From Nostoc sp. PCC 7107 (GTDB taxonomy: Bacteria; Cyanobacteriota; Cyanobacteriia; Cyanobacteriales; Nostocaceae), in assembly GCF_000316625.1 (NCBI RefSeq), contig NC_019676.1, forward strand, positions 4,482,501 to 4,546,500: a stretch of 64,000 bases of DNA, read 5' to 3'. Below are positions 1 through 64,000 of the stretch, piece by piece. Below the pieces are notes generated by a model. The model made no database searches and had not been told where the DNA came from. It was given only the letters and a program-made list of their open reading frames with translations. Both the position numbers and the translations under genes were made by a program. Within the stretch, counting starts at the first letter, position 1, and every line of letters begins with the position of its first letter.

Positions 1-759
1 AGTTTGAGGGGTATTTCTTGTGGGAATGGGTGAAGTTTTATTGGTAGGACTTGGAGAAGTAGTAGGATTTTTTTGAGGCGGCGTGTTAGAAGTATTATCG
101 GTGGAACTTGGAGACGAATTTCCTGTTGGAGTGCGGGGATTATTATCTGCTCCCGTGGTTGAATTTGTTGATGGTTCTGAAGGAAGACTGCTTGGTAATG
201 GTTTTCCTTTTCCGAGGATAATTCCTTGTCGGCGATTCCACGGAAGATTACCAATAGGAATTGTCGGTGTAGGTTTGGGAGTTGGCGTAGGTTTAGTAAA
301 GTCAGTTGTAAAACTTGGTTTTGGGGTCGTTTGTGCTTTGGGTTTGGGTTGTGAAACAGGTTTTTTGACTAATGGTTTGGTATTTTTTTGAGAAACAACT
401 TTCTTCTGATTCAGAATGCTGGTTTCAGAATCCTGATTTCTAGCTATATTGTTTGCTGTTTCTGGCAAAGTTCCGGCTATATTCTGTTGGGATGAGATAT
501 TTGGTTTGGGTGAAACTGTTGTCGTAGGTAATTTTGATTTTGCTGTTGGATAAATTTCCACCAACTCAATAGGAACAATAGCTTGACTTTGCTGGGGAAA
601 CCATAATCCAAACACATTGGACGATCGCATCAACCAAAAAATCAACAAATGCAGGGAAACTGAACTAATAGTGACAAAAATCCACAAACTTGGAGGATCA
701 CTATGTCGTTTCCAAATCTTGGGTGGAACAGGAGTTTTGTCTGCAACAGGCGTTGTCAT
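1..759 (-). CDS. TonB-like Pro/Thr-rich membrane protein, partial
   Basis: An open reading frame starts at ATG 759 and runs 253 codons off the left edge without a stop. The N-terminus has a short basic cytoplasmic stretch, then one hydrophobic segment (about residues 25-45), then the motif VPIELVEI. The rest is low-complexity and rich in Pro, Thr, Ser, Lys and Asn, with runs such as KPTPTPKPTPT. This order (single anchor, P-x-E-x-V-E motif, long Pro-rich spacer) is that of TonB-family energy transducers. The C-terminal TonB domain that would settle the call lies outside the window. It begins 60 bp after the cyaC stop on the same strand, so the two may be co-transcribed. It could equally be an unrelated anchored Pro-rich protein. 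Confidence 0.55.
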   Translation of the reverse strand, partial: MTTPVADKTPVPPKIWKRHSDPPSLWIFVTISSVSLHLLIFWLMRSSNVFGLWFPQQSQAIVPIELVEIYPTAKSKLPTTTVSPKPNISSQQNIAGTLPETANNIARNQDSETSILNQKKVVSQKNTKPLVKKPVSQPKPKAQTTPKPSFTTDFTKPTPTPKPTPTIPIGNLPWNRRQGIILGKGKPLPSSLPSEPSTNSTTGADNNPRTPTGNSSPSSTDNTSNTPPQKNPTTSPSPTNKTSPIPTRNTPQT

Positions 760-819
760 ATCACCGAGGCCAAAGATAATTCAGAGTCCTTAAGCTTTGC
801 TAAAGACTCCGTTTGGATC

Positions 820-3800
820 TTAGCGATTAACTACTAGATCTGGCGAAACAGCAAAAGTCAGGACAGTTTCATCAACTCCTTTAAGTTTTAGTGGACTACC
901 TTTGGTAATTTCTTCATCCTGCAAATAATCTGCTACAGCAGCCGAAACCAAAATCGTACCGGGAACAGCCGCAGCTTGCAATCGAGCAGCAATATTCACA
1001 CTTGGGCCAATAGCAGTATAGTCGGCGCGTTCTGCACTACCAAACATCCCCACAACCGCTGTACCTTGGTGAATACCACAGCGAAACTGGACACTAGAGC
1101 GTCCATCGCTTTCAAATACACCTTGCTCTTGCCAGCGTTGGTTTAACTGCGAGAGTGAGCGATGCATTGCTCTAGCTGTATTGATAGCTCGACGTACCTG
1201 TTCATTAGGAGTCAGTTCTTCTGGCGCTCCATATAAAGCCAAAATCGCATCCCCCATGAATTTATCTACGGTACCGCCGTTGTCAAACACAACTTTGGTC
1301 ATACATTCTAAATACTCATTCAGCAATTCTGCTACCCGTCGAGATCTAAGAGTATTTGCTAATTGGGTAAACCCCACAATGTCACTAAACAAAACTGTAA
1401 TCAAACGCGGTTCTGGGCGTAAGTCTAAAGTTAAATCTCCTGCTGCGGCTTTCTGTACTAATACAGTTGGCAAAAAACGCTTGAGAACTGATTCTGTTAG
1501 ATAAGTATTTAATTCTACAACCCGTCTTTCATTTTCCTTCAAAGCTAAGAGATTCCTGACTTCTGCTAGAAGTTCTCTGTCGTTAAATGGTTTGGCTAAA
1601 TAGGCATCTGCACCATGTTCTGTGCTTTCAATGCGGGTTTCTTCATCTACTTTGGCTGTGAGCAAAATGATCGGAATTCCTTTTAATTTCTCATCAGAGC
1701 GAATCATCCGAATCATTTCCAGCCCAGTTACTAAAGGCATCATCAAATCTGTAACGATCAAGCTGGGTAAAATTTCTTGAACTACACCAAACCCTTCATA
1801 ACCATTACGAGCCGTGTGGACTTGATAGCCACTGCGGCGGATGATATCGGATACGTAAGTTCGTAAATCTGGGTTGTCATCTACAACTAAGATGGAGTGC
1901 TTAGAAGTTTGCTGGGTGGGTTGCTCTGTTGAAGTGCGCGAACTCGCTTTGCTTGCGGAATTGGGAGTAGGAAAAACATCTGATAAATCTTTTGTAGTAT
2001 GTTCCCACTTTTCCGTAGTTGATTCGATGAGTTCTAAATCAGCTAATTCAACAGTGGCACGGCTAGTATTTAATTCAGCAGGTGTTTCTAATACTTGGTT
2101 GATTGGTAAGTGATCATGGCCAGTGAGCAGCCATAATGTGAAAGTCGTTCCTTCACCATAAACTGAGTCTACAATGATTTTACCGCCATGCAGTTCCACT
2201 AATTCTTTGACTAAAGCCAAACCCAGTCCGCTACCTTCATAGGAACGGTTTTCTGAGCCTTCAGCTTGGCGGAATCGCTCAAATAACATCGGAATTTGTT
2301 CTTGAATAATACCAATTCCTGTATCTTTTACTTGGAGGATGCAGTATTCGTCTTGATTTTGCACTGTAACCCTGATTGTGCCATCTTCAGGTGTAAACTT
2401 CATGGCATTTGATAAGAGGTTATAAACCACTTTGTCAAATTTTTCCATATCTAAGTAAACCTTGGGACATGCAGTGAAATCAGTTGCTAGATGCAGTTGT
2501 TTTTTCTCACAATAAGGTCGAAATGACTCAACAATTTGGCTGACAAATTCCACTAAATCACAGGGACGAAAGCTAGGCTGCATTCGTCCCGCATCTAGGC
2601 GTTGTAAGTCGAGTAATTGGTTGACTAATCGCAATAGACGGCGAGAGTTACGTAAAGCGATCGCACTTTGAGCATGAGATAGACCTTCCCCAGCAGCTAC
2701 CGCAGATTCTAATGGCCCTTGAATCAAGGTAATGGGAGTACGGAATTCGTGGGAGATATTTTGGAAAAATTCAGTTTTTTGTTTATCTAGTTCCAATAAA
2801 CGCTCGGCTTGTTCACGGGTTTTCTGATAGAGACGTGACTGCTGTACAGCGATCGCTGCTTGTGCGGCCACTGCTCTGGCAAGTTCAATATCTGATGATA
2901 CCCATCGACGAACTTTTCGCCCTTCCCGCAAGGTAATACTCCCAATACATTTGCCATCAGCTAATAAAGGCACAACCATGAGCGATCGTGCTGGCTTTTT
3001 CAAAGGCAAATCAAATCCCTTCAGTTCCAAGGGACAGACACTCATATCGGCAATTACTATCGGCTCCTGTGTCCGCAAAATTTCTTGTAACAGAGGGTTA
3101 TCTTTAATAGGAGCTTGCGTCGAGTAAGGAAAATTTTGAGATATTAAATCAAGATTAGTATTTAAATTAAAATTTTGGACTGGCTTGAGCGAATGGTCAG
3201 AATGTTGAGCGCTATCATATAAACCAACACACTGGACAGAATCTTCTTCTTCTGTCCATAAAGACAGCGCACAACCATCGACTTGTAAGGCTTGTCCTAA
3301 TTTGTGGGTAATAGCAGCAAAAATATCTTGTGGGTCTAAGCTAGAGCGAATTGCTGTTGTAATTGTATTAATTAGCGCTTCTCTCTTTGCTAAAGCACGT
3401 ACCTGTTCATAAGCATAAGCTTGAGATAAAGCTAAAGCGGCTTGATCTGCCACCATTGTCACTAGCTGGATTTCCTCAGTTCCCCAGAGGCGAGATTGGT
3501 GACACTGATGTAGTGCTAACACTGCTAACAATTCTTGTTGACAAATTAGCGGTACAACTAAGCTGGAGTAAATATTAGCAGTAGCAAAAGCTGTTCCTCT
3601 TTGTTGTGGTTCGGAATTTTCTCCTTGAATTCGCTCATCTGTAGCGACATCGTAAATTACCTGAACTTCACGAGTTTCCCAAACAGTTTGGGCTAACAAA
3701 GCAGCCGAAGGTAAGAAAGATGCGGCTGACACATCTCCTGCAATTCCTGATACTTGCTCCACTTCTGCTTGGGGCGGTTTTTGGTAAATAAACCCTTCGT

Positions 3801-4377
3801 CTACTAATTGCTCATCTTGAAAAGGACGTAACAGGCAAACATCTACCTCTAACATGTGACCGACTGTATCGACAATTGCTTGCAAAATTTGCCGATAGTC
3901 TAAAGCACTGCGAATTGTGTTAGTAACAGTATTCAGCAGTGATTCTTGTCGGAGTGTACGGGTTAGTTCGCGGGTACGAGCTTTGAGAACATTGTGGGTA
4001 TCCAAGGCTTGGCGTACCACAGCTTTGAGTTCTTCTGCTTCCCACGGTTTGGTGACATATTTAAATACCTTACCAGCGTTAATAGCTTCCACTAAGTCTT
4101 CAACATCAGTGTAGCCAGTCAAAATAATCCGAATAATATCTGGATATTGAGTTGCTGTCAGGCTCAAAAATTCCGTACCACTCATAATTGGCATTCGCTG
4201 ATCAGAGATGATCACTGCGACCTCTCCTTCTTCTGCCAACAGATCTAATGCCGCAGGGCCAGAGGTTGCCCGCAACACTTTATAATCACGATAGAAAGTA
4301 CGGTAAAGCAAATCAAGGTTGTCTGGTTCGTCATCAACAACCAAAATTTTCGGCTTACTGTTTACTTGAGATTTCAT
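820..4377 (-). CDS. cyaC: CyaC-type hybrid histidine kinase / adenylate cyclase
   Basis: This 1185-residue cytoplasmic multidomain protein probably makes cAMP under phosphorelay control. Domains in order: receiver 1 (about 10-125, phospho-Asp D59), two GAF domains (about 150-325 and 345-515), HisKA with H543 in ISHEFRTP, HATPase_c (about 645-755 with DTGIGI and GSGLGLAL), receiver 2 (about 828-945, D877), and a class III cyclase (about 990-1150). The cyclase keeps both metal aspartates (D999 in FSDIVGFT, D1043 in MGDAI), adenine-selecting K1039 and T1121, and the transition-state pair N1128/R1132, so it should be an active ATP cyclase. The layout and length match Anabaena/Spirulina CyaC, known to respond to light through phytochrome-like input. 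It is transcribed away from a roughly 970-bp gene-free stretch. Confidence 0.93.
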   Translation of the reverse strand: MKSQVNSKPKILVVDDEPDNLDLLYRTFYRDYKVLRATSGPAALDLLAEEGEVAVIISDQRMPIMSGTEFLSLTATQYPDIIRIILTGYTDVEDLVEAINAGKVFKYVTKPWEAEELKAVVRQALDTHNVLKARTRELTRTLRQESLLNTVTNTIRSALDYRQILQAIVDTVGHMLEVDVCLLRPFQDEQLVDEGFIYQKPPQAEVEQVSGIAGDVSAASFLPSAALLAQTVWETREVQVIYDVATDERIQGENSEPQQRGTAFATANIYSSLVVPLICQQELLAVLALHQCHQSRLWGTEEIQLVTMVADQAALALSQAYAYEQVRALAKREALINTITTAIRSSLDPQDIFAAITHKLGQALQVDGCALSLWTEEEDSVQCVGLYDSAQHSDHSLKPVQNFNLNTNLDLISQNFPYSTQAPIKDNPLLQEILRTQEPIVIADMSVCPLELKGFDLPLKKPARSLMVVPLLADGKCIGSITLREGRKVRRWVSSDIELARAVAAQAAIAVQQSRLYQKTREQAERLLELDKQKTEFFQNISHEFRTPITLIQGPLESAVAAGEGLSHAQSAIALRNSRRLLRLVNQLLDLQRLDAGRMQPSFRPCDLVEFVSQIVESFRPYCEKKQLHLATDFTACPKVYLDMEKFDKVVYNLLSNAMKFTPEDGTIRVTVQNQDEYCILQVKDTGIGIIQEQIPMLFERFRQAEGSENRSYEGSGLGLALVKELVELHGGKIIVDSVYGEGTTFTLWLLTGHDHLPINQVLETPAELNTSRATVELADLELIESTTEKWEHTTKDLSDVFPTPNSASKASSRTSTEQPTQQTSKHSILVVDDNPDLRTYVSDIIRRSGYQVHTARNGYEGFGVVQEILPSLIVTDLMMPLVTGLEMIRMIRSDEKLKGIPIILLTAKVDEETRIESTEHGADAYLAKPFNDRELLAEVRNLLALKENERRVVELNTYLTESVLKRFLPTVLVQKAAAGDLTLDLRPEPRLITVLFSDIVGFTQLANTLRSRRVAELLNEYLECMTKVVFDNGGTVDKFMGDAILALYGAPEELTPNEQVRRAINTARAMHRSLSQLNQRWQEQGVFESDGRSSVQFRCGIHQGTAVVGMFGSAERADYTAIGPSVNIAARLQAAAVPGTILVSAAVADYLQDEEITKGSPLKLKGVDETVLTFAVSPDLVVNR

Positions 4378-5347
4378 GCACCGCTTTCCTGCTGCAACAG
4401 CAGTTGAATAAAGAATAATCTGCTCAGGAGGTAATTTTTCTGACTCGGGTAAGAGCAGAGCATTTTGCCCAATTGGGTTGTATGGCTATATAAATGCTGG
4501 GTGTAAGAGTATCTACTCACAGTAATTAGCCTCAATAGCGGGTAATGTTTGCCACTTGCTCTGATACAGCGGATTTAATGGAATGGTCAATTTTGGTACT
4601 AAAGAGTAGATGCTTGCTTTTCAAGTGTTGTTTCACCTCCCGTGAAAACTTTTGATGACTACACACAGCGTTCAGGTCTGGTGGAAAAAGCTAACTGAAG
4701 CTGCATATTAAGTTTGCCCTTTGTTGCAGTTGTAATAACATTTGCAGGTAAATTTTATTTATGTTGGTCATGGGAGAGTGAGCTAGGTCACAACTATAAG
4801 TATTAAAGGCAAAGTATACTATTAGACTAACTATTTATTCTAATTTAGCAATCATAACCAGCAGTTAGACAAGTGGCATGGGGCTGTCACAGATTAATGC
4901 TGCTTTAACTATTACAGCATGTACTTAGTTCATCTAGGCGATCGCCAAATAAGTACAATATATATTTCAAAAATATTTTGCCTGATTTTTCAGTATAAAT
5001 ACGGTAAATAGATTATTTTAACTTTACTTATTTGTATAACTAAGCAGCTACATAAGTCAGCGATAAGGACTAAATCTCCCCTAGAACCAGTCAAAGACCT
5101 GACTCAATCTAGATTCAGATAGTATTCCCCACAGCCAATCCAGAGCATTTAGCAGCGATAGATCATAATTTCTGAGATTATGTTATTGGTTGTGACAATT
5201 GATGTTGTGAATTACCCAAAAGGATGCTGAGTGTGTTATTAACTTACAGAAGAACCTAGAACACCCAAATAATTTATTTGTATTAAACTACAAAAAACAA
5301 TTGTATTTACAGTAGCAAACGGTGTTTTAGAATGTCTGAGAAAATTT
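4378..5347. other. Long gene-free stretch between cyaC and the GNAT gene
   Basis: This is 970 bp of AT-rich sequence with many stops in all frames and no tRNA or recognisable riboswitch. It is the shared upstream region of two divergently transcribed genes, so it should hold both promoters, but I cannot place either with confidence. One HIP1 octamer lies near 4939. Confidence 0.6.
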
Positions 5348-5995
5348 TTGTACAATGCAATTAATAATAAACTAACCTTGACATCCTGGTTTTTTGACTC
5401 ATCTCACGAACAACCACTGACATCAGCCGCGCATCAAGCTTCTCAACAATTCCAAATTCGTGCGGCTACGACTAACGATTTGACTGCTATTTCCCAGATT
5501 ATTGCCGAAAGCTTTCACTCTCAAACTGGTTTTTGGGGATGGGCTTTTCCATTGTTACGTCTGGGGATTTATGAAGACTTCAGAAATCGTTTATCATCAC
5601 CAGCACCCCATCATATTTGTTTAGTTGCTGTTGACACTACTATTACTGGGTCTAATAACTTAGTGGGAACTGTAGAACTGGGCTTGCGTTTCCATGATTC
5701 ATGGAAACAAAATGGCAGAAGTTTCCTTTATCTATCTAATTTAGCTGTTGATCAAAAATATCGCCGGAATGGTGTGGCTTCACGGTTATTATTGAGTTGC
5801 GAAAAGCTTTGTCAGGAATGGGGTTTTAAAGACTTATATCTCCATGTTTTAGAAGATAACCATCAAGCACGACAGTTGTATTTCAAATTAGGTTACAAAA
5901 TGTATAAAGTAGAATCTAACTGGAGTTTATTCTTTCTCCAACGTTCTCGTCAAATATTCTTACACAAACACTTAAATTTCGATTCTTCTGACTAA
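5348..5995 (+). CDS. GNAT family N-acetyltransferase
   Basis: A 215-residue soluble protein with the GNAT fold. The acetyl-CoA-binding motif A is visible as LAVDQKYRRNGVASRLLLSC (about residues 133-152, consensus R/Q-x-x-G-x-A), followed by the motif B-like region LYLHVLEDNHQARQLYFKLGYKMYKVE. It transfers an acetyl group to an unknown amine substrate; similar single-domain proteins are common in Nostoc. The start is uncertain: there is no ATG at the N-terminus, and TTG at 5348 or TTG at 5378 are the candidates, neither with a clear ribosome-binding site. The conserved part begins near FQIRAATTNDL. It is monocistronic, with long spacers on both sides. Confidence 0.85.
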   Translation: MYNAINNKLTLTSWFFDSSHEQPLTSAAHQASQQFQIRAATTNDLTAISQIIAESFHSQTGFWGWAFPLLRLGIYEDFRNRLSSPAPHHICLVAVDTTITGSNNLVGTVELGLRFHDSWKQNGRSFLYLSNLAVDQKYRRNGVASRLLLSCEKLCQEWGFKDLYLHVLEDNHQARQLYFKLGYKMYKVESNWSLFFLQRSRQIFLHKHLNFDSSD

Positions 5996-6704
5996 ATTTT
6001 ATGTTGTGCGATGGGATACAAATATGGTGATCGCATTTTTTACTCAAATTTATGCCACTAAATTCTAGTCTGTTTAGGATAAAACACCCAAGATATTTAG
6101 TCTATATTTTAAGTCTAAGTTAGTTTTTATTGTCCAAACTGCCTCAAAACAAATTGATCTAAATTAGATTGATTTTTAAACTCTAGCTAAAGATATTTTT
6201 GCATAAATAGCCATACAATATATCTAGTATGGCAATCCAAGTGGGTTTGTAAAATATCTGTAGAGCAAGGTAAAAGAAAGTAAAGCGTAAATTTATTGGT
6301 CAATACTGCACAGACTACCATTGTATTGGTGTTTTACATTTAAAATAATTACTTATACTTTATCTAATAAGAAAATAATCAAAATCCCTCAATATATAAT
6401 ATCTACTATGATGAAGCAATCAGTAAAATTACGCTAAATAAAAATTCCCTCATAATAACTTTGTATTTAATTTATTCATCTTTATAGAAACTTTAATTTT
6501 TTTATAGTTTAGTTTAAAGACAAATTCAGCCATATCTCATAAAATATGATTACATAATTAATGAGCTACATCTCATTAATCTCTATTATTAAATTGAACA
6601 AAAAGTTCTTGATAGTAAGATAAGCAAAAAACTAATTTGATTTAACACCAAGTTACTGCTTGACGTGCATCACACTACCAAATTATTCAGAAGTTATAAA
6701 AAAC
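5996..6704. other. AT-rich intergenic region
   Basis: About 700 bp, strongly AT-rich, with no coding pattern, no RNA gene I can recognise and no terminator with a clear T-run. It presumably holds the promoter of the gene starting at 6705. Confidence 0.5.
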
Positions 6705-7259
6705 ATGGATAGCGAAAAGCAAATACGCTATCAAACCTCTATGGTATCAACTTATTACCCCGACACCAGTTTTCTTGACCATTTTGTTATGCCAGATGGA
6801 ACTGAGCAATCATACGGCTCAGATATTTTGACACTTCTACAAAGTGGAAAGGTTTTTATTGTCAATAGTCGGAAGCGGAATGGGTTAATACTTTTTAAAC
6901 GCTACCATGCAGAATTTGCTGGCCCGGGAGCAGCGGTTGGTGGTGATTACGACAGCGATTGTCAGATGGTTGTGCGTATCGGCAATTTATCTTTATTGAG
7001 TCCAGAATCTTATGAGGAACGCCAGAAAGCCTACTTGATTCGACGACAATGGATTCGGTTGATAAAGCAAATTACCGAAAATCCAGTTCCGCAACAGCGA
7101 GTACAGAAGATTTTAGATCAGTTTGACCAATATTTCCCATCAGAAATGGTGGCTGATTTACCTGATGAAGCCTTTGCACTTTTAGTGGGTGTTTTTCCCC
7201 AAACTGTAGGGATAGTGCGTCGTTTGGGCAGTGAAATTGATGGCAAATTTAATTACTAG
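6705..7259 (+). CDS. Conserved-looking protein of unknown function
   Basis: A 184-residue soluble protein that I do not recognise. I chose ATG 6705 (MDSEKQIRYQTS) over an upstream TTG at 6660. A Gly-rich acidic stretch (FAGPGAAVGGDYDSDCQ) lies near the middle. It is followed by a basic, probably helical region (RQKAYLIRRQWIRLIKQ) and a C-terminal half with regular amphipathic helices ending in LVGVFPQTVGIVRRLGSEIDG. There is no signal peptide or membrane segment. It converges on hisC with only 13 bp between the stop codons. Codon use is like its neighbours, so I take it to be real. Confidence 0.7.
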   Translation: MDSEKQIRYQTSMVSTYYPDTSFLDHFVMPDGTEQSYGSDILTLLQSGKVFIVNSRKRNGLILFKRYHAEFAGPGAAVGGDYDSDCQMVVRIGNLSLLSPESYEERQKAYLIRRQWIRLIKQITENPVPQQRVQKILDQFDQYFPSEMVADLPDEAFALLVGVFPQTVGIVRRLGSEIDGKFNY

Positions 7260-7272
7260 CTATCATAATCTG

Positions 7273-8430
7273 CTAGATATTTAAGTATTCAAAATTTGCC
7301 ATAGCTGCTTGTAGTCTTTCCAAGGTACGCGAATTTTCTTCTGGAGTCCCAATAGTGATTCGTAATCCTTCATTCAGTATTCTGACAAGAGTTCCAGCAC
7401 TTCTGAGTTGTTGATGAAGAATTGGTAAAGTAGTATTTTTTGAATCAGAATTATTTGCCTGGAGACGTAGATAAACAAAGTTAGCGGCACTTTCGGCTAC
7501 TTGCAAGGCTGGATGTTGCGCCAAATTTGCGATAAGCTTGTCGCGCTCATTCTGTGTTTGTAAAATTGAACTAAGTAAAAGTTGACGGTTTTGTAAAGCC
7601 ACTAGTGCTGCTGCCAGTGAAAAGCTAGGAAGATTGTAAGGCAAGCGGACTTTCTCTAAAATGGCGATCGCTTCTGGATGAGCAATACAATAACCCACAC
7701 GCAATGCTGCTAAACGGAAAGCCTTAGAAAAAGTTCGTAAAATGATCCAATTGGGACGCTGTGCCAATTCATCCACTAAAGTATTTTGGCTAAATTCAAA
7801 GTAAGCTTCATCAATTACTACTAAAATTTCTTCTGGTAAACTTCTGAGCCATGCTAATTCTGCCACAGTGAGTAGATTAGCGGTGGGAGAGTTTGGATGT
7901 ACAACAAAAACTACCCGAATTGGCGGATTTTGAGTTTGGGTGATGGCTGTTTGTGCAGCTTTTATGTCTATTTCAAAATTGGTTTGATTTCTGCCGACTG
8001 TCACCACTCCTATACCCAAGGTTTGAGCTAAAATCCCGTACATCGAAAAAGTGGGATTAGCTACTAGAATTGAACCTTCGCCTCCCAGACAGGTAGCAAT
8101 TAATAAAGAGCGAATTAGTTCATCGGAACCATTCCCAACAGAAATATTAGCAGCGGTAAACAAGGATGAAGAAAGATTAGCCGATTCATTTACATACTCA
8201 GCGATCGCATCTCTTAGCTGCTCATGTCCGCCATCGGGATATCGATTTGTTTCGATAACTTGCTGATATGTCCAGGCCAATTTTTCTTTTAATTCAGGTG
8301 GTAAATCTTCAGGACTTTCATTTGTATCCAGCCGATCAAACTTTATGGCGACTGGTTCTGCTGTATTGCTGCTAGGGTGAGGCTTGTAAGCCGTAAATTG
8401 GGCTAAATCTGACCGAATAAAAGGAAGCAT
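7273..8430 (-). CDS. hisC: Histidinol-phosphate aminotransferase
   Basis: A 385-residue PLP-dependent fold-type I aminotransferase. It converts imidazole-acetol phosphate and glutamate to histidinol phosphate in histidine biosynthesis. Visible landmarks are the substrate-side motif RYPDGG (about 63-68), VGNGSDELI (about 98-106), [10 protein letters not shown] (about 177-186), the Asp that contacts the pyridine ring in [10 protein letters not shown] (about 204-213), the Schiff-base lysine K236 in [16 protein letters not shown], and the C-terminal arginine in GLRITIG. Length is normal for HisC. It lies 65 bp downstream of the YqiA-like esterase gene on the same strand. Confidence 0.93.
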
Positions 8431-8495
8431 AATTTTTAGTTAATAGTCATTGGCCAATAAAACAAATAACTAAGAGAATTGCTTGTTGGTTGGTC

Positions 8496-9146
8496 TCATA
8501 TTTTACTGCTTTGCGGTAACTGACAGAAGAGGTGAATTGCTTGCCAAATTTCTGTTGTGACATTGGCTAAGGCATGATCGCTATCGAGTTCTACTAACTT
8601 TACCCAAGGACGAGAGTGTGCAAAGTGGCGACTAGCTCTAATTGGAATGACCTCATCTTGTCTGCCATGCAAAATTAGCGTTGGCACTGGACGTTGCAAT
8701 ATATCCTCTTGGTATTGCTCTGCATCTGTGATGAAATCGTAACTTAGAGGGAGAGATCGTCCTTCCCCATAGTGATAAACCATGAGATATTTTTCTTGTT
8801 GCCAGCGCTTAATCGCATCATCCTCTAGTTTAGGCAACCAATGAGATAAAAATTCAAAAGCGGGTGCTAACAAAATCAAGCGTTCTACTTGTTGAGATTG
8901 CTGTCCCAAATGAGCAGATACCAAACCACCTAAACTAGAGCCTATTAATGTAACGGGTTCATAATTATGAGGAAATGCTGCTGCTACTTGATTTAGTTGA
9001 CGCGTGATTGTCAAGTGAGAAAAATCACCAGCATTGAGATCAGGAATGTTAAGTTGTATCGGAATTTTAGTAAAGCGATCGCCCATAGCCAACGCTTTAG
9101 CAGATTTAGGACTAGAAGCAAACCCATGAAGATAAATGTATTGCAA
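8496..9146 (-). CDS. YqiA/YcfP-like alpha/beta-hydrolase (esterase)
   Basis: A 216-residue single-domain alpha/beta-hydrolase. It opens with the family hallmark YIYLHGFASSPKS (oxyanion-hole HGF, residues 7-9). The nucleophile elbow GSSLGG places the serine at S71. The likely acid is in LILHGRQDEVIP (about 157-168) and the catalytic histidine in DSDHALAN near residue 191. The short length and absence of a signal peptide fit the YqiA-type cytoplasmic esterases; the natural substrate is unknown. It probably shares a transcript with hisC. The product is certain as a fold, less so as to substrate. Confidence 0.85.
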   Translation of the reverse strand: MQYIYLHGFASSPKSAKALAMGDRFTKIPIQLNIPDLNAGDFSHLTITRQLNQVAAAFPHNYEPVTLIGSSLGGLVSAHLGQQSQQVERLILLAPAFEFLSHWLPKLEDDAIKRWQQEKYLMVYHYGEGRSLPLSYDFITDAEQYQEDILQRPVPTLILHGRQDEVIPIRASRHFAHSRPWVKLVELDSDHALANVTTEIWQAIHLFCQLPQSSKI

Positions 9147-9227
9147 GGCTGTAATTATTGAGGGTGATGAAATCTCAAGTTAAGAAATAGATAATTCTTA
9201 ACTTCATATTGTTACACCTGAAGAGGT

Positions 9228-10538
9228 TTATGGTGCAGGGTAGTCCCCTTCTAAAGGTTTACCACCAGGATTCTCACCAGGGTTGCCGTTACCGCCCGGA
9301 TTGCCATTACCACCAGGATTCTCACCAGGGTTGCCGTTACCGCCCGGATTGCCATTACCACCAGGATTCTCACCAGGGTTGCCATTACCGCCAGGATTGC
9401 CGTTTCCACCAGGATTCTCACCAGGGTTGCCGTTTCCACCAGGATTCTCACCAGGGTTGCCTTTACCGCCAGGATTGCCATTACCACCAGGATTCTCACC
9501 AGGGTTGCCGTTCCCACCAGGATTGCCATTGCCACCAGGATTGCCGTTCCCACCAGGGTTGCCGTTACCGCCAGGATTGCCGTTCCCACCAGGATTGCCG
9601 TTCCCACCAGGATTGGCAGGATTACTACTATTAATTGGCTGATTTATGTTGATGGTGTTAGTGTTTTGGTTATCATTATTAATAGAGTTACGAGTAGTAT
9701 CTGAGATTACTTCTCCTGTTTGTAAGAAAGAATCTACAGGAGAATTTTCTAAGACACCACCTTGGTCAGCTGAGTGAGAAGAATTAATAGATAACTCCAT
9801 AAAAGATGGGTTATCTATGACTCCTTGTCCGACGACGGGTGTTTGTGCTGCTAAAGCTGCAATAATTTCAGATTGAACGCTGGCGATCGCCAAATCTGGG
9901 TTAGATGTATTATTTTTCTTGGTTAAATCTAATCCTTGGACTAAATCACTCGTTTCATAAAAAGTTTTCAGATCAAAATCATATAAGCCCTGAAATTCAC
10001 CTTTGACGATGACCATCAGTTGTCCAGCTTGTAAAACCTGATTTTGGGAAGCTTCCCGATTCAAAACCTCAATGCCGCTATTTGTCAGCGCCCCAACAAT
10101 TGTAGTGTCTGTTTGCTTGTCGTAACGGACAAATAATGCTGAACCACGAATCGCCGCAGCGGCACTCGGTGTTTGTATACGGGTCTGTCCTTTTCCTGGT
10201 GGAATCAGTAAAAGTACTGTCCCGTTTGACAGATAGAAATTCCGAGTCTTGGGTAGAAATTGAAATATTGCTCGTTCTCCAACCCGTGCTAAAGAACCAT
10301 CGTTAAAACGCAAATCTGCCAAAGATGATCTGCCAGTAGACAACCCATCACCAGGAATTATCGGATCTAATTTGCGTGCTGGTCGCTTTTTGTTATTCCG
10401 AGGAAGCAGTTGCACAATATTTTGCAGATTTTGAATTTCTGCACTAGTCAAAGGAGTGACTGCGATCGCCTTCGGTAAAGGCATTGTGATCACTCCCCAT
10501 ACACCCATCATCAACAAAGGAATAAATTTCCAAGACAT
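9228..10538 (-). CDS. Exported FecR-domain protein with Gly/Asn/Pro repeat tail
   Basis: A 436-residue protein with an N-terminal signal peptide (hydrophobic core about 5-25, cleavage probably near KAIA/V). The FecR-like beta domain covers about 55-165 (GDGLSTGRSSLADLRFNDGSLARVG, then LLIPPGKGQTRIQTPSAAAAIRGSA). A Ser/Asn/Thr-rich linker follows, and about 120 residues (307-427) are made only of NPGGNG and NPGENPGG units. Cyanobacteria carry many FecR-domain proteins not tied to iron signalling. The rigid hydrophilic tail suggests a cell-wall or surface location. It is divergent from the outer-membrane-like gene at 10800 and shares a 261-bp promoter region with it. The function is unknown. 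Confidence 0.8.
   Translation of the reverse strand: MSWKFIPLLMMGVWGVITMPLPKAIAVTPLTSAEIQNLQNIVQLLPRNNKKRPARKLDPIIPGDGLSTGRSSLADLRFNDGSLARVGERAIFQFLPKTRNFYLSNGTVLLLIPPGKGQTRIQTPSAAAAIRGSALFVRYDKQTDTTIVGALTNSGIEVLNREASQNQVLQAGQLMVIVKGEFQGLYDFDLKTFYETSDLVQGLDLTKKNNTSNPDLAIASVQSEIIAALAAQTPVVGQGVIDNPSFMELSINSSHSADQGGVLENSPVDSFLQTGEVISDTTRNSINNDNQNTNTININQPINSSNPANPGGNGNPGGNGNPGGNGNPGGNGNPGGNGNPGGNGNPGENPGGNGNPGGKGNPGENPGGNGNPGENPGGNGNPGGNGNPGENPGGNGNPGGNGNPGENPGGNGNPGGNGNPGENPGGKPLEGDYPAP
9258..9620 (-). repeat. Tandem coding repeat (NPGGNG / NPGENPGG)
   Basis: This is an in-frame minisatellite at the 3' end of the FecR-domain gene. The basic unit is 18 bp (NPGGNG), and some copies form 24-bp NPGENPGG variants, giving higher-order blocks of about 42 bp. 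The units are nearly identical at DNA level, as expected from slippage or recombination. The composition leaves several other frames open across the same stretch; those are not genes. Confidence 0.95.
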
Positions 10539-10799
10539 AGCTTAAACGCTTAATAGTTTAACTAAGACCACACCAAGTGAAGATAGACTCTGAAATATTA
10601 GGTTTGCTTATCAGTTTTTTAGTTTTCTAACTAAATTTTCGGTGGATTTATTGAAAATTTTAGCGAAATTCTGGTATAAATCAATGTAATCAAAATTATC
10701 AAAAAATATTAAAATTAAATAATTTCTTTCTCAAAGTTAACATTTTTGTTTTTTAATGATCAGGCTAAATGGTTATATTCTTTTGTTGATAAAACATAA

Positions 10800-12191
10800 A
10801 TGCTGATGCAACCCACAGGCTGGACAAAACCTTTATTTGCAACTTTATTAGCTTTGATTGGTGCAAATAAATGTTGTATTGGCGTAGATGTAGCTTGGGC
10901 TGATAACTTAGATGACTCTAGTAATCAAAATAAGGCAAACCTAAAATATTTTGCATATAACCAGGAAAGTTATAAGTCTTACCAGAAGAGCCAGTTTCAG
11001 GCAAGTAATTTTGATTTACAGCAGCCTCAGCTATCTAATTTTAATTTAGCAGGGACAAACTTAATCATAGTCCAAACTACTCCTGAAACAAAACCTAATA
11101 CTGAACCTAATTCCCAACCGCCAAATCCTCCTAGCAATCCTCAACTCTTAAATAATCCGCCACAACTAGAAGTACAGCCAAGAGATTTTCCTCAGCCTTC
11201 ACCCATGATTATAGAAGAATTGTTGGATAAACCCTCAGTGGATAGAAATGAGAAGCTAGAGAGGCTCAGGCGGATATTGCAACAAAGAAAAAAGCCAGAC
11301 TCTGAAACTAATACTCTGCGGGAATTAGAACTACGAGTCAGACAACAACCTTTACCTCAACAAAAGCCAACATCTGAGGCTAATGGTGTTCAGGAACTTG
11401 AGCTAAGGGTGAGACCACGACTTTTACCACAAAAAAAACCACTATTGCCAGTATCTAAGTTTAAACCGATAGGTTTCCTACAGGCTAATTTAGGCTACTT
11501 TCATACAAATAATATTTTTGCTTCTGAGTTTTTTCCCAGAGAAGATGGCTTAATTTTTTATGGACTTAGTCTTGCTTCTGCATACTTTCCGTTAGGTTCT
11601 AAAACTTATATTAATGGTTCAATTAATGGTAATTTGATTCGCTATGTGGAGCAATCAAGATTTAACTATAACCAAATAAGTTTTAACGTGGGGATTTATC
11701 AACAACTTTCGCCACGTATGTATGCAGAACTTGATTTTAATAATCAGCAGTTTTTCTATGCTAATAGTGTTGGTCGCTTTCAAGCAGGCGATCGCTTTTT
11801 AGATGAAAATTCAGTGCGGCTATCGGTGGGAAGAAGAGACCCACTTAATTCTAGATTATCCCTGGATAGCTTCTACGAATTTAGTGCCAATTTTTCTGAA
11901 CCAAACAACCGCAGTCGGCTAATTAATTCTTTTTGGGTTTCTTTAAGTTATTACTTGCAAGAACCACTACAAATTGGGATTAACTATCAATTAAATCTCT
12001 CTGATTTTACGCAAAGACAACGTAATGACCAGTATCACCGTCTATTTGGACAGGTGATTTACCGAGTCTCTGACTCCAGCAGTTTAAATTTACAAAGTGG
12101 TTTTAGCTTCGGAGATTCTACAGATAGAAATATTAATTTTGATAGCTGGTTCTTGAGCGTTTATTATAATTTTAAAATTGGGGAATTTTAA
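10800..12191 (+). CDS. Outer-membrane beta-barrel-like protein
   Basis: A 463-residue exported protein. The N-terminal hydrophobic segment (about 10-33, ending DVAWA) looks like a signal peptide. Residues about 100-220 are rich in Pro, Gln and Asn and contain a duplicated unit (ELELRVRQQPLPQQKP / ELELRVRPRLLPQKKP). From about 225 the sequence alternates polar and aromatic residues in short strands separated by turns (for example AELDFNNQQFFYANSVG, LSLDSFYEFSANFSEP), and the last residues are SVYYNFKIGEF. This is the pattern of a C-terminal outer-membrane barrel. It is divergent from the FecR-domain gene, so the two may act together at the envelope. No specific family is recognised. Confidence 0.7.
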   Translation: MLMQPTGWTKPLFATLLALIGANKCCIGVDVAWADNLDDSSNQNKANLKYFAYNQESYKSYQKSQFQASNFDLQQPQLSNFNLAGTNLIIVQTTPETKPNTEPNSQPPNPPSNPQLLNNPPQLEVQPRDFPQPSPMIIEELLDKPSVDRNEKLERLRRILQQRKKPDSETNTLRELELRVRQQPLPQQKPTSEANGVQELELRVRPRLLPQKKPLLPVSKFKPIGFLQANLGYFHTNNIFASEFFPREDGLIFYGLSLASAYFPLGSKTYINGSINGNLIRYVEQSRFNYNQISFNVGIYQQLSPRMYAELDFNNQQFFYANSVGRFQAGDRFLDENSVRLSVGRRDPLNSRLSLDSFYEFSANFSEPNNRSRLINSFWVSLSYYLQEPLQIGINYQLNLSDFTQRQRNDQYHRLFGQVIYRVSDSSSLNLQSGFSFGDSTDRNINFDSWFLSVYYNFKIGEF

Positions 12192-12218
12192 AATTAGTCC
12201 AAAGTCTATGGTGTAGTT

Positions 12219-12252
12219 AACTTTTTTGACTATTGACTATTGACCGTTGACT
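12219..12252. repeat. Heptamer tandem repeat (STRR type, TTGACTA)
   Basis: Consecutive TTGACTA-like heptamers (TTGACTATTGACTATTGACC) overlap the end of the sulfurtransferase gene. This is the short tandemly repeated repetitive class typical of heterocystous cyanobacteria; a second block lies at about 56740-56939. Confidence 0.75.
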
Positions 12253-13069
12253 CATAACTAATCCAATCACTCCAACTACCTGCATAAAGCTTACCTGTAT
12301 GAATGCCAGCTAATTCTAAAGAAAGTAAATTGACACAAGCAGTTACACCAGAACCACAGTAAACTAAAATTTCTTTAGCTGTTTCGATGGGTTCCCATCT
12401 TTGACGTTGCTGTAGTTGGGAAATTAGATAACCTGATGAGTTTGTAACTTCTTGCCAAGGATAGTTAACTGCACCGGGAATATGCCCAGCAATTTTATCA
12501 ATTGGTTCTCTTTCACCACGGTAGCGATCGCTTTCTCTGGAATCTACTAAAGCTACCTCTGGTAAATCTTTACGACTTTTAACAACTTCCATATCTACTA
12601 CCAATTCGGGTTGAATTTGAGGAATGAAATTCCCCGTCTGGGATTCTGGGATAATATCTGTAACCGGGTATCCTGCTTGTTGCCATGCAGTATAGCCACC
12701 ATCCATAACTACTACTTGTTCATGTCCCAGATAGCGGAGTAACCACCATAAACGAGACGCAAAGGCCAAGCGGGAATCATCATAAGCTACAACCAAATTT
12801 TTTTGGGAATTAACCCCCATTGCGGATAACTTCTTAGCTAGATTGTTAGTATCAGGTAAAGGATGTCTACCACCATGCTTACCCACAGGACTAGAAAGAT
12901 CCTGATTTAAATCCAGATAATATGACCCTGGAATATGACTTGTTTGATATTGTGTTTGCCCTAATTGTGGATCAGCCAAAGAAAAACGACAATCTACAAT
13001 CACAATCTGGGAATCGTTGAGGTGATCGACAACCCACGTCGGTGAAACAAAAAGTTGAGTGTTAACCAT
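12230..13069 (-). CDS. 3-mercaptopyruvate-type sulfurtransferase (two rhodanese domains)
   Basis: A 279-residue tandem rhodanese. Domain 1 (about 5-135) is structural and contains the rhodanese signature around HIPGSYYLDLNQDLSSP. Domain 2 (about 155-275) carries the catalytic cysteine C238 in the loop CGSGVTAC. A CG(S/T)GVTA loop is typical of mercaptopyruvate sulfurtransferases, while classical thiosulfate rhodaneses have CRKGVTA. It moves sulfane sulfur from mercaptopyruvate or thiosulfate to thiol acceptors or cyanide in the cytoplasm. The stop lies in a stretch of TTGACTA-like heptamers (about 12220-12252). Confidence 0.9.
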   Translation of the reverse strand: MVNTQLFVSPTWVVDHLNDSQIVIVDCRFSLADPQLGQTQYQTSHIPGSYYLDLNQDLSSPVGKHGGRHPLPDTNNLAKKLSAMGVNSQKNLVVAYDDSRLAFASRLWWLLRYLGHEQVVVMDGGYTAWQQAGYPVTDIIPESQTGNFIPQIQPELVVDMEVVKSRKDLPEVALVDSRESDRYRGEREPIDKIAGHIPGAVNYPWQEVTNSSGYLISQLQQRQRWEPIETAKEILVYCGSGVTACVNLLSLELAGIHTGKLYAGSWSDWISYESTVNSQ

Positions 13070-13153
13070 AAATATAAAAATTCAGAATAATTAAAGAATC
13101 AGAATAATATTTGACTAATCAATTTACTAATAATACTGGATTCCTTCTCAGTC

Positions 13154-13258
13154 ATAACTAGGACTTACGCAAAAAACCTCTCAAACTCTCATTCCTCTGT
13201 GTCCTCTGCGTCTCTGTGGTTCGTTATTCCGTAACTTGTGCGTAAGTCCTGATAACTA
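13154..13258. repeat. Small MITE-like element with terminal inverted repeats
   Basis: Left end AGGACTTACGCAAAA (13160-13174) and right end TTGTGCGTAAGTCCT (13236-13250) match in 14 of 15 positions as inverted repeats. The core of about 60 bp (CTCTGTGTCCTCTGCGTCTC and following) resembles dispersed Nostoc repeats. The heptamer ATAACTA occurs just outside both ends (13154-13160 and 13252-13258), as a target-site duplication would. There is no coding capacity, so if mobile it would depend on a transposase elsewhere. Confidence 0.65.
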
Positions 13259-13283
13259 GTCAAAGTTTTTTAAAATATTGACC

Positions 13284-14240
13284 ATGAACTTCAGTGAACC
13301 AAGCCTAATGCCAGAATTTGATCACTTTCGACCACAAGCAACAGCAGATGGTTCTTTTACCTTTTTCTCTCAAGAGTTTAATGAATTATTTCATAGTCAT
13401 TTTGGTGCTAAACAAGAAAGTTATTTTAAGTTTGTGGAACCAACTCAACTGGCCCAAGTGGCACTTAAACCAGTTATCCGACTATTAGATATTTGTTATG
13501 GTCTAGGATACAACACTGCGGCAGCTTTACAGACAATCTGGGCAGTAAACCCTAATTGTTATGTGGAATTAATTGGTTTAGAACTGAATCCGGTTGTACC
13601 ACAAGCTGCGATCGCTAATCATTTATTTGAGCAATGGAATTACGAATACACGCCAATTTTGTCCCGACTCGCTTTTGAACAGCAAGCAAAAACCGAACGC
13701 CTGCAAGCAAAGTTACTCATTGGTGATGCTAGAGTTTCGATTCAAGAGGTAAATCAATCTGGTTTTAGTGCAGATGCGATTTTTCTAGATCCCTTTTCAC
13801 CACCTCAGTGTCCTCACTTATGGACTGTGGAATTTCTTCAACAAGTCTCCGTTTGTTTACGTAAACAAGGCTGGCTGGCAACTTATTCTTGTGCCGCATC
13901 TGTACGTACAGCACTGATATTGGCTGGGTTAAAGATAGGTTCTACCCCACCAGTTGGAAGGCGATCGCCTGGTACAGTTGCAACCTATTCTCAAAATGTC
14001 GAGTGTTTTAGCAACTTATCACTGCCTCCCCTCTCTTTAGAAGAACAAGAACATTTGTTAACTTGTGCTGCAATTCCTTACCGTGATCCACAATTGAATG
14101 ATCCGCCTGATGTGATCATGATGCGGCGAAAACAAGAACAACAAACTTGTTCATTAGAACCTACTTCTCGTTGGCGAAAACGTTGGTTACTGAAAAACAA
14201 AACAGCTGACTCTATTGAAGTTGGTTCTGACTTGATTTGA
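13284..14240 (+). CDS. MnmC/MnmD-like SAM-dependent methyltransferase
   Basis: A 318-residue protein of the Methyltransf_30 (DUF752) family, which includes the methyltransferase half of MnmC that finishes mnm5s2U at tRNA wobble position 34. Seen here: DGSFTFFSQEFNELFHSHFGA (family N-terminus), a SAM-binding LLDICYGLGYNTAAAL (about 64-79), an acidic motif ending in ELIGLELNP, and the active-site region ADAIFLDPFSPPQCPHLWT with DPFSP. The FAD oxidase half of E. coli MnmC is absent, as in stand-alone MnmD enzymes. I prefer ATG 13284 to TTG 13278. The C-terminus has a basic extension (RWRKRWLLKNK). Confidence 0.85.
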   Translation: MNFSEPSLMPEFDHFRPQATADGSFTFFSQEFNELFHSHFGAKQESYFKFVEPTQLAQVALKPVIRLLDICYGLGYNTAAALQTIWAVNPNCYVELIGLELNPVVPQAAIANHLFEQWNYEYTPILSRLAFEQQAKTERLQAKLLIGDARVSIQEVNQSGFSADAIFLDPFSPPQCPHLWTVEFLQQVSVCLRKQGWLATYSCAASVRTALILAGLKIGSTPPVGRRSPGTVATYSQNVECFSNLSLPPLSLEEQEHLLTCAAIPYRDPQLNDPPDVIMMRRKQEQQTCSLEPTSRWRKRWLLKNKTADSIEVGSDLI

Positions 14241-14884
14241 CAATTATGTTGGTAAAATACAGCAAAAACACCGCTAGATTTTCTCCAGTAATGGAAGCAA
14301 TGAATTTCCAGTTGCTGCAACACATAGACTAGATTTTCAACCAGGAATAATATTGTGTTCAGTGAAAGACTGCTCATGAAGAACGCAAAAGGAATTTTGC
14401 TGTAAATATAGATTTAATTTTTAATCTTTTTTAAAGATATGGCTTATGTGATTTAGAGTCGGCAAAAGTGTAAATACGTCAACATTGTTAAACATCTTGA
14501 CTAAATCAAAGCCTGAAACCCTTGTGATAGCTTGGGTATTTTTAATTCACATCAGACATTAATAGGATTGAAGTACTGACCGCAGCAATGCAATATGCGT
14601 ATAGATTTTTTGGTATTGAGATTTGCTTTTTTTCATTAGTCAGCGATCGCAGATGAGCCATGACTCTTAGCTAATAGTCTAAAATGACAGATTTTCGTTA
14701 TGCACAAAAAAGTCATTTTGTACAGTGCATAAGTCCTAATATACAGTGCTTAAGTCCTAATATATTGAGAATTCAAATCATACCCATTGGGCAAAGTAAC
14801 AACTAAAAATATATATATAGATGTTTCAATTCAAGGTAGATTTGCATAAAAACTTAAATCATTTAAACAGTAAGTGGTAAGTTA
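14241..14884. other. Intergenic region with a 21-bp tandem duplication
   Basis: No gene is recognisable here. At 14721-14762 a 21-bp unit (TACAGTGCATAAGTCCTAATA) is repeated twice in tandem with one difference. The unit contains TAAGTCCT, also found at the right end of the element at 13160-13250. The rest is AT-rich with no strong hairpin. Confidence 0.6.
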
Positions 14885-15154
14885 ATGAATATTAAAATCA
14901 ACACTGGGCTATCCGAGATGATATTAAAACTATTCTTTTTTGTGTATAAAGTAAGTAAATCATCATCAAATAAAATGTTCATTGAATATGATGAGGATAA
15001 AAAGGGTTTAGCAGCAAATATATGTTTTTTTGAAACTAATATAAAAACTCAGAATGAAAATATAATTTTTCAGCCAAATTACAGGAGCAAAACACTCTTG
15101 CTATACTGGAAGATTAAAAATCTCCGTAAAAAACCTGATTTAACATTTGGGTGA
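14885..15154 (+). CDS. Possible small AT-rich gene, hypothetical
   Basis: An 89-codon frame starting at an ATG after AAGTGGTAAGTTA. The predicted product is basic and rich in Lys, Asn, Ile and Phe, with no signal peptide or known motif. Its base composition is more AT-rich than neighbouring genes. I cannot tell a recently acquired small gene from a chance reading frame in an AT-rich spacer; it is listed because it is the only frame in this 1.1-kb gap. Confidence 0.25.
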   Translation: MNIKINTGLSEMILKLFFFVYKVSKSSSNKMFIEYDEDKKGLAANICFFETNIKTQNENIIFQPNYRSKTLLLYWKIKNLRKKPDLTFG

Positions 15155-15371
15155 ATTTATGATACTAGAATGGATATTTAGGATATTTGCGGCAAATTTC
15201 TCTTAGTAAGATTTTATTTTTATAAAGAAAAATATCCTCGGCATGATAAAAACAAGCAGGCTAAGAATTAAGACAGCAAGCTTGTAAAAATGCAAAGTGG
15301 AGTGTGGTTACAGAACTGAACTTGATTTTTGCAGACAGAAACTGTTAATTTAAAAAGAATGGGGTGCCTTT

Positions 15372-16604
15372 GTGATTTACTGGAGTGCTAATTCCACAAA
15401 CTCTAATCAACAAAGTCTGAGTGGGTCAAATCCCAAAAAGAAAGTGCATAGTGGAAATGCAAACAATGAGCTAGAATGGCGGGACTTAGAGGACTATCCA
15501 CTAAACTTATCCCAGCAAGAAGTAATGATTGAAGAGGGCAAAGCCGGGTCTTCTTGGGGCAAATCGGAGATTAATTCTGGCTACAATTCATTATTATCTA
15601 GAACTCTACAAGTCAAAGGCTCCAAAGTGAATTGCTTCTTTGATACTGAAGCCCCAAAAATTTTAGTAGTTGACGACCATGCTGCTAGTCGGATGACAGC
15701 TGCGGCATTGTTGGCAATGGAAGGTTATGAAGTGATTGAAGCAGACAGTGGTGCGGCTGCTGTGGTGTTGGTGACACAAAAACACCCAGATTTAATTTTG
15801 CTGGATGTGATGATGCCTGGGATGGATGGGTTTGAGGTATGTCAATTACTCAAGCAGGATGAACATACGAGGTTAATTCCAGTCATTTTTATTACAGCAT
15901 TAAATGATCGGCGATCGCGCATTCGCGGAATAGAAGTTGGAGCCGATGATTTCTTGACCAAACCCTTTGATCGTGTGGAACTAGCAGCGCGTGTGAAATC
16001 CTTAGTCAGGCAAAAGCGTTTAAACGAAGACTTAGACCACGCAGAACAAGTGCTATTTTCCATTGCCAGAGCAATTGAAAGTCGAGATCCAAATACGGGA
16101 GATCACTGTGAACGGTTAGTCACACTAGGACAAACTTTTGGAGAATACTTGAATCTTTCTCGCTCTCAACTGCGAGATTTAATGTGGGGTGGTTATCTTC
16201 ACGACATTGGTAAAGTTGGCATTCCAGATGCAGTGCTACTCAAAAATGAGCAACTTACCTTGGAAGATTGGGAGATGATGCAGCAGCATGTTTTAATTGG
16301 AGAAAAAATTTGCCAGCCTTTACGTAGTATGCGGGGCGTAATTCCCATTATTCGCCATCACCACGAGCGCTGGAATGGTTCAGGCTATCCTGATGGACTA
16401 AAAGGTAATGAAATTCCTTTCCTAGCGCAAGTTTTCCAATTAATTGATATTTATGATGCGCTGACTAGCGAGCGACCTTATAAAAGAGCTTTTAGCCCAG
16501 CAGAAGCTTTATCTGTGATGTGGGAAGAAACTCAAGCAGGGTGGCGTAATCCTGAACTAATGCAGCGGTTTACTGATTTTATTCATACTTACAAATTGAA
16601 GTAA
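15372..16604 (+). CDS. Response regulator with HD-GYP domain (probable c-di-GMP phosphodiesterase)
   Basis: A 410-residue two-domain regulator. A variable N-terminus (1-95) precedes a receiver domain (about 96-212; DD at 101-102, phospho-Asp D145 in [11 protein letters not shown], Lys in TKPF about 197). The HD-GYP domain covers about 222-405 with H277-D278 ([11 protein letters not shown]), the triple histidine 329-331 ([15 protein letters not shown]) and the intact G338-Y339-P340. HD-GYP proteins hydrolyse cyclic di-GMP, and intact metal ligands and GYP imply activity here. The start is GTG 15372; an internal start is possible because the first 90 residues are not conserved domain. glmU follows 140 bp downstream on the same strand. 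Confidence 0.9.
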
Positions 16605-16743
16605 TGTTTTACCTTTGGGTGTAGTCACTCATTGGGTGGCTCTACCAATCCACAAGACCGCACAGTCTCACCTCCTGTCTTCTGCCTCCTGCTATACTAC
16701 CCTTTGGGAACTCCACGGGCGAAGATACTTCAGACTTTTGATT

Positions 16744-18093
16744 ATGGTAGTTGTAGCAATTCTAGCGGCGGGACGCGGCACCAGGATGAAATCAAGCTTA
16801 CCCAAAGTTTTACATTCTTTGGGTGGGCGATCGCTAGTAGAAAAAGTTTTAGACAGTGTAGAACCGCTTTCACCATCACGACGAATGGTGATTGTCGGGT
16901 ATCAAGCCCAAGAAGTAAAAGCCGCCATACAATCAAGCTTCAACTTAGAGTTTGTAGAACAGACAGTGCAACTGGGAACAGGTCACGCCATCCAGCAATT
17001 ACTACCTTATCTTGAGGGCTACACTGGAGATTTATTAGTGCTGAATGGTGATGTCCCACTGTTACGCACCGAAACCTTGAAACAGTTATTGCTGAATCAC
17101 CAACAAAATCAAAACGCTGCAACCATTCTGACTGCTCAGTTAACTGACCCCAAAGGCTACGGGCGAGTTTTCTGCGATGAGGAAAACATAGTCCAACAAA
17201 TGGTTGAAGATAAAGATTGTACCCCGGATCAAAGAGAGAATCGCCGGATTAACGCCGGGATTTATTGCTTTCGTTGGCCGGACTTAGCCAAAGTCTTGCC
17301 ACATTTAGAAGCCAACAATGCCCAAAAAGAATATTACCTCACCGATGCTGTTACCCAAGTGGGAAAAGTTATGGCTGTGGATGTAGCAGATTATCAAGAA
17401 ATTTTGGGCATTAACGATCGCCTACAATTAGCCACAGCCTACGAGATTTTGCAAAGGCGCATCAAAGAAAAATGGCTGCTTGCAGGTGTCACCCTCATCG
17501 ATCCCCACAGCATTACAATTGACGAGACTGTAGAGTTACAACCAGATGTGATTATTGAACCACAAACTCACCTGCGGGGAAATACCACTATTAAAACTGG
17601 TAGCCGCATCGGGCCGGGAAGTTTAATTGAAAATAGCCAATTGGGCGAAAACGTTACAGTGCAATATTCTGTAGTCACAGATAGTATTGTGCAAGCCGGA
17701 ACTCGGATTGGCCCTTACGCTCATTTACGTGGTCATACTGAAGTGGGTGTAAGTTGCCGTGTTGGTAATTTTGTAGAGTTAAAAAATACTCAGTTAGGCG
17801 ATAAAACCAACGTAGCCCATCTATCTTATTTGGGTGATGCTACAGCGGGGACTCAAGTAAACATTGGAGCAGGCACAATTACCGCCAATTATGATGGTGT
17901 TAAAAAACACCGTACTAAAATTGGCGATCGCACCAAAACCGGTTCTAATAGCGTGTTAGTAGCACCAGTTAATTTAGGTGATGATGTCTATGTAGCAGCA
18001 GGTTCCACAATCACCGAAGATGTCCCCAACGATAGTTTAGTCATTGCCCGTAGCCGTCAGGTAGTCAAGCAAGGATGGCGGAGGAAAGTATGA
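16744..18093 (+). CDS. glmU: Bifunctional GlmU: UDP-N-acetylglucosamine pyrophosphorylase / glucosamine-1-phosphate acetyltransferase
   Basis: A 449-residue enzyme of cell-wall precursor synthesis. The N-terminal uridylyltransferase (1-225) shows [27 protein letters not shown] and the metal-binding Asn in RINAGIYCF. The C-terminal part (about 250-449) is a left-handed beta helix with hexapeptide repeats ([16 protein letters not shown]), the acetyltransferase site HLSYLGDA and [12 protein letters not shown]. It makes glucosamine-1-P to GlcNAc-1-P and then UDP-GlcNAc. The start is ATG 16744, where the Rossmann motif [12 protein letters not shown] begins; an upstream in-frame extension to 16615 has no family similarity. 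Confidence 0.96.
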
Positions 18094-18130
18094 AGGCTGA
18101 AATTTATTTTCATACTTCATACTTTACACT

Positions 18131-19093
18131 TCACACTTCAATACAGCCGACTTGCGTACCAACAGCCATTTCTAAAGTGTCGCCAACTTTTTCACCATCG
18201 TGATAGGCGGCGAGTAAAACTTGGCTAGTTTTACCCCAAGCGATCGCCCCACTGGCATCTAGGGCGATCGCGCCTAAATCTCTTTGATGTTCGTGGGCTT
18301 CTGTAAACGAGCGTTGCATGGCATCTTTGAGAGTCATTCCATCAGTCACCCGCACGACAATCCTTGGTGCTAAACACTCATCGATAATATCTTCGCCAAT
18401 TCCAGTACAGCTAACAGCCGCATAACTAGTAGCGTAATTACCAGCTGGCATTGCCGAATCACTTACCCGACCAATCCTCTCAAAGCCTTTACCGCCTGTG
18501 GATGTACCTGCGGCGATGCCACCATGAGCATCTAAAGCCACTACGCCAATTGTGCCACGTCCGGCATTGCTGGTAGTTTCTAATAACTCTGGTTCTGCTA
18601 CTACCCCAGCCATTGTGCTTTTAAAATTATCTTGACGTTCCTGAATCCATTCTTGTAATCGCAAATCAGTTAAAGCGTTGTAGCTGGGTACTTGTAACTC
18701 TCGCGCTAATTCAGCGCAACCATAATCTGACAATACGCGGTCAGGGGAATTTTGTAAGAAATATGCTAATTCAATCGGATTTTTTACCCGCGAGACATTA
18801 ATCACACCGCTAAAACGCCCTGAGATGCCATCCATTAAGGCAGCACTCATGCGAATTTGACCATCAGATTGTAGTACTGAACCAGTACCAGCATTAAATC
18901 TGGGGTCATCTTCCAACAGTTGGCAACCCCGCAGCACTGCTGCGGAAGCGTTTGCCCCTGACAATAACAAAGCATAAACTTCTTCGATAACTGCATGGAG
19001 CGATCGGCGTACTGCCTCTAATCCTCCTTTGCCGTGGAGAGAACTACCAGCCCCTCCATGAATAATTAATTTGGGTTGCACCTTTATCTGCAT
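18131..19093 (-). CDS. Thr-nucleophile L-asparaginase / isoaspartyl peptidase
   Basis: A 320-residue N-terminal-nucleophile hydrolase precursor. It starts with IIHGGAGS, contains the large-subunit signature FNAGTGSVLQSDG and DGISGRFSGVINV, and has the autocleavage site NAGRG|TIGVVALD with the catalytic threonine T181 of the beta subunit. GGKGFERIGRVSDSAMPAGNYA and SCTGIGEDII supply substrate-binding residues. The family cleaves L-asparagine and beta-aspartyl dipeptides, the latter including products of cyanophycin breakdown in cyanobacteria. Length is typical. It converges with glmU, with 37 bp between stops. Confidence 0.93.
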   Translation of the reverse strand: MQIKVQPKLIIHGGAGSSLHGKGGLEAVRRSLHAVIEEVYALLLSGANASAAVLRGCQLLEDDPRFNAGTGSVLQSDGQIRMSAALMDGISGRFSGVINVSRVKNPIELAYFLQNSPDRVLSDYGCAELARELQVPSYNALTDLRLQEWIQERQDNFKSTMAGVVAEPELLETTSNAGRGTIGVVALDAHGGIAAGTSTGGKGFERIGRVSDSAMPAGNYATSYAAVSCTGIGEDIIDECLAPRIVVRVTDGMTLKDAMQRSFTEAHEHQRDLGAIALDASGAIAWGKTSQVLLAAYHDGEKVGDTLEMAVGTQVGCIEV

Positions 19094-19172
19094 CTATAAA
19101 TTGTTTGCGCTATTTGCGTCTGAATTCAAGTTGATTTTACACTTCATAGTTCATAATTCATAATTTCATCCC

Positions 19173-19331
19173 TTACTCTGTTTTCGCGTCAGAACGGCGA
19201 CGGCGGCAACGTTCTGAGCAGTATTTCACCTCATCCCAGCAATCTTGCCACTTCTTGCGCCAAGCAAAGGGACGTTGACATACTGAGCAGATTTTTGTGG
19301 GCAGGTCAGATTTAGAACGATAGCGTCCCAT
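19173..19331 (-). CDS. DUF2256 small zinc-ribbon-like protein
   Basis: A 52-residue gene starting at ATG 19331 and ending in TAA 19175-19173. The product begins MGRYRSKSDLPTKICSVCQ and continues with a C-x2-C pair, PFAWRKKWQDCWDEVKYC and a basic tail SERCRRRRSDAKTE. The four to five cysteines (CSVC, DCW, YC-x3-C) would bind zinc. The Phe-x-W-R-K-K-W and Cys-Trp-Asp-Glu-Val-Lys-Tyr-Cys-Ser pattern is that of DUF2256 proteins, found widely in bacteria with no established function. It is on the same strand as the asparaginase gene but 80 bp upstream of it. Confidence 0.85.
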   Translation of the reverse strand: MGRYRSKSDLPTKICSVCQRPFAWRKKWQDCWDEVKYCSERCRRRRSDAKTE

Positions 19332-19537
19332 ATAAACACTGTGAAGATATAAGGTTCAGTTATGAGAGAAACGGAAAATAATTATAGCCAGTTTGCTAGG
19401 AAGGCGGGAGACTTTAGCTCATAAATAGCAATTAGATTGATTTTTAAAGTGATGTCTCCACAAATAGCCAGATAATATAGTTATTTTTGATACAAAAAAT
19501 CAATTGAGTCGTTGTTTGTTATCTGGTGAAAGACTGA

Positions 19538-22048
19538 TCACTGCCGAATGGGAATTGTAATGACAAACTCTGTTCCCTTTCCTGGTTGGGAGTAACACTC
19601 CAACTTGCCACCATGTTTTTCAGTAATGATTTGATAACTGATGGACATTCCCATACCTGTTCCCTTACCAACAGGCTTGGTGGTAAAGAAGGGATTGAAA
19701 ATTTGTGTTTGAATTTGTTCTGACATTCCCATCCCATTGTCGGCGATCGCAATTTTTACCCAACCAGCATCAATTACCGAAGTCCGAATCGTAATTGTTG
19801 GTGGTTCATCTTTCCCCATTCCCATTTCTAAAGCATCAATGGCATTGGTGAGAATATTCATCAATACCTGATTGAGTTGTCCGGCGTAGCATTCTACCAA
19901 AGGTAAAGAGGCATAGTCTCTAATGACTTGAATTTCGGGAAATTCGGGTTTTTCTTTAAGTCGATGTTGCAAAATCATTAAAGTACTATCTATACCTTCA
20001 TGAATATCTACTTCTTTAAATTCGGCTTCATCCATACGTGAGAAGGTACGTAGTGATAACACAATTTGACGGATGCGTTGAGTCCCAATTTTCATAGAAT
20101 GCAAGATTTTAGGTAAATCTTGCTGAATGTAATCTAAGTCAATTTCCTCCGACAAATTTTGAAATTCCGGCAGATTCATAGGTTGACATAAGTTAATGAC
20201 TTCCAATAAATCTTGGGTATGTTCTTCTAAATAGGTAAGATTACCATGAATAAAATTAACAGGGTTGTTGATTTCATGAGCAACTCCCGCAACTAGTTGA
20301 CCAAGACTGGACATTTTTTCGGCTTGAATCATTTGTGCTTGGGTGCGTTGCAGTTCTTGTAGAGTTTGGGCTAAATCTTCAGCTTGTTGTCGAAGTTGGA
20401 CTTCGATTTGTTGGCGATCGCGGATATCACGAGCAATCATTGATAAAAATTCTATTTCTCCCTGTTCATTTTTATGGGCAATCATCACCTGAGAAATGGG
20501 AAGTTCTTCTCCATTGCGGCTGCGTAGCGTAGATTCTCCAGACCAGATACCCTTCTCAAGTAAAGTAGGTAGGTTCTCTGTTTGGAATTTTTCTAACATT
20601 GAGGGTTCTACAAGCTCGCTAATATGAAACTTATCGGTTTCTGAGGGGGGAATGCCTAAAATCTTCTGACCTGCTTGGTTAAGATAGCGATTATTTCCAT
20701 TCACATCAGCTATACCAATGATGTCTGTGGTTGCTTCTAAAATTGCTAGTAGTCGGCGTTGTTCTTGTTCTGCTTGTTTACGATCGCTAATATCACGCAA
20801 TACCGAAAGTGCATGAGGTTCGCCATTGTAGTTTAAGACTTTGCCAGTGACTTCGATATCAAAGTAAGTACCATCTTTGCGAATATCCACACCTTGAGTG
20901 TGAAATTCACTGCCTGCCTTAATGGAATTGATAAGTTCCCCAAATAGCTGAAAACAATCAGGATGAATATAGTCTTGAGGACTTAATTGGAAGAGTTCTG
21001 CTTGAGAGTAGCCGTGCATTTGACAAAAAGCCGGATTGGCAGCAACAAGCTTACCAGTATTTAGATCAACAACACTGATGCCATCATTGACAGTCTCGAA
21101 AATACTGCGATACTGGATTTCTTGTTGACGTAATGCTGCTTCAGTTGCTTTGCGATCGCTAATATCGCTGAGAACACCATGAAAACCAGTGATTTCTCCT
21201 TCTGAATTTAACATCAGAGATGTTATCGACCTCATCCAGCGCCAGCTACCATCTTTGCATTGATGACGAAATTCTAGTGGGGTTCGTTGGCCCTTTGTGG
21301 CTACCATTTCTTCAATGTTTTTTCGCGCCAAAAGTAAATCATCAGGATGTAGTAGTGGTGCAAAAGGTTTACCTAGTAGTTCCGAGGGTTCCCATCCTAA
21401 AATATTTTTGTACTGGGGTGAGGCATAAGTAAAAGTACCTCCCAAAGAAATAGAAAATATGAGATCGCTGATATTTTCTACCAAGTTGCGATACTTCGTT
21501 TCATTTTCCAATAAAGCCGCTTCAGTTGCTTTGCGATCGCTAATATCTCTTGCTACCCAAACCACACTGTTCTCACTCATCGTGGAAACACTACCTTCAA
21601 ACCAAACTTCTTGATTGTTAATAGGCAAGCTATATTCGATTTTGGCAGTTTTCTGAGTTTTAAGTACCTGTTGAATACATGCCACAAAATAGTCTGCAAG
21701 GTCAGTAGGTAAAACTTCATGGGCGGTTTTACCTAATATTTCTGTAGGCGGTTTGTATAGTGAAGGCGCACAACTAGGCGCAATTTTCAGATATTTTCCC
21801 TCGGCATCAACAACGATAATTACATCTTGGATAGCGTTAAACAATGAGAGTAATTCTGCTTCAGAAGTTTTGAGAGCGAGTTCTGTTTGAGAATAACTTT
21901 GTAAGAGTTGTTGAGCTTCTCGCAATTCCTGTTCTAGTTGGGCAATTCTGGCACTGGAATCACTTGTAGATTTTGCCAACTGTTGCTGCAACTGGGCGTT
22001 TTGTTGGCGCAGCAAAGCGATTTCTTTTTCAAGCACTGCATTATTCAT
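19538..22048 (-). CDS. PAS-domain sensor histidine kinase
   Basis: An 836-residue kinase with no membrane segment. Order: N-terminal coiled coil (1-60), four PAS/PAC units (about 62-172, 183-300, 311-423, 430-545; each ends in an RDISDRK-like PAC linker), coiled coil (545-575), a HisKA-like box with phospho-acceptor H591 in GVAHEINNPVNF, and HATPase_c (about 700-836; N box NILTNAIDAL, G1 DNGMGM, G2 GKGTGMGM). It phosphorylates itself and probably an unlinked response regulator. It is the last of three kinase genes spaced 18 and 72 bp apart on the minus strand, so all three are probably one transcript. Confidence 0.93.
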   Translation of the reverse strand: MNNAVLEKEIALLRQQNAQLQQQLAKSTSDSSARIAQLEQELREAQQLLQSYSQTELALKTSEAELLSLFNAIQDVIIVVDAEGKYLKIAPSCAPSLYKPPTEILGKTAHEVLPTDLADYFVACIQQVLKTQKTAKIEYSLPINNQEVWFEGSVSTMSENSVVWVARDISDRKATEAALLENETKYRNLVENISDLIFSISLGGTFTYASPQYKNILGWEPSELLGKPFAPLLHPDDLLLARKNIEEMVATKGQRTPLEFRHQCKDGSWRWMRSITSLMLNSEGEITGFHGVLSDISDRKATEAALRQQEIQYRSIFETVNDGISVVDLNTGKLVAANPAFCQMHGYSQAELFQLSPQDYIHPDCFQLFGELINSIKAGSEFHTQGVDIRKDGTYFDIEVTGKVLNYNGEPHALSVLRDISDRKQAEQEQRRLLAILEATTDIIGIADVNGNNRYLNQAGQKILGIPPSETDKFHISELVEPSMLEKFQTENLPTLLEKGIWSGESTLRSRNGEELPISQVMIAHKNEQGEIEFLSMIARDIRDRQQIEVQLRQQAEDLAQTLQELQRTQAQMIQAEKMSSLGQLVAGVAHEINNPVNFIHGNLTYLEEHTQDLLEVINLCQPMNLPEFQNLSEEIDLDYIQQDLPKILHSMKIGTQRIRQIVLSLRTFSRMDEAEFKEVDIHEGIDSTLMILQHRLKEKPEFPEIQVIRDYASLPLVECYAGQLNQVLMNILTNAIDALEMGMGKDEPPTITIRTSVIDAGWVKIAIADNGMGMSEQIQTQIFNPFFTTKPVGKGTGMGMSISYQIITEKHGGKLECYSQPGKGTEFVITIPIRQ

Positions 22049-22066
22049 AAATTTTTATCTGATTTA

Positions 22067-25000
22067 TTATCGCAGGGGAATTAAGATAACAAATTCTGTA
22101 CCTTCTCCTGGAGAGGATTTGCATTGGATGGAACCGCCGTGTTTTTCGACAATAATTTGACGGGCGATTGCTAATCCTAAACCTGTTCCCTTGCCCACGG
22201 ATTTTGTCGTAAATAAATTGTCAAATATTTTTGGCTGGACTTCTTGATTCATCCCAATACCATTATCAGCAATTTTAATTTCGACGTGTTGATTTTGCCA
22301 AGATGTTTGAACAATGATGTGATGTTTAATTGTTGAATTTTTAGGAATTTTGATTTCTTCTAAAGCATCAATAGCATTAGCTAGAATATTCATAAATACC
22401 TGATTTAATTGCCCAGGGAAACATTCAATTGAGGGAATATTGCCATAGTCAGTGATAACTTCTATGGCAGGACGTTTTTCATTAGCTTTGAGGCGATGTC
22501 TCAAAATCAAAATTGTGCTATCGATACCTTCATGAATGTTAAAACTTACTTTATAATCTTGATCAGCGCGGGAAAAGGTACGGAGACTAGTGCTAATATT
22601 TTTTAGGCGATTACAAGCTAAAATCATCGTATCAATCACCTTGGGCAAGTCCTCTAAACTGTAATCCAAATCAATTTCTGCGGCATGATCTTGAATTTCT
22701 TCACTAGGATTAGGCAAGCTTGATTGATAAAGCTTCAAATGTTCAAAAATATCGGCAATTGTTGGTTGAGCTTGTTTGAGACTAGCAGCAATAAAGCCCA
22801 AGGGATTATTCATTTCATGGGCTACGCCTGCAACTAAATTACCCAATGCAGACATTTTTTCATTTTGCACCATTTGTAATTGAGCTTGTTTTAAGTCTTG
22901 TAATGCTTGTCCGGCTTGTTGATAAAGTCGGGCATTTTCTAAAGAAATGGCAGCTTGAGCAGACAAGAGATTAATTATGTTGAGGCGATCGCGAGTAAAT
23001 ACCCCAGCAGTTAACTTATTTTCTAGGTAGAGTATACCTACTAAATTTCCTTGATTAACTATCGGAGTACAAAGTAAACTTTGGGGTTGATGTCGTAACA
23101 TGTATTCCCCAATTAATCCTGGTATATCTGTTTGACAATTGTCTATAATTATTGTTTCTTGGGTATTTCTGACATAATTGATAATTTTTTTGGGAATATC
23201 TGGGCAAATATTGATTAATTGAGGCTCCAGAATAGTTTGTAATTTTCCATACTCAACTAAACCAATTGCTTGAACTTGCCAAGTCTGATTTTGAGACAAC
23301 AGCAATATAGCTTTTTTCGCACCAGAGTTTTCGAGGATAATCTGGATCAAATTAGCCATAAGTTCGTCTAATTTTAAAGAACTAGAAATTGCTTGAGCCG
23401 CTTTGATAACAGAAGTAAAATCGAGAGTTTCCGCATAATTAGTAGAGTCGCTACTAGAAGTGCGCGTTGATGAAACAGTCCCATGCAAAGCTATGGTTTC
23501 CCAGGGATTGAGGTTGAGGCGTTGTTGTTGCAGTATCGGTTGGAGTAATTGAGGATAGGTTTTTTCTAGGTGATTAACTTTTGCTTTTGCTCCCCAGTGA
23601 GCATAACAATAGTATGCTTCCTGCATATAACCTGCGGCAATTTTTTCTTTGCCCCAGTTGAGGTAAAATTTAGCTGCAAGTTCGTTTGCTAGGGCTTCTT
23701 CTTGGATGTATGCGTTTTCTTTGGCTCCATAAATAGCGCGATCATAAAAATCCCCAGCTTCATAGAATTTTTCTAAAACACGATGTTTTTCTGCTTCTAC
23801 CAAATCAATTTTATGCTGGTGATTCATCGGGGCATAGTGCGCCCAATGCTGGAGTTTGGTTTGATTTCCGGCTACACGTTCTAAAGCGGCTGATGTTTCA
23901 TCTAGTTGTGCCAAAGCCAAGAGAGAATCATAAAAATAAAAAACTGGTTCACTGACTAGTCCTGTACCAGCCATAAAATAGTGTCTGACTTCAATGGCAT
24001 AATTTTCGGCTGCTTCTATTTCTGCGAACAAGAAACAAAGCATCAGCTTATGCAAAGAGAAACTGTACAACCCATAACCGTCATTGGCGGATTGCAGCAG
24101 GGAAACAAATTCACTTTCTTGTAAGGCTTCCCCAGATAAAATAGTCGGGTTCTCTGTCAAACTCAGCAGATTTAACACAGCTTGCCAATAGATGCGGCAA
24201 TAATTTGCTGTGGTCAATTGGTTAAGCTGCATTAACCCTTTGTAGTAAGCGCGAGTCTCTTGTTCTAAGGTCATTAGAGACTTACCGCAACAAAAAGCAT
24301 AAAAACAAAAATTGTGGGCGTTGTGTCCAGCAAACTCTAAGTCACCGACTTCTAGCCCCACGCTATAGCCTTCTTGCAACAGTGGGAGGGTTTCTTTGAG
24401 GTGAGATTTGAGTGGACGAATATACAGTCCCAAAAGGAGGCATACTTGCGGTTTGACAATTTTTGCATCTAATTTGGTGGTGAGTTGAAGTGCTAACTGC
24501 TCAAACTCTATTGCTGTATCGACATCTTGCAAAAAATTACAAAGCACACTATAAGAGCAATAAATATAACTTGTAGCGGGGGTGTTGCCATACTGAATAG
24601 ATGTTTTGACTGATAAGGAAACCAGTAAGGGAAACAAGGGAGAACCAGCAAGGTAAGCCACAGACATGATACTACTAGCGATTTGTACAATTGCCAGTTT
24701 TGTGGCATCTGTCATCAAGGGGAGATGAACTAAATCTTCAACCTTTCTGTCGCCAATTAGTTGGTTAATTTCTTGGATTTCTTGTTGAATATCTGCTGGT
24801 GTGGGTGTTGTCGGAAAGATTACGCCAAGCTGTTGCAAAATTGTTTGGGCGATCGCAATGGCTTCACTAAATTTATTCTGGGAAACTAGAGATTGAATTT
24901 TAATTCGGTAAACATTCACCTGTGCGAGTAAGGATTGTACTTGCTCGATGACGAGATTAATTAACTGTTCCATCATCGCAAAATCACCGCACAGCATTGC

Positions 25001-27448
25001 CAATTCCGCTGCTAATTCATGGAAGGCAATCGTGATTTCATACTGTTCTTGCCAAGCTTTTTCTCCCAATAGTGACAATCCCACTGTGGCATATTCCCGC
25101 GCTGCGGAATAAGCGGTAGCGGCTTTCGCTTTACGACAAGCTGTGAGGTTCAGTTGTGTAAGTTCCTCTCGTTCTGTTGCTTGGGCAATTAAACTAGTGC
25201 CGTGATTTAATTGATTGACCAATTCAAAAATACGTTCTTCCCTGGCTGCGGGAGAAATTTTGTGTAAGAGTAGTTGTCCGATGCGGTAGTGAGTTTTTTG
25301 TTTGAGTGCTGCGGGAATTAATGAATAAGCCGCTTGTTGGATGCGATCGTGTAAAAATCTGTATTGGACTAATGGTTGATAATTCACATCTTCTCTAACT
25401 ACTTCATCATAAATATCTCTTTGATAAAATTTATAAATGTTATTAATTGGTAAAATTAACCCTGACTGCAAGGCTTTCCATAAATCAGCCGCCGCCTCAA
25501 TTTCTGATGTTTCTGCAACAATTGCTAAAGTTGCTAAATCAAATTGATTACCAATGTAAGCTGCTAACTGTAATATATTTTGAGTTGCTAAAGGCAGTCT
25601 TTGTAATTGAAATGCCATAAAATTCACAACATCATTTGTCACTGCTTGCTGACTTACTTGTGTAATGTCACATTCCCAGCAGCCTAAATCAAAGTTAAAT
25701 TTAATGAATTTATCTTGATGCAGTGCTTTGAGAAATTGAGTGGCAAAAAATGGATTACCTTGAGTTTTTTGACATACAAGCTGTGAAAGATTCCAAGCTA
25801 ACTTTTCTGGACATCTAAGTGTTTCAGCAACTAATAGATTCACTTGTTCTTGACTTAGTGGTAATAAATTAATCGTATTAATTGCTGTTTGTGTTTTCGC
25901 AATTTCACCCAAAATTAACATCAATGGATGTATGGGAGTGACTTCATGATCACGATAAGCCCCAATTAATAAAAGATGCTCGCTATCATTCATTAATAAT
26001 TGCATTAACTTTAATGAGGCTGAATCTGCCCATTGCAAGTCATCTAAAAATATTACTAAAGGATGTTCTGCACTGGTAAAGACTTTAGTAAATTTTTGAA
26101 ATATTAAATAAAATCTATTTTCGGCTGTTGTTCCTGATAATTCTGGTATGCTTGCTTGCCTACCAATAATCCGTTCTAATTCGGGAATTACATCAATAAT
26201 TATCTGTCCATTTTCGCCAACAGCATCTAATATCTTGTTTTTCCATTGCTGAATTTGTGCCTCACTTTCGGTTAACAATTGACCAATTAAATCCCGGAAT
26301 GTTTGCACAAATGCACTAAAAGGAATATTCCGATTAAACTGATCAAATTTGCCCTTAATAAAATAACCATGTTGTCTAACAATTGGTTTATGCACTTCGT
26401 TGACAACTGCTGTTTTCCCAATACCCGAAAAGCCAGCAACTAACATTATTTCCGATGCGCCAATGCTAACACGCTCAAATGCTTGCAGTAGTTTTTCTAC
26501 TTCGCTTTCTCGTCCATAAAGTTTATCAGGAATAATGAAGCGATCGCACACATCTCTCTGGGCAATGGGGAAATTCTCAATTTTGCCATGTTCTTTGAGT
26601 TGAACCAAACATTTACTTAAATCATATTTCAATCCCAACGCGCTCTGATAGCGGTCTTCAGCATTTTTCGCCATCAATTTCATCACAATCTCGGAAATCA
26701 CCTGGGGAATTTCTTCACTGTTCCCCAATCCCACAGGCATTTTCGCAATATGACAATGTACTAACTCCATCGCATCATGCGATTTAAAGGGTAATTCTCC
26801 TGTGAGTAACTCATAAAAAGTCACCCCTAAAGAATAAAAGTCAGTCCGATAATCAATTCCCCGATTCATTCTCCCGGTTTGTTCAGGAGAAATATAAGCT
26901 AGTGTTCCTTCTAAAACGTTGGGATTAACCTGGGTTTGGGTTTCTCGTGGCAGTAAAGATGCAATACTAAAGTCAATTAATTTAACTTGTTTAGTTTCGG
27001 GATTAATTAAAATATTGTTGGGTTTAATATCTTTATGAATAATGCAATCACGATAGAGTATTTCCAAGGTGCTGCATAAAGCGATCGCTATTTCTAAAAA
27101 TTCCTCTAGAGATTGTAAGCTTCCCCCCATTCCCGACTCCCGATTCTCTATTCCCCATTCCTTGAGAGAAATCCCTCCAAAGTCTTCCATGACTAACACA
27201 TAGCCATTTTGGTAAGGTTCCAAGCTATAGGTTTGGATAATTAAAGGAGAGTTGAGATTTTTGGCAATGGTATATTGGTTGCGAAATTGTACCAGTTCAC
27301 TAAAACTTGGGTAAGGATTTTTCAGCAGTTTAATCACTACAGGTAATGAGTCAGTTTGTCGATACCCTCGGTAAACCTGGGTTCTAGAACCGTTGTAGAG
27401 TTCTTCAATGATCTGATATCCAGGAATACTGAGTATTGTGCTAACCAT
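22067..27448 (-). CDS. Giant Ser/Thr kinase - AAA ATPase - GAF - histidine kinase (HstK type)
   Basis: A 1793-residue protein. The eukaryotic-type kinase domain (about 10-275) has K40, HKDIKPNNI (D140, N145) and DFS at 159-161 where most kinases have DFG. An AAA/NACHT-like ATPase follows: Walker A GFSGIGKT 339-346, Walker B VIFLDDLQWAD. Then come a long helical TPR-like middle region, a GAF domain (about 1345-1500), HisKA with H1544 (GVAHEMNNPLGF) and HATPase_c (about 1655-1793). This is the architecture of the Anabaena HstK family, which joins two kinase types in one chain. It is a close paralogue of the next gene upstream, and its stop is 18 bp from the PAS kinase start. Confidence 0.93.
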   Translation of the reverse strand: MVSTILSIPGYQIIEELYNGSRTQVYRGYRQTDSLPVVIKLLKNPYPSFSELVQFRNQYTIAKNLNSPLIIQTYSLEPYQNGYVLVMEDFGGISLKEWGIENRESGMGGSLQSLEEFLEIAIALCSTLEILYRDCIIHKDIKPNNILINPETKQVKLIDFSIASLLPRETQTQVNPNVLEGTLAYISPEQTGRMNRGIDYRTDFYSLGVTFYELLTGELPFKSHDAMELVHCHIAKMPVGLGNSEEIPQVISEIVMKLMAKNAEDRYQSALGLKYDLSKCLVQLKEHGKIENFPIAQRDVCDRFIIPDKLYGRESEVEKLLQAFERVSIGASEIMLVAGFSGIGKTAVVNEVHKPIVRQHGYFIKGKFDQFNRNIPFSAFVQTFRDLIGQLLTESEAQIQQWKNKILDAVGENGQIIIDVIPELERIIGRQASIPELSGTTAENRFYLIFQKFTKVFTSAEHPLVIFLDDLQWADSASLKLMQLLMNDSEHLLLIGAYRDHEVTPIHPLMLILGEIAKTQTAINTINLLPLSQEQVNLLVAETLRCPEKLAWNLSQLVCQKTQGNPFFATQFLKALHQDKFIKFNFDLGCWECDITQVSQQAVTNDVVNFMAFQLQRLPLATQNILQLAAYIGNQFDLATLAIVAETSEIEAAADLWKALQSGLILPINNIYKFYQRDIYDEVVREDVNYQPLVQYRFLHDRIQQAAYSLIPAALKQKTHYRIGQLLLHKISPAAREERIFELVNQLNHGTSLIAQATEREELTQLNLTACRKAKAATAYSAAREYATVGLSLLGEKAWQEQYEITIAFHELAAELAMLCGDFAMMEQLINLVIEQVQSLLAQVNVYRIKIQSLVSQNKFSEAIAIAQTILQQLGVIFPTTPTPADIQQEIQEINQLIGDRKVEDLVHLPLMTDATKLAIVQIASSIMSVAYLAGSPLFPLLVSLSVKTSIQYGNTPATSYIYCSYSVLCNFLQDVDTAIEFEQLALQLTTKLDAKIVKPQVCLLLGLYIRPLKSHLKETLPLLQEGYSVGLEVGDLEFAGHNAHNFCFYAFCCGKSLMTLEQETRAYYKGLMQLNQLTTANYCRIYWQAVLNLLSLTENPTILSGEALQESEFVSLLQSANDGYGLYSFSLHKLMLCFLFAEIEAAENYAIEVRHYFMAGTGLVSEPVFYFYDSLLALAQLDETSAALERVAGNQTKLQHWAHYAPMNHQHKIDLVEAEKHRVLEKFYEAGDFYDRAIYGAKENAYIQEEALANELAAKFYLNWGKEKIAAGYMQEAYYCYAHWGAKAKVNHLEKTYPQLLQPILQQQRLNLNPWETIALHGTVSSTRTSSSDSTNYAETLDFTSVIKAAQAISSSLKLDELMANLIQIILENSGAKKAILLLSQNQTWQVQAIGLVEYGKLQTILEPQLINICPDIPKKIINYVRNTQETIIIDNCQTDIPGLIGEYMLRHQPQSLLCTPIVNQGNLVGILYLENKLTAGVFTRDRLNIINLLSAQAAISLENARLYQQAGQALQDLKQAQLQMVQNEKMSALGNLVAGVAHEMNNPLGFIAASLKQAQPTIADIFEHLKLYQSSLPNPSEEIQDHAAEIDLDYSLEDLPKVIDTMILACNRLKNISTSLRTFSRADQDYKVSFNIHEGIDSTILILRHRLKANEKRPAIEVITDYGNIPSIECFPGQLNQVFMNILANAIDALEEIKIPKNSTIKHHIIVQTSWQNQHVEIKIADNGIGMNQEVQPKIFDNLFTTKSVGKGTGLGLAIARQIIVEKHGGSIQCKSSPGEGTEFVILIPLR

Positions 27449-27520
27449 ACGGCTACATCCTGATGATTGACAGTTTTAGTTTTCCCAGTTTATTAAATTT
27501 TTTATAATTTGAGCAAAAAT

Positions 27521-30500
27521 TTACAATGGAATTTGGATGATAAATTCTGTTCCTACACCCAAAGTCGAGTTACAACTTAATTTTCCGCCGTGGATTTCTT
27601 CGACAATTTGACGGGCGATCGCTAGTCCTAAACCAGTACCTTTCCCTACAGATTTGGTAGTAAATAAATGGTCAAAAATCTTTTGTTTGATTTCTTCACT
27701 CATCCCTTTACCATTATCCGCAATTGATATTTTTACTGATTTATTTACTATTGCAGTTGTAATTGTGATGTAGTTAGGATGAGCTTGAATTTCTGCAAAT
27801 TTTTTGCCAATACTTACTTCTTCTAAAGCATCAATAGCATTGGCCAGGATATTCATAAACACCTGATTTAATTGCCCAGGGAAACAGTTGACTTGAGGTA
27901 AATCACCATAATTAGTTATGACTTCAATGGCTGGACGTTGGGCATTAGCTTTGAGGCGATGCTTGAGAATTAAAATTGTGCTATCAATGCCTTCATGTAC
28001 ATTAAATTTTACTTTGTAGTCTTTATCGGCGCGGGAAAATGTACGCAGGCTTGTGCTAATGTTCTTTAATCTATCGCACGCTATAACCATTGCCTCAATG
28101 ATTTTAGGTAAGTCTTCTAAGTTATATTCCAAGTCTATTTCTGCGGCATGATCAAGAATTTCTGTATGAGCTTCAGGAAACATATCTTGATATAACTGCA
28201 AGTGTGCAAATATATCTGCAAGGGTTGGTTTAACTTGTTTGAGGCTGGCAACAATAAAACCCAGAGGATTATTCATTTCATGGGCTACCCCTGCGACTAA
28301 GTTACCCAACGCAGACATTTTTTCATTTTGCACCATTTGTAATTGAGCTTGTTGCAAATTGGAGAGTGCTTGTTCTAATTCCTGAGATTTTTGTTTGATT
28401 ACGGCTTCTGCAAGTTTGCGTAAGCGTAGCTCGTCGTAGACATCGCTGATATCAATCACTACCCCGTCCCAGATAATTGCACCATCTGCTTGCCGTTCGG
28501 GTCGGGCTTTAGATTGAATCCATTTTACAGTTCCAGAAGGCAGAATAATTCGCCATTCTTGCTCAAACGGAGTCATATTTTGGGCAGATTCAGCAATTGC
28601 TTTGGCTACAATTGGGTCATCTTCTGGGTGGTGTAGAGTATACAGGGTTTGTCTACCAGCCATAACATCTTCTGGATCTACCCCATACAGTTCATAACAA
28701 CCAGAACTCATATAAGGCACAGAAATTGCCCCATCAGAGGCGAGACGAAACTGGTAAACTACACCAGGAATATTATCTGCGAGATTGCGGAACTGAACTT
28801 GGCTGGCTTGTTGTTGCGCCAAAGATGCTTCTAACTGTTGAGCATAATTTTGAGCATCTCGATACAAACGGGCATTTTCTAGAGAAATCGCAGCTTGAGC
28901 GCAGAGTAATTCCAGAATTTCGAGGCGATCGCTAGTAAATGCTTCTGTTGCTACACTATTTTCTAAATATAACAGACCAATTAATTTACCTTGATTGACA
29001 ATGGGAGTGCAAACAACACTCTTGGGTAAATATTCCTGGATGTAACTATCTGCTACCCAAGTATTTTCTTTTGTGATGTCGTGAATAATGATTGATTGCA
29101 AGGTATGTTTCACGGCATAAATCATCTTGATGGGGACATCATGACTACTATCAAGCGGATGAGGTGAAAAGACAGACTCTTCTAAATCCTCAATAGTAGT
29201 CACAGATACTACAATCCAATCCGCCTGATCTGGTAATATGAGTGCTATTTTCTGCGCCCCGGAATTTTGTAATAGCACTTGCATTAAATTTGTAATCAAC
29301 TCTTCTAGCTGAATTGCACTCAATAATGCCCTTGAAGCTTTGAGAATAGCGCCGAAGTCTAGATTGTGAGAAAAGCCAGTGCTAGAAGTTTGAGTGGTGT
29401 AGGTGACAATAGTAGGGTTGCTGATGGTTTCTTGCAGATTCAGATTAAGTCTTCGCTGTTGGAGAATGTGTGGCAAAATTTGGGGATACTTCTTTTCTAA
29501 ATCATCTGTTTTGGCTTTTGCACCCCAATGAGCATAGCAGTAATACGCTTGCTGCATATATGTTTGGGCGACTGTTTCTTTACCCCACTCCAAATAAAAC
29601 TTCGCCGCCAATTCGTTAGCGAGGGCTTCTTCTTGAATGTAGCCATTTGCTTTCGCGCCAGCAATAGCGCGATCGTATAATTCTATTGCCTCCAGTTTTT
29701 GATCTAAAACTCGATACTGTTCGGCTTTAATTAGGTCATACTTATGTTGAAAATTCATAGGTGCAGCCAGCGCCTTTTTCTGAAGAATTTCCTGATTAGC
29801 TGCAATGATTTCTGCATCACCTGATGTTGCTAACAGTGCCAGTGATTCATAAAAATACAGGATAGTTACACTTAATGTACCAGCCCCACCTCCCAAGTAT
29901 TGTTTAGCCTGTTGTGCTACGTCTAAAGCCTGGGAATATTCCCCAAACAAGAAACACAAACAAAGTTTGTTTATGAACAACAACCATAAGCCTGATTGAT
30001 CGCCACTTTGATGTAGCGTCTCCAGCATAATGGTTTCATCCATTGTTTCCCCAGTGAGGATAATCGGATTAGTTGTTTGTCCCAGCAAATTTAGAACGGA
30101 CTGTTGACAGGGTTTTATAAAGTTCAAAGCTGTCTGCTGACCAATTTGCTGGATGCCGTGGCTATATATATTGATGTTCTGAATCAAATCATTTAAAGGC
30201 TGTCCAGTCAAATATAAATGTAAGCAATAAGTAAACCCGGCAAAACCAGCAAATACCAAGTCCCCGGCTTCTAAGCCACTCCTGTAGGCTTGCTGCAAGG
30301 GCGCTAGGGTTTCTTGAGTATGGTGTGTGCAGAATGTAATGAAATAATTGTTGAGAACTAGTGTGCGTCCGTAAAACTCTTTTTCATTCAATTTTTCGCA
30401 GAGTTGGAGGGCTAGTTGTCCAAACTCATACCCTGTTGAGAAGTCTTCTAAGATGCTACACAGCAATAACCCATAACCAACATAACCAACAACAGAAGTG

Positions 30501-33367
30501 TTGGCATTACCGTACTGGAGTGACAATTCTACTTGTTTCAAAGTCACTAGGGGAAATAATACTGGATTACAAGCATATGTAGCAGCCCCAACCTTGATCA
30601 AAATACGCATAGCAGCCAAAACCGTTGGATCAGTCATCGGCGGGAGATGGAGTAACTCAGCCGCCGATCGCCCATTTAGTTGTAGTGCGATCGCGGGAAA
30701 TGCTGCGGGAATTTCCTCTGGTACAGGCTGTTTTGGTAGATGAATACCTAACTGACTCAGTACGTCTAAGGCCATCTCAATGGCAAAAGTAAATTTACCT
30801 TGGTTGGTGTAAGCTTCTAGCTTCACTTCCGCAATTTTGACGATATCAATCAGGGTTTGAGCTTGTTGCTGAATTTCTTTAGCATAACGCTCCATCTCAT
30901 CCAGATTACCTTTTAAATAAGCCGCTTCTGCTGCTAAGTTGTGCAGATGCAGTGTGAGCGAATAGTACTCATCCCATGCAGATTCACCTAATAACTCTAA
31001 TCCACTAGTGGCATAGTCAAAAGCACTAGTATAAGCAGTGGCTACCAGTGCCTTTTGACTGGCTTTGAGGTTACATTCTGCCAGTAAAACTTTTTCGGCT
31101 ATGTCGGTAATTAAGCTTTGCCCTAAGTTCAGTTGACTGACAATTTCAAAAATGTGTTCTTCTTGTTTCTGCTCAGAAATTTCTTGCAGTAAGAGTCTGC
31201 CAATTTGGAGATGAGTGGCTTGCTTTTCCTCATCGGGTATTAATGAATATGCAGCTTGCTGAACACGATCATGGAGAAACTTATAGGTAACAAATTCAGC
31301 ATTTTGATCAGTTAAACTTTGATTTTCTTGTCCTACATAAAATTTGTAAACTTCACTTTGTGGTAAGATTAATCCTGCTTGTAATGCTTGCCACAAATTA
31401 GCCGCAATTAATTTAACTGATTGTTGGCTAACAACTCCTAAAGTTTTTAAATCAAATTGATTACCTATACAAGCTGCCAATTGTAATACATTTTGAGTAG
31501 ATGATGGCAATTTTTGCAACTGTAACGCCATAAATTCTACCACATCATCAGTGAGCGATCGCTGGTTGATTTGAGCAATATCACATTGCCAAAAGCCTTG
31601 AGAAAAATTAAATTCAATTAGCCCATCTTGTTGTAATGATTTGAGAAATTGTGTGCTAAAAAATGGATTGCCTTGAGTTTTTTGATATATCAGATTAGCC
31701 AATGGCAAAGAGGCTTCTGCTGTACAAACTAAAGTGTCAGCAACTAACTGATTTAAATTTGATTCACTCAGAGTTTGTAAGTTAATTGTCTTAACTCTGG
31801 CATTAATCTGATTAATTTCCTCTAATGTCAACATCAAAGGATGTCCCGGAAATACTTCATTATTTCGATAAGCTCCAATTAATAGCAGATACCCACTATT
31901 AACTTCACTCATTAATAATTTAATTAATTGGAGCGAAGCTGAATCAGCCCATTGCAAATCATCTAAAAATATGACTAAAGGATGTTCTTTAGTCGCAAAT
32001 ATTTGAATAAAACTTTGGAGTAATAAATTAAAGCGATGTTGCGCTGTTGTTCCTGATAATTCTTGTACGGGTGGTTGTTGACCGATAATTTTTTCTAAGT
32101 GGGGAATAACGTCAATAATTACCTGGGCATTGTCTCCTAAAGCTTGGAGAATTTTATATTGCCATTCTTTTAATTTTTGGTCAGTTTCGGTTAATAACTG
32201 CCCGATTAAATCGCTGAGGACTTGGACAAAAGCCGAAAAGGGAATATTCCGGTTGAATTGGTCAAATTTCCCTTTAATAAAATAACTGCGTTGTCTGACA
32301 ATCGGTTTATGGACTTCGTTAACAACCGCAGTTTTGCCAATTCCCGAAAAACCAGCAACCAGAATGAATTCGCTACAGGAGTTGGATGATTCTTGAACAG
32401 TAGCAATGCGCTCAAATGCTGCCAGAATTTGCTCAACTTCAGTTTCTCTGCCGTATAATTTTTCGGGGATAATAAAGCGATCGCAAATATCCCATTCACT
32501 AATATCAAAGTTGACAATTTTTCCGGTTTTTGTTAAATGCGAAAGGCAGATTTCTAAATCATGTTTTAATCCTAAAGCACTCTGATAGCGGTCTTCAGCA
32601 TTCTTCGCCATCAGTTTCTGGATAATATGATTCAGCACTTGAGGAATCTGCTCACTGTTTACTGAAGGAGGCATTTTCGCAATGTGACAATGCACCAACT
32701 CCATCAAGTCTTCAGATTTGAAAGGTAATTCTCCTGTTAACAGTTCAAAAAATGTCACCCCCAAGGAATAAAAATCACTGCGATAATCAATCCCACGATT
32801 CATCCTTCCAGTTTGTTCGGGGGATAAATAAGCCAGGGTTCCTTCTAAAATGTTGGGGTTAATGAGAGTTTGAGTTTCTTTAGGTAGAAGCGAAGCAATA
32901 CTAAAATCTATGAGCTTAATTTCGTGAGTTTTTGGGTTAATTAAAATATTTGCGGGTTTGATATCTTTGTGAATGACCCGGTTTTGATAAAGATAGTGCA
33001 GGATATCGCACATTTGCAGCGCAATGATCAAAAATTCCTGCAAGCCTAACTTTTGATTTCTCAGATATTCTCGTAATGAGAGACCACCAAAATCGGGCAT
33101 GACTAAAGCATAGGCATTGCGATATATTTCTAAACTTAAAGGACAAACAATCCCAGAAAAATCTAAATCTTTCGTAATTGTGTACTGATTGTGAAATTGT
33201 AAGAGTTCGCTAAAGGTGGGATATTCGCGGTTGAGTAATTTAATGACGACAGATTTTTGATCTGCTGCTCGAATACCTCGGTAGACTACAGTTCTAGAAC
33301 CTGCATAGAGTTGTTCTGTTAGGTTGTAACCGGGAATGACTGCCATTGCATCCACAGGAATAATCAT
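27521..33367 (-). CDS. Giant Ser/Thr kinase - AAA ATPase - GAF - PAS - histidine kinase (HstK type)
   Basis: A 1948-residue paralogue of the downstream gene with the same order: kinase (about 13-275; K43, HKDIKPANI with D135, DFS 154-156), AAA ATPase (GFSGIGKTAVVNEVHKP; VIFLDDLQWADSAS), TPR-like helices and GAF. It has an extra PAS domain (about 1515-1640, LADNIPGVVYQFRL to GVVIDISD) before HisKA H1696 (GVAHEMNNPLGF) and HATPase_c (DNGKGM, GKGTGLGLAI). The PAS insertion is the main difference between the two copies. As first gene of the three-kinase group it should carry the promoter, upstream of 33367. Confidence 0.93.
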   Translation of the reverse strand: MIIPVDAMAVIPGYNLTEQLYAGSRTVVYRGIRAADQKSVVIKLLNREYPTFSELLQFHNQYTITKDLDFSGIVCPLSLEIYRNAYALVMPDFGGLSLREYLRNQKLGLQEFLIIALQMCDILHYLYQNRVIHKDIKPANILINPKTHEIKLIDFSIASLLPKETQTLINPNILEGTLAYLSPEQTGRMNRGIDYRSDFYSLGVTFFELLTGELPFKSEDLMELVHCHIAKMPPSVNSEQIPQVLNHIIQKLMAKNAEDRYQSALGLKHDLEICLSHLTKTGKIVNFDISEWDICDRFIIPEKLYGRETEVEQILAAFERIATVQESSNSCSEFILVAGFSGIGKTAVVNEVHKPIVRQRSYFIKGKFDQFNRNIPFSAFVQVLSDLIGQLLTETDQKLKEWQYKILQALGDNAQVIIDVIPHLEKIIGQQPPVQELSGTTAQHRFNLLLQSFIQIFATKEHPLVIFLDDLQWADSASLQLIKLLMSEVNSGYLLLIGAYRNNEVFPGHPLMLTLEEINQINARVKTINLQTLSESNLNQLVADTLVCTAEASLPLANLIYQKTQGNPFFSTQFLKSLQQDGLIEFNFSQGFWQCDIAQINQRSLTDDVVEFMALQLQKLPSSTQNVLQLAACIGNQFDLKTLGVVSQQSVKLIAANLWQALQAGLILPQSEVYKFYVGQENQSLTDQNAEFVTYKFLHDRVQQAAYSLIPDEEKQATHLQIGRLLLQEISEQKQEEHIFEIVSQLNLGQSLITDIAEKVLLAECNLKASQKALVATAYTSAFDYATSGLELLGESAWDEYYSLTLHLHNLAAEAAYLKGNLDEMERYAKEIQQQAQTLIDIVKIAEVKLEAYTNQGKFTFAIEMALDVLSQLGIHLPKQPVPEEIPAAFPAIALQLNGRSAAELLHLPPMTDPTVLAAMRILIKVGAATYACNPVLFPLVTLKQVELSLQYGNANTSVVGYVGYGLLLCSILEDFSTGYEFGQLALQLCEKLNEKEFYGRTLVLNNYFITFCTHHTQETLAPLQQAYRSGLEAGDLVFAGFAGFTYCLHLYLTGQPLNDLIQNINIYSHGIQQIGQQTALNFIKPCQQSVLNLLGQTTNPIILTGETMDETIMLETLHQSGDQSGLWLLFINKLCLCFLFGEYSQALDVAQQAKQYLGGGAGTLSVTILYFYESLALLATSGDAEIIAANQEILQKKALAAPMNFQHKYDLIKAEQYRVLDQKLEAIELYDRAIAGAKANGYIQEEALANELAAKFYLEWGKETVAQTYMQQAYYCYAHWGAKAKTDDLEKKYPQILPHILQQRRLNLNLQETISNPTIVTYTTQTSSTGFSHNLDFGAILKASRALLSAIQLEELITNLMQVLLQNSGAQKIALILPDQADWIVVSVTTIEDLEESVFSPHPLDSSHDVPIKMIYAVKHTLQSIIIHDITKENTWVADSYIQEYLPKSVVCTPIVNQGKLIGLLYLENSVATEAFTSDRLEILELLCAQAAISLENARLYRDAQNYAQQLEASLAQQQASQVQFRNLADNIPGVVYQFRLASDGAISVPYMSSGCYELYGVDPEDVMAGRQTLYTLHHPEDDPIVAKAIAESAQNMTPFEQEWRIILPSGTVKWIQSKARPERQADGAIIWDGVVIDISDVYDELRLRKLAEAVIKQKSQELEQALSNLQQAQLQMVQNEKMSALGNLVAGVAHEMNNPLGFIVASLKQVKPTLADIFAHLQLYQDMFPEAHTEILDHAAEIDLEYNLEDLPKIIEAMVIACDRLKNISTSLRTFSRADKDYKVKFNVHEGIDSTILILKHRLKANAQRPAIEVITNYGDLPQVNCFPGQLNQVFMNILANAIDALEEVSIGKKFAEIQAHPNYITITTAIVNKSVKISIADNGKGMSEEIKQKIFDHLFTTKSVGKGTGLGLAIARQIVEEIHGGKLSCNSTLGVGTEFIIQIPL

Positions 33368-33753
33368 TGTACATACCTCAGAACAGAATTTTTAGTGCGA
33401 AATTAATACATCTATTATTCCCGTAGTTTAAGTATTGTTAACAGTAAAACTTTTTCTCTAGTAGTAAATTTGTCAAAACTTAGGCACAAAGATTGGGTGT
33501 ACACATATCTTGCACCAAGGGACTAAAGTCACGGCTACACAGACAAAACCCTTGATTTTACGTTATTCCGCGTGGTGCGCCAAGCGCAGCGCAAGCGCGA
33601 TAGGCGGACTTCGGTTGTATAGCCGCGAATTCCATTTGCTGGGGCTAGGTGCAAGATGTGAATGTAGGGGTATAAGGCTTTTGAATACCTACACCCTGCT
33701 CTAAAACCTGAATTTTCCGTTTTTTGCGTCAGTCTTATCAACTAGTACTACGT
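33368..33753. repeat. Intergenic region with Nostoc-type dispersed repeat
   Basis: Between about 33510 and 33740 lies a GC-richer block with nested inverted pieces (GCGCCAAGCGCAGCGCAAGCG, then CGGACTTCGGTTGTATAGCCG). Such blocks recur between genes in Nostoc-type genomes. Short frames on both strands in it are by-products of the repeat. The part next to 33367 should hold the promoter of the kinase operon. Confidence 0.55.
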
Positions 33754-34641
33754 CTAGGACACAACTTTTTTACTTGTCTTGGCATCTAAAAATGGTAATG
33801 TTGCTTCTGTCACTTCAGCGGCATACTCTTCATACATTCCCAATGTGCCAGGAAGTATCAGTGATTGAATATCGGGTATTGCTGCCATCGCGGCCATTTC
33901 TTGTTTGGAATAGGGCGGAGCTTGTTCTGCTAAGATGACCAGTACAGGCACAGGTGACGATCGCAGTAGTGTGATGAATTCCTGGCGATCGCTCACTGGA
34001 TCAAGTCCACCGGTGACAAAGGCCGCAGGGGCAAATCGCGCCCCAGACTGTCGAGTAATCTGCTGCTTCTGCTCAATAAACTCTGGTGTGAGGCGTAACT
34101 GATCTGCGTAAACATGTCGCCCATACATGAAACGTAGAAAGCCCTTGGTTGTATTTGCTTGATAGAGCGCTTGACCCACAATCGGGAATCTGACTAGTTG
34201 TCTGACGGCTGCTGCTAGTGGTTTGGGTACGCCCATTGTGGGTAAAGGGCCGCGCCAGGTAGGAGCGACTAAAACAATGCAAGAGCAAGCCTGGGGTTGT
34301 TGTTGAGCCATTCGCAAGACATAACCCGCTGTATGACCAGCCGCAATTACCGCCACGGGTTCTGAGAAAGTCTGTTGGACAAAGGCCTGAAGCAGCTGCT
34401 GTAACAGTTCAGGTTGATAATTTACAGCCGGGCGATCAGATTCACCAAATCCTAACCAATCGAGTGTAACGGCTTGGTAGCGATGGGCAATTCCCTCGGC
34501 AATTCCTTGCATTTCGGAACGGCTGGAAACCGTACTAAATGGAGGTAGGAGCAAGACAGGTTTACCTTGACCTATCGTATCGTAAGCGATCGCATAACGC
34601 TTTTGATTCCACTCAAATAAAAATTGATGCTTCGTTTTCAT
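33754..34641 (-). CDS. Alpha/beta-hydrolase
   Basis: A 295-residue alpha/beta-hydrolase beginning MKTKHQFLFEWNQKRYAIAY. The oxyanion-side motif is LLLPPFSTVSSR, followed by LDWLGFGESDRP. The nucleophile elbow reads AAGHTAGY, with His in the position usually occupied by the nucleophile Ser of GxSxG (G-H-T-A-G), so a classical hydrolase serine is not obvious. The C-terminal part has FVTGGLDPVSDRQEF in place of the usual acid loop. I start it at ATG 34641; the frame extends to a GTG at 34767 overlapping the stop of the GAF gene (GTGA), which would give 337 residues. It is probably translated with that gene. Confidence 0.78.
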   Translation of the reverse strand: MKTKHQFLFEWNQKRYAIAYDTIGQGKPVLLLPPFSTVSSRSEMQGIAEGIAHRYQAVTLDWLGFGESDRPAVNYQPELLQQLLQAFVQQTFSEPVAVIAAGHTAGYVLRMAQQQPQACSCIVLVAPTWRGPLPTMGVPKPLAAAVRQLVRFPIVGQALYQANTTKGFLRFMYGRHVYADQLRLTPEFIEQKQQITRQSGARFAPAAFVTGGLDPVSDRQEFITLLRSSPVPVLVILAEQAPPYSKQEMAAMAAIPDIQSLILPGTLGMYEEYAAEVTEATLPFLDAKTSKKVVS

Positions 34642-34763
34642 CTTGATCCATCCACATTGAATCCATTTGAATTTAATGTAGCTGGAATAAGACAAGACTG
34701 ACGCACAAAGGTTGTTTGTGAAGAACGGGTGTAAGGGTTTGGAACATTCAACTCCTACCTTCT

Positions 34764-37646
34764 TCACTCAGCTAAAGGTAACACCAAACGACTAACAACC
34801 CGATGATCAGGTAACTGATAAAAATGTAACTCGCCACCCAACTGCTGCATGAGTTGTTGACAAATTAGCAAGTGTAAAATCGGTGGCTGGTTGAGGTAAG
34901 TAGAGGCTAGTACATCTTTAGGTATTTGATTTTGCAGTGCTGCCAACAGGTGCGGTTCAATCATGCCATGATCTGTAATTGATAGTTCTAGCAATCTTTC
35001 CTCTAAACGGCGACACCAGATGTCTATTCTGCCGCCACTTAGAGAACGGTTACAAGCTACAACTAATAATTCATACAGGACTAATTCAAATTTGACGATA
35101 TCGCCTGCGATCGCTAACGATGATGGATAACTCGAAGGTTGCAATCCTTTGAGAAAGATTCCACTGTTACCAGAATCTGTATCTGTAGCCGATTGTCCTA
35201 AACCATGTACCCCCGCCCACAATTGACGTTGTTTGAGGATATTTTCGACTCGTTCTAGCGATCGCTTCATTAAAGTGGCTATGGGCATGGTTTCAGAACT
35301 ATGATGCAATTGCCATTGCTCAAGTTTAACTAGGGCTGTCATGGCCGCTGTTGAGTGGTCTAATTGCCGGAGTAAGAGTTTATAGCGCGTCTGTGTCAGT
35401 TCATTGCTGGGAATCCCCAAGTCTTCAATCTGGCTTAATAACTGTGTTGCTGTTCTTTGGATTTCCTCTAGGCGACGATGTTTGTACCAATTGAGTTGTC
35501 GCAATTCTTGATTTGTGGACTCTAATAATTTGGTGATTTGTTGTTGACGACGCGACCAAGCTAATTGAGTGACTAGTGTTTCTGTTGCATTCAGGCTTTG
35601 TTCTGTCCAATATCGTTCTCGCCGATCTGCAACTAATACTACACCTGTGGGGACATAATCAGTGCTAGTGCGGAGTGCGATCGCTAAAACTTGACCAATA
35701 CCTTGACCATTTAACCATTTTCTGGTTTCTGCTGGTAAATCATCGGCATACACACACACATAATCATCTTTGGTTAATGCCCACTGAATTATAGCTTCAG
35801 TCTGGATGGGGATGGGATGATCTGTCACCAGCCCAAATCGACTATCGTGAATGACGCTAGGAATAATTTCTGCAAAATTATCCCCAGGCGACCACGATAA
35901 CAGCACCACTAAAGGAGAATGGAGAACAGTGGCGATTTGTTCTATGGCTGTGCGTTCTAGATATTTTGCCCCAGACTCAGTTATGTCACTTTGGGCTTTT
36001 TCAAGAATACGTAAGCATTTTTGAATACTAGAGAGAATTTGCTGCTGTTGTTTAGTATCTGTTTGTAATTGCCACTGGCGGATAATTACACCAATTTGTT
36101 GACCGACAGCCCATAATAATTCTTTTTCTAAGCTGGCCCAACTACGATTAGTTTCATGGGTAATTACTAAAAGTCCGCTGGGTGCATGACCTTGAGTGCA
36201 GTTACAAACCAATAGCGATCGCGTTCCATGTTCTAATAACAAAGGTCGCCAATTAAAAAAACGCAAATCTTCTTCTATATTCTGCACCTCTACTGCCGTT
36301 TTGGCTGACTTCAACATCTGCTCATCCATGTCTTTGAGCGCATTGAAGGTAACTGTCAACGGACGACGATTTTGTAGTTGGCTTTGAAAAATAATTTGAT
36401 AACTATGCAGATCAGGGTTGTACTGTAATAGGAAAAAGCGAGTGGCGGCGAAGCGGGTTAAAACTTTAGTTGCACAGTTGCGTAAAGTTGCTTGCAGGTC
36501 ATCTTCGTGATAAATAGCTTGAGCAACTTGGCTAGTTAATTGAGCATCATCTTGAATTTGCTTGATGGTAGTATCCATCGTTTCGGTAGGTGCAACTAAA
36601 GAAATTAGCCCTGCTGCACTTTGGACAAAATTTTTGTCTGCTTCTGTCCAGATGCGCGGTTCATTGGCCTCCACCGCTAAAAAACCCAATAGTTCCTTTT
36701 GCCAGAGAATAGGTGCTGCTAATAGCGATCGCACTTGTAAACGTTGCAACACTTTGGCAGTAAAATGACTTTTCAAGGAACTACGCTCATCACCAATCCA
36801 AACAATTTGATTAACTGACAAAGCATAATAAAATTCGCTTAAATCTTGTACCGTCATCCCCGCAGATATTTGCTGTTGGCTATTCTGGCGATTGATGTTG
36901 GCTAGTTGATTGCTCATCCGACACCAAAAATAACGCCCTTGGCGCTCAAACCAGTAAATGTTTGTCTTGCTAGGGGAGACAAATTGATGTGTTGTTTGGA
37001 CAACTGCTTTCAGCTTTTGGTCTAAGTTACTGAAAGTACGTAAATTTTCTAATAAATGTAATATTGGCTGATCAAGATGCTTTGTTTGCTGTTGCTGCAA
37101 ATTCAGTTCGTTTTGATAAAGTACTGCCCCCAGTTCGCCTAAGACCATTAATAAACGAGCTTTGCCATCACCTGGTAACAAATATCCCCAACGTTCTGAA
37201 CCAAATAATAATAAACCTAAAAAACGGTCTCTGTAGCGAATAGGTAAAATAATCGTTCCCTGAATATTAAATTTTTTGCCAATTTCTTGCCATTCTGCTG
37301 CACGAGGTTCCAGGCGCAAATCGGCAACACCCAAGGGTCGCTGTTCAATGACTACCTGTTCTAAAAGGCCGCCAGGATTTAATGTCACCTGTTTGCGTAA
37401 AAATTTGGTATCACCATCAGGTGCAACACCGCCTTTACCAATTAATGTATGTTTTGGCAGGTCATATAAAGCAATCCACACCAGATTGTAGTCAAACTGT
37501 TCTCTAATATAAGAAATAGTAATATCAATCAAAACATCAACATTATCCTCTTCCCTGAGCGTTTGGAGGACGCGTCCCAAAGCAATGATTGTTTGTTCGG
37601 CGGCTATCGGTCTTTGTTGCGGCCCCATTGGATTTTTCGTTGACAT
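34764..37646 (-). CDS. Multi-GAF sensor protein with degenerate kinase-like C-terminus
   Basis: A 960-residue cytoplasmic protein. Three to four GAF-like domains span about 20-700 (for example LVWIALYDLPKHTLIGKGG, then FWCRMSNQLANINR, and PLVVLLSWSPGDN). A helical region with WYKHRRLEEIQRT (near 735) could be the dimerisation helix. The last 170 residues resemble HATPase_c: an N-box-like KFELVLYELLVVACNRS, ITDHGMIEP in place of the D-x-G-x-G box, and IC QQLMQQLGGELHF near the end. The G boxes are poorly conserved, so ATP binding and kinase activity are doubtful. It overlaps the hydrolase frame by 4 bp and is divergent from pyrD. Confidence 0.8.
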   Translation of the reverse strand: MSTKNPMGPQQRPIAAEQTIIALGRVLQTLREEDNVDVLIDITISYIREQFDYNLVWIALYDLPKHTLIGKGGVAPDGDTKFLRKQVTLNPGGLLEQVVIEQRPLGVADLRLEPRAAEWQEIGKKFNIQGTIILPIRYRDRFLGLLLFGSERWGYLLPGDGKARLLMVLGELGAVLYQNELNLQQQQTKHLDQPILHLLENLRTFSNLDQKLKAVVQTTHQFVSPSKTNIYWFERQGRYFWCRMSNQLANINRQNSQQQISAGMTVQDLSEFYYALSVNQIVWIGDERSSLKSHFTAKVLQRLQVRSLLAAPILWQKELLGFLAVEANEPRIWTEADKNFVQSAAGLISLVAPTETMDTTIKQIQDDAQLTSQVAQAIYHEDDLQATLRNCATKVLTRFAATRFFLLQYNPDLHSYQIIFQSQLQNRRPLTVTFNALKDMDEQMLKSAKTAVEVQNIEEDLRFFNWRPLLLEHGTRSLLVCNCTQGHAPSGLLVITHETNRSWASLEKELLWAVGQQIGVIIRQWQLQTDTKQQQQILSSIQKCLRILEKAQSDITESGAKYLERTAIEQIATVLHSPLVVLLSWSPGDNFAEIIPSVIHDSRFGLVTDHPIPIQTEAIIQWALTKDDYVCVYADDLPAETRKWLNGQGIGQVLAIALRTSTDYVPTGVVLVADRRERYWTEQSLNATETLVTQLAWSRRQQQITKLLESTNQELRQLNWYKHRRLEEIQRTATQLLSQIEDLGIPSNELTQTRYKLLLRQLDHSTAAMTALVKLEQWQLHHSSETMPIATLMKRSLERVENILKQRQLWAGVHGLGQSATDTDSGNSGIFLKGLQPSSYPSSLAIAGDIVKFELVLYELLVVACNRSLSGGRIDIWCRRLEERLLELSITDHGMIEPHLLAALQNQIPKDVLASTYLNQPPILHLLICQQLMQQLGGELHFYQLPDHRVVSRLVLPLAE

Positions 37647-37773
37647 CGCTTTTTATATATAAGATGCCCAGAAAAGCCTCCTGAGTTATATGTGGTTAGG
37701 CAAAATTAAAGTTATGGGTAAAGCAATTTGTCATAGCTTATTCCTACTTCCAATTCCCTATACTCTTTTTCAC

Positions 37774-38898
37774 ATGGATATTTATCAAATTGCTCTTCGT
37801 CCACTGCTGTTCAACGTGCTGAAAACGGATGCAGAGTGGCTACATCATCAAGCTATTCGCAGTTTAAGTTGGTTATCACAAGCAAATAACACTCCTGCTG
37901 GCTTGGTCAATCAAAGCTTACAGCAGTCTTTGTGTTTGTGTGATCGCCGTCTGGAACAAAATTTATTTGGGCTAAATTTCCCTAACCCCCTGGGTTTAGC
38001 AGCCGGTTTTGATAAGGATGGGGTAGGCGCAAAAATTTGGTCTAACTTTGGTTTTGGCTTTGCTGAGTTGGGGACTGTGACTTTTCACCCCCAACCGGGA
38101 AATCCTCAACCTCGGTTATTTCGTTTGCCTTTAGATCAAGCTGTTCTTAACCGGATGGGTTTTAATAATCAAGGTGCAGCAGTTATGGCCGCTAGGTTAG
38201 CAACACAAAAGGATTTGATTCATACAATACCCATCGGCATAAATCTAGGCAAATCGAAAATTACCCCGTTAGAAGCCGCCGCCGAAGATTATCTCAATAG
38301 TTTTCGCTTGCTGAAAGAATTAGGCGATTATTTTGTGGTGAATGTATCTTCACCCAATACACCAGGATTGCGATCGCTCCAAGATGCCGCTATGCTCAGT
38401 TCAATCTTGGACGTACTACAAACAGAAAACACTACACATAAACCAGTATTTGTCAAGATAGCACCTGATTTAGAATGGGAAGCGATCGCCGATATTATTG
38501 GCTTGGCTAAAACCTACCAACTAGCAGGAATCATTGCCACAAACACCACAATTAGCCGTGATGGACTGAAAACCCAGCTAATTGATCAAACGGGGAAACC
38601 ACCGCAAGATGAGGCTGGCGGAATTAGTGGTGCGCCATTACGCGATCGCTCCACAGAAGTAATTAAGTTTATTTGGCAGCAAACCCAAGGGCAAATTCCC
38701 ATTATCGGGGTTGGTGGCATATTTTCCCCAGAAGATGCTTGGGAAAAAATTACTGCGGGAGCCAGCCTAATTCAAGTTTATACAGGCTGGATTTATGAAG
38801 GCCCAATGATGGTAAGCCGAATCCTGAATGGTTTACTATCCAAGTTAGAGCAGAACAAATTAAATTCCATCACCGAAGCAGTTGGATTAAAAGTATGA
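37774..38898 (+). CDS. pyrD: Dihydroorotate dehydrogenase (quinone), class 2
   Basis: A 374-residue FMN enzyme that oxidises dihydroorotate to orotate, the fourth step of pyrimidine synthesis, with quinone as acceptor. The N-terminal helix ([15 protein letters not shown]) is the membrane-associated extension of class 2 enzymes. [42 protein letters not shown] (catalytic Ser in the SSPN region), IIATNTT and [11 protein letters not shown] bind FMN and substrate. The start is ATG 37774; the upstream frame to 37690 reads through spacer. Length is normal. Confidence 0.95.
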
Positions 38899-38904
38899 AG
38901 TCTG

Positions 38905-38965
38905 AAAAGTATAGATGCGTAGTAGCTTGCGGCAAGCCGCTGCGCGTCTACATACTTCATAACTC
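38905..38965. repeat. Palindromic repeat at the pyrD 3' end
   Basis: TAGATGCG...GCTTGCGGCAAGCCGC...CGCGTCTA forms a nested imperfect palindrome between the pyrD stop and the convergent gene. Repeats containing GCTTGCGGCAAGC-like cores are dispersed in Nostoc-type genomes. It may serve as a bidirectional terminator, but there is no T-run. Confidence 0.5.
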
Positions 38966-39688
38966 TTCTACGGGAAAGAACTCCTTAGTTTTTTCCGAGA
39001 AACTCCAAGCTATACCATCAGGATCGCGGTTGCGTGTCCATTCAGGAAAGTCTGGATCATTGCGCCGTTTGTATACAGTGCTGGAATAAACATTCAATCG
39101 TTTCGCTAATTCCGATTGAATCAGAGAGCCAAAAATTAACTGTTTTGCTAAATTTGGTTTTGCTTCTGCATGATTTGCTGGCGGTGCTAATTCAATCTCT
39201 GGTTCTAATTCTGCTACTACTGCATGATTTGCTGGCGGCGCTAAAAGCGATCGCGCAGATGTTGTTACAGGTTGAGCCGACAAAGTTTTGACAGGCTCGC
39301 TACTGTCAAGGATATTACCCAAAATACTGGCTGTGATAAAGTAATAAACTTCACTACCAGAGCCAGCATTGACTATACTTGCACCAAACTCTGAAGCTTT
39401 GCCATCGAGGTAGCGTTTTGCTGTTGGGCCAGGAAAACTTCCCCGAATTGCCAAATCCATTGGTGTAATTTTGCCCTGGTTTTCCCGAACTAATTGATGG
39501 AAAACCGGGTTAACTCGCTGACACCATTGTTGCCATTGATATTGTTGCCAGATATTGAAACCAATAATCAAAACAACCAGCGCCAGCAAAAATCTCCAGG
39601 TAGAAACCAGGAAAATTATTAAAAACGATATTGGCAAAAGTAGAACGAGAAAACCCTTCCCGCTACTTTCCATTGTTTTTTCACTCAT
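38957..39688 (-). CDS. Membrane-anchored protein with C-terminal helix-turn-helix-like region
   Basis: A 243-residue protein of unknown function. It has a hydrophobic N-terminus with one long or two short membrane segments (GFLVLLLPISFLIIFLV and FLLALVVLIIGF, about 8-45). A soluble middle part follows (PMDLAIRGSFPGPTAKRYLDGKASEFGA), then a linker with a duplicated LAPPANHA unit. The C-terminal domain reads QSELAKRLNVYSSTVYKRRNDPDFPEWTRNRDPDG, which looks like a helix-turn-helix of the kind that selects by a short recognition helix. I chose ATG 39688; TTG 39703 and ATG 39673 are alternatives. It lies just upstream of, and divergent from, the Y RNA/Ro60 cluster. Confidence 0.6.
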   Translation of the reverse strand: MSEKTMESSGKGFLVLLLPISFLIIFLVSTWRFLLALVVLIIGFNIWQQYQWQQWCQRVNPVFHQLVRENQGKITPMDLAIRGSFPGPTAKRYLDGKASEFGASIVNAGSGSEVYYFITASILGNILDSSEPVKTLSAQPVTTSARSLLAPPANHAVVAELEPEIELAPPANHAEAKPNLAKQLIFGSLIQSELAKRLNVYSSTVYKRRNDPDFPEWTRNRDPDGIAWSFSEKTKEFFPVEEL

Positions 39689-40007
39689 GCCGATTTTTGC
39701 CAAGCGAATTTTTTGGGAAATAATTTATTATATTGGCAAAAATTGGGACGTGTTTTTGTATCCTTTGGCAAAATTACGGAAAAATCTTTAAGTGCGATCG
39801 CTCATCTGAGCCACTTAACACCCAACCAATCTAGATTTTCGGCAAAAATAGGCAAAAATATTTTCCCTCCCAAACTCTCCTCAGCAAAAACAAAATTTTT
39901 ACATAAACATTAAGAAACATTTCCCTACTCAAATTCCTTCAACCTCCGCGCCACTCCGCGTAAACCTCAGCGCCCCTTTGCGTTTAAAAATAATCCCTCT
40001 CTTCCTC
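39689..40007. other. Intergenic region between the HTH protein and the Y RNA cluster
   Basis: No gene is seen. The part near 39935-39990 (CCTCCGCGCCACTCCGCG and CCCTTTGCGTTT) is the common cyanobacterial dispersed repeat also seen near 42404 and 53117. The right end leads into the promoter proposed at 40008. Confidence 0.5.
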
Positions 40008-40036
40008 TTGACATTCACAACTACATATACTACATT
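40008..40036 (+). promoter_or_regulatory. Putative sigma-70-type promoter for the Y RNA / rsr cluster
   Basis: A perfect -35 box TTGACA (40008-40013), a 17-bp spacer and TACATT (40031-40036) as -10 box. Transcription would start near 40043, about 30 nt before the first Y RNA acceptor stem at 40075. This is inferred from consensus only. Confidence 0.5.
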
Positions 40037-40074
40037 AATACTACAAGCTGATTTTCCCAAAGGAGTTAGCCTCC

Positions 40075-40205
40075 GTAGCGGATAGCTCAAATAACAGAGC
40101 GCCCACCTTGCCTGTAAAGGCCGACATATCGAGGGTTATCGCAAATAACTTAAACATCCTTGAGAAAAAATTCTGGAGGTGCAGGTGTAAATCCTGCTCC
40201 GCTAC
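40075..40205 (+). ncRNA. tRNA-like Y RNA (YrlA type), copy 1
   Basis: The ends pair perfectly over 8 bp (GTAGCGGA 40075-40082 with TCCGCTAC 40198-40205). A D arm follows (GCTC 40085-40088 / GAGC 40097-40100), and a T arm (GCAGG-TGTAAAT-CCTGC, 40181-40197) abuts the acceptor. The anticodon-arm region is replaced by about 75 nt. That insert holds CTTGCCT-GTAA-AGGCCGA, TCGAGGGTTATCGC, and later AACATCCTTGA, which can pair with TCGAGG-GTT leaving an AT bulge. The same pieces occur in copies 2 and 3 but with AACATCCTT first, so the strand order here is permuted. It is not a usable tRNA. I take it as a Ro60-binding Y RNA because rsr lies next door. Confidence 0.8.
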
Positions 40206-40241
40206 ACCCCAACAAAGTGCTGAGTTAAAAATAATTTTAAT

Positions 40242-40365
40242 CTGGTGGGTAGCTCAATCTGGTAGAGCAATGAACATCCTTAGTTCACAAGCTTGCCTGA
40301 AAAGGCTGAAGAATCGAGGATTATCGTTAATTCATGAGTTGTAGGTTCAAATCCTATCCCACCAG
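40242..40365 (+). ncRNA. tRNA-like Y RNA (YrlA type), copy 2
   Basis: The acceptor-like 8-bp stem pairs CTGGTGGG (40242-40249) with CCCACCAG (40358-40365). The D arm is GCTC...GAGC with a GG-containing loop, and the T arm has a canonical loop TTCAAAT. The inserted Ro60 module runs from AACATCCT (40273-40280) through the hairpin GCCT-GAAA-AGGC (40295-40306), then TGAAGAATCGAGG and ATTATCG (to 40326). CCTTAGTTC pairs with GAATCGAGG in 8 of 9 positions. The strand AGGCTGAAGAATCGAGG resembles the conserved G-N-C-G-A-A-G part of Y RNAs. It lies 36 nt after copy 1, probably on the same transcript, and is processed by unknown nucleases. Confidence 0.85.
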
Positions 40366-40375
40366 CCAAACCTAA

Positions 40376-40401
40376 TTTGAGATTTAATCCAAAATCTCAA
40401 A
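40376..40401. repeat. Perfect 10-bp inverted repeat between Y RNA copies 2 and 3
   Basis: TTTGAGATTT (40376-40385) and AAATCTCAAA (40392-40401) flank a 6-nt loop, followed by ATCCAAAATCCAAAAT. The motif is a common Nostoc-type dispersed sequence; here the hairpin could separate or mark processing of copies 2 and 3. Confidence 0.6.
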
Positions 40402-40422
40402 TCCAAAATCCAAAATTTTTAT

Positions 40423-40547
40423 GTGGCAGGTAGCTCAGTCGGTAGAGCGCCTAAACATCCTTATTCACCCCTTGCCTGAAAAGTCCGAAGAATGAGGGTT
40501 ATCGCCTTCCACGCGGGATGTCGCAGGTTCGATTCCTGCCCTGCCAC
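40423..40547 (+). ncRNA. tRNA-like Y RNA (YrlA type), copy 3
   Basis: The most tRNA-like copy. It has an 8-bp acceptor (GTGGCAGG 40423-40430 / CCTGCCAC 40540-40547), a D arm GCTC-AGTCGGTA-GAGC with the GG pair, and a T arm GCAGG-TTCGATT-CCTGC (40523-40539). The Ro60 module starts AAACATCCTTATTC, and CCTTATTC pairs over 8 bp with GAATGAGG. Inside is CTTGCCT-GAAA-AGTCCGAAG, then GGGTTATCGC. AGUCCGAAGAAUGAGGGUUAUC closely resembles the 5' strand of vertebrate Y RNAs (GGUCCGA...GUGGGUUAUC in Y4). After the module a 7-nt loop CTTCCAC on a CGC/GCG stem imitates an anticodon arm with UCC. rsr starts 38 bp after the 3' end. Confidence 0.87.
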
Positions 40548-40558
40548 CTTTCATTTTT

Positions 40559-40570
40559 GCCCGCAAGGGC
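40559..40570 (+). promoter_or_regulatory. Small leader hairpin before rsr
   Basis: GCCC-GCAA-GGGC forms a tight GNRA-capped hairpin directly between Y RNA copy 3 and the GGGAG ribosome-binding site of rsr (40572-40576). It could be a processing or attenuation signal. Seen in sequence; role inferred. Confidence 0.4.
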
Positions 40571-40584
40571 CGGGAGATGAAACC

Positions 40585-42186
40585 ATGAACTATAAGTTCT
40601 TTACCAAAAACAAGACAACCACCCCACAAAATCAGCCCATCCCTGGACGAGAAGCCGAGATGATTCAAGGACGTTCCGGTGGCTGGATGTTTGATGCTGG
40701 TTTATGGAAAATGCTGCGGCGTTGTCTGTTAGTTGGGACAGCCCAAAGCACCTACTACGCTGGTAAACAAGAATTAACTGAAGATTTTGTAGCGGTTGTC
40801 AACCAAGCTGTTGCCGAAAATCCCCGCCGTGTTGCAGAAGAAATTATCTATGCCAGCGATGGACGCGCTATCAACAACAGCGCACCTATCCTTGCTTTAG
40901 TGTTGCTGTCGATGGGTGAACGACCAGAAGCAAAACAAGCTTTTGGTGAAATCTTCCCTCAAGTGATTCGTACAGGTAGCCACTTTTACGAATGGTTGAA
41001 CTACACCAAATCTTTGCGGGGTTTTGGTAAAGTTGTGCGGGAAGCTGGGAAAACTTGGCTATCACGGGAAGATGTCAAAGGTTTAGCTTACCAACTGTTG
41101 AAATATCAACAACGCCAAGGCTTCACCCACCGCGATGCTTTGCGGTTGTTCCACGTCAAACCACCTACAGAAAATCACCGTCAATTATTTGAATGGGTTG
41201 TCAGAGGTTGGGAGGAATTACCAACAGAGATACCCTCACAAGCTTTGGCGCAGATTTGGTGGTATGAATGGCTCAAGCGCAACCCTGGGCAAACTCACGA
41301 AGCCATTTTGCAAGGACGCTTAACCCACGAAATGGCTGCACCCGTGGGCAATATGGACAAAGCTGCTTGGCAGTTGCTATTTCAAGAAATGCCAATCGGT
41401 GCAATGCTGCGTAACCTGGGTTCACTCACGGAACTGGGTGTGTTACGTGCTGACGAAAGCACCAACTTGCAGCGTGTTGAAGGAGTTCTCAACAACAAAG
41501 AACATCTGCGTAAAGGTCGCATTCACCCCATTGATGTTTTGAAAGCCCTCAAAACCTACGAGTCTGGCGGTAGACTTGGACGCAGTAAGAAAACTTGGAA
41601 CCCAGTTCCTCGCATCGTAGACATCTTAGAAAAAGCTGTTGAGTTGTCTTTTGATGTGGTAGAAACCACGGGCAAAGTTTTCATGCACGCTGTAGATGTT
41701 TCCGGTTCGATGGGTAGCTTAGTTGCAGACATGGGACTAAGTTGCTGTGAAATTGCCACGACAATGGCACTAGTTACAGCCAAAGCCGAGAAAAACTACA
41801 TGATTCGCGGCTTTGCTACCGAGTTCCGGGACTTAAATATCACAGCCAAAGATAGTTTTAGTTCAGCGGTGCGTAAAGCCAGCAATCAAAACTTCGGTGG
41901 TACAGATGCCTCTGTCGCTTACGACTGGATGATTAAAAATAAGTTCAAAGCTGATTTAGTCTGCTTCTGGACTGACTCAGAAAGCTGGGCGGGTTATCAA
42001 CATCCCTCTCAAGCGTTGCAGGAGTACCGCAAAAAAGTCAATCCAGATGTTAAGGCTGTATACGTCACTCTGACACCATACCGCATCACCTTGGTAGATC
42101 CACAAGATCCACTGTCTTGGGATTTGGCAGGATTTGACCCTGGTACACCTCGCATCATCCAAATGTTAGCGACAGGTGAATTGTAA
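40585..42186 (+). CDS. rsr: Ro60 orthologue (Rsr), TROVE and VWA domains
   Basis: A 533-residue orthologue of the Ro60 autoantigen, a ring protein that binds Y RNAs and the ends of misfolded RNAs, and in bacteria works with exoribonucleases such as PNPase in RNA decay. The TROVE domain covers about 1-365 with GGWMFDAGLWKMLRRCLLVG, STYYAGKQELTE, YASDGRAINNSAPILAL and a helical HEAT-like array. The VWA-like domain follows with an intact MIDAS: D371-x-S373-x-S375 (HAVDVSGSMGS), the Thr/Asp in GGTDAS (about 440-441) and CFWTDSES. The start is ATG 40585, preceded by GGGAG. Three tRNA-like Y RNAs lie upstream and one downstream, as expected for a Ro RNP locus. No rtcB is seen nearby. Confidence 0.95.
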   Translation: MNYKFFTKNKTTTPQNQPIPGREAEMIQGRSGGWMFDAGLWKMLRRCLLVGTAQSTYYAGKQELTEDFVAVVNQAVAENPRRVAEEIIYASDGRAINNSAPILALVLLSMGERPEAKQAFGEIFPQVIRTGSHFYEWLNYTKSLRGFGKVVREAGKTWLSREDVKGLAYQLLKYQQRQGFTHRDALRLFHVKPPTENHRQLFEWVVRGWEELPTEIPSQALAQIWWYEWLKRNPGQTHEAILQGRLTHEMAAPVGNMDKAAWQLLFQEMPIGAMLRNLGSLTELGVLRADESTNLQRVEGVLNNKEHLRKGRIHPIDVLKALKTYESGGRLGRSKKTWNPVPRIVDILEKAVELSFDVVETTGKVFMHAVDVSGSMGSLVADMGLSCCEIATTMALVTAKAEKNYMIRGFATEFRDLNITAKDSFSSAVRKASNQNFGGTDASVAYDWMIKNKFKADLVCFWTDSESWAGYQHPSQALQEYRKKVNPDVKAVYVTLTPYRITLVDPQDPLSWDLAGFDPGTPRIIQMLATGEL

Positions 42187-42200
42187 AAAAATTGAAGCTT

Positions 42201-42222
42201 GAAGTGTGAATTTTCACACTTC
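42201..42222. repeat. Perfect 10-bp palindrome after rsr
   Basis: GAAGTGTGAA and TTCACACTTC flank only two bases, 15 bp past the rsr stop and 24 bp before Y RNA copy 4. It could end the rsr message or mark processing, though no T-run follows. Similar ACTTCACACTTC pieces occur around 18115-18140, so it may be a dispersed repeat. Confidence 0.55.
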
Positions 42223-42245
42223 AGACTTCACACTTCATAATTCAT

Positions 42246-42357
42246 GGCGGGTTATCCCTTATTCGCAACTTGCCCTTTCGGGGACGAAGAATGTAGGGTT
42301 ATCGGTTAACGTCTCTACCATCTCCGGGGACTAGCGGGTTCAATTCCCGCACCCGCC
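42246..42357 (+). ncRNA. tRNA-like Y RNA (YrlA type), copy 4, without D arm
   Basis: The ends pair perfectly (GGCGGGT 42246-42252 / ACCCGCC 42351-42357) and the T arm is canonical (GCGGG-TTCAATT-CCCGC, 42334-42350), so 7+5 bp as in normal tRNA. No D arm is present: the Ro60 module begins right after the acceptor. CCCT.TATTC pairs with GAATG.T.AGGG. The inner hairpin is CTTGCCC-TTTC-GGGGACGAAG, and GGGTTATCGG closes it. A hairpin GTCTC...GGGAC stands where the anticodon or variable arm would be. Location 59 bp after rsr and the shared module support a fourth Y RNA. Confidence 0.8.
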
Positions 42358-42503
42358 TTTATTCATTCACATAATTTGGCGTTGCTGATTGAGGGGATGA
42401 TTTTTGTTTCACGCAAAGCCGCAAAGGCGCAAAGAGCAAGAGTTTGAAAATTAGAATTTATGATTTCATCCCGCATTTATGCAACGCCCATAATTTAATT
42501 AAA

Positions 42504-42530
42504 AAACCCGTCTTGGCGGGTTTAGTTTTT
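42504..42530 (+). terminator. Rho-independent-type terminator after Y RNA copy 4
   Basis: AAACCCG-TCTTGG-CGGGTTT hairpin (42504-42523) followed by AGTTTTT. It would end transcription coming from the Y RNA/rsr side; the A-run on the other side would let it work for the convergent gene ending at 42624 as well. Between it and copy 4 lies a dispersed repeat (GTTTCACGCAAAGCCGCAAA). Confidence 0.7.
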
Positions 42531-42623
42531 GGCGATCGCCAATCATCTCAGCAGACTTCTTGCATAAATATTTTTTGCATCATGTAAAGGTTCTGAGACT
42601 TTTGCAACCAGTCTAGAAAATTA

Positions 42624-43469
42624 TTAATTAAACAACGTCCCTAAAAAATTAACAATTGGTTTCCAAAAAAATCCAGTTAAAACATAAGGTGCATATTCCA
42701 ACAGTGGCAGTTTTTTTGGTTTTGGCTGCTTTAGCGGTAAACACTCGATCAGAAACGGCACAATACAAGTCAATCCGTAAGCTGTGGCTAAGGCTGTACT
42801 CAATTGCGGTGGCTCTCCTGGTATAGGGTTATAGTAAATCCCTAGCAAAATAAAGCAGATCATCAAAAACTGTTGCCAGACAAACCAAGACTGAGGCGAC
42901 AGAAAATAAACTAACTGGGGAAAGCTTTTGTCAATTTTTTGTCGCATTCCTAATAAAACTGCCCAAGTCGCCGCTCCAACAATACCATCACTTTTTAATC
43001 CATAAACTCTTTGAAAGCGTTTAACAGCCCTTTCGGTTTCCCAGTCAAAATGTCCATTGGGTACTTTTTTCAGAAATTCTTCTTCATAGAGAATATTTTG
43101 TAGTTCTTTAACTGCATCCTTAAGTTCGGATAAATTCTTTTTTTGGCCGCGATAAAGCTTGGGATACAACAAGCAAGCCCATGTCAGAGGCCCAACTACT
43201 CCATCTGACACAAGATGATTGCTTTTTTGGAAATCTTTGACTGTTGCATCTGTTTGTAAATCAAATTTACCAGTAATCTCTATCTCTAAACCTTGAGCTT
43301 TTAACAGTTCTTGCAGTTCGTTGATTGATTCCTGTACAGACTTGGGGCTAAAGTCTCGGTAAAGTATGGGACGTTTATTAAAGACACAGACTTGTTTTTC
43401 TTGAGGAAAATAAAGTCTATCTTGTCTCATACCAAGCAAAAGACTTAAGGATTCCAATATTTTCTTCAT
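42624..43469 (-). CDS. Peptidoglycan-binding-domain protein with C-terminal membrane segments
   Basis: A 281-residue protein. Two PG_binding_1 repeats are clear: about 45-105 (QESINELQELLKAQGLEIEITGKFD with SDGVVGPLTWACLL) and about 115-180 (LKDAVKELQNILYEE with SDGIVGAATWAVLLG). After them come hydrophobic segments (FVWQQFLMICFILLGIYY and LATAYGLTCIVPFLIECL), so the protein should sit in the inner membrane and touch the wall. No catalytic domain is present. The start is ATG 43469 because AAGGGGAA lies 8 nt upstream; TTG 43499 is the longer alternative. Confidence 0.82.
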   Translation of the reverse strand: MKKILESLSLLLGMRQDRLYFPQEKQVCVFNKRPILYRDFSPKSVQESINELQELLKAQGLEIEITGKFDLQTDATVKDFQKSNHLVSDGVVGPLTWACLLYPKLYRGQKKNLSELKDAVKELQNILYEEEFLKKVPNGHFDWETERAVKRFQRVYGLKSDGIVGAATWAVLLGMRQKIDKSFPQLVYFLSPQSWFVWQQFLMICFILLGIYYNPIPGEPPQLSTALATAYGLTCIVPFLIECLPLKQPKPKKLPLLEYAPYVLTGFFWKPIVNFLGTLFN

Positions 43470-43749
43470 GCAAAATTCCCCTTGATTAAGATGTAACAAG
43501 AATTGTCAAGACAGTTTTTTGGTGTATGAGAATATATCTGAATATTCCCACTTTGTTAATTAAGCAACATTGATAACTTATTAATTACCCTACTAAATAC
43601 CAGTTTCAGCAAGTTACACAGTTAAAAATTTGTTAGTGATTTGTTATATTTTTGTAATGAACAATGTTGCTAAAAACTCGTATAGCTAATTCATCCGAAA
43701 TTTATTCGGTAGAATGTGGCTATTAAGACATTGTTGTCAAAGTTACAGG

Positions 43750-46074
43750 ATGAAATTTATGTCAGGTCAGCTAGAGAATCAAAATCTGTCTAAAACATGG
43801 CATCGAAAGCTGGCAAAAGAATGGGAAATAGACCGTATACTGACTGACTTAGAAGCTATAACCAAAAACCGATACAGGCAGAATACTAAGAAAGACTTGC
43901 TGTTAGGATTACTTTGTGGACATAGCTTAAAAGAGATTGGTAAATATTTACATAAAAATCATGCTGTTGTCAGAGCCGGATTAAGCAATATCTATCGCGA
44001 TATTGAAACGTTAACAGAAGAATCTGATAAGACTGTTAAAGCTAGTAATCTTGTTTACATTTTGCAAAAACATGGCTACCGCAAAGGTGTAGAATCATCT
44101 TCTAAACATTGCCTCACCATTATTAATAATCTGCCATCGCCAACCTACACAGAATTTATTGGGCGCGAAGCAGATATGAGAATATTACTAGAACGCCTTT
44201 TGCCAGATCATGGCGCTCACATGATTACAGTACATGGTATTGGTGGCGTAGGTAAAACAGCATTAGTTTTAGCAGCAGCCTATCTCTGTTTAAAAGCTAG
44301 TCGTGAAAATTTGAATCTTGCACCTAAATTTAATGCGATTATTTTCACTTCTGCAAAACAACAAGAACTCATTCCCCACGGAATTTTGCAACGCCAGCAG
44401 GGACAGCGTAATCTGCGAGAAATTTTTCGAGAGATTGGTAATGCGCTTGGCGACCCGACAATTATTCAATCTCCTCCCAATGATCAATCTGACCGTGTAC
44501 GCCAAATTCTCTCTAGACAGCGCACACTATTGATTGTGGACAATATGGAGACGATAGAAGATAGAAGCGGAGTGATTGAGTTCCTTTATAATCTACCGAT
44601 TTGTGTCAAAGTAGTAATTACTACCCGTGAGCGAATTGCACTGCTACCAATTAGCCTGCAAAATTTGACCGTAGAAGATGGGATGCAGTTAATTCAGCAA
44701 CAAGCTGGAGAAAAAGGTATAACTATCAATGATCAAGAATCTCAGCTACTCTACAAAAGCACTGGTGGGATTCCTCTAGCAATTGTCTACGCCCTTGGTC
44801 AAGTATCGAGTGGTTATTCTCTGAGTTCAGTATTGGCAAAACTAACTAATGCTAGTGGTGATGTGGCTCGTTTTTGCTTTGAACAATCTGTGCAAGGAAT
44901 TGCTGGACAGCCAGCTCACAAGTTGCTGATGTCACTGGCTATTTTTCCTAACTCTCCAACTCAAGCGGCTGTGGCTGAGGTGGCTGGGTTAACAAATGCA
45001 CCTGATTCTATCAATGATGGCTTGGCACTTTTGCAGCAACTTTCTTTAGTCAATCAAAATCCAGAGACGAAGCGATATGAAATGCTTTCTCTGACTCGTG
45101 AGTATGCTTTGGCAGAATTGAAAGCTAACCCAGATTTTGCTAGAGAAGCGCGGCGGTGTTGGGTAAGGTGGTATTTAGATTTTGCTAATAGTTACGCTGG
45201 CGAAGATTGGGAAAAGTCGAAACATTACGAAAGGCTAGAAGTAGAAGAGGTAAATTTGCGGGCTGTACTTTATTGGTGTAGAGATGAAGACCATTATGAA
45301 GAAGTGAGAGATTTAGGTTTATTGTTGAATCATTACGCGAATCTTTATGCTTACTGGGACGATCGCCTAGATTGGTGGCAATGGCTTGTGGAACAATCAG
45401 AAAGACGGGGTGAATGGTCATTTTTGGTGAAATTCATCATCCGCAAAACTTGGCTATTAATTCGGGAATGTTCCCAGAAGAGTCTTCAAGAAGCTGAAGA
45501 AATGTTGCAACGGGCATGGGTGTTACGCGACCATGCAGATTTATGCGATCAAGCTGACTTAGCTGAAAATATCGCCAGGCTCAAAATCAGACGAAAAAAT
45601 TATGTAGAAGCACGTAAATGGCTGGATATAGAACAGAAGTTAGTAACTCAAGCGAATTTAACTGAGCAGAAACATATCCGTTATTACATTCCTGTACTTT
45701 ATCATCGGGCAGTTATCTTACACAAAGAAAATAAATATTCCGAAGCGAAAAATCTGTTCCATGAAGTGATGGAATGTGCTAAAAAAATTAACTGGTATCG
45801 AGTTATTAATTCGGCTCAAAATTGGCTGGCGGATATCGCAATTGATCAAGGCGATCGCGATGGCGCTCAACAGTTATTAACTAAAGGTGTAACTATCGCT
45901 CAAAGAAGCAAAAATAAGCGGCGTTTAGCCCGTTACCAACGCTCTCAGGCGAAATGGGAGAAAAAATGGGGTAGTGCTGATCAAGCTGATAAATTTGCCA
46001 GAGAAGCGATAGATGCTTTTGAATATTTAGGTATGATCAAAGATGTTGAAGAAATTCAGTTGTTGCTGAATTAA
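43750..46074 (+). CDS. NB-ARC STAND ATPase with helical repeats
   Basis: About 774 residues. The N-terminal 90 residues contain a helix-turn-helix-like stretch (KKDLLLGLLCGHSLKEIGKYLHKNHAVVRAGLSNIYRDI). NB-ARC follows: a conserved TEFIGREADMRILLERL lead-in, Walker A GIGGVGKTAL (K169), Walker B RTLLIVDNMETIED, sensor VVITTRERI and GGIPLAI. A winged-helix region and C-terminal TPR-like helices (about 480-770) complete a STAND switch. Such proteins act as ATP-gated sensors in cyanobacterial regulation or conflict systems; the trigger and output here are unknown. ATG 43714 gives 12 more residues; I prefer 43750 after TTACAGG. An XisI relic follows directly. Confidence 0.85.
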   Translation: MKFMSGQLENQNLSKTWHRKLAKEWEIDRILTDLEAITKNRYRQNTKKDLLLGLLCGHSLKEIGKYLHKNHAVVRAGLSNIYRDIETLTEESDKTVKASNLVYILQKHGYRKGVESSSKHCLTIINNLPSPTYTEFIGREADMRILLERLLPDHGAHMITVHGIGGVGKTALVLAAAYLCLKASRENLNLAPKFNAIIFTSAKQQELIPHGILQRQQGQRNLREIFREIGNALGDPTIIQSPPNDQSDRVRQILSRQRTLLIVDNMETIEDRSGVIEFLYNLPICVKVVITTRERIALLPISLQNLTVEDGMQLIQQQAGEKGITINDQESQLLYKSTGGIPLAIVYALGQVSSGYSLSSVLAKLTNASGDVARFCFEQSVQGIAGQPAHKLLMSLAIFPNSPTQAAVAEVAGLTNAPDSINDGLALLQQLSLVNQNPETKRYEMLSLTREYALAELKANPDFAREARRCWVRWYLDFANSYAGEDWEKSKHYERLEVEEVNLRAVLYWCRDEDHYEEVRDLGLLLNHYANLYAYWDDRLDWWQWLVEQSERRGEWSFLVKFIIRKTWLLIRECSQKSLQEAEEMLQRAWVLRDHADLCDQADLAENIARLKIRRKNYVEARKWLDIEQKLVTQANLTEQKHIRYYIPVLYHRAVILHKENKYSEAKNLFHEVMECAKKINWYRVINSAQNWLADIAIDQGDRDGAQQLLTKGVTIAQRSKNKRRLARYQRSQAKWEKKWGSADQADKFAREAIDAFEYLGMIKDVEEIQLLLN

Positions 46075-46097
46075 TCTTCATCAGTAATTGCATTTAT

Positions 46098-46242
46098 AAT
46101 GAAAAAAATTTGCTGCAATGGAATGGTACAGAAGATGATATCGCTGCTAATTTAGTAGAATTGTGTGTACCAAAGCAAGATATTTTTTTAGGTTTTTTAT
46201 TCACCTTACATGCGTCAGTTTACTGATTATGCGATGAGCTAA
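46098..46242 (+). pseudogene. XisI C-terminal relic (fdxN-element excision controlling factor family)
   Basis: The frame from 46098 reads NEKNLLQWNGTEDDIAANL, then VELCVPKQDIFLGF. After one extra T in the T-run at 46193-46198 it continues in the next frame as YSPYMRQFTDYAMS and TAA (46240-46242). XisI proteins end in this way (W-x-x-GTE-x-x-IA-x-x-L-V-E-x-G-V-P-K-x-D-I-V-L-G-F, then P-x-x-R-x-Y-T-x-Y/F-A). The first two thirds of the gene are missing: the NB-ARC gene ends 23 bp before. It is a truncated and frameshifted remnant with no XisH beside it. Confidence 0.8.
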
Positions 46243-46261
46243 AATATTAATTTCTTGAAGT

Positions 46262-48568
46262 TTACAAAGTTTCTGCTGAACCTCCTAACCAAGGTGTAGT
46301 AGGTAAGTCGGAATTATCATTTTGCGGCCAGGTGTCAATATCTTGATAAATAGCTAACTCATCAAGTATTGCTAACACTTCAGATGCTGATTGATAGCGT
46401 TGTTTAAAATCATCAAGTACCATTTTTTCCAAAATCTCAGCTAGGGCATCGCTGACAATGGCTTGATTTTTCCATTGCCATTCGCCATCTTCATTTCTAA
46501 TTTCATGGGGGGCAATTCCGGTTAAGGCGCGAATACCAATCATGCCAATCGCATAGATATCACTACTGTATTGTGGACGACCAAAACATTGTTCGCTCGG
46601 TGCGTAACCTCTTGTACCAATGCCAATTGTAAATGGGGCTTGTGCGGAATTTTCAATTTGTGGTACAGATACTTCTTTTACTGCACCAAAGTCAATTAAT
46701 ACCAGCTTGTTATCTGCATGACGACGAATAATATTGCTAGGTTTAATATCTCGGTGAATCACACTATTCTCATGAACAAAGACTAAGATTTGTAATAGTT
46801 CTTTGATAATTGCAATAACTATAGTTTCTCTTAAACCTTGACCTGATGGTAGTTCTTTAATCAAGGAATGACCCACTACATATTCCTGAACTAAATAAAA
46901 CTCATCATCTTGTTCAAAATAAGCCAGTAATTGCGGAATTTGCTGATGAGTTCCCAATCTTTCTAGAGTTGCTGCTTCTGAGTTAAATAAACGCCTAGCA
47001 AGTTCTAAACCTTTGGATTGAGGGTTAGCGGGTTTTAGTTGCTTGACAACGCAATTTGGATAACCAGGACGGTGCATATCTTCAGCAATGTAAGTTTCGC
47101 TAAATCCACCTGAACCGAGAACTTTGACAATTTTGTAGCGTCCGGCGAGTATTTTGCCTGATACGGCTAAATCCCTTTTCTGGAGTAAATCTTGTAAGTC
47201 GTTTTGTTGGCTGATAATTTCTTGAACAACTGGAGAGGTTTTATATTTTTGAAAAATTGTGACTAATTGGCGTGTTCTCAACTTTTCTCTAGCCACTTCT
47301 ATTCCCAGATAAGACAGTCCATTAAAAGCGATCGCTATCATTGGTATAGCCGTCGGGAAAATTAACTGACCATGTATAAAGCACACATAGCTAATTCCGC
47401 CCCAAATACTCGCTACGGCAAAACTGACTAAAAAGCGTTGGAGATTGTGCTTGATTCTGTTGACAATGTAGACTGTACCGCCAACTAAAATCAGCACAAA
47501 CAATCCTTGCAAAGCTGAACTAGAAATTGCTGGAGCGATCGCTTTATTCTGCATTAAAGTGGCGATCGCATTGGCGTGAATTTCTACACCAGCCATTCTC
47601 TCAGGCGGATTAGCAGCCGCGACTGGATGATAATCATTGTTTAGCTTGTCTGTAGAGCCAATAATCACTATCTTGTCTTGAAAAATTCTACCTTGTTGCA
47701 AATAGTTATTCCAGTTTTGTGAATCGAGAACGTACCACAAGGGAATCGGCTCAAACGTCTCCGCAGCACCCCAAAAATAAATGCGATTGCCTTTTGGCTG
47801 AGGATATTTAATTTGCGCTGCGCCTAAAACAGCTTCATCAAAGGAAGGCGCTTTCTCCATCAACATCCCATTAGCGGCTAATAGTTTGGGAAACTCACTG
47901 GCCAATTTGTGAACTTTACCGTCTGCTTCCAGCGGAAAATTGACTGAACCAATAGAAACCCCACCGACTTGAAACATCTCTTGGGGTAGAGTCAGTTGGA
48001 TAAATGTACCTTGATGGCTGGCAAAATTTTCGTAAAGTGCAGCTAAGGTAACTTTACTGCCATATTTTTTTAATACAGCTTGCAGTTGGCGATCGTCCTC
48101 ACTACCATAACTACTGGGTGTGTCGAAAACTACATCTAACGCAACAGATTTTGCTCCGGCTTGGATTAACTTTTCGATAATCTGGGCGTATGCAGCACGT
48201 TTAAACGGAAAAGATTTCAGTGGTTCTAGGTAGGCATACTGGTGTGGATCTGATTTATAGTACTGTTCGGGAAGTGAGATTGACTGGTCATCGATTGCCA
48301 AAATCACGATATCTGCTGGTGGTGCATTCACCCCCCGCAGTTGAAAAAACGCCGACAATATCTGACTCTCCATCAAATTAACCCAGCCCACACCAGAAGC
48401 AGTCAGCAATGTTGCTCCGATTGTGGACGCAGCCGCCAAAAAATAACTCACACGAGCTACCAGCTTAGACTGTGATGCTGTTAGAGTTACTTTTGTGGGT
48501 TTGCCGGATGCTGTATTGGCAGTAGATAGATGTTTTTTGCTGACGGTAGATGTAGGTTCTTCTGCCAT
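46262..48568 (-). CDS. CHASE2-domain Ser/Thr protein kinase
   Basis: A 768-residue membrane kinase. A basic N-terminal cytoplasmic tail leads to a membrane segment (about 38-60), an extracytoplasmic CHASE2 sensor (about 75-350; DIVILAIDDQSI, KSVALDVVFDTPSSYGSEDD, DKIVIIGSTDKLNNDYHPV) and three further membrane segments (about 350-430). A cytoplasmic Hanks-type kinase follows (about 478-745) with LGSGGFSETYIAED, VKQL lysine, HRDIKPSNI and DFG (LIDFGAVKEV). All catalytic residues are present. It should sense a periplasmic signal and phosphorylate unknown proteins. It is transcribed away from a gene-free kilobase. Confidence 0.92.
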   Translation of the reverse strand: MAEEPTSTVSKKHLSTANTASGKPTKVTLTASQSKLVARVSYFLAAASTIGATLLTASGVGWVNLMESQILSAFFQLRGVNAPPADIVILAIDDQSISLPEQYYKSDPHQYAYLEPLKSFPFKRAAYAQIIEKLIQAGAKSVALDVVFDTPSSYGSEDDRQLQAVLKKYGSKVTLAALYENFASHQGTFIQLTLPQEMFQVGGVSIGSVNFPLEADGKVHKLASEFPKLLAANGMLMEKAPSFDEAVLGAAQIKYPQPKGNRIYFWGAAETFEPIPLWYVLDSQNWNNYLQQGRIFQDKIVIIGSTDKLNNDYHPVAAANPPERMAGVEIHANAIATLMQNKAIAPAISSSALQGLFVLILVGGTVYIVNRIKHNLQRFLVSFAVASIWGGISYVCFIHGQLIFPTAIPMIAIAFNGLSYLGIEVAREKLRTRQLVTIFQKYKTSPVVQEIISQQNDLQDLLQKRDLAVSGKILAGRYKIVKVLGSGGFSETYIAEDMHRPGYPNCVVKQLKPANPQSKGLELARRLFNSEAATLERLGTHQQIPQLLAYFEQDDEFYLVQEYVVGHSLIKELPSGQGLRETIVIAIIKELLQILVFVHENSVIHRDIKPSNIIRRHADNKLVLIDFGAVKEVSVPQIENSAQAPFTIGIGTRGYAPSEQCFGRPQYSSDIYAIGMIGIRALTGIAPHEIRNEDGEWQWKNQAIVSDALAEILEKMVLDDFKQRYQSASEVLAILDELAIYQDIDTWPQNDNSDLPTTPWLGGSAETL

Positions 48569-49644
48569 ATCGTGTTAATAATTGGTTTACGTACAATTTT
48601 ATTTACAGCAGAAGTCAGAATTCAGAATTCAAAATAAAAATAGGCTATCTATCTAGTTTTGAAAACTAAATTGTGTACTTCACTCATTGGCAATTCGTTG
48701 TATTTAGTCTCCTTCCTAGTAAAAAATATTGAAATAAAACTTAAATGAAAATCTTATACATTTGTAATCTATGTTTTATGACTCTGCACAGTTTACTGAA
48801 CGAACCTGAATTTGGCAGGCTTTCAACCTGTCACAGGCTGACTTATTTGCTGAGTGAGTTTTAGCAGTGATTGTTTCTTATCTAGAGTGAAACCGAGTTA
48901 ATTCTCACCTCACAGAGGCAATTTTTTTTAAATATGTCGCTGAAACTTGGTTTGAGAGTGTAAGAGTATAAAGGTGGAGAAAATAGAAAATTTTGCTTTT
49001 GTTTCTTGGTTTCCACTCCTGAGTTAAAAATCAACTGTTGTCAGGATATGCCCATTTTGCATTGGATTGCAGCGAGATTTTCACGTCTGGAGACACAATG
49101 TGAGCCTCCTAAAAATTATTATCCAGGAAGCTTTGTTGAAAAAGACTTCAGCCTGTTGTGTCAAGGTCTCATTTGCGAAAAAGACTACCATGTTGTTAAA
49201 AGTAAAACCTATATGTGGATTAATATACTTGAAATCTCTCCTCCACTTCCCTGTTTCCTCTACTTTCTACATTTGCCTTAACAGATAACTTTACTTAACT
49301 CAACTGTATTCATATATGAGCATCAGCCAATATCCTCCTTTCAGACATATACCTTACCTCTTTAGGAGTAAAATTGACAGTTATATAACTAAGAATGCTG
49401 TTACTCAGTCAACTTTATTGGTAGATTTTGATCATCTGAGCTATTTGTATAGTGCTAGAGGTTAAACTATCGAACACCCAGCAGCTTGGGTTTATGTTTG
49501 CGTCAAATTTATGCTTTGAAAGAGGTAAGATAAAGGCTATACATGAGGAACTAGTTCCCCGCTATTAGCTAATTTATGATTTAAGAGTTGCTATAATCTA
49601 TTGTTCAATCTAAATTCATTGCTATATATTAGGTGTAAATTTTT
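48569..49644. other. Gene-free kilobase between the CHASE2 kinase and the NYN gene
   Basis: AT-rich spacer upstream of two divergent genes. Short frames around 49006-49290 lack coding character and overlap each other. I see no RNA gene or clear repeat. It should contain both promoters. Confidence 0.5.
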
Positions 49645-50175
49645 ATGGGTTCCCCTATGAATCGTCTGTCTATTTTTGTAGACGGAAATAATATGTTCTA
49701 TGCTCAACAAAAAAATGGCTGGTTTTTTGACCCACGGCGAGTATTAGAATATTTCAAACATGAGCAATCAGAAACAACTTTGATAAATGCCTTCTGGTAC
49801 ACTGGCTTAAAAGACCCTCAAGATCAACGAGGTTTCCGAGATGCTCTTATCAGTCTAGGATATACAGTCCGAACGAAAATTCTTAAAGAATATTATGATG
49901 ACACTTCCGGTCGCTATTCACAAAAAGCTAATTTAGATATAGAAATTGTTGTAGATATGTTTAATACTGTAGACCAGTACGACCGAGTAGTTTTATTTAG
50001 TGGTGATGGGGATTTTGAAAGAGCTATTGAATTATTACGATCTAAAAATACACATATTACGGTAGTATCTACAGAAGGGATGATCGCTAGAGAACTGCGT
50101 AATGCTACGGACAGATATATAGATTTGAACGATATAAGAGACCAAATAGAAAAAGTAGATGGTCAAGTGCCTTAG
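49645..50175 (+). CDS. LabA-like NYN domain protein (DUF88)
   Basis: A 176-residue NYN/PIN-like nuclease-fold protein. The acidic site is visible: RLSIFVDGNNMFYAQ (D14), NLDIEIVVDMFNTVDQYD (D96, D101) and VLFSGDGDFERAI (D116, D118). NYN domains belong to the PIN-like RNase superfamily. Cyanobacterial LabA of this family affects circadian output of kaiBC in Synechococcus; whether this copy has that role is not known. The start is ATG 49645; ATG 49657 (MNRLSIFVDG) is equally possible. leuA follows 89 bp downstream on the same strand. Confidence 0.88.
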   Translation: MGSPMNRLSIFVDGNNMFYAQQKNGWFFDPRRVLEYFKHEQSETTLINAFWYTGLKDPQDQRGFRDALISLGYTVRTKILKEYYDDTSGRYSQKANLDIEIVVDMFNTVDQYDRVVLFSGDGDFERAIELLRSKNTHITVVSTEGMIARELRNATDRYIDLNDIRDQIEKVDGQVP

Positions 50176-50264
50176 CAATAATTATTTACAAAAATAAGAG
50201 TAAAACAACTAAGGTTACAAATATTTAAAATAAAAGAACTACACCTATACCAAAAACCAAAAAG

Positions 50265-51857
50265 ATGAATAAACCAGAGCGAATTATCATTTTTGATACT
50301 ACACTCCGAGATGGTGAACAGTGTCCAGGCGCAACACTGAATATAGATGAAAAGCTGGCGATCGCCAAACAACTAGCCCGCTTAGGTGTGGATATAATTG
50401 AAGCTGGTTTTGCTTTTGCGAGTCCAGGAGATTTTGAAGCAGTTAGCAAAATAGCCCAAACTGTGGGTACAGAAGAAGGCCCAGTAATTTGTAGTTTGGC
50501 TAGAGCTAGACACGATGATATTAAAACAGCAGCAGCAGCAATTAAAGGTGCAGCACGGGGCAGAATTCATACATTTATTGCTACTTCTGATATTCACCTG
50601 CAATACAAACTGAAAAAAACGAAGTCAGAAGTCATAGCGATCGCTGAAGAAATGGTCGCCTATGCCAAAAGTTTTACCGATGATGTGGAATTTTCTCCTG
50701 AAGATGCGGGACGTTCTGATCCAGAATTCTTGTATCAAGTATTAGAACGAGCGATCGCCGCTGGCGCAACTACTGTTAATATACCTGATACTGTTGGTTA
50801 CACAACTCCCAGCGAATTTGGCGGACTAATTAAAGGCATTAAAGAAAATGTCCCGAACATTGATCAAGCAATTATCTCGGTTCACGGACATAACGATTTA
50901 GGTTTGGCAGTTGCTAACTTTTTAGAAGCAGTCAAAAATGGCGCACGCCAATTAGAATGCACCATCAATGGTATTGGCGAACGTGCCGGAAATGCGGCCT
51001 TAGAAGAATTAGTTATGGCCTTACATGTCCGCCGTCAATATTTCAATCCCTTCCTCGGAAGACCAGTTGAATCTGAAGAACCATTAACTAATATTGACAC
51101 CCGACAAATTTATAAAACCTCCCGTCAAGTTTCGAGTTTGACAGGAATGCTGGTACAACCAAATAAAGCAATTGTCGGCGCAAATGCCTTCGCTCATGAA
51201 TCTGGTATCCACCAAGATGGGGTATTAAAAAATAAGCTGACCTACGAAATTATGGATGCCCAATTGATTGGGTTAACAGACAATCAAATTGTTCTGGGCA
51301 AACATTCCGGTAGAAATGCTTTTCGCACCCGCTTGAAAGAATTGGGTTTTGAATTATCAGAAACCGAATTAAACAAAGCCTTCGTTAGATTTAAAGAAGT
51401 TGCTGACAAAAAGAAAGAAATTTCTGATTGGGATTTGGAAGCAATTGTCAATGATGAAATTCAACAAGCACCCGATTTATTCCGTGTGGAATTGGTGCAA
51501 GTTTCCTGCGGTAGCAACGCCCGTCCCACTGCTACAGTTACCCTCCGCACCCCCAATGGCGAAGAATTAACCGATGCAGCCATTGGTACTGGGCCAGTAG
51601 ATGCAGTTTATAAAGCGATTAACCGTGTAGTAAACGTACCAAATCAGTTAATTGAATTTTCTGTGCAGTCAGTAACTGGCGGGATTGATGCAATTGGGGA
51701 AGTAACGATTCGTCTGCGCTATGAATCAAGAGTGTTTTCGGGTCATGCAGCCAACACAGACATCATAGTTGCGTCCGCGCAAGCTTATGTTAATGCGTTA
51801 AACCGCCTTTACGCATCCTTGCAAACTAAAGAAAAGCAAGAAGAAGTTACTGCATAA
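50265..51857 (+). CDS. leuA: 2-isopropylmalate synthase
   Basis: A 530-residue enzyme committing to leucine synthesis: acetyl-CoA plus 2-oxoisovalerate gives 2-isopropylmalate. The DRE-TIM catalytic domain (1-about 275) shows [15 protein letters not shown] (metal Asp and R), [21 protein letters not shown] and [14 protein letters not shown] (metal His pair). A linker with [15 protein letters not shown] follows. The C-terminal LeuA dimer domain (about 385-515) is the leucine allosteric site. Full length and intact. Confidence 0.96.
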
Positions 51858-51884
51858 AAGGTGAAGAGTTTCACCAAAGAGTGT

Positions 51885-51914
51885 GGGGTGTAAGTGAGCA
51901 AAACCCTTACACCC
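51885..51914. promoter_or_regulatory. 9-bp hairpin after leuA
   Basis: GGGTGTAAG (51885-51893) and CTTACACCC (51906-51914) form a perfect 9-bp stem 28 bp after the leuA stop. No T-run follows, so it is more likely an mRNA 3'-end stabiliser or a dispersed repeat than a standard terminator. Confidence 0.5.
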
Positions 51915-51951
51915 TTACTCTGTTGTAGGATAAAAGTAAACTTTTGAGGCG

Positions 51952-52204
51952 ATGATTCCACGTTTGACAGTTCCTCCCTTGGAAAATGGCGATCGCTTAA
52001 CGCGCTTTGAATTTGAAAAGCGTTACAATGCCATGCCAAAGCTGAATTAATTGAAGGAACTGTTTATGTGGTCTTACCTCTGCGTTACTCGCGAGTGATA
52101 TGCAACAGGTATTAACTCTATTACAGACAGGGCTGAACTCTACTGAACATCAAGCATTTGTACAGCAGTTGGCCCAAGTAATGCAATCAAACAGATCAGT
52201 TTAA
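51952..52204 (+). pseudogene. Uma2-family (DUF820) endonuclease-like pseudogene
   Basis: Three pieces of one gene in different frames. ATG 51952 begins MIPRLTVPPLENGDRLTRFE and ends FEKRYNAMPKLN plus stop (52050). One frame over, the match goes on as KAELIEGTVYVVLPLR. After a large internal deletion the C-terminus reads SALLASDMQQVLTLLQTGLN then STEHQAFVQQLAQVM and TAA 52202-52204. These are the N- and C-terminal signatures of Uma2 proteins, abundant in cyanobacteria, which normally have about 190-220 residues; the nuclease core is gone. Its stop touches the dapF start codon. Confidence 0.82.
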
Positions 52205-53062
52205 ATGAAATTTTATAAATATCATGCGCTGGGTAACGACTATCTCGTAATTAATCCCCAAGATTTATCGTCTCCTTTAACTCCTGAACAAATCAAAATA
52301 ATTTGTCATCGAAATTTTGGCATTGGTTCTGATGGTATCTTGTTGGGGCCATTACCATCAACAAAAGCACAGTTTGGATTACGCATCTTCAATCCAGACG
52401 GAAGTGAAGCAGAAAAAAGTGGTAATGGACTGCGGATTTTTTCACGCTACTTATGGGATGAAGGTTTAGTTAACGAAGTAGCATTTTCCATAGAAACCCC
52501 AGGCGGAGTAGTGGAATCACTGATCAAAGATGCAGAGAAAACAGTTCAGGTAGAAATGGGAAAAGTCAGCTTTTGGAGTAATGATATCCCAGTAGTTGGC
52601 GATCGCCGAGAAGTCATTCAAGAACAAATCAGCCTTGACGGTGAAGCTTTTACCTTCTGTGCAGCGACGATTGGCAATCCCCACTGTGTTATTCCTTTAA
52701 CTGAGGTTAATTCTGCGATCGCCACAAAATATGGCCCAATATTAGAAATTCATCCCCTTTTCCCAAATCGCACTAATGTTCAATTCATGCAAGTTCTCAA
52801 TCGCAACACCATCAAAATTGAAATTTGGGAAAGAGGTGCTGGCTACACATTAGCTTCAGGTAGTAGTAGCAGTGCTGCGGCGGCTGTTGCCCATAAACTT
52901 GGTTTATGTGATTCTACAATTACCGTACAAATGCCTGGCGGAAAAATTTTAATTCAAATTAACGACGACTTTAATATCTCAATGACAGGTTCAGTCACGA
53001 AAGTTGCCCAAGGAGAATTATCAGCAGAAATATTTACAATAGAAACTGTCAGCAATAATTGA
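52205..53062 (+). CDS. dapF: Diaminopimelate epimerase homologue with both catalytic Cys replaced by Ser
   Basis: A 285-residue protein with the two-lobed DapF fold. FYKYHALGNDYLVI, NFGIGSDGILL, FNPDGSEAE, and ERGAGYT are the usual substrate-binding segments and are intact. The two active-site cysteines are not: the first motif (normally AE-x-CGNG) is EKSGNGLR with S72 (codon AGT at 52418), and the second (normally ACG-S/T-GACA) is ASGSSSSA with S218 (codon TCA at 52856). DapF interconverts LL- and meso-diaminopimelate through a Cys-Cys acid-base pair. This copy is therefore unlikely to be a normal epimerase and may be a divergent paralogue. Full length; no frameshift. Confidence 0.85.
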   Translation: MKFYKYHALGNDYLVINPQDLSSPLTPEQIKIICHRNFGIGSDGILLGPLPSTKAQFGLRIFNPDGSEAEKSGNGLRIFSRYLWDEGLVNEVAFSIETPGGVVESLIKDAEKTVQVEMGKVSFWSNDIPVVGDRREVIQEQISLDGEAFTFCAATIGNPHCVIPLTEVNSAIATKYGPILEIHPLFPNRTNVQFMQVLNRNTIKIEIWERGAGYTLASGSSSSAAAAVAHKLGLCDSTITVQMPGGKILIQINDDFNISMTGSVTKVAQGELSAEIFTIETVSNN

Positions 53063-53322
53063 GAAAATTACAATTCTTGTATGTATCACATTATCCTACT
53101 AAACAAGTTTTTTTACTCTTTGCGCCTTTGCGTGAAACAAAAAATATTGTTCTCCAACATTAGTCTAAAAATTTTATTTACTGTAACTAAAATGGGCTTC
53201 AAATTTTTGCACAATAAAATAATAGTAAAATTACTGAAGCCCATGCAAAATAGCAGCAGTTATATTCATTATAACCTCATATTCAATGTGGAAAAACCAG
53301 GGCGCATCTACTATTTCTCAAT
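53063..53322. other. Short intergenic region with dispersed repeat
   Basis: Contains CTCTTTGCGCCTTTGCGTGA near 53117, the reverse complement of the repeat near 42404-42436 (GTTTCACGCAAAGCCGCAAA). A frame across it lacks coding features. Confidence 0.5.
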
Positions 53323-54765
53323 ATGAATCAACCCGTAACAACATCTTGGCAGGATGTTCGTGCAGCCTTCCAAAAAATCTGGGGTTACGATGATTTTCGT
53401 TCACCGCAGGGAGAAATAATCAGCACTTTATTAACACAAAAAGATGCTCTGATTATCATGCCAACAGGCGGAGGTAAATCAATTTGTTTTCAATTACCAG
53501 CATTATTACAAACAGGATTAACATTAGTAGTTTCTCCCTTGGTAGCACTGATGGAAAACCAAGTAGAAGAACTACGTCAACGCAATCTGAGTGCAGCACT
53601 TTTGCATAGTGAATTACCTTCATCTCAACGCCGTGCAACGCTGCAAGCACTAGAAAAACAAAAATTGCGCTTACTTTATCTATCACCAGAGACTTTATTA
53701 AGTCCGCCGGTTTGGGAAAGATTATCTCAGCCACAATTGCAAATCAACGCCTTAATTCTTGATGAGGCACATTGTTTAGTGCAATGGGGAGAAACATTTC
53801 GACCAGCTTACCGCAGATTAGGGGCGGTGCGCCCAGCTTTACTCAAATCAAAACCACCGGGAACGAAAATCAGTATTGCGGCTTTTACTGCAACCGCAGA
53901 CCCATTAGCCCAAAATATTATTCAAACAGTTTTACAATTACACAAACCGGAAATTTTTCGTCTTAATCCTTATCGTCCTAATTTACATCCTAGTGTTAGT
54001 ATCGCTTGGACACCACGAGGCAGAAAACAACAGTTACTCCAGTTTATCGAAAAGCGATCGCCACAAGCAGGCTTAATTTATGTTCGCACCCGTCGAGATA
54101 GTGAAGATTTAGCCGCATGGTTAACTCAGATAGGTTACGCTACAGCCAGTTATCATGCTGGCTTAGGTGCAAGTGAACGCCGTGCAGTCGAAGCCAGTTG
54201 GTTAGGTGGTAAAATCCCCTTTGTCGTTTGTACCTGCGCCTTTGGGATGGGGATAAATAAGCCTGATGTGCGTTGGGTTATCCACTATCACGCCCCACAT
54301 TTGCTATCTGAATATGTGCAAGAAATTGGCCGTGCTGGCCGAGATGGTAAACCAGCCGAAGCACTAACATTAGTGAGTGAACCGACAGGATGGTTAGATT
54401 CCGGAGATAAACAAAGACAACAGTTTTTTGCTGATAAAATGCGATCGCAACTCCAAACAGCACAACAATTAGTCAAAAAATTGCCAAAACAAGGCGAAGT
54501 CAACGCAGTTACGCGCCAATTTCCCGATGCGGCTGTCGCACTTGCATTACTCCACAGCAGCGGACAACTAAACTGGCTTGATCCTTTCCATTATTCTATT
54601 AATTCAAAAGTGCAAAAACAGCCACCAACACAATTACAAGCTGTCAAACAAATACAACAATATTTAACAACAAAACAATGTCGTTGGCAGTTTTTATTAA
54701 ATGCCTTTGGTTTCACTCAAGAAGCTAGTAACTGGCGTTGTGGACATTGCGATAATTGTAGTTAA
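53323..54765 (+). CDS. recQ: RecQ-family ATP-dependent DNA helicase, short form
   Basis: A 480-residue superfamily 2 helicase. Motif 0 DDFRSPQGEII, Walker A MPTGGGKSICFQLP, motif II LILDEAHCLVQWGETFRP (DEAH plus the RecQ aromatic-rich loop), motif III AFTATADP, YVRTRRDSEDLAAWL, motif V CTCAFGMGINKPDVRWV and motif VI QEIGRAGRDG are all present. The C-terminus has a degenerate RecQ zinc region ending CRWQFLLNAFG...CGHCDNC and no HRDC domain. It unwinds 3'-tailed duplex DNA in repair. Length is that of the shorter cyanobacterial RecQ paralogues. Confidence 0.92.
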   Translation: MNQPVTTSWQDVRAAFQKIWGYDDFRSPQGEIISTLLTQKDALIIMPTGGGKSICFQLPALLQTGLTLVVSPLVALMENQVEELRQRNLSAALLHSELPSSQRRATLQALEKQKLRLLYLSPETLLSPPVWERLSQPQLQINALILDEAHCLVQWGETFRPAYRRLGAVRPALLKSKPPGTKISIAAFTATADPLAQNIIQTVLQLHKPEIFRLNPYRPNLHPSVSIAWTPRGRKQQLLQFIEKRSPQAGLIYVRTRRDSEDLAAWLTQIGYATASYHAGLGASERRAVEASWLGGKIPFVVCTCAFGMGINKPDVRWVIHYHAPHLLSEYVQEIGRAGRDGKPAEALTLVSEPTGWLDSGDKQRQQFFADKMRSQLQTAQQLVKKLPKQGEVNAVTRQFPDAAVALALLHSSGQLNWLDPFHYSINSKVQKQPPTQLQAVKQIQQYLTTKQCRWQFLLNAFGFTQEASNWRCGHCDNCS

Positions 54766-54858
54766 TAGTTCATCTGATGACGCTTAATGCTGAAGTAAGA
54801 TATTTGAATCTGTAGCCAATATTCCAAGTAATTCAAAACTAATTTAACACTCGGTGCA

Positions 54859-55191
54859 TCATGATAGAGCAAGCAGCGATAAATTTTCATCTTCATAAAA
54901 TAATTTGATCGCGCTGAACTCCCGACGCAGCAAATTCTCAATTTCTAATGTCGAACAGTTTCCCAGTCGAAACCAAATGACTTTTGGTGGATTCCCAAAT
55001 ACTAAGCTCAGATCGTGCATATCAGCATCTTTTGAGACAATCATCAAATCATTGTCTTTTGCGTAATCCCAAACTATTGGATCGATTGTTGCTTTCATGC
55101 CCACATCTCGAACGTGAAGCGAGTTTGGGAAAAGATCGCTCAAACGGTTTGGTAATTTAGGCGACAGGTTTTCATCAAGAAGTAGTTTCAT
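54859..55191 (-). CDS. DUF5615 PIN-like protein, probable toxin
   Basis: A 110-residue PIN-like protein. MKLLLDENLSPKLPNRL has the first acidic residue (D6) and the family lead-in. HVRDVGMKATID, DYAKDNDLMIVSKDADMHDL (acidic pair) and KVIWFRLGNCS follow in the order typical of DUF5615. These proteins are paired with DUF433 antitoxins; the partner lies immediately upstream with a 4-bp overlap (ATGA). RNase activity is inferred from the fold. Confidence 0.85.
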   Translation of the reverse strand: MKLLLDENLSPKLPNRLSDLFPNSLHVRDVGMKATIDPIVWDYAKDNDLMIVSKDADMHDLSLVFGNPPKVIWFRLGNCSTLEIENLLRREFSAIKLFYEDENLSLLALS

Positions 55192-55418
55192 GCAGATAAT
55201 GGCGTAGCCATAAACCGACGCTCACGATCAGCAGCATATGCAATGCAAGCCTTTAAATCTTCTCGCGTCAGATCGGGGAAATCATCAAGAATTTCTGCTT
55301 CAGTCATATCAGAGGCTAGATACTCAAGCACTTCATAGACTGTAATACGCAAGCCACGGACACAAGGTTTACCGCCGCGTTTCTCAGGCTCAATTGTGAT
55401 GATATCTCGGTAATTCAT
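55188..55418 (-). CDS. DUF433 protein, probable antitoxin
   Basis: A 76-residue DUF433 protein: ITIEPEKRGGKPCVRGLRIT is the family signature and the C-terminal helices (YLASDMTEAEILDDFPDLTREDLKACIAYA) form the winged DNA-binding part. It is the first gene of a two-gene type II toxin-antitoxin pair with the DUF5615 gene, and probably represses its own promoter located between 55418 and 55434. Confidence 0.87.
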   Translation of the reverse strand: MNYRDIITIEPEKRGGKPCVRGLRITVYEVLEYLASDMTEAEILDDFPDLTREDLKACIAYAADRERRFMATPLSA

Positions 55419-55433
55419 AGATTTTCACAGTCG

Positions 55434-55727
55434 TTAGTTGCAATCATTCGTATATTTTACCGAAATAAAGAAACTTGCAAACATCTTCCAACTAGGATTC
55501 TGCTCTTCATAAGTTCCTGGTTGTGCTGTGAAGCATTCGAGTGCAGCGGATAAGAAACTGGGTATGTCACCATTTTTCCATCCCAATGCGCCATCCACAA
55601 TATGGGCATTGGGGTGTTTATTTTCAATCTCTTGCGCTCGTTCTCGTTCCTTTACTAATGCTTGGACAAATTTAATGAAAGTTTGCTTGTCTGTAACTTG
55701 TTCAAGTAAATCGTCTGGGCTAACCAT
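55434..55727 (-). CDS. Small hypothetical protein (DUF7660-like)
   Basis: A 97-residue acidic protein with start ATG 55727 (MVSPDDLLEQVTDKQTF) preceded by AAAGGCAGC. It has a charged helix (IKFVQALVKERERAQEIENKHPN) and a conserved-looking core GALGWKNGDIPSFLSAALECF and NPSWKMFASFFISVKYTND. Pattern W-x-N-x-x-I-x-x-F-L and P-x-W-x-x-F-A is that of small immunity-like or unknown-function proteins; I assign no role. A longer frame to 55871 would run into pheS and is not the start. pheS lies 16 bp upstream, so it may share its transcript. Confidence 0.7.
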   Translation of the reverse strand: MVSPDDLLEQVTDKQTFIKFVQALVKERERAQEIENKHPNAHIVDGALGWKNGDIPSFLSAALECFTAQPGTYEEQNPSWKMFASFFISVKYTNDCN

Positions 55728-55743
55728 TATTTTTGCTGCCTTT

Positions 55744-56736
55744 CTAAAACTGCCGTAAAAACCGCAAATCGCTGGCGTAAAGACGGCGGATATCATCGAT
55801 TTGGTGTAACACCATTGCAAAGCGTTCCACACCAAAACCAGCAGCAAATCCCGTGTAAACCTCTGGGTCATAGCCTACAGATTTCATGACATTTGGATCA
55901 ACCATGCCGCAACCCATTACTTCCAACCAACGTCCGTTCCACTGTAAATCAACTTCAGCCGAAGGTTCGGTAAACGGGAAGTAACTAGCACGGAAGCGAA
56001 TTGGCAAGTCACCAAACATCGCTTGCAAAAACATTTTAATTGTGCCTTTGAGATCGGTAAAAGTTAGCCCCTCATCAATGGCTAAAAGTTCTATTTGATG
56101 GAAAACTGCCGAGTGCGTTGCGTCTACATTATCGCGCCGATAAACTCGTCCTGGAGCCACAACTCTAATTGGTGGTTCCTCTTTTTCCATATAACGGATT
56201 TGCACTGAGGAGGTGTGAGTCCGCAATAAATTACCATCTGGCAAATAAAATGTATCCTGCATATCACGGGCGGGATGGTCGGGTGGAGTATTCAGGGCTT
56301 CAAAATTGTAATAGTCGGTTTCCATTTCCGGCCCTTGGGCTACGGTGTAACCCATACCGACAAAAATATCCAGCGCTCGGTCGATAATGCCGTTGAGGGG
56401 ATGAATGCGACCTTGAGGGCGGAAAATTCCTGGCATCGTCACATCAAGGGTTTCGGCTTCAAGCAGTGCCTGAATTTGCGCGGCTTCCAAAGTAGCACGT
56501 TGTTTATCTAGACTAGTTTGCAGGGACTCTTTAACTGTATTGGCGATCGCGCCAATTTTAGGGCGTTCCTCTGCACTCATCTGCCCCATACTGCGTAACA
56601 ACGCCCCTAGTTGCCCTTTTTTACCCAGATAATTCACTCTGAGTTCCTCCAGACGTTCTAGGGTATCAGCAGCAGCGATCGCATTTTCTCCTTCCTGCTG
56701 TAATGCTAAAAGTTGAGTCTCTAAATTGCTAGTCAT
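55744..56736 (-). CDS. pheS: Phenylalanine-tRNA ligase alpha subunit
   Basis: A 330-residue class II aminoacyl-tRNA synthetase subunit that activates phenylalanine in an alpha2beta2 enzyme. The N-terminal coiled coil (1-85) binds tRNA. The catalytic core shows motif 1 ([25 protein letters not shown]), motif 2 ([26 protein letters not shown]) and motif 3 ([22 protein letters not shown]). [18 protein letters not shown] is the Phe pocket region. Full length. pheT is not adjacent, as is common in cyanobacteria. Confidence 0.96.
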
Positions 56737-56739
56737 TAG

Positions 56740-56939
56740 TTAATAGTCAATATTCAATGGTCAATAGTCAATGGTCAATAGCAAGCAGCTTGAACAAAGG
56801 ACAAATAAATTGATTTCTTTCTACCAGTTTAGAGGCGATCGCGCTTGGGAGGATTTTTTCTTTTGTATTTGTGATGTCAAACATTGACAATTGACTCTTA
56901 ACTGTTGACTATTGACTATTGACTATTAACTAATGACCT
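56740..56939. repeat. Two blocks of STRR heptamers between pheS and surE
   Basis: GTCAATATTCAATGGTCAAT and following (56748-56780), and GTTGACTATTGACTATTGAC (56901-56925). They are heptamer tandem repeats in opposite orientation, flanking a short unique piece with one HIP1-like site. Same class as at 12219-12252. Confidence 0.8.
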
Positions 56940-57737
56940 ATGAGATTACTCATTAGTAATGATGACGGTATTTTTGCTTTGGGTGTTCGTACCCTAGCCA
57001 ATTGCTTGGTAGAAGCCGGCCATGATGTAACTGTAGTTTGTCCCGATCGAGAGCGATCGGCTACCGGACATGGACTTACCTTACACCAGCCAATTCGCGC
57101 TGAAATTGTTGAATCCATGTTTCATCCCGCAATTAAAGCTTGGGCTTGCGATGGCACACCTTCCGATTGTGTAAAATTAGCACTCTGGGCTTTATTAGAT
57201 TCGCCTCCAGACTTGGTGCTTTCTGGTATTAACCAAGGTGCCAATTTAGGAACGGAAATTCTCTATTCCGGTACTGTTTCAGCAGCGATGGAAGGTGTGA
57301 TAGAAGGTATTTCCAGCATTGCTTTCAGCCTGACTAGTCATCTCTACAAAGACTTTCAACCTGCCGCTAAGTTTGCCAAAATTTTGGTTGAGCAACTAGC
57401 AGCCAAACCTCTACCAGATTTAATGTTGCTGAATGTTAATGTGCCTGCGGTGAAGTGGTCAGAAATTGCTGGAGTCACTTTTACTAGACAAGGAGTTAGG
57501 CGCTATGTTGATGTATTTGATAAGCGCATCGATCCCCGTGGTAAAACCTATTACTGGTTAACCGGAGAAGTTTTAGAAGATGTAGAACCCCCAATCGATG
57601 TAAATTTACCGCAAAATATCCCCATTGATGTGCATGTAATCAAGAAAAACCACATCAGTATTACGCCGTTGCAATACAACCTCACCTATGCAACAGGACT
57701 GGATAAATTGTCCCACTGGGAAATTCCTTTAACATAA
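56940..57737 (+). CDS. surE: SurE 5'/3'-nucleotidase
   Basis: A 265-residue metal-dependent phosphatase acting on nucleoside monophosphates. [16 protein letters not shown] has the metal-binding D8-D9, [16 protein letters not shown] the Ser/Asn loop, [15 protein letters not shown] and [24 protein letters not shown] the remaining ligands (N100 region). The start at ATG 56940 follows the heptamer repeats directly. Length is normal. Confidence 0.95.
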
Positions 57738-58122
57738 GTATTATTATATACATTCAATCTATAAATAACTACATAATGAGATTCATCCAGCAACTGGGAA
57801 AAATAAGTATGAGCATCTTAACTTACTGCTTACTATCTCCAGTTTCCTGCCTTTAGCATTTTTCTTACCAGTTAAATGCGTCACAGAAAAATTTAGGTTA
57901 TAAAGTAGGAGCGTTTTGATATTACTGATACATATAATGTGGGAACAATTAAGGTAACTCTTTTGCAGTATTTCTTGTACATTTACAAAATCTACTCCAA
58001 ACAAGGTATGCTGTTTTACCAAGAAAAACATTCTCTACCAAATGTGGTAAAACAGCATAGACTTAACCAAACAAGTAACATTTCTGTTCTTGATCGCCCG
58101 CTCAGTCCAGCAAACAACACCC
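57738..58122. other. Intergenic region with a strong hairpin
   Basis: TATGCTGTTTTACCA (58007-58021) and its exact reverse complement (58045-58059) enclose 23 nt. The 9-mer CCAAACAAG lies on both outer sides (57997-58005 and 58067-58075). The remainder has no gene. The structure is in the leader of the MBL-fold gene starting at 58123. Confidence 0.7.
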
Positions 58123-59019
58123 ATGTCTAGGATAGAGAACCAATTTACCGTACAATTTTGGGGTGTTCGTGGCAGCATCCCCAGTCCAGGGCCACACACT
58201 GTCCGCTATGGCGGTAATACCCCTTGCATTGAGATGCAAGCGGGCGGTAAACGCTTAATTTTCGATGGTGGTACAGGGCTGCATGTTTTGGGACAATCTT
58301 TATTGCGCCAAATGCCCATAGAAGCTCATCTGTTGTTCACTCATTCCCACTGGGATCACATGCAGGGGTTTCCCTTTTTTGTGCCTGGGTTTGTCAGAGG
58401 GAATAATTTTCATATTTATGGTGCGATCGCTCCTGATGGTTCAACTATCGAGCAACGCCTCAACGACCAGATGCTTCACCCTAATTTCCCTGTGCCGTTG
58501 CAGATTATGCAAGCTAACTTGCATTTTCATGATGTCAAACCAGGGCAACCCATTCACATTAATGACATTACCATAGAAACGGCATCGCTGAATCATCCAG
58601 GTGAAGCAGTAGGCTATCGAGTTAACTGGCGTGGTGGTGCTGCTGTATATATCACCGATACGGAACATTTTCCGGACAGGCTGGATGAAAACGTTCTTTG
58701 GCTATCTCGCAATGCGGACATCCTCATCTACGATTGTACATACACTGACGAGGAATATTATTCGCCAAAGTCACCGAAAATTGGCTGGGGACATTCCACC
58801 TGGCAAGAAGCAGTGAAAATTGCTAAAGCGGCTAATGTCAAGACATTGGTAATCTTCCACCATGATCCGGCTCATGATGATGACTTTTTGGATGCTGTAG
58901 GAGAAGAAGCAGCTAAGGAATTTCCCGGCGCGATTATGGCACGGGAAAGAATGGTGCTGCAAGTTTCTACATCTGTTCCATTATCAGAATCTTTTCCTGT
59001 TAGTAAATTGTCTGGGTGA
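58123..59019 (+). CDS. MBL-fold metallo-hydrolase
   Basis: A 298-residue metallo-beta-lactamase-fold protein. The N-terminal motif VQFWGVRGSIPSPGPHTVRYGGNTPC is typical of the RNase Z/PhnP-like branch. Zinc ligands are in THSHWDHMQGFPFF (H-x-H-x-D-H), ETASLNHPGEAVGYRV, ITDTEHF and IFHHDPAHDDDF. It would be a phosphodiesterase or similar hydrolase; the substrate is not known. I prefer ATG 58123 to ATG 58090, which adds eleven unconserved residues. Similar proteins are conserved in cyanobacteria. Confidence 0.88.
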   Translation: MSRIENQFTVQFWGVRGSIPSPGPHTVRYGGNTPCIEMQAGGKRLIFDGGTGLHVLGQSLLRQMPIEAHLLFTHSHWDHMQGFPFFVPGFVRGNNFHIYGAIAPDGSTIEQRLNDQMLHPNFPVPLQIMQANLHFHDVKPGQPIHINDITIETASLNHPGEAVGYRVNWRGGAAVYITDTEHFPDRLDENVLWLSRNADILIYDCTYTDEEYYSPKSPKIGWGHSTWQEAVKIAKAANVKTLVIFHHDPAHDDDFLDAVGEEAAKEFPGAIMARERMVLQVSTSVPLSESFPVSKLSG

Positions 59020-59335
59020 AGTTGTCTGTCAAGCAATTGTAGATTTTAGATTAGATTGGTGATCAAGAGCTATAAGCGCGAGATTTTACCTCATGAGAAC
59101 ACTGGTAAAACTGGAGGACAAAGGTGTAAGTTCATTAAAGTTACAACTTGTACATCAAGAACTTACCCATAAAAACGCAAAATCAAAGGCTTGGGTAGTT
59201 CAGGAGTATTAGGTGTTCACAATCCTTATACCCTGATCATACCTACACCTGCATACAGCTTGTCTTTCTTTCATTGGTGTTTCATCAGGTTGCTTGTGAC
59301 TCATGGCTAAATAAACCTCAAATTCCAGAATCTAC
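59020..59335. other. Intergenic region before ribF
   Basis: About 315 bp with no recognisable gene and no FMN riboswitch elements that I can see. It should hold the ribF promoter. Confidence 0.5.
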
Positions 59336-60394
59336 GTGCTAAATTTGTCTCAAAATGGATGTTCTGTGTGGGTTGCGTCTTCAACCGCATCGGTTCTCAG
59401 GCCAACTAATGTTGCGCTGGGCAAATTTGATGGCGTACATCTTGGCCATCAAAAGGTAATTCAGCCGATTCTACAACCATCACCGAACAAAGATGAGGGA
59501 AGTGGAAGATTTGGAGATGATGCCAATCAACCCCCAACACCAGAACTGACATACTCAACAGTTGTCACTTTTCGTCCCCATCCACAGGAATTTTTTACAG
59601 GGACACCCCGTACTTGGTTGACACCACTGGATGAAAAAGTTCAACAATTGCGATCGCTTGGGGTTGAACAGCTAGTACTATTACCCTTCGATAAGGAATT
59701 ATCAGCTTTATCTCCTGAAGATTTTGTCGATAAAATTCTCGTCCAACAATTACAATGTCAGCGAATTAGTGTTGGGCAAGATTTTTGTTTTGGCAAACAA
59801 CGCCAAGGTACTGCTAAAGATTTACGATTACTCGCGGCCAAGTACAATATTCCCGTTACTATTGTTCCATTACAAACTCATACAGATAATCTCTCCGACA
59901 GTGGATTTGTCAGCCTACCTCCCATTAGCACTTCCCTGATTCGCCAGTGTCTCGAAAGCGGCGATATTAAAAGCGCCAATTTATGCCTAGGAAGACCTTA
60001 CACTCTCTTCGGTGTTGTTATTCAAGGTCAACAACTAGGTAGAACAATTGGTTTTCCTACTGCTAATCTCCAAATACCTGGCGATAAATTTTTACCCCGC
60101 CAAGGTGTTTACGCTGTCAGGGTATCTATTTTGCGTGATATACCAGATGCAACTACACCACATTTGATTTTGGGAGTTATGAACATCGGTAATCGCCCTA
60201 CCGTCAACGGTACGAATTCATCTGTGGAAGTACATCTGTTTGATTGGTCTGGGGATTTATACGGTCAGCAATTGGCTGTACAACTCATCGAATTTTTACG
60301 CCCAGAACAGAAATTTGCCTCTTTAGAAGCCCTGAAAACCCAGATTCAGCAAGACTCTACCATTGCTCGGAAAATTTTGAGTGGAGAATGCTAA
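59336..60394 (+). CDS. ribF: Bifunctional riboflavin kinase / FAD synthetase
   Basis: A 352-residue enzyme making FMN from riboflavin and FAD from FMN. The N-terminal adenylyltransferase has VALGKFDGVHLGHQKVI (HxGH nucleotide-binding site), FRPHPQEFF, and ISVGQDFCFGKQRQG. The C-terminal riboflavin kinase (about 215-345) has GRPYTLFGVVIQGQQLGRTIGFPTANL (the G-x-x-x-G-F-P-T-A-N signature) and GVMNIGNRPTV...EVHLFDWSGDLYG. A slightly longer loop than usual (about 48-66, SPNKDEGSGRFGDDANQPP) sits near the active site. The start is GTG 59336; there is no ATG before the conserved core. Confidence 0.93.
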   Translation: MLNLSQNGCSVWVASSTASVLRPTNVALGKFDGVHLGHQKVIQPILQPSPNKDEGSGRFGDDANQPPTPELTYSTVVTFRPHPQEFFTGTPRTWLTPLDEKVQQLRSLGVEQLVLLPFDKELSALSPEDFVDKILVQQLQCQRISVGQDFCFGKQRQGTAKDLRLLAAKYNIPVTIVPLQTHTDNLSDSGFVSLPPISTSLIRQCLESGDIKSANLCLGRPYTLFGVVIQGQQLGRTIGFPTANLQIPGDKFLPRQGVYAVRVSILRDIPDATTPHLILGVMNIGNRPTVNGTNSSVEVHLFDWSGDLYGQQLAVQLIEFLRPEQKFASLEALKTQIQQDSTIARKILSGEC

Positions 60395-60502
60395 CTTCTG
60401 GTGTTGAAGTGGGAATACTGAAAATCAGGGAGTGGGGAATAAGGCATAGGTTATTCTCCATTCCAGTTCCTAATCGCCCATTCCTCAATTATTCTGTGGT
60501 GC

Positions 60503-61411
60503 ATGAGAGAACAAATTGAAGCTTTAACCCAAAATCTAGCTCATACCATTGTCGGCAAAACCGAGGCAATTCGTTTGGTATTAGTAGCCTTATTAAGTGG
60601 TGGTCATGCGTTATTGGAAGATGTTCCTGGAGTTGGTAAGACGCTACTGGCTAAATCTTTGGCGCGTTCCCTAGATGGTAAGTTTCAACGACTGCAATGC
60701 ACTCCTGATTTACTACCCACAGATATTACTGGGACTAATATTTGGAACCCAAAAACTGGTGAATTTACCTTTCTTCCTGGGCCAGTGTTTGCCAACGTAC
60801 TTCTAGCTGATGAAATTAACCGCGCTACACCCCGCACCCAGTCAGCTTTACTGGAAGTAATGGAAGAAAGTCAGGTGACAGTCGATGGTGTTTCTCGTAC
60901 AGTTCCTCAGCCATTTTTTGTAATTGCTACCCAGAACCCAATTGAGTATCAAGGTACTTTCCCGTTACCTGAAGCGCAGATGGATAGATTTATGTTGTCC
61001 TTGAGTTTAGGTTATCCTTCCGCACAAGAAGAATTACAAATGCTGCAAAATCTTCAACAAAGGGCAAATGTAACCCAATTGCAGCCGTGTATTAGCTTGG
61101 CAGAATTACAACAACTACGTCAAATCTGCTCCAAGGTAAAGGTAGAATCTTCTTTGCAAGAGTACATCTTAGAATTGGTACGCGCAACGCGCCATGATGA
61201 AGAAATTACTTTGGGTGTCAGTCCGCGCGGAACTGTAGCATTACAAAAAGCTACTCAAGCTTTAGCATTTATTTCTGGGCGTGATTATGCGATTCCCGAT
61301 GATATAAAATTTCTTGTGCCTTACGTTCTCTGCCATCGCCTCATTCCCAGAGGAGGACGTAATTCTAGAACGATTGTAGAAAGATTATTGCGATCGCTGC
61401 CTATTCCCTAA
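60503..61411 (+). CDS. MoxR-family AAA+ ATPase
   Basis: A 302-residue MoxR ATPase. LLEDVPGVGKTLLAKSLARS is Walker A, FANVLLADEINRATPRTQSALLEVMEE Walker B with the MoxR extension, VIATQNPIEYQGTFPLPEAQMDRF sensor 1 with the arginine region, and the C-terminal lid (about 215-300) contains VSPRGTVALQKATQALAF (sensor 2) and DDIKFLVPYVLCHRL. MoxR proteins act as chaperone-like ATPases, usually with VWA-domain partners; no VWA gene follows here. It lies 108 bp after ribF. Confidence 0.92.
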   Translation: MREQIEALTQNLAHTIVGKTEAIRLVLVALLSGGHALLEDVPGVGKTLLAKSLARSLDGKFQRLQCTPDLLPTDITGTNIWNPKTGEFTFLPGPVFANVLLADEINRATPRTQSALLEVMEESQVTVDGVSRTVPQPFFVIATQNPIEYQGTFPLPEAQMDRFMLSLSLGYPSAQEELQMLQNLQQRANVTQLQPCISLAELQQLRQICSKVKVESSLQEYILELVRATRHDEEITLGVSPRGTVALQKATQALAFISGRDYAIPDDIKFLVPYVLCHRLIPRGGRNSRTIVERLLRSLPIP

Positions 61412-61493
61412 CTCAAGTTACAATACACTTCGATTCCCTTACGCTGCTTGGATTTGCCCGTGTTAGGATCACCAACAAATAAGGTGAATAGCA

Positions 61494-61751
61494 ATGAAAG
61501 CGATCGAAGTAACTGGCAAAATTGACTCTGAAGGAAACTTAATTTTAGATCAGCCGATTCGGGAAATCACTTATCCTTATCAAGTGCGGGTGATTGTGTT
61601 AGTTCCAGAACCCACAGCAGCAGAAGAAATTGATCCTGATGATACACCCGTTGAAGAAATTAAAGCCAGCTTAAGGAGGGCTTTACAGCAAGCTAAAACG
61701 GGTCAAACTAGACCAATTAGTGAGCTATGGGACAGGATTGATGCAGAGTAA
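61494..61751 (+). CDS. Probable antitoxin of a RelE/ParE-type pair
   Basis: An 85-residue acidic protein: MKAIEVTGKIDSEGNLILDQ then PIREITYPYQVRVIVLVPEP (an N-terminal swapped-hairpin-like beta part), and a C-terminal helix PVEEIKASLRRALQQAKTGQ and PISELWDRIDAE that would wrap the toxin. Its last codons overlap the start of the next gene (ATGCAGAGTAA). This layout is common for cyanobacterial antitoxins with a RelE-like partner. Confidence 0.72.
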   Translation: MKAIEVTGKIDSEGNLILDQPIREITYPYQVRVIVLVPEPTAAEEIDPDDTPVEEIKASLRRALQQAKTGQTRPISELWDRIDAE

Positions 61752-62103
61752 TAATCCGGTGTCAATGAGGTTCTCAGATGAGTTTGAGGAGCAACTTTAC
61801 AAACTCTCAAAAAGATTTCGCAATATTCGTTCTGATGTGCAACCAATTATTGAGGAACTACAGCAAGGAAATATAGTCGGAGACGGAATTGGGCGTATTG
61901 GTGAGGAGTACGTTGTTTATAAGGTGAGAGTTCGCAATAGTAATATTCAAAAAGGTAAAAGTGCTGGATATCGCTTAATTTATCAACTTGAGTCACCTAC
62001 AAGTATTTTGTTACTCACAATTTATGCCAAATCTGACCGAGAAGATATTGGTGCAAATGAAATTCGAGATATTGTAGCTAATTTTGATAGTGAAGAAAGC
62101 TAA
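61741..62103 (+). CDS. RelE/ParE-superfamily-like toxin
   Basis: A 120-residue basic protein with start ATG 61741 inside the end of the antitoxin gene. RFSDEFEEQLYKLSKRFRN is the first helix pair, IEELQQGNIVGDGIGRIGEEYVVYKVRVRNSN the beta region, and KGKSAGYRLIYQLESPTSILLLTIYAKSDREDI the typical G-x-R-x-I/V-Y...L-L-x-I-Y-x-K-S-D ending of RelE-like toxins. Activity as an mRNA endonuclease is inferred from the family. It may alternatively start at ATG 61765 (MRFSDEF). Confidence 0.78.
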   Translation: MQSNNPVSMRFSDEFEEQLYKLSKRFRNIRSDVQPIIEELQQGNIVGDGIGRIGEEYVVYKVRVRNSNIQKGKSAGYRLIYQLESPTSILLLTIYAKSDREDIGANEIRDIVANFDSEES

Positions 62104-62122
62104 AACTTGATAAATTACCAAC

Positions 62123-62155
62123 AAAAAACCCCGCATTGAAGCGGGGCTTTTTGTT
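62123..62155. terminator. Bidirectional rho-independent terminator
   Basis: AAAAAA-CCCCGC-ATTGAA-GCGGGG-CTTTTT (62123-62151). A 6-bp GC stem with A-run and T-run on the two sides serves both the toxin gene ending at 62103 and the convergent porin ending at 62183. Confidence 0.9.
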
Positions 62156-62182
62156 GACAGTTATCTCAAGATTTGCAACTTC

Positions 62183-63940
62183 TTAGAATGTGAAGGTTGT
62201 TCTGAGAGTACCGATGAATGCGTCGTCATTGTTGTCGTTCTGGCCAGGAGAAGACAACCAGATTACACCAGGAGTGATGGAAATGTTATCAGAGACGCGA
62301 TATTTGTAGAAGCCTTCAACTTGAAATGGTAGATCGTTGTTACCGCCTGATACTGAGGTTCGACCAATAGCATAAGGTTGAACGCCACCAAAAATACCGA
62401 GAACGTTTCCTCTCTTACCAAAGTCAGGTAGTGCTATACCAGCACCATAGCTCCAAACTTCTTTGTCATCACCTACACCAAAGCCGGTGACATCGCTGTA
62501 AGAGATAAAGCCACTGATGGAGAGTTTTTCGCTGGGTCTAAATGCTGCTGACAGACCGAAGGAATTTGATGAAGATGCGTTTGGCAGATTATTGGCGAAG
62601 CTAGTGCCTACAACACCTGCGCCGGTTGTTCCACCAGCTAGTGTCAGACCTTCACCATTATCAAATAACGCACTACCTGCACCATTATAACTGTGAACGT
62701 AGGTAGCAGCGACAGCTACGCGATCGCCAATCCCAAAGTTCAATTGTCCCAAAGCAGAGTAGTTACCGTTAAACAGACCTTCACCAGAAGTTGGACTATC
62801 AGCTTCAGATGCTAAGTAACCTACGGTGATAGAACTGGGCTTGATAATACTGCCACCTTGGCCAAAAGGTATGTTAAAGGCGATACCTGCGCCACCACCA
62901 ATGCGGTAAATGGGGTTTTCGGAGGAGAAGGTGGACAATGCACCGTTACCACCGTCAGTTTTGTCAAAGAAGTAGGGGTTGTTAACAGCAGCGTAGTGGC
63001 TGTGTTTACCACCAGCAGCAGCTAAGTAAACTTGCACCGGGCCAAGGGGAGCTTCGTAAGTTAGGCGGTCTACTTCTACGCCGTTGTTACGGTCTTCGTT
63101 ACCGCCTACATTAAAGGTTTGAGTAGCTTCTGAACTACCGATAGCAGCATTATTGCGGTCTGTTAAATTAAAAGCACTTGAGTTACTAGCTGTCAAACGA
63201 GTAGTCAACACGTCTCTACCGGTGAAGCTAGTTTGCAAGCCTAGGCGGACTCTGTCTTGGAAGACAGTGTTATTGTTATTCCCGCTGTTATCGCCAAATA
63301 CATCGCTAACAGCAAAAATTGCTTCACCAACGAGTTTGGTTGTGGTTGAGAATTGATTAGCTTCTAATTCAGCAGTGCGTGCTTCTAAAGCATCTACACG
63401 ACCACGCAAGGTTGCTAATTCAGCGGAAAATTCTTCTTGTAACCGCTGTAAAGTTGCTAAATCTTGTTTGGTTACTAAATCAGCTGTTGCTGTTGCAATC
63501 AATTCGTTTACCCGATCCAAACAAGCGTTCAAACCAGCAGCGAATTCATAACGGGTGAGAGCGCGATTACCACGGTAAGTACCGTTAGGATAACCAGCAA
63601 TACAACCGTAACGCTCTACCAAGGACTGTAATGCTTGGAATGCCCAGTCTGTGGGTTGTACGTCAGAAAACTGGGAGACTGAAGTTACTTGAGACAGCGA
63701 ATTGCTGGTTTTGCCTTCGTTGCTGTAACGGTTAACTTGGTCTAAAACTTTGCTGTCGTTGTTAGTAGGAGCCGCTTGTGCCAAAATTTCTGGCTGGGTA
63801 ACTTCTACTGCAACGGTTTTTTCAGTTGTTGAAACTTCTGCACTGGCATTAGGAGCTGCAATCGCTGTTGCTGAAACGAGTAGGGTTGCTCCTAAGACTG
63901 CCGGGCTAACCACGAGTGATTTCCACAAGAGATTAGACAT
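62183..63940 (-). CDS. SLH-domain OprB-family outer-membrane porin
   Basis: A 585-residue cyanobacterial major porin type. ATG 63940 is preceded by GAGGAG. The signal peptide has core SLVVSPAVLGATLLVSATAIAA. One SLH domain (about 90-150) reads VSQFSDVQPTDWAFQALQSL with GCIAGYPNGTYRG and ALTRYEFAAGLNACLDR; it anchors the protein to peptidoglycan. A coiled coil (about 150-195) follows, then a 16-strand-type OprB barrel to the final residue F (FIGTLRTTFTF). Such porins let small solutes, including inorganic ions, through the outer membrane; close relatives have been linked to iron uptake. It converges on the terminator at 62123. Confidence 0.92.
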   Translation of the reverse strand: MSNLLWKSLVVSPAVLGATLLVSATAIAAPNASAEVSTTEKTVAVEVTQPEILAQAAPTNNDSKVLDQVNRYSNEGKTSNSLSQVTSVSQFSDVQPTDWAFQALQSLVERYGCIAGYPNGTYRGNRALTRYEFAAGLNACLDRVNELIATATADLVTKQDLATLQRLQEEFSAELATLRGRVDALEARTAELEANQFSTTTKLVGEAIFAVSDVFGDNSGNNNNTVFQDRVRLGLQTSFTGRDVLTTRLTASNSSAFNLTDRNNAAIGSSEATQTFNVGGNEDRNNGVEVDRLTYEAPLGPVQVYLAAAGGKHSHYAAVNNPYFFDKTDGGNGALSTFSSENPIYRIGGGAGIAFNIPFGQGGSIIKPSSITVGYLASEADSPTSGEGLFNGNYSALGQLNFGIGDRVAVAATYVHSYNGAGSALFDNGEGLTLAGGTTGAGVVGTSFANNLPNASSSNSFGLSAAFRPSEKLSISGFISYSDVTGFGVGDDKEVWSYGAGIALPDFGKRGNVLGIFGGVQPYAIGRTSVSGGNNDLPFQVEGFYKYRVSDNISITPGVIWLSSPGQNDNNDDAFIGTLRTTFTF

Positions 63941-64000
63941 TTTTACTTTTCTCCTCACACCTTGTATAGACAATTGTTTCGTGACACCTTTTCTCAAAAA

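What the first reader, a model, noticed from the sequence alone, without database searches (positions are those of the whole stretch)
40008..42357. Ro60 locus with four tRNA-like Y RNAs
An intact Ro60 orthologue (40585-42186) is flanked by three upstream and one downstream RNA genes. Each has an acceptor-like stem and T arm and a shared internal module (CTTGCC, a capped hairpin, then GNCGAAGAAT...GGGTTATCG). The module strand in copy 3 resembles the conserved 5' strand of vertebrate Y RNAs. tRNA-like YrlA RNAs with Ro60 are established in Deinococcus, Salmonella and mycobacteria; four paralogues with different tRNA-like bodies at one locus is more than I recall described. It suggests one Ro60 ring served by several adaptor RNAs.
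Basis: partly seen in the sequence, partly recalled or inferred. Interest (0 to 1): 0.92.

Follow-up and report, generated by a model that had tools for sequence, protein, structure and literature searches.

The report
Ro60 operon of tRNA-shaped Y RNAs
Next to its Ro60 gene (a ring protein that handles damaged RNA) this cyanobacterium encodes four small RNAs built like transfer RNAs with a Ro60-type stem added, a layout that the known bacterial Y RNAs show only in rearranged (circularly permuted) form, so it may show how they arose.

Summary
One Ro60/Rsr gene (40585-42186) and four RNA genes (40075-40205, 40243-40368, 40423-40547, 42246-42357) lie behind a conserved promoter; a module model finds no further match in the genome at E<=1. 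Relatives occur at 79 of 80 cyanobacterial Ro60 loci; covariation supports the folds of types 1 and 3, type 4 is too conserved to tell.

The reading 'YrlA' is only partly right. None of 194 cyanobacterial genomes reached Rfam's YrlA threshold. YrlA has its ends in the Y stem and T arm before D arm. Here the ends are those of a tRNA, D arm precedes T arm, and the Y stem is a closed extra arm; many relatives keep an anticodon hairpin with a 7-nt loop and U33. YrlA matches run from one copy into the next, up to 52.1 bits, as circular permutation predicts. Copy 1 carries the Y stem itself permuted. The anticodon triplet varies at about the synonymous rate, so these are not decoding tRNAs.

Best reading: Ro60-partner RNAs in unpermuted tRNA form, probably linking Ro60 to tRNA damage or decay; RtcB is present in 26 of 26 Ro60 genomes. 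Expression, Ro60 binding and function are untested.

The parts
40008..40036 (+). sigma70-type promoter TTGACA-N17-TACATT before copy 1
   Evidence: 10 of 12 consensus matches (the region as a whole has no more promoter-like sites than shuffles, 4 vs 4.1). Exactly TTGACA-17-TACATT before copy 1 in 26 of 30 sequences (29 loci and the window), the other four with small differences.
40075..40205 (+). RNA copy 1 (type 1): acceptor stem, D arm, Y hairpin, permuted Y helix, T arm
   Evidence: R1 32.2 bits; alignment A2 of 30 sequences: 98.3% of cells paired, 9 pairs with two-sided changes vs 4.2 in shuffles and 0-2 in slid controls; RNAalifold finds the same five helices, slightly shorter. Folding of the window sequence alone gives other pairs in the permuted helix.
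40107..40124 (+). copy 1 Y hairpin CTTGCC-loop-GGCCGA
40128..40164 (+). copy 1 permuted Y helix: strands within 40128-40139 and 40155-40164 (CCTT strand now 3')
   Evidence: 9-pair helix, 94.8% of cells paired, 3 pairs with two-sided changes (coordinates)
40243..40368 (+). RNA copy 2: tRNA body (acceptor, D, T arms) with encoded 3' GCCA and module insert
   Evidence: RF00005 tRNA 49.4 bits (cut-off 29) with insert; ARAGORN with introns calls tRNA-Asn(gtt), but such calls are no more frequent than after shuffling. No separate alignment was made for this type.
40276..40324 (+). copy 2 Y module
   Evidence: R1 58.1 bits; coordinates
40423..40547 (+). RNA copy 3 (proximal copy, ends 37 nt before the Ro60 ATG): acceptor, D arm, Y stem, anticodon hairpin, T arm
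   Evidence: alignment A3 of 51 sequences: 97.5% paired, 15 pairs with two-sided changes vs 4.4 in shuffles and 3-5 in slid controls
40455..40502 (+). copy 3 Y module
   Evidence: R1 69.2 bits; coordinates
40503..40515 (+). copy 3 anticodon-type hairpin CGC-CTTCCAC-GCG (7-nt loop, U33)
   Evidence: loop-length test; one stem pair covaries C-G/A-U/U-A, another is unpaired in 26 of 51 rows. The lone-sequence fold pairs it otherwise or leaves it open.
40585..42186 (+). Ro60/Rsr protein, 533 aa
42246..42357 (+). RNA copy 4 (type 4): acceptor stem, Y stem in place of the D arm, extra hairpin 42311-42331, T arm 42334-42350
   Evidence: R1 57.9 bits; A4 of 28 sequences 99.3% paired but too conserved for covariation (1 two-sided pair vs 0.3)
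42254..42302 (+). copy 4 Y module
42504..42523 (+). terminator-like hairpin after copy 4
   Evidence: pattern match only (6 such sites in the region vs 4.0 in shuffles)

Best explanation
A Ro60 operon in which the partner RNAs of Ro60 are tRNA-shaped. One promoter reads three tandem RNAs, then ro60, then a fourth RNA; the RNAs are probably cut out of the transcript by the tRNA-processing enzymes (inferred). Each has tRNA-type ends, and a Ro60-binding Y stem, closed by its own loop, stands as an extra arm: in the 5' strand or loop of the anticodon arm (copies 2, 3), in place of the D arm (copy 4), or with its own strands permuted (copy 1). Shown: the folds of types 1 and 3 by covariation, conservation, linkage to Ro60, freely varying anticodon. 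Inferred from YrlA and animal Y RNAs: the stem binds the outside of the Ro60 ring and the tRNA-like part recruits, or mimics tRNA for, a tRNA-binding partner (PNPase, tRNA-modifying enzymes or RtcB), so that Ro60 acts on damaged tRNA or other structured RNA during translational stress. The YrlA of other bacteria is then the same molecule circularly permuted. The confidence given is for the identity as Ro60-partner RNAs of unpermuted tRNA form; for the linking mechanism it is about 0.4.
For: Module and Ro60 co-occur: 18 genomes with both, 1 module only, 8 Ro60 only, 167 neither, of 194 cyanobacterial genomes. tRNA folds with two-sided changes. Anticodon hairpin after the module: 48 of 80 unique segments at loop length 7 against 3-19 of 65-80 at other lengths. 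Same promoter in 26 of 30 sequences. YrlA model matches run from one copy into the next: in three of five arrays scanned (L052 52.1 and 41.1 bits, L014 36.0 and 35.9, L043 31.8; L049 and L060 none), against one match of 30.8 bits in this genome's ordinary tRNA array; also G125 twice and G042 once (read against the module places) and PCC 7002 (31 bits). Rfam's YrlA has T arm before D arm, and YrlA-to-tRNA is a circular permutation in solved structures (PMC11472068, passages). RtcB in 26 of 26 Ro60 genomes against 51 of 168 others. The TROVE gene of Chlorogloeopsis fritschii PCC 9212 rises dramatically with erythromycin (PMC6424891, passage) and by log2 4.5, with an RtcB gene at 3.5, in coculture under far-red light (PMC11423583, passages).
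Against: No transcript, binding or processing data for any of these RNAs. The Y stem is identified by shape, place and recalled motif: YrlA strands beside Ro60 in L151 and L152 are not alike in sequence to the module, in L153 one of two strands is (P 0.02). Two neighbouring ordinary tRNAs also give a straddling YrlA match (30.8 bits), better than the two in the window (24.2 and 22.6). Rotating those YrlA raises their likeness to the consensus, but ordinary tRNAs reach similar scores (62.7 against 50.3-65.7). Lone-sequence folds of copies 1-3 differ in places from the arms drawn here, and copies 3 and 4 fold only slightly better than shuffles (z -1.89, -1.62). RtcB tracks lineage; within the own family 14 of 14 against 5 of 11. 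The shuffle controls do not allow for relatedness.
Confidence: 0.7

Rival explanations
1. Decoys for anticodon-cutting enzymes: Ro60 holds tRNA-shaped RNAs whose anticodon can change freely, so that nucleases or their products are caught and passed to RtcB or PNPase.
For: Anticodon hairpin with U33 (T in 50 of 50 rows with a letter) and purine 37 (49 of 50) around the three most variable of 135 columns. RtcB link. PMC7790460 (passages) ties the Salmonella rsr-yrl-rtc operon to cut tRNAs and names the YrlA tRNA domain as a possible competitive inhibitor of the nuclease.
Against: In the strict orthologue set the triplet changes no faster than fourfold sites of ro60 (21 changes vs 16.9 expected, P 0.24): no sign of an arms race. 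Copies 1 and 4 lack a recognisable anticodon arm. The same paper found YrlA not cut.
Confidence: 0.2
2. Intron-bearing tRNA genes: the module is spliced out and the RNAs decode.
For: ARAGORN in intron mode calls copy 2 tRNA-Asn(gtt) and copy 3 tRNA-Gly(tcc); some relatives keep a 12-base exact match to a Met(CAU) anticodon arm.
Against: Intron-mode calls are as frequent after shuffling (70 of 182 vs mean 72.5). Triplet not conserved. Ordinary tRNAs for Asn(gtt) and Gly(tcc) exist in the genome. Copies 1 and 4 have no recognisable anticodon arm.
Confidence: 0.04
3. Cis-acting leader: the upstream tRNA-like elements control ro60 expression (as T-box or processing signals) and are not free RNAs.
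For: Upstream copies sit between promoter and ro60 on one strand; the last ends at the same distance from the ATG in 43 of 53 proximal copies.
Against: Copy 4 lies downstream; six copies at some loci; complete cloverleaf covariation with own acceptor stems.
Confidence: 0.08

Closest known systems
YrlA (Rfam RF02553), bacterial Y RNA of Salmonella and other bacteria
   Same: Beside Ro60; combines a Ro60-type stem with a D arm, T arm and acceptor-like stem.
   Different: Circularly permuted: in the Rfam model the RNA begins and ends in the Y stem, T arm first, acceptor-like stem closed by a loop, no anticodon arm. Here the ends are at the acceptor stem, D arm first, Y stem closed by a loop, anticodon hairpin often kept.
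Vertebrate Y RNAs (RF00019)
   Same: Recalled, not from a call: a stem with CUUGAC opposite GGUCCGAG and one bulged C; here CUUGCC opposite GGCCGAAG.
   Different: No RF00019 match listed at E<=5; ends on the other side of the stem (recalled); tRNA body.
tRNA (RF00005)
   Same: Acceptor, D and T arms, U33-type anticodon loop in many copies.
   Different: About 50-nt extra arm; variable anticodon; D arm or anticodon arm missing in some types.
rsr-yrlBA-rtcBA RNA repair operon of Salmonella (PMC7790460, passages)
   Same: Ro60, tRNA-like RNA and RtcB in one genome; Ro60 gene stress-induced.
   Different: RtcB is elsewhere in the genome (2371818 and 2497047 of G000); other RNA topology.

Membership tests
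YrlA (RF02553) | Covariance-model score over the Rfam threshold (69 bits) | tested here: not met
   24.2 and 22.6 bits in the window; 0 of 194 genomes over it; best straddling match seen 52.1 bits (L052)
YrlA (RF02553) | Order Y strand - T arm - closed acceptor - D arm - Y strand, RNA ends in the Y stem | tested here: not met
   order is acceptor - D arm - Y stem - T arm - acceptor; model order seen. True RNA ends are not known.
YrlA (RF02553) | tRNA-like D and T arms | tested here: met
   copies 1 and 3, copy 2; copy 4 has T arm only
YrlA (RF02553) | Encoded beside ro60 | tested here: met
Y RNA (functional sense) | Binds Ro60/Rsr | not testable with these tools
   no binding data
Y RNA (functional sense) | Tethers PNPase (RYPER) | not testable with these tools
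   known for Deinococcus (PMC8058203, PMC8394870, passages)
Ro60/Rsr | TROVE and vWA domains, full-length likeness to Rsr and Ro60 | tested here: met
decoding tRNA | tRNA model over threshold | tested here: inconclusive
   copy 2 49.4 bits with insert; copy 3 17.8 (part); threshold 29; copies 1 and 4 no RF00005 match listed
decoding tRNA | Conserved anticodon | tested here: not met
   16 triplets in 50 proximal rows with letters; near-synonymous rate in 33 strict orthologues
decoding tRNA | Aminoacylation | not testable with these tools
   no such data

The most novel reading that the evidence does not exclude
Cyanobacteria keep a family of five-armed tRNAs: tRNA cloverleaves that took up a Ro60-binding stem several times in different places (anticodon arm, D-arm place, strand-permuted), arranged as tRNA-punctuated arrays in a Ro60 operon. 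Tandem copies of this form are the source of the circularly permuted YrlA (second half of one copy plus first half of the next), and the freely variable anticodon loops present Ro60 with a changing set of tRNA baits.
Probability: 0.3. Interest if true: 0.88.

Novelty: new variant of a known kind. Interest (0 to 1): 0.74.

Why it matters
It gives a concrete route by which a tRNA became a partner RNA of Ro60, a human autoantigen and RNA quality-control protein, and would explain the odd permuted shape of YrlA. It predicts tRNA-type processing, ties Ro60 to tRNA damage through RtcB and the erythromycin response, and occurs in Picosynechococcus sp. PCC 7002, a laboratory strain in which it can be tested.

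Tried and rejected
ARAGORN intron mode as isotype evidence: rejected, equal to shuffled controls (70 of 182 vs mean 72.5, range 68-81). Likeness of the segment between module and T arm to real anticodon arms: 36 of 95 unique segments were reached by at most 1 of 20 shuffles (2 of 97 left out for length), enough for descent from tRNA arms, not for assigning every copy. Positive selection on the anticodon: the 51-row set suggested fast change (17, 16, 17 changes), but it mixes paralogues; in the 33-row set (chosen by stem CGC, TGGC start, letter 32 and T33) the excess vanished. Sequence homology of the Y strands with YrlA beside Ro60 in other classes of the phylum: not shown. Rotation test: uninformative against ordinary tRNAs. 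Straddling YrlA matches: first taken as telling by themselves; on rechecking, ordinary neighbouring tRNAs give one too, so I compared five arrays with six copies against the ordinary tRNA array in one search: the arrays reach higher in three of five, the window itself does not. Ro60 in viral contigs: none with this query. Type 4 covariation: too conserved. Whether the arrangement is in print: the searches listed no paper that I recognised as describing cyanobacterial Y RNAs or an unpermuted form; several lists were capped (26, 59, 80, 98) and only open-licence papers are held. Chen 2014 (recalled: likely Y RNAs near Ro60 in over 250 species), Sim and Wolin 2018, Wang 2018, Sim 2020 and Burroughs and Aravind 2016 were not held, so prior notice cannot be excluded.
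Full report
What is there. The window lies in a 6.33 Mb one-contig genome whose closest Ro60 relatives in named genomes are Nostoc and allied genera. The ORF 40585-42186 is a complete Ro60 protein, the only one found in the genome. Four RNA-like stretches flank it: copy 1 at 40075-40205, copy 2 at 40243-40368, copy 3 at 40423-40547 and copy 4 at 42246-42357. At Rfam's thresholds only copy 2 is recognised, as a tRNA with a long insert (49.4 bits).

Relatives. A protein search found 169 relatives in named genomes, of which the best 80 loci were kept. A pattern for the module matched 230 times on the Ro60 strand and 0 times on the other in these loci plus the window; three matches look like chance. 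I aligned 126 module sequences (A1; near-identical ones were dropped, and the three chance matches and nine type-1 copies kept out). RNAalifold gave 13 pairs, six with two-sided changes. For 15 pairs written out by me, 96.0% of cells were paired, with 34 two-sided cells against 8.0 in shuffles. The model built from it (R1) finds the four window copies and nothing else in the genome at E<=1 (150 of 2524 candidates scored). In the 80 loci it gives 311 matches, of which 300 were shown, all on the Ro60 strand and touching 79 loci, six of them at L049 (4004, 4189, 4379, 4587, 4869, 6685). L059 gave none at E<=1.

Linkage with Ro60. Of 194 cyanobacterial genomes, 19 have the module, 26 have TROVE, 18 have both and 167 neither (Fisher P 2.7e-18, which ignores relatedness). 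The one module without TROVE is weak (G048). One genome (G143) has a further module far from its Ro60. The eight Ro60-only genomes are G030 (a short fragment), G127 (Ro60 with tRNA genes on both sides, L146) and six genomes of other classes. In three of those six a full-length YrlA match lies about 1 kb or less from Ro60, at 47.6, 42.7 and 38.4 bits, under the threshold of 69 (neighbourhood).

Anatomy. Copy 3 is the best case. Fifty-one copies just upstream of ro60, orthologous or replacing (51 unique of 53), give acceptor stem, D arm, Y helix, Y hairpin, anticodon-type hairpin and T arm, with 97.5% of cells paired and 15 pairs with two-sided changes against 4.4 in shuffles and 3-5 with partners slid. 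Directly after the conserved end of the module (TTATC) follows a short stem with a 7-nt loop. Among 80 unique segments from D-arm-bearing copies the inner two pairs form in 48 at loop length 7, against 3, 5, 19, 5, 4 and 4 at lengths 4, 5, 6, 8, 9 and 10 (of 65-80); four pairs, taking in the nucleotides before the module, form in 21 against 0-2. So the Y stem stands in the 5' strand of an anticodon arm. Position 33 is T in 50 of 50 rows with a letter, position 37 a purine in 49 of 50, and positions 34-36 are the three most variable of 135 columns, with 16 triplets as aligned.

Copy 1 is different. In 31 of 81 sources (30 loci and the window) the CTTGCC hairpin comes first and the CCTT strand last, so that the long Y helix forms downstream. 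Thirty aligned sequences (29 loci and the window; L023 left out) give 98.3% of cells paired and nine two-sided pairs against 4.2, and RNAalifold finds the five helices unaided. Copy 4 has acceptor stem, Y stem, a further hairpin and T arm, but no D arm; its relatives (28 of 45 unique no-D bodies aligned) are too alike for covariation. Results that do not fit: folded alone, copy 1 does not show the permuted helix, copy 2 does not form the anticodon stem that ARAGORN draws, and copy 3 pairs its anticodon region otherwise or leaves it open.

Relation to YrlA. In the Rfam model the T arm comes before the D arm and the RNA ends lie in the Y stem. Read in a circle, the order of parts is the same here, cut at the other end. 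The YrlA model accordingly matches from the second half of one copy into the first half of the next. In five arrays chosen for having six copies, five such matches were found in three (L052 52.1 and 41.1 bits, L014 36.0 and 35.9, L043 31.8) and none at E<=1 in L049 and L060; the ordinary tRNA array of this genome, scanned in the same call, gave one, at 30.8 bits. Further cases are G125 and G042 and PCC 7002 (L159 3569-3699, 31 bits). The two in the window, 24.2 and 22.6 bits, are no better than neighbouring ordinary tRNAs. All are below threshold. That YrlA and tRNA superpose by circular permutation is known (PMC11472068, passages). Sequence homology of the Y strands with YrlA was not shown.

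Not decoding tRNAs. Ordinary tRNAs for Asn(gtt), Gly(tcc), Gly(gcc), Pro(tgg), Met(cat) and five Leu anticodons are present. In 33 strict orthologues the triplet changed 8, 6 and 7 times against a mean of 1.17 per RNA column and 5.6 per fourfold site of ro60; the sum of 21 against 16.9 has P 0.24. The triplet is free, the loop frame is kept. This fits a structural or decoy role and does not show positive selection.

Operon and context. TTGACA-17-TACATT stands before copy 1 in 26 of 30 sequences (29 loci and the window), the other four with small differences (window). The last upstream copy ends at one fixed distance from the ATG in 43 of 53 cases. RtcB is present in 26 of 26 Ro60 genomes against 51 of 168 others, and in the own family in 14 of 14 against 5 of 11. 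In Chlorogloeopsis fritschii PCC 9212 (the locus seen here, L044, is of PCC 6912) the TROVE transcript rose dramatically with erythromycin (PMC6424891, passages) and by log2 4.5, with an RtcB gene at 3.5, in coculture under far-red light (PMC11423583, passages). In Salmonella the rsr-yrl-rtc operon answers to cut tRNAs (PMC7790460, passages).

Reach. Picosynechococcus sp. PCC 7002 carries ro60 on plasmid pAQ7 with three tRNA-bounded stretches upstream. One matches R1 at 34.3 bits and keeps an anticodon hairpin (read by eye) and a GCCA end; a second gives only 11.9 bits (E 0.46), the third no match.

Verdict. The interpretation needs changing: not Rfam's YrlA, but an unpermuted tRNA form with a Y arm. 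Function is inferred.

Noticed in passing
40008-40075 and the same stretch in 29 loci: Beyond the two hexamers, the stretch around and after the -10 (TACTACATTAATNNTACAAG) is strongly conserved, as a regulator site would be.
   Followed up: no
window 38957-39703 (-); L044 3347-4108 (-): A 248-253 aa protein (no Pfam match for the window copy) keeps its place beside the RNA array in Chlorogloeopsis.
   Followed up: no
L146, L152, L153, L154: In four other genomes of the phylum Ro60 lies between or next to groups of tRNA genes.
   Followed up: partly
L144 1067-1120 (G143:C3:861366): A module copy (59.6 bits) far from the Ro60 gene of that genome.
   Followed up: no
L143 (G048): A weak module match (33.8 bits) in a genome without a TROVE match.
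   Followed up: no
G000:C1:3484810-3487444 (L112): Dense array of tRNA genes elsewhere in this genome, many of them second, diverged copies of an isotype; one Asn(gtt) with encoded CCA.
   Followed up: no
window 43714-46074 (+): NB-ARC/TPR protein (STAND-like ATPase) downstream of the locus.
   Followed up: no
window 42280-42350; L052 4392-4442; L014 6674-6744: Short, weak matches to the ends of tmRNA (RF00023; 11.1-26.6 bits, cut-off 47) inside or between copies.
   Followed up: no
PDB 9l5y, 9kop: Solved TROVE domain-containing proteins, distant from this Ro60 (E 4e-10).
   Followed up: no
L072 4317-4492, L074 422-599, L077 4631-4807: Copies of 176-178 nt whose longer insert holds what looks by eye like one more shared hairpin before the module.
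   Followed up: no
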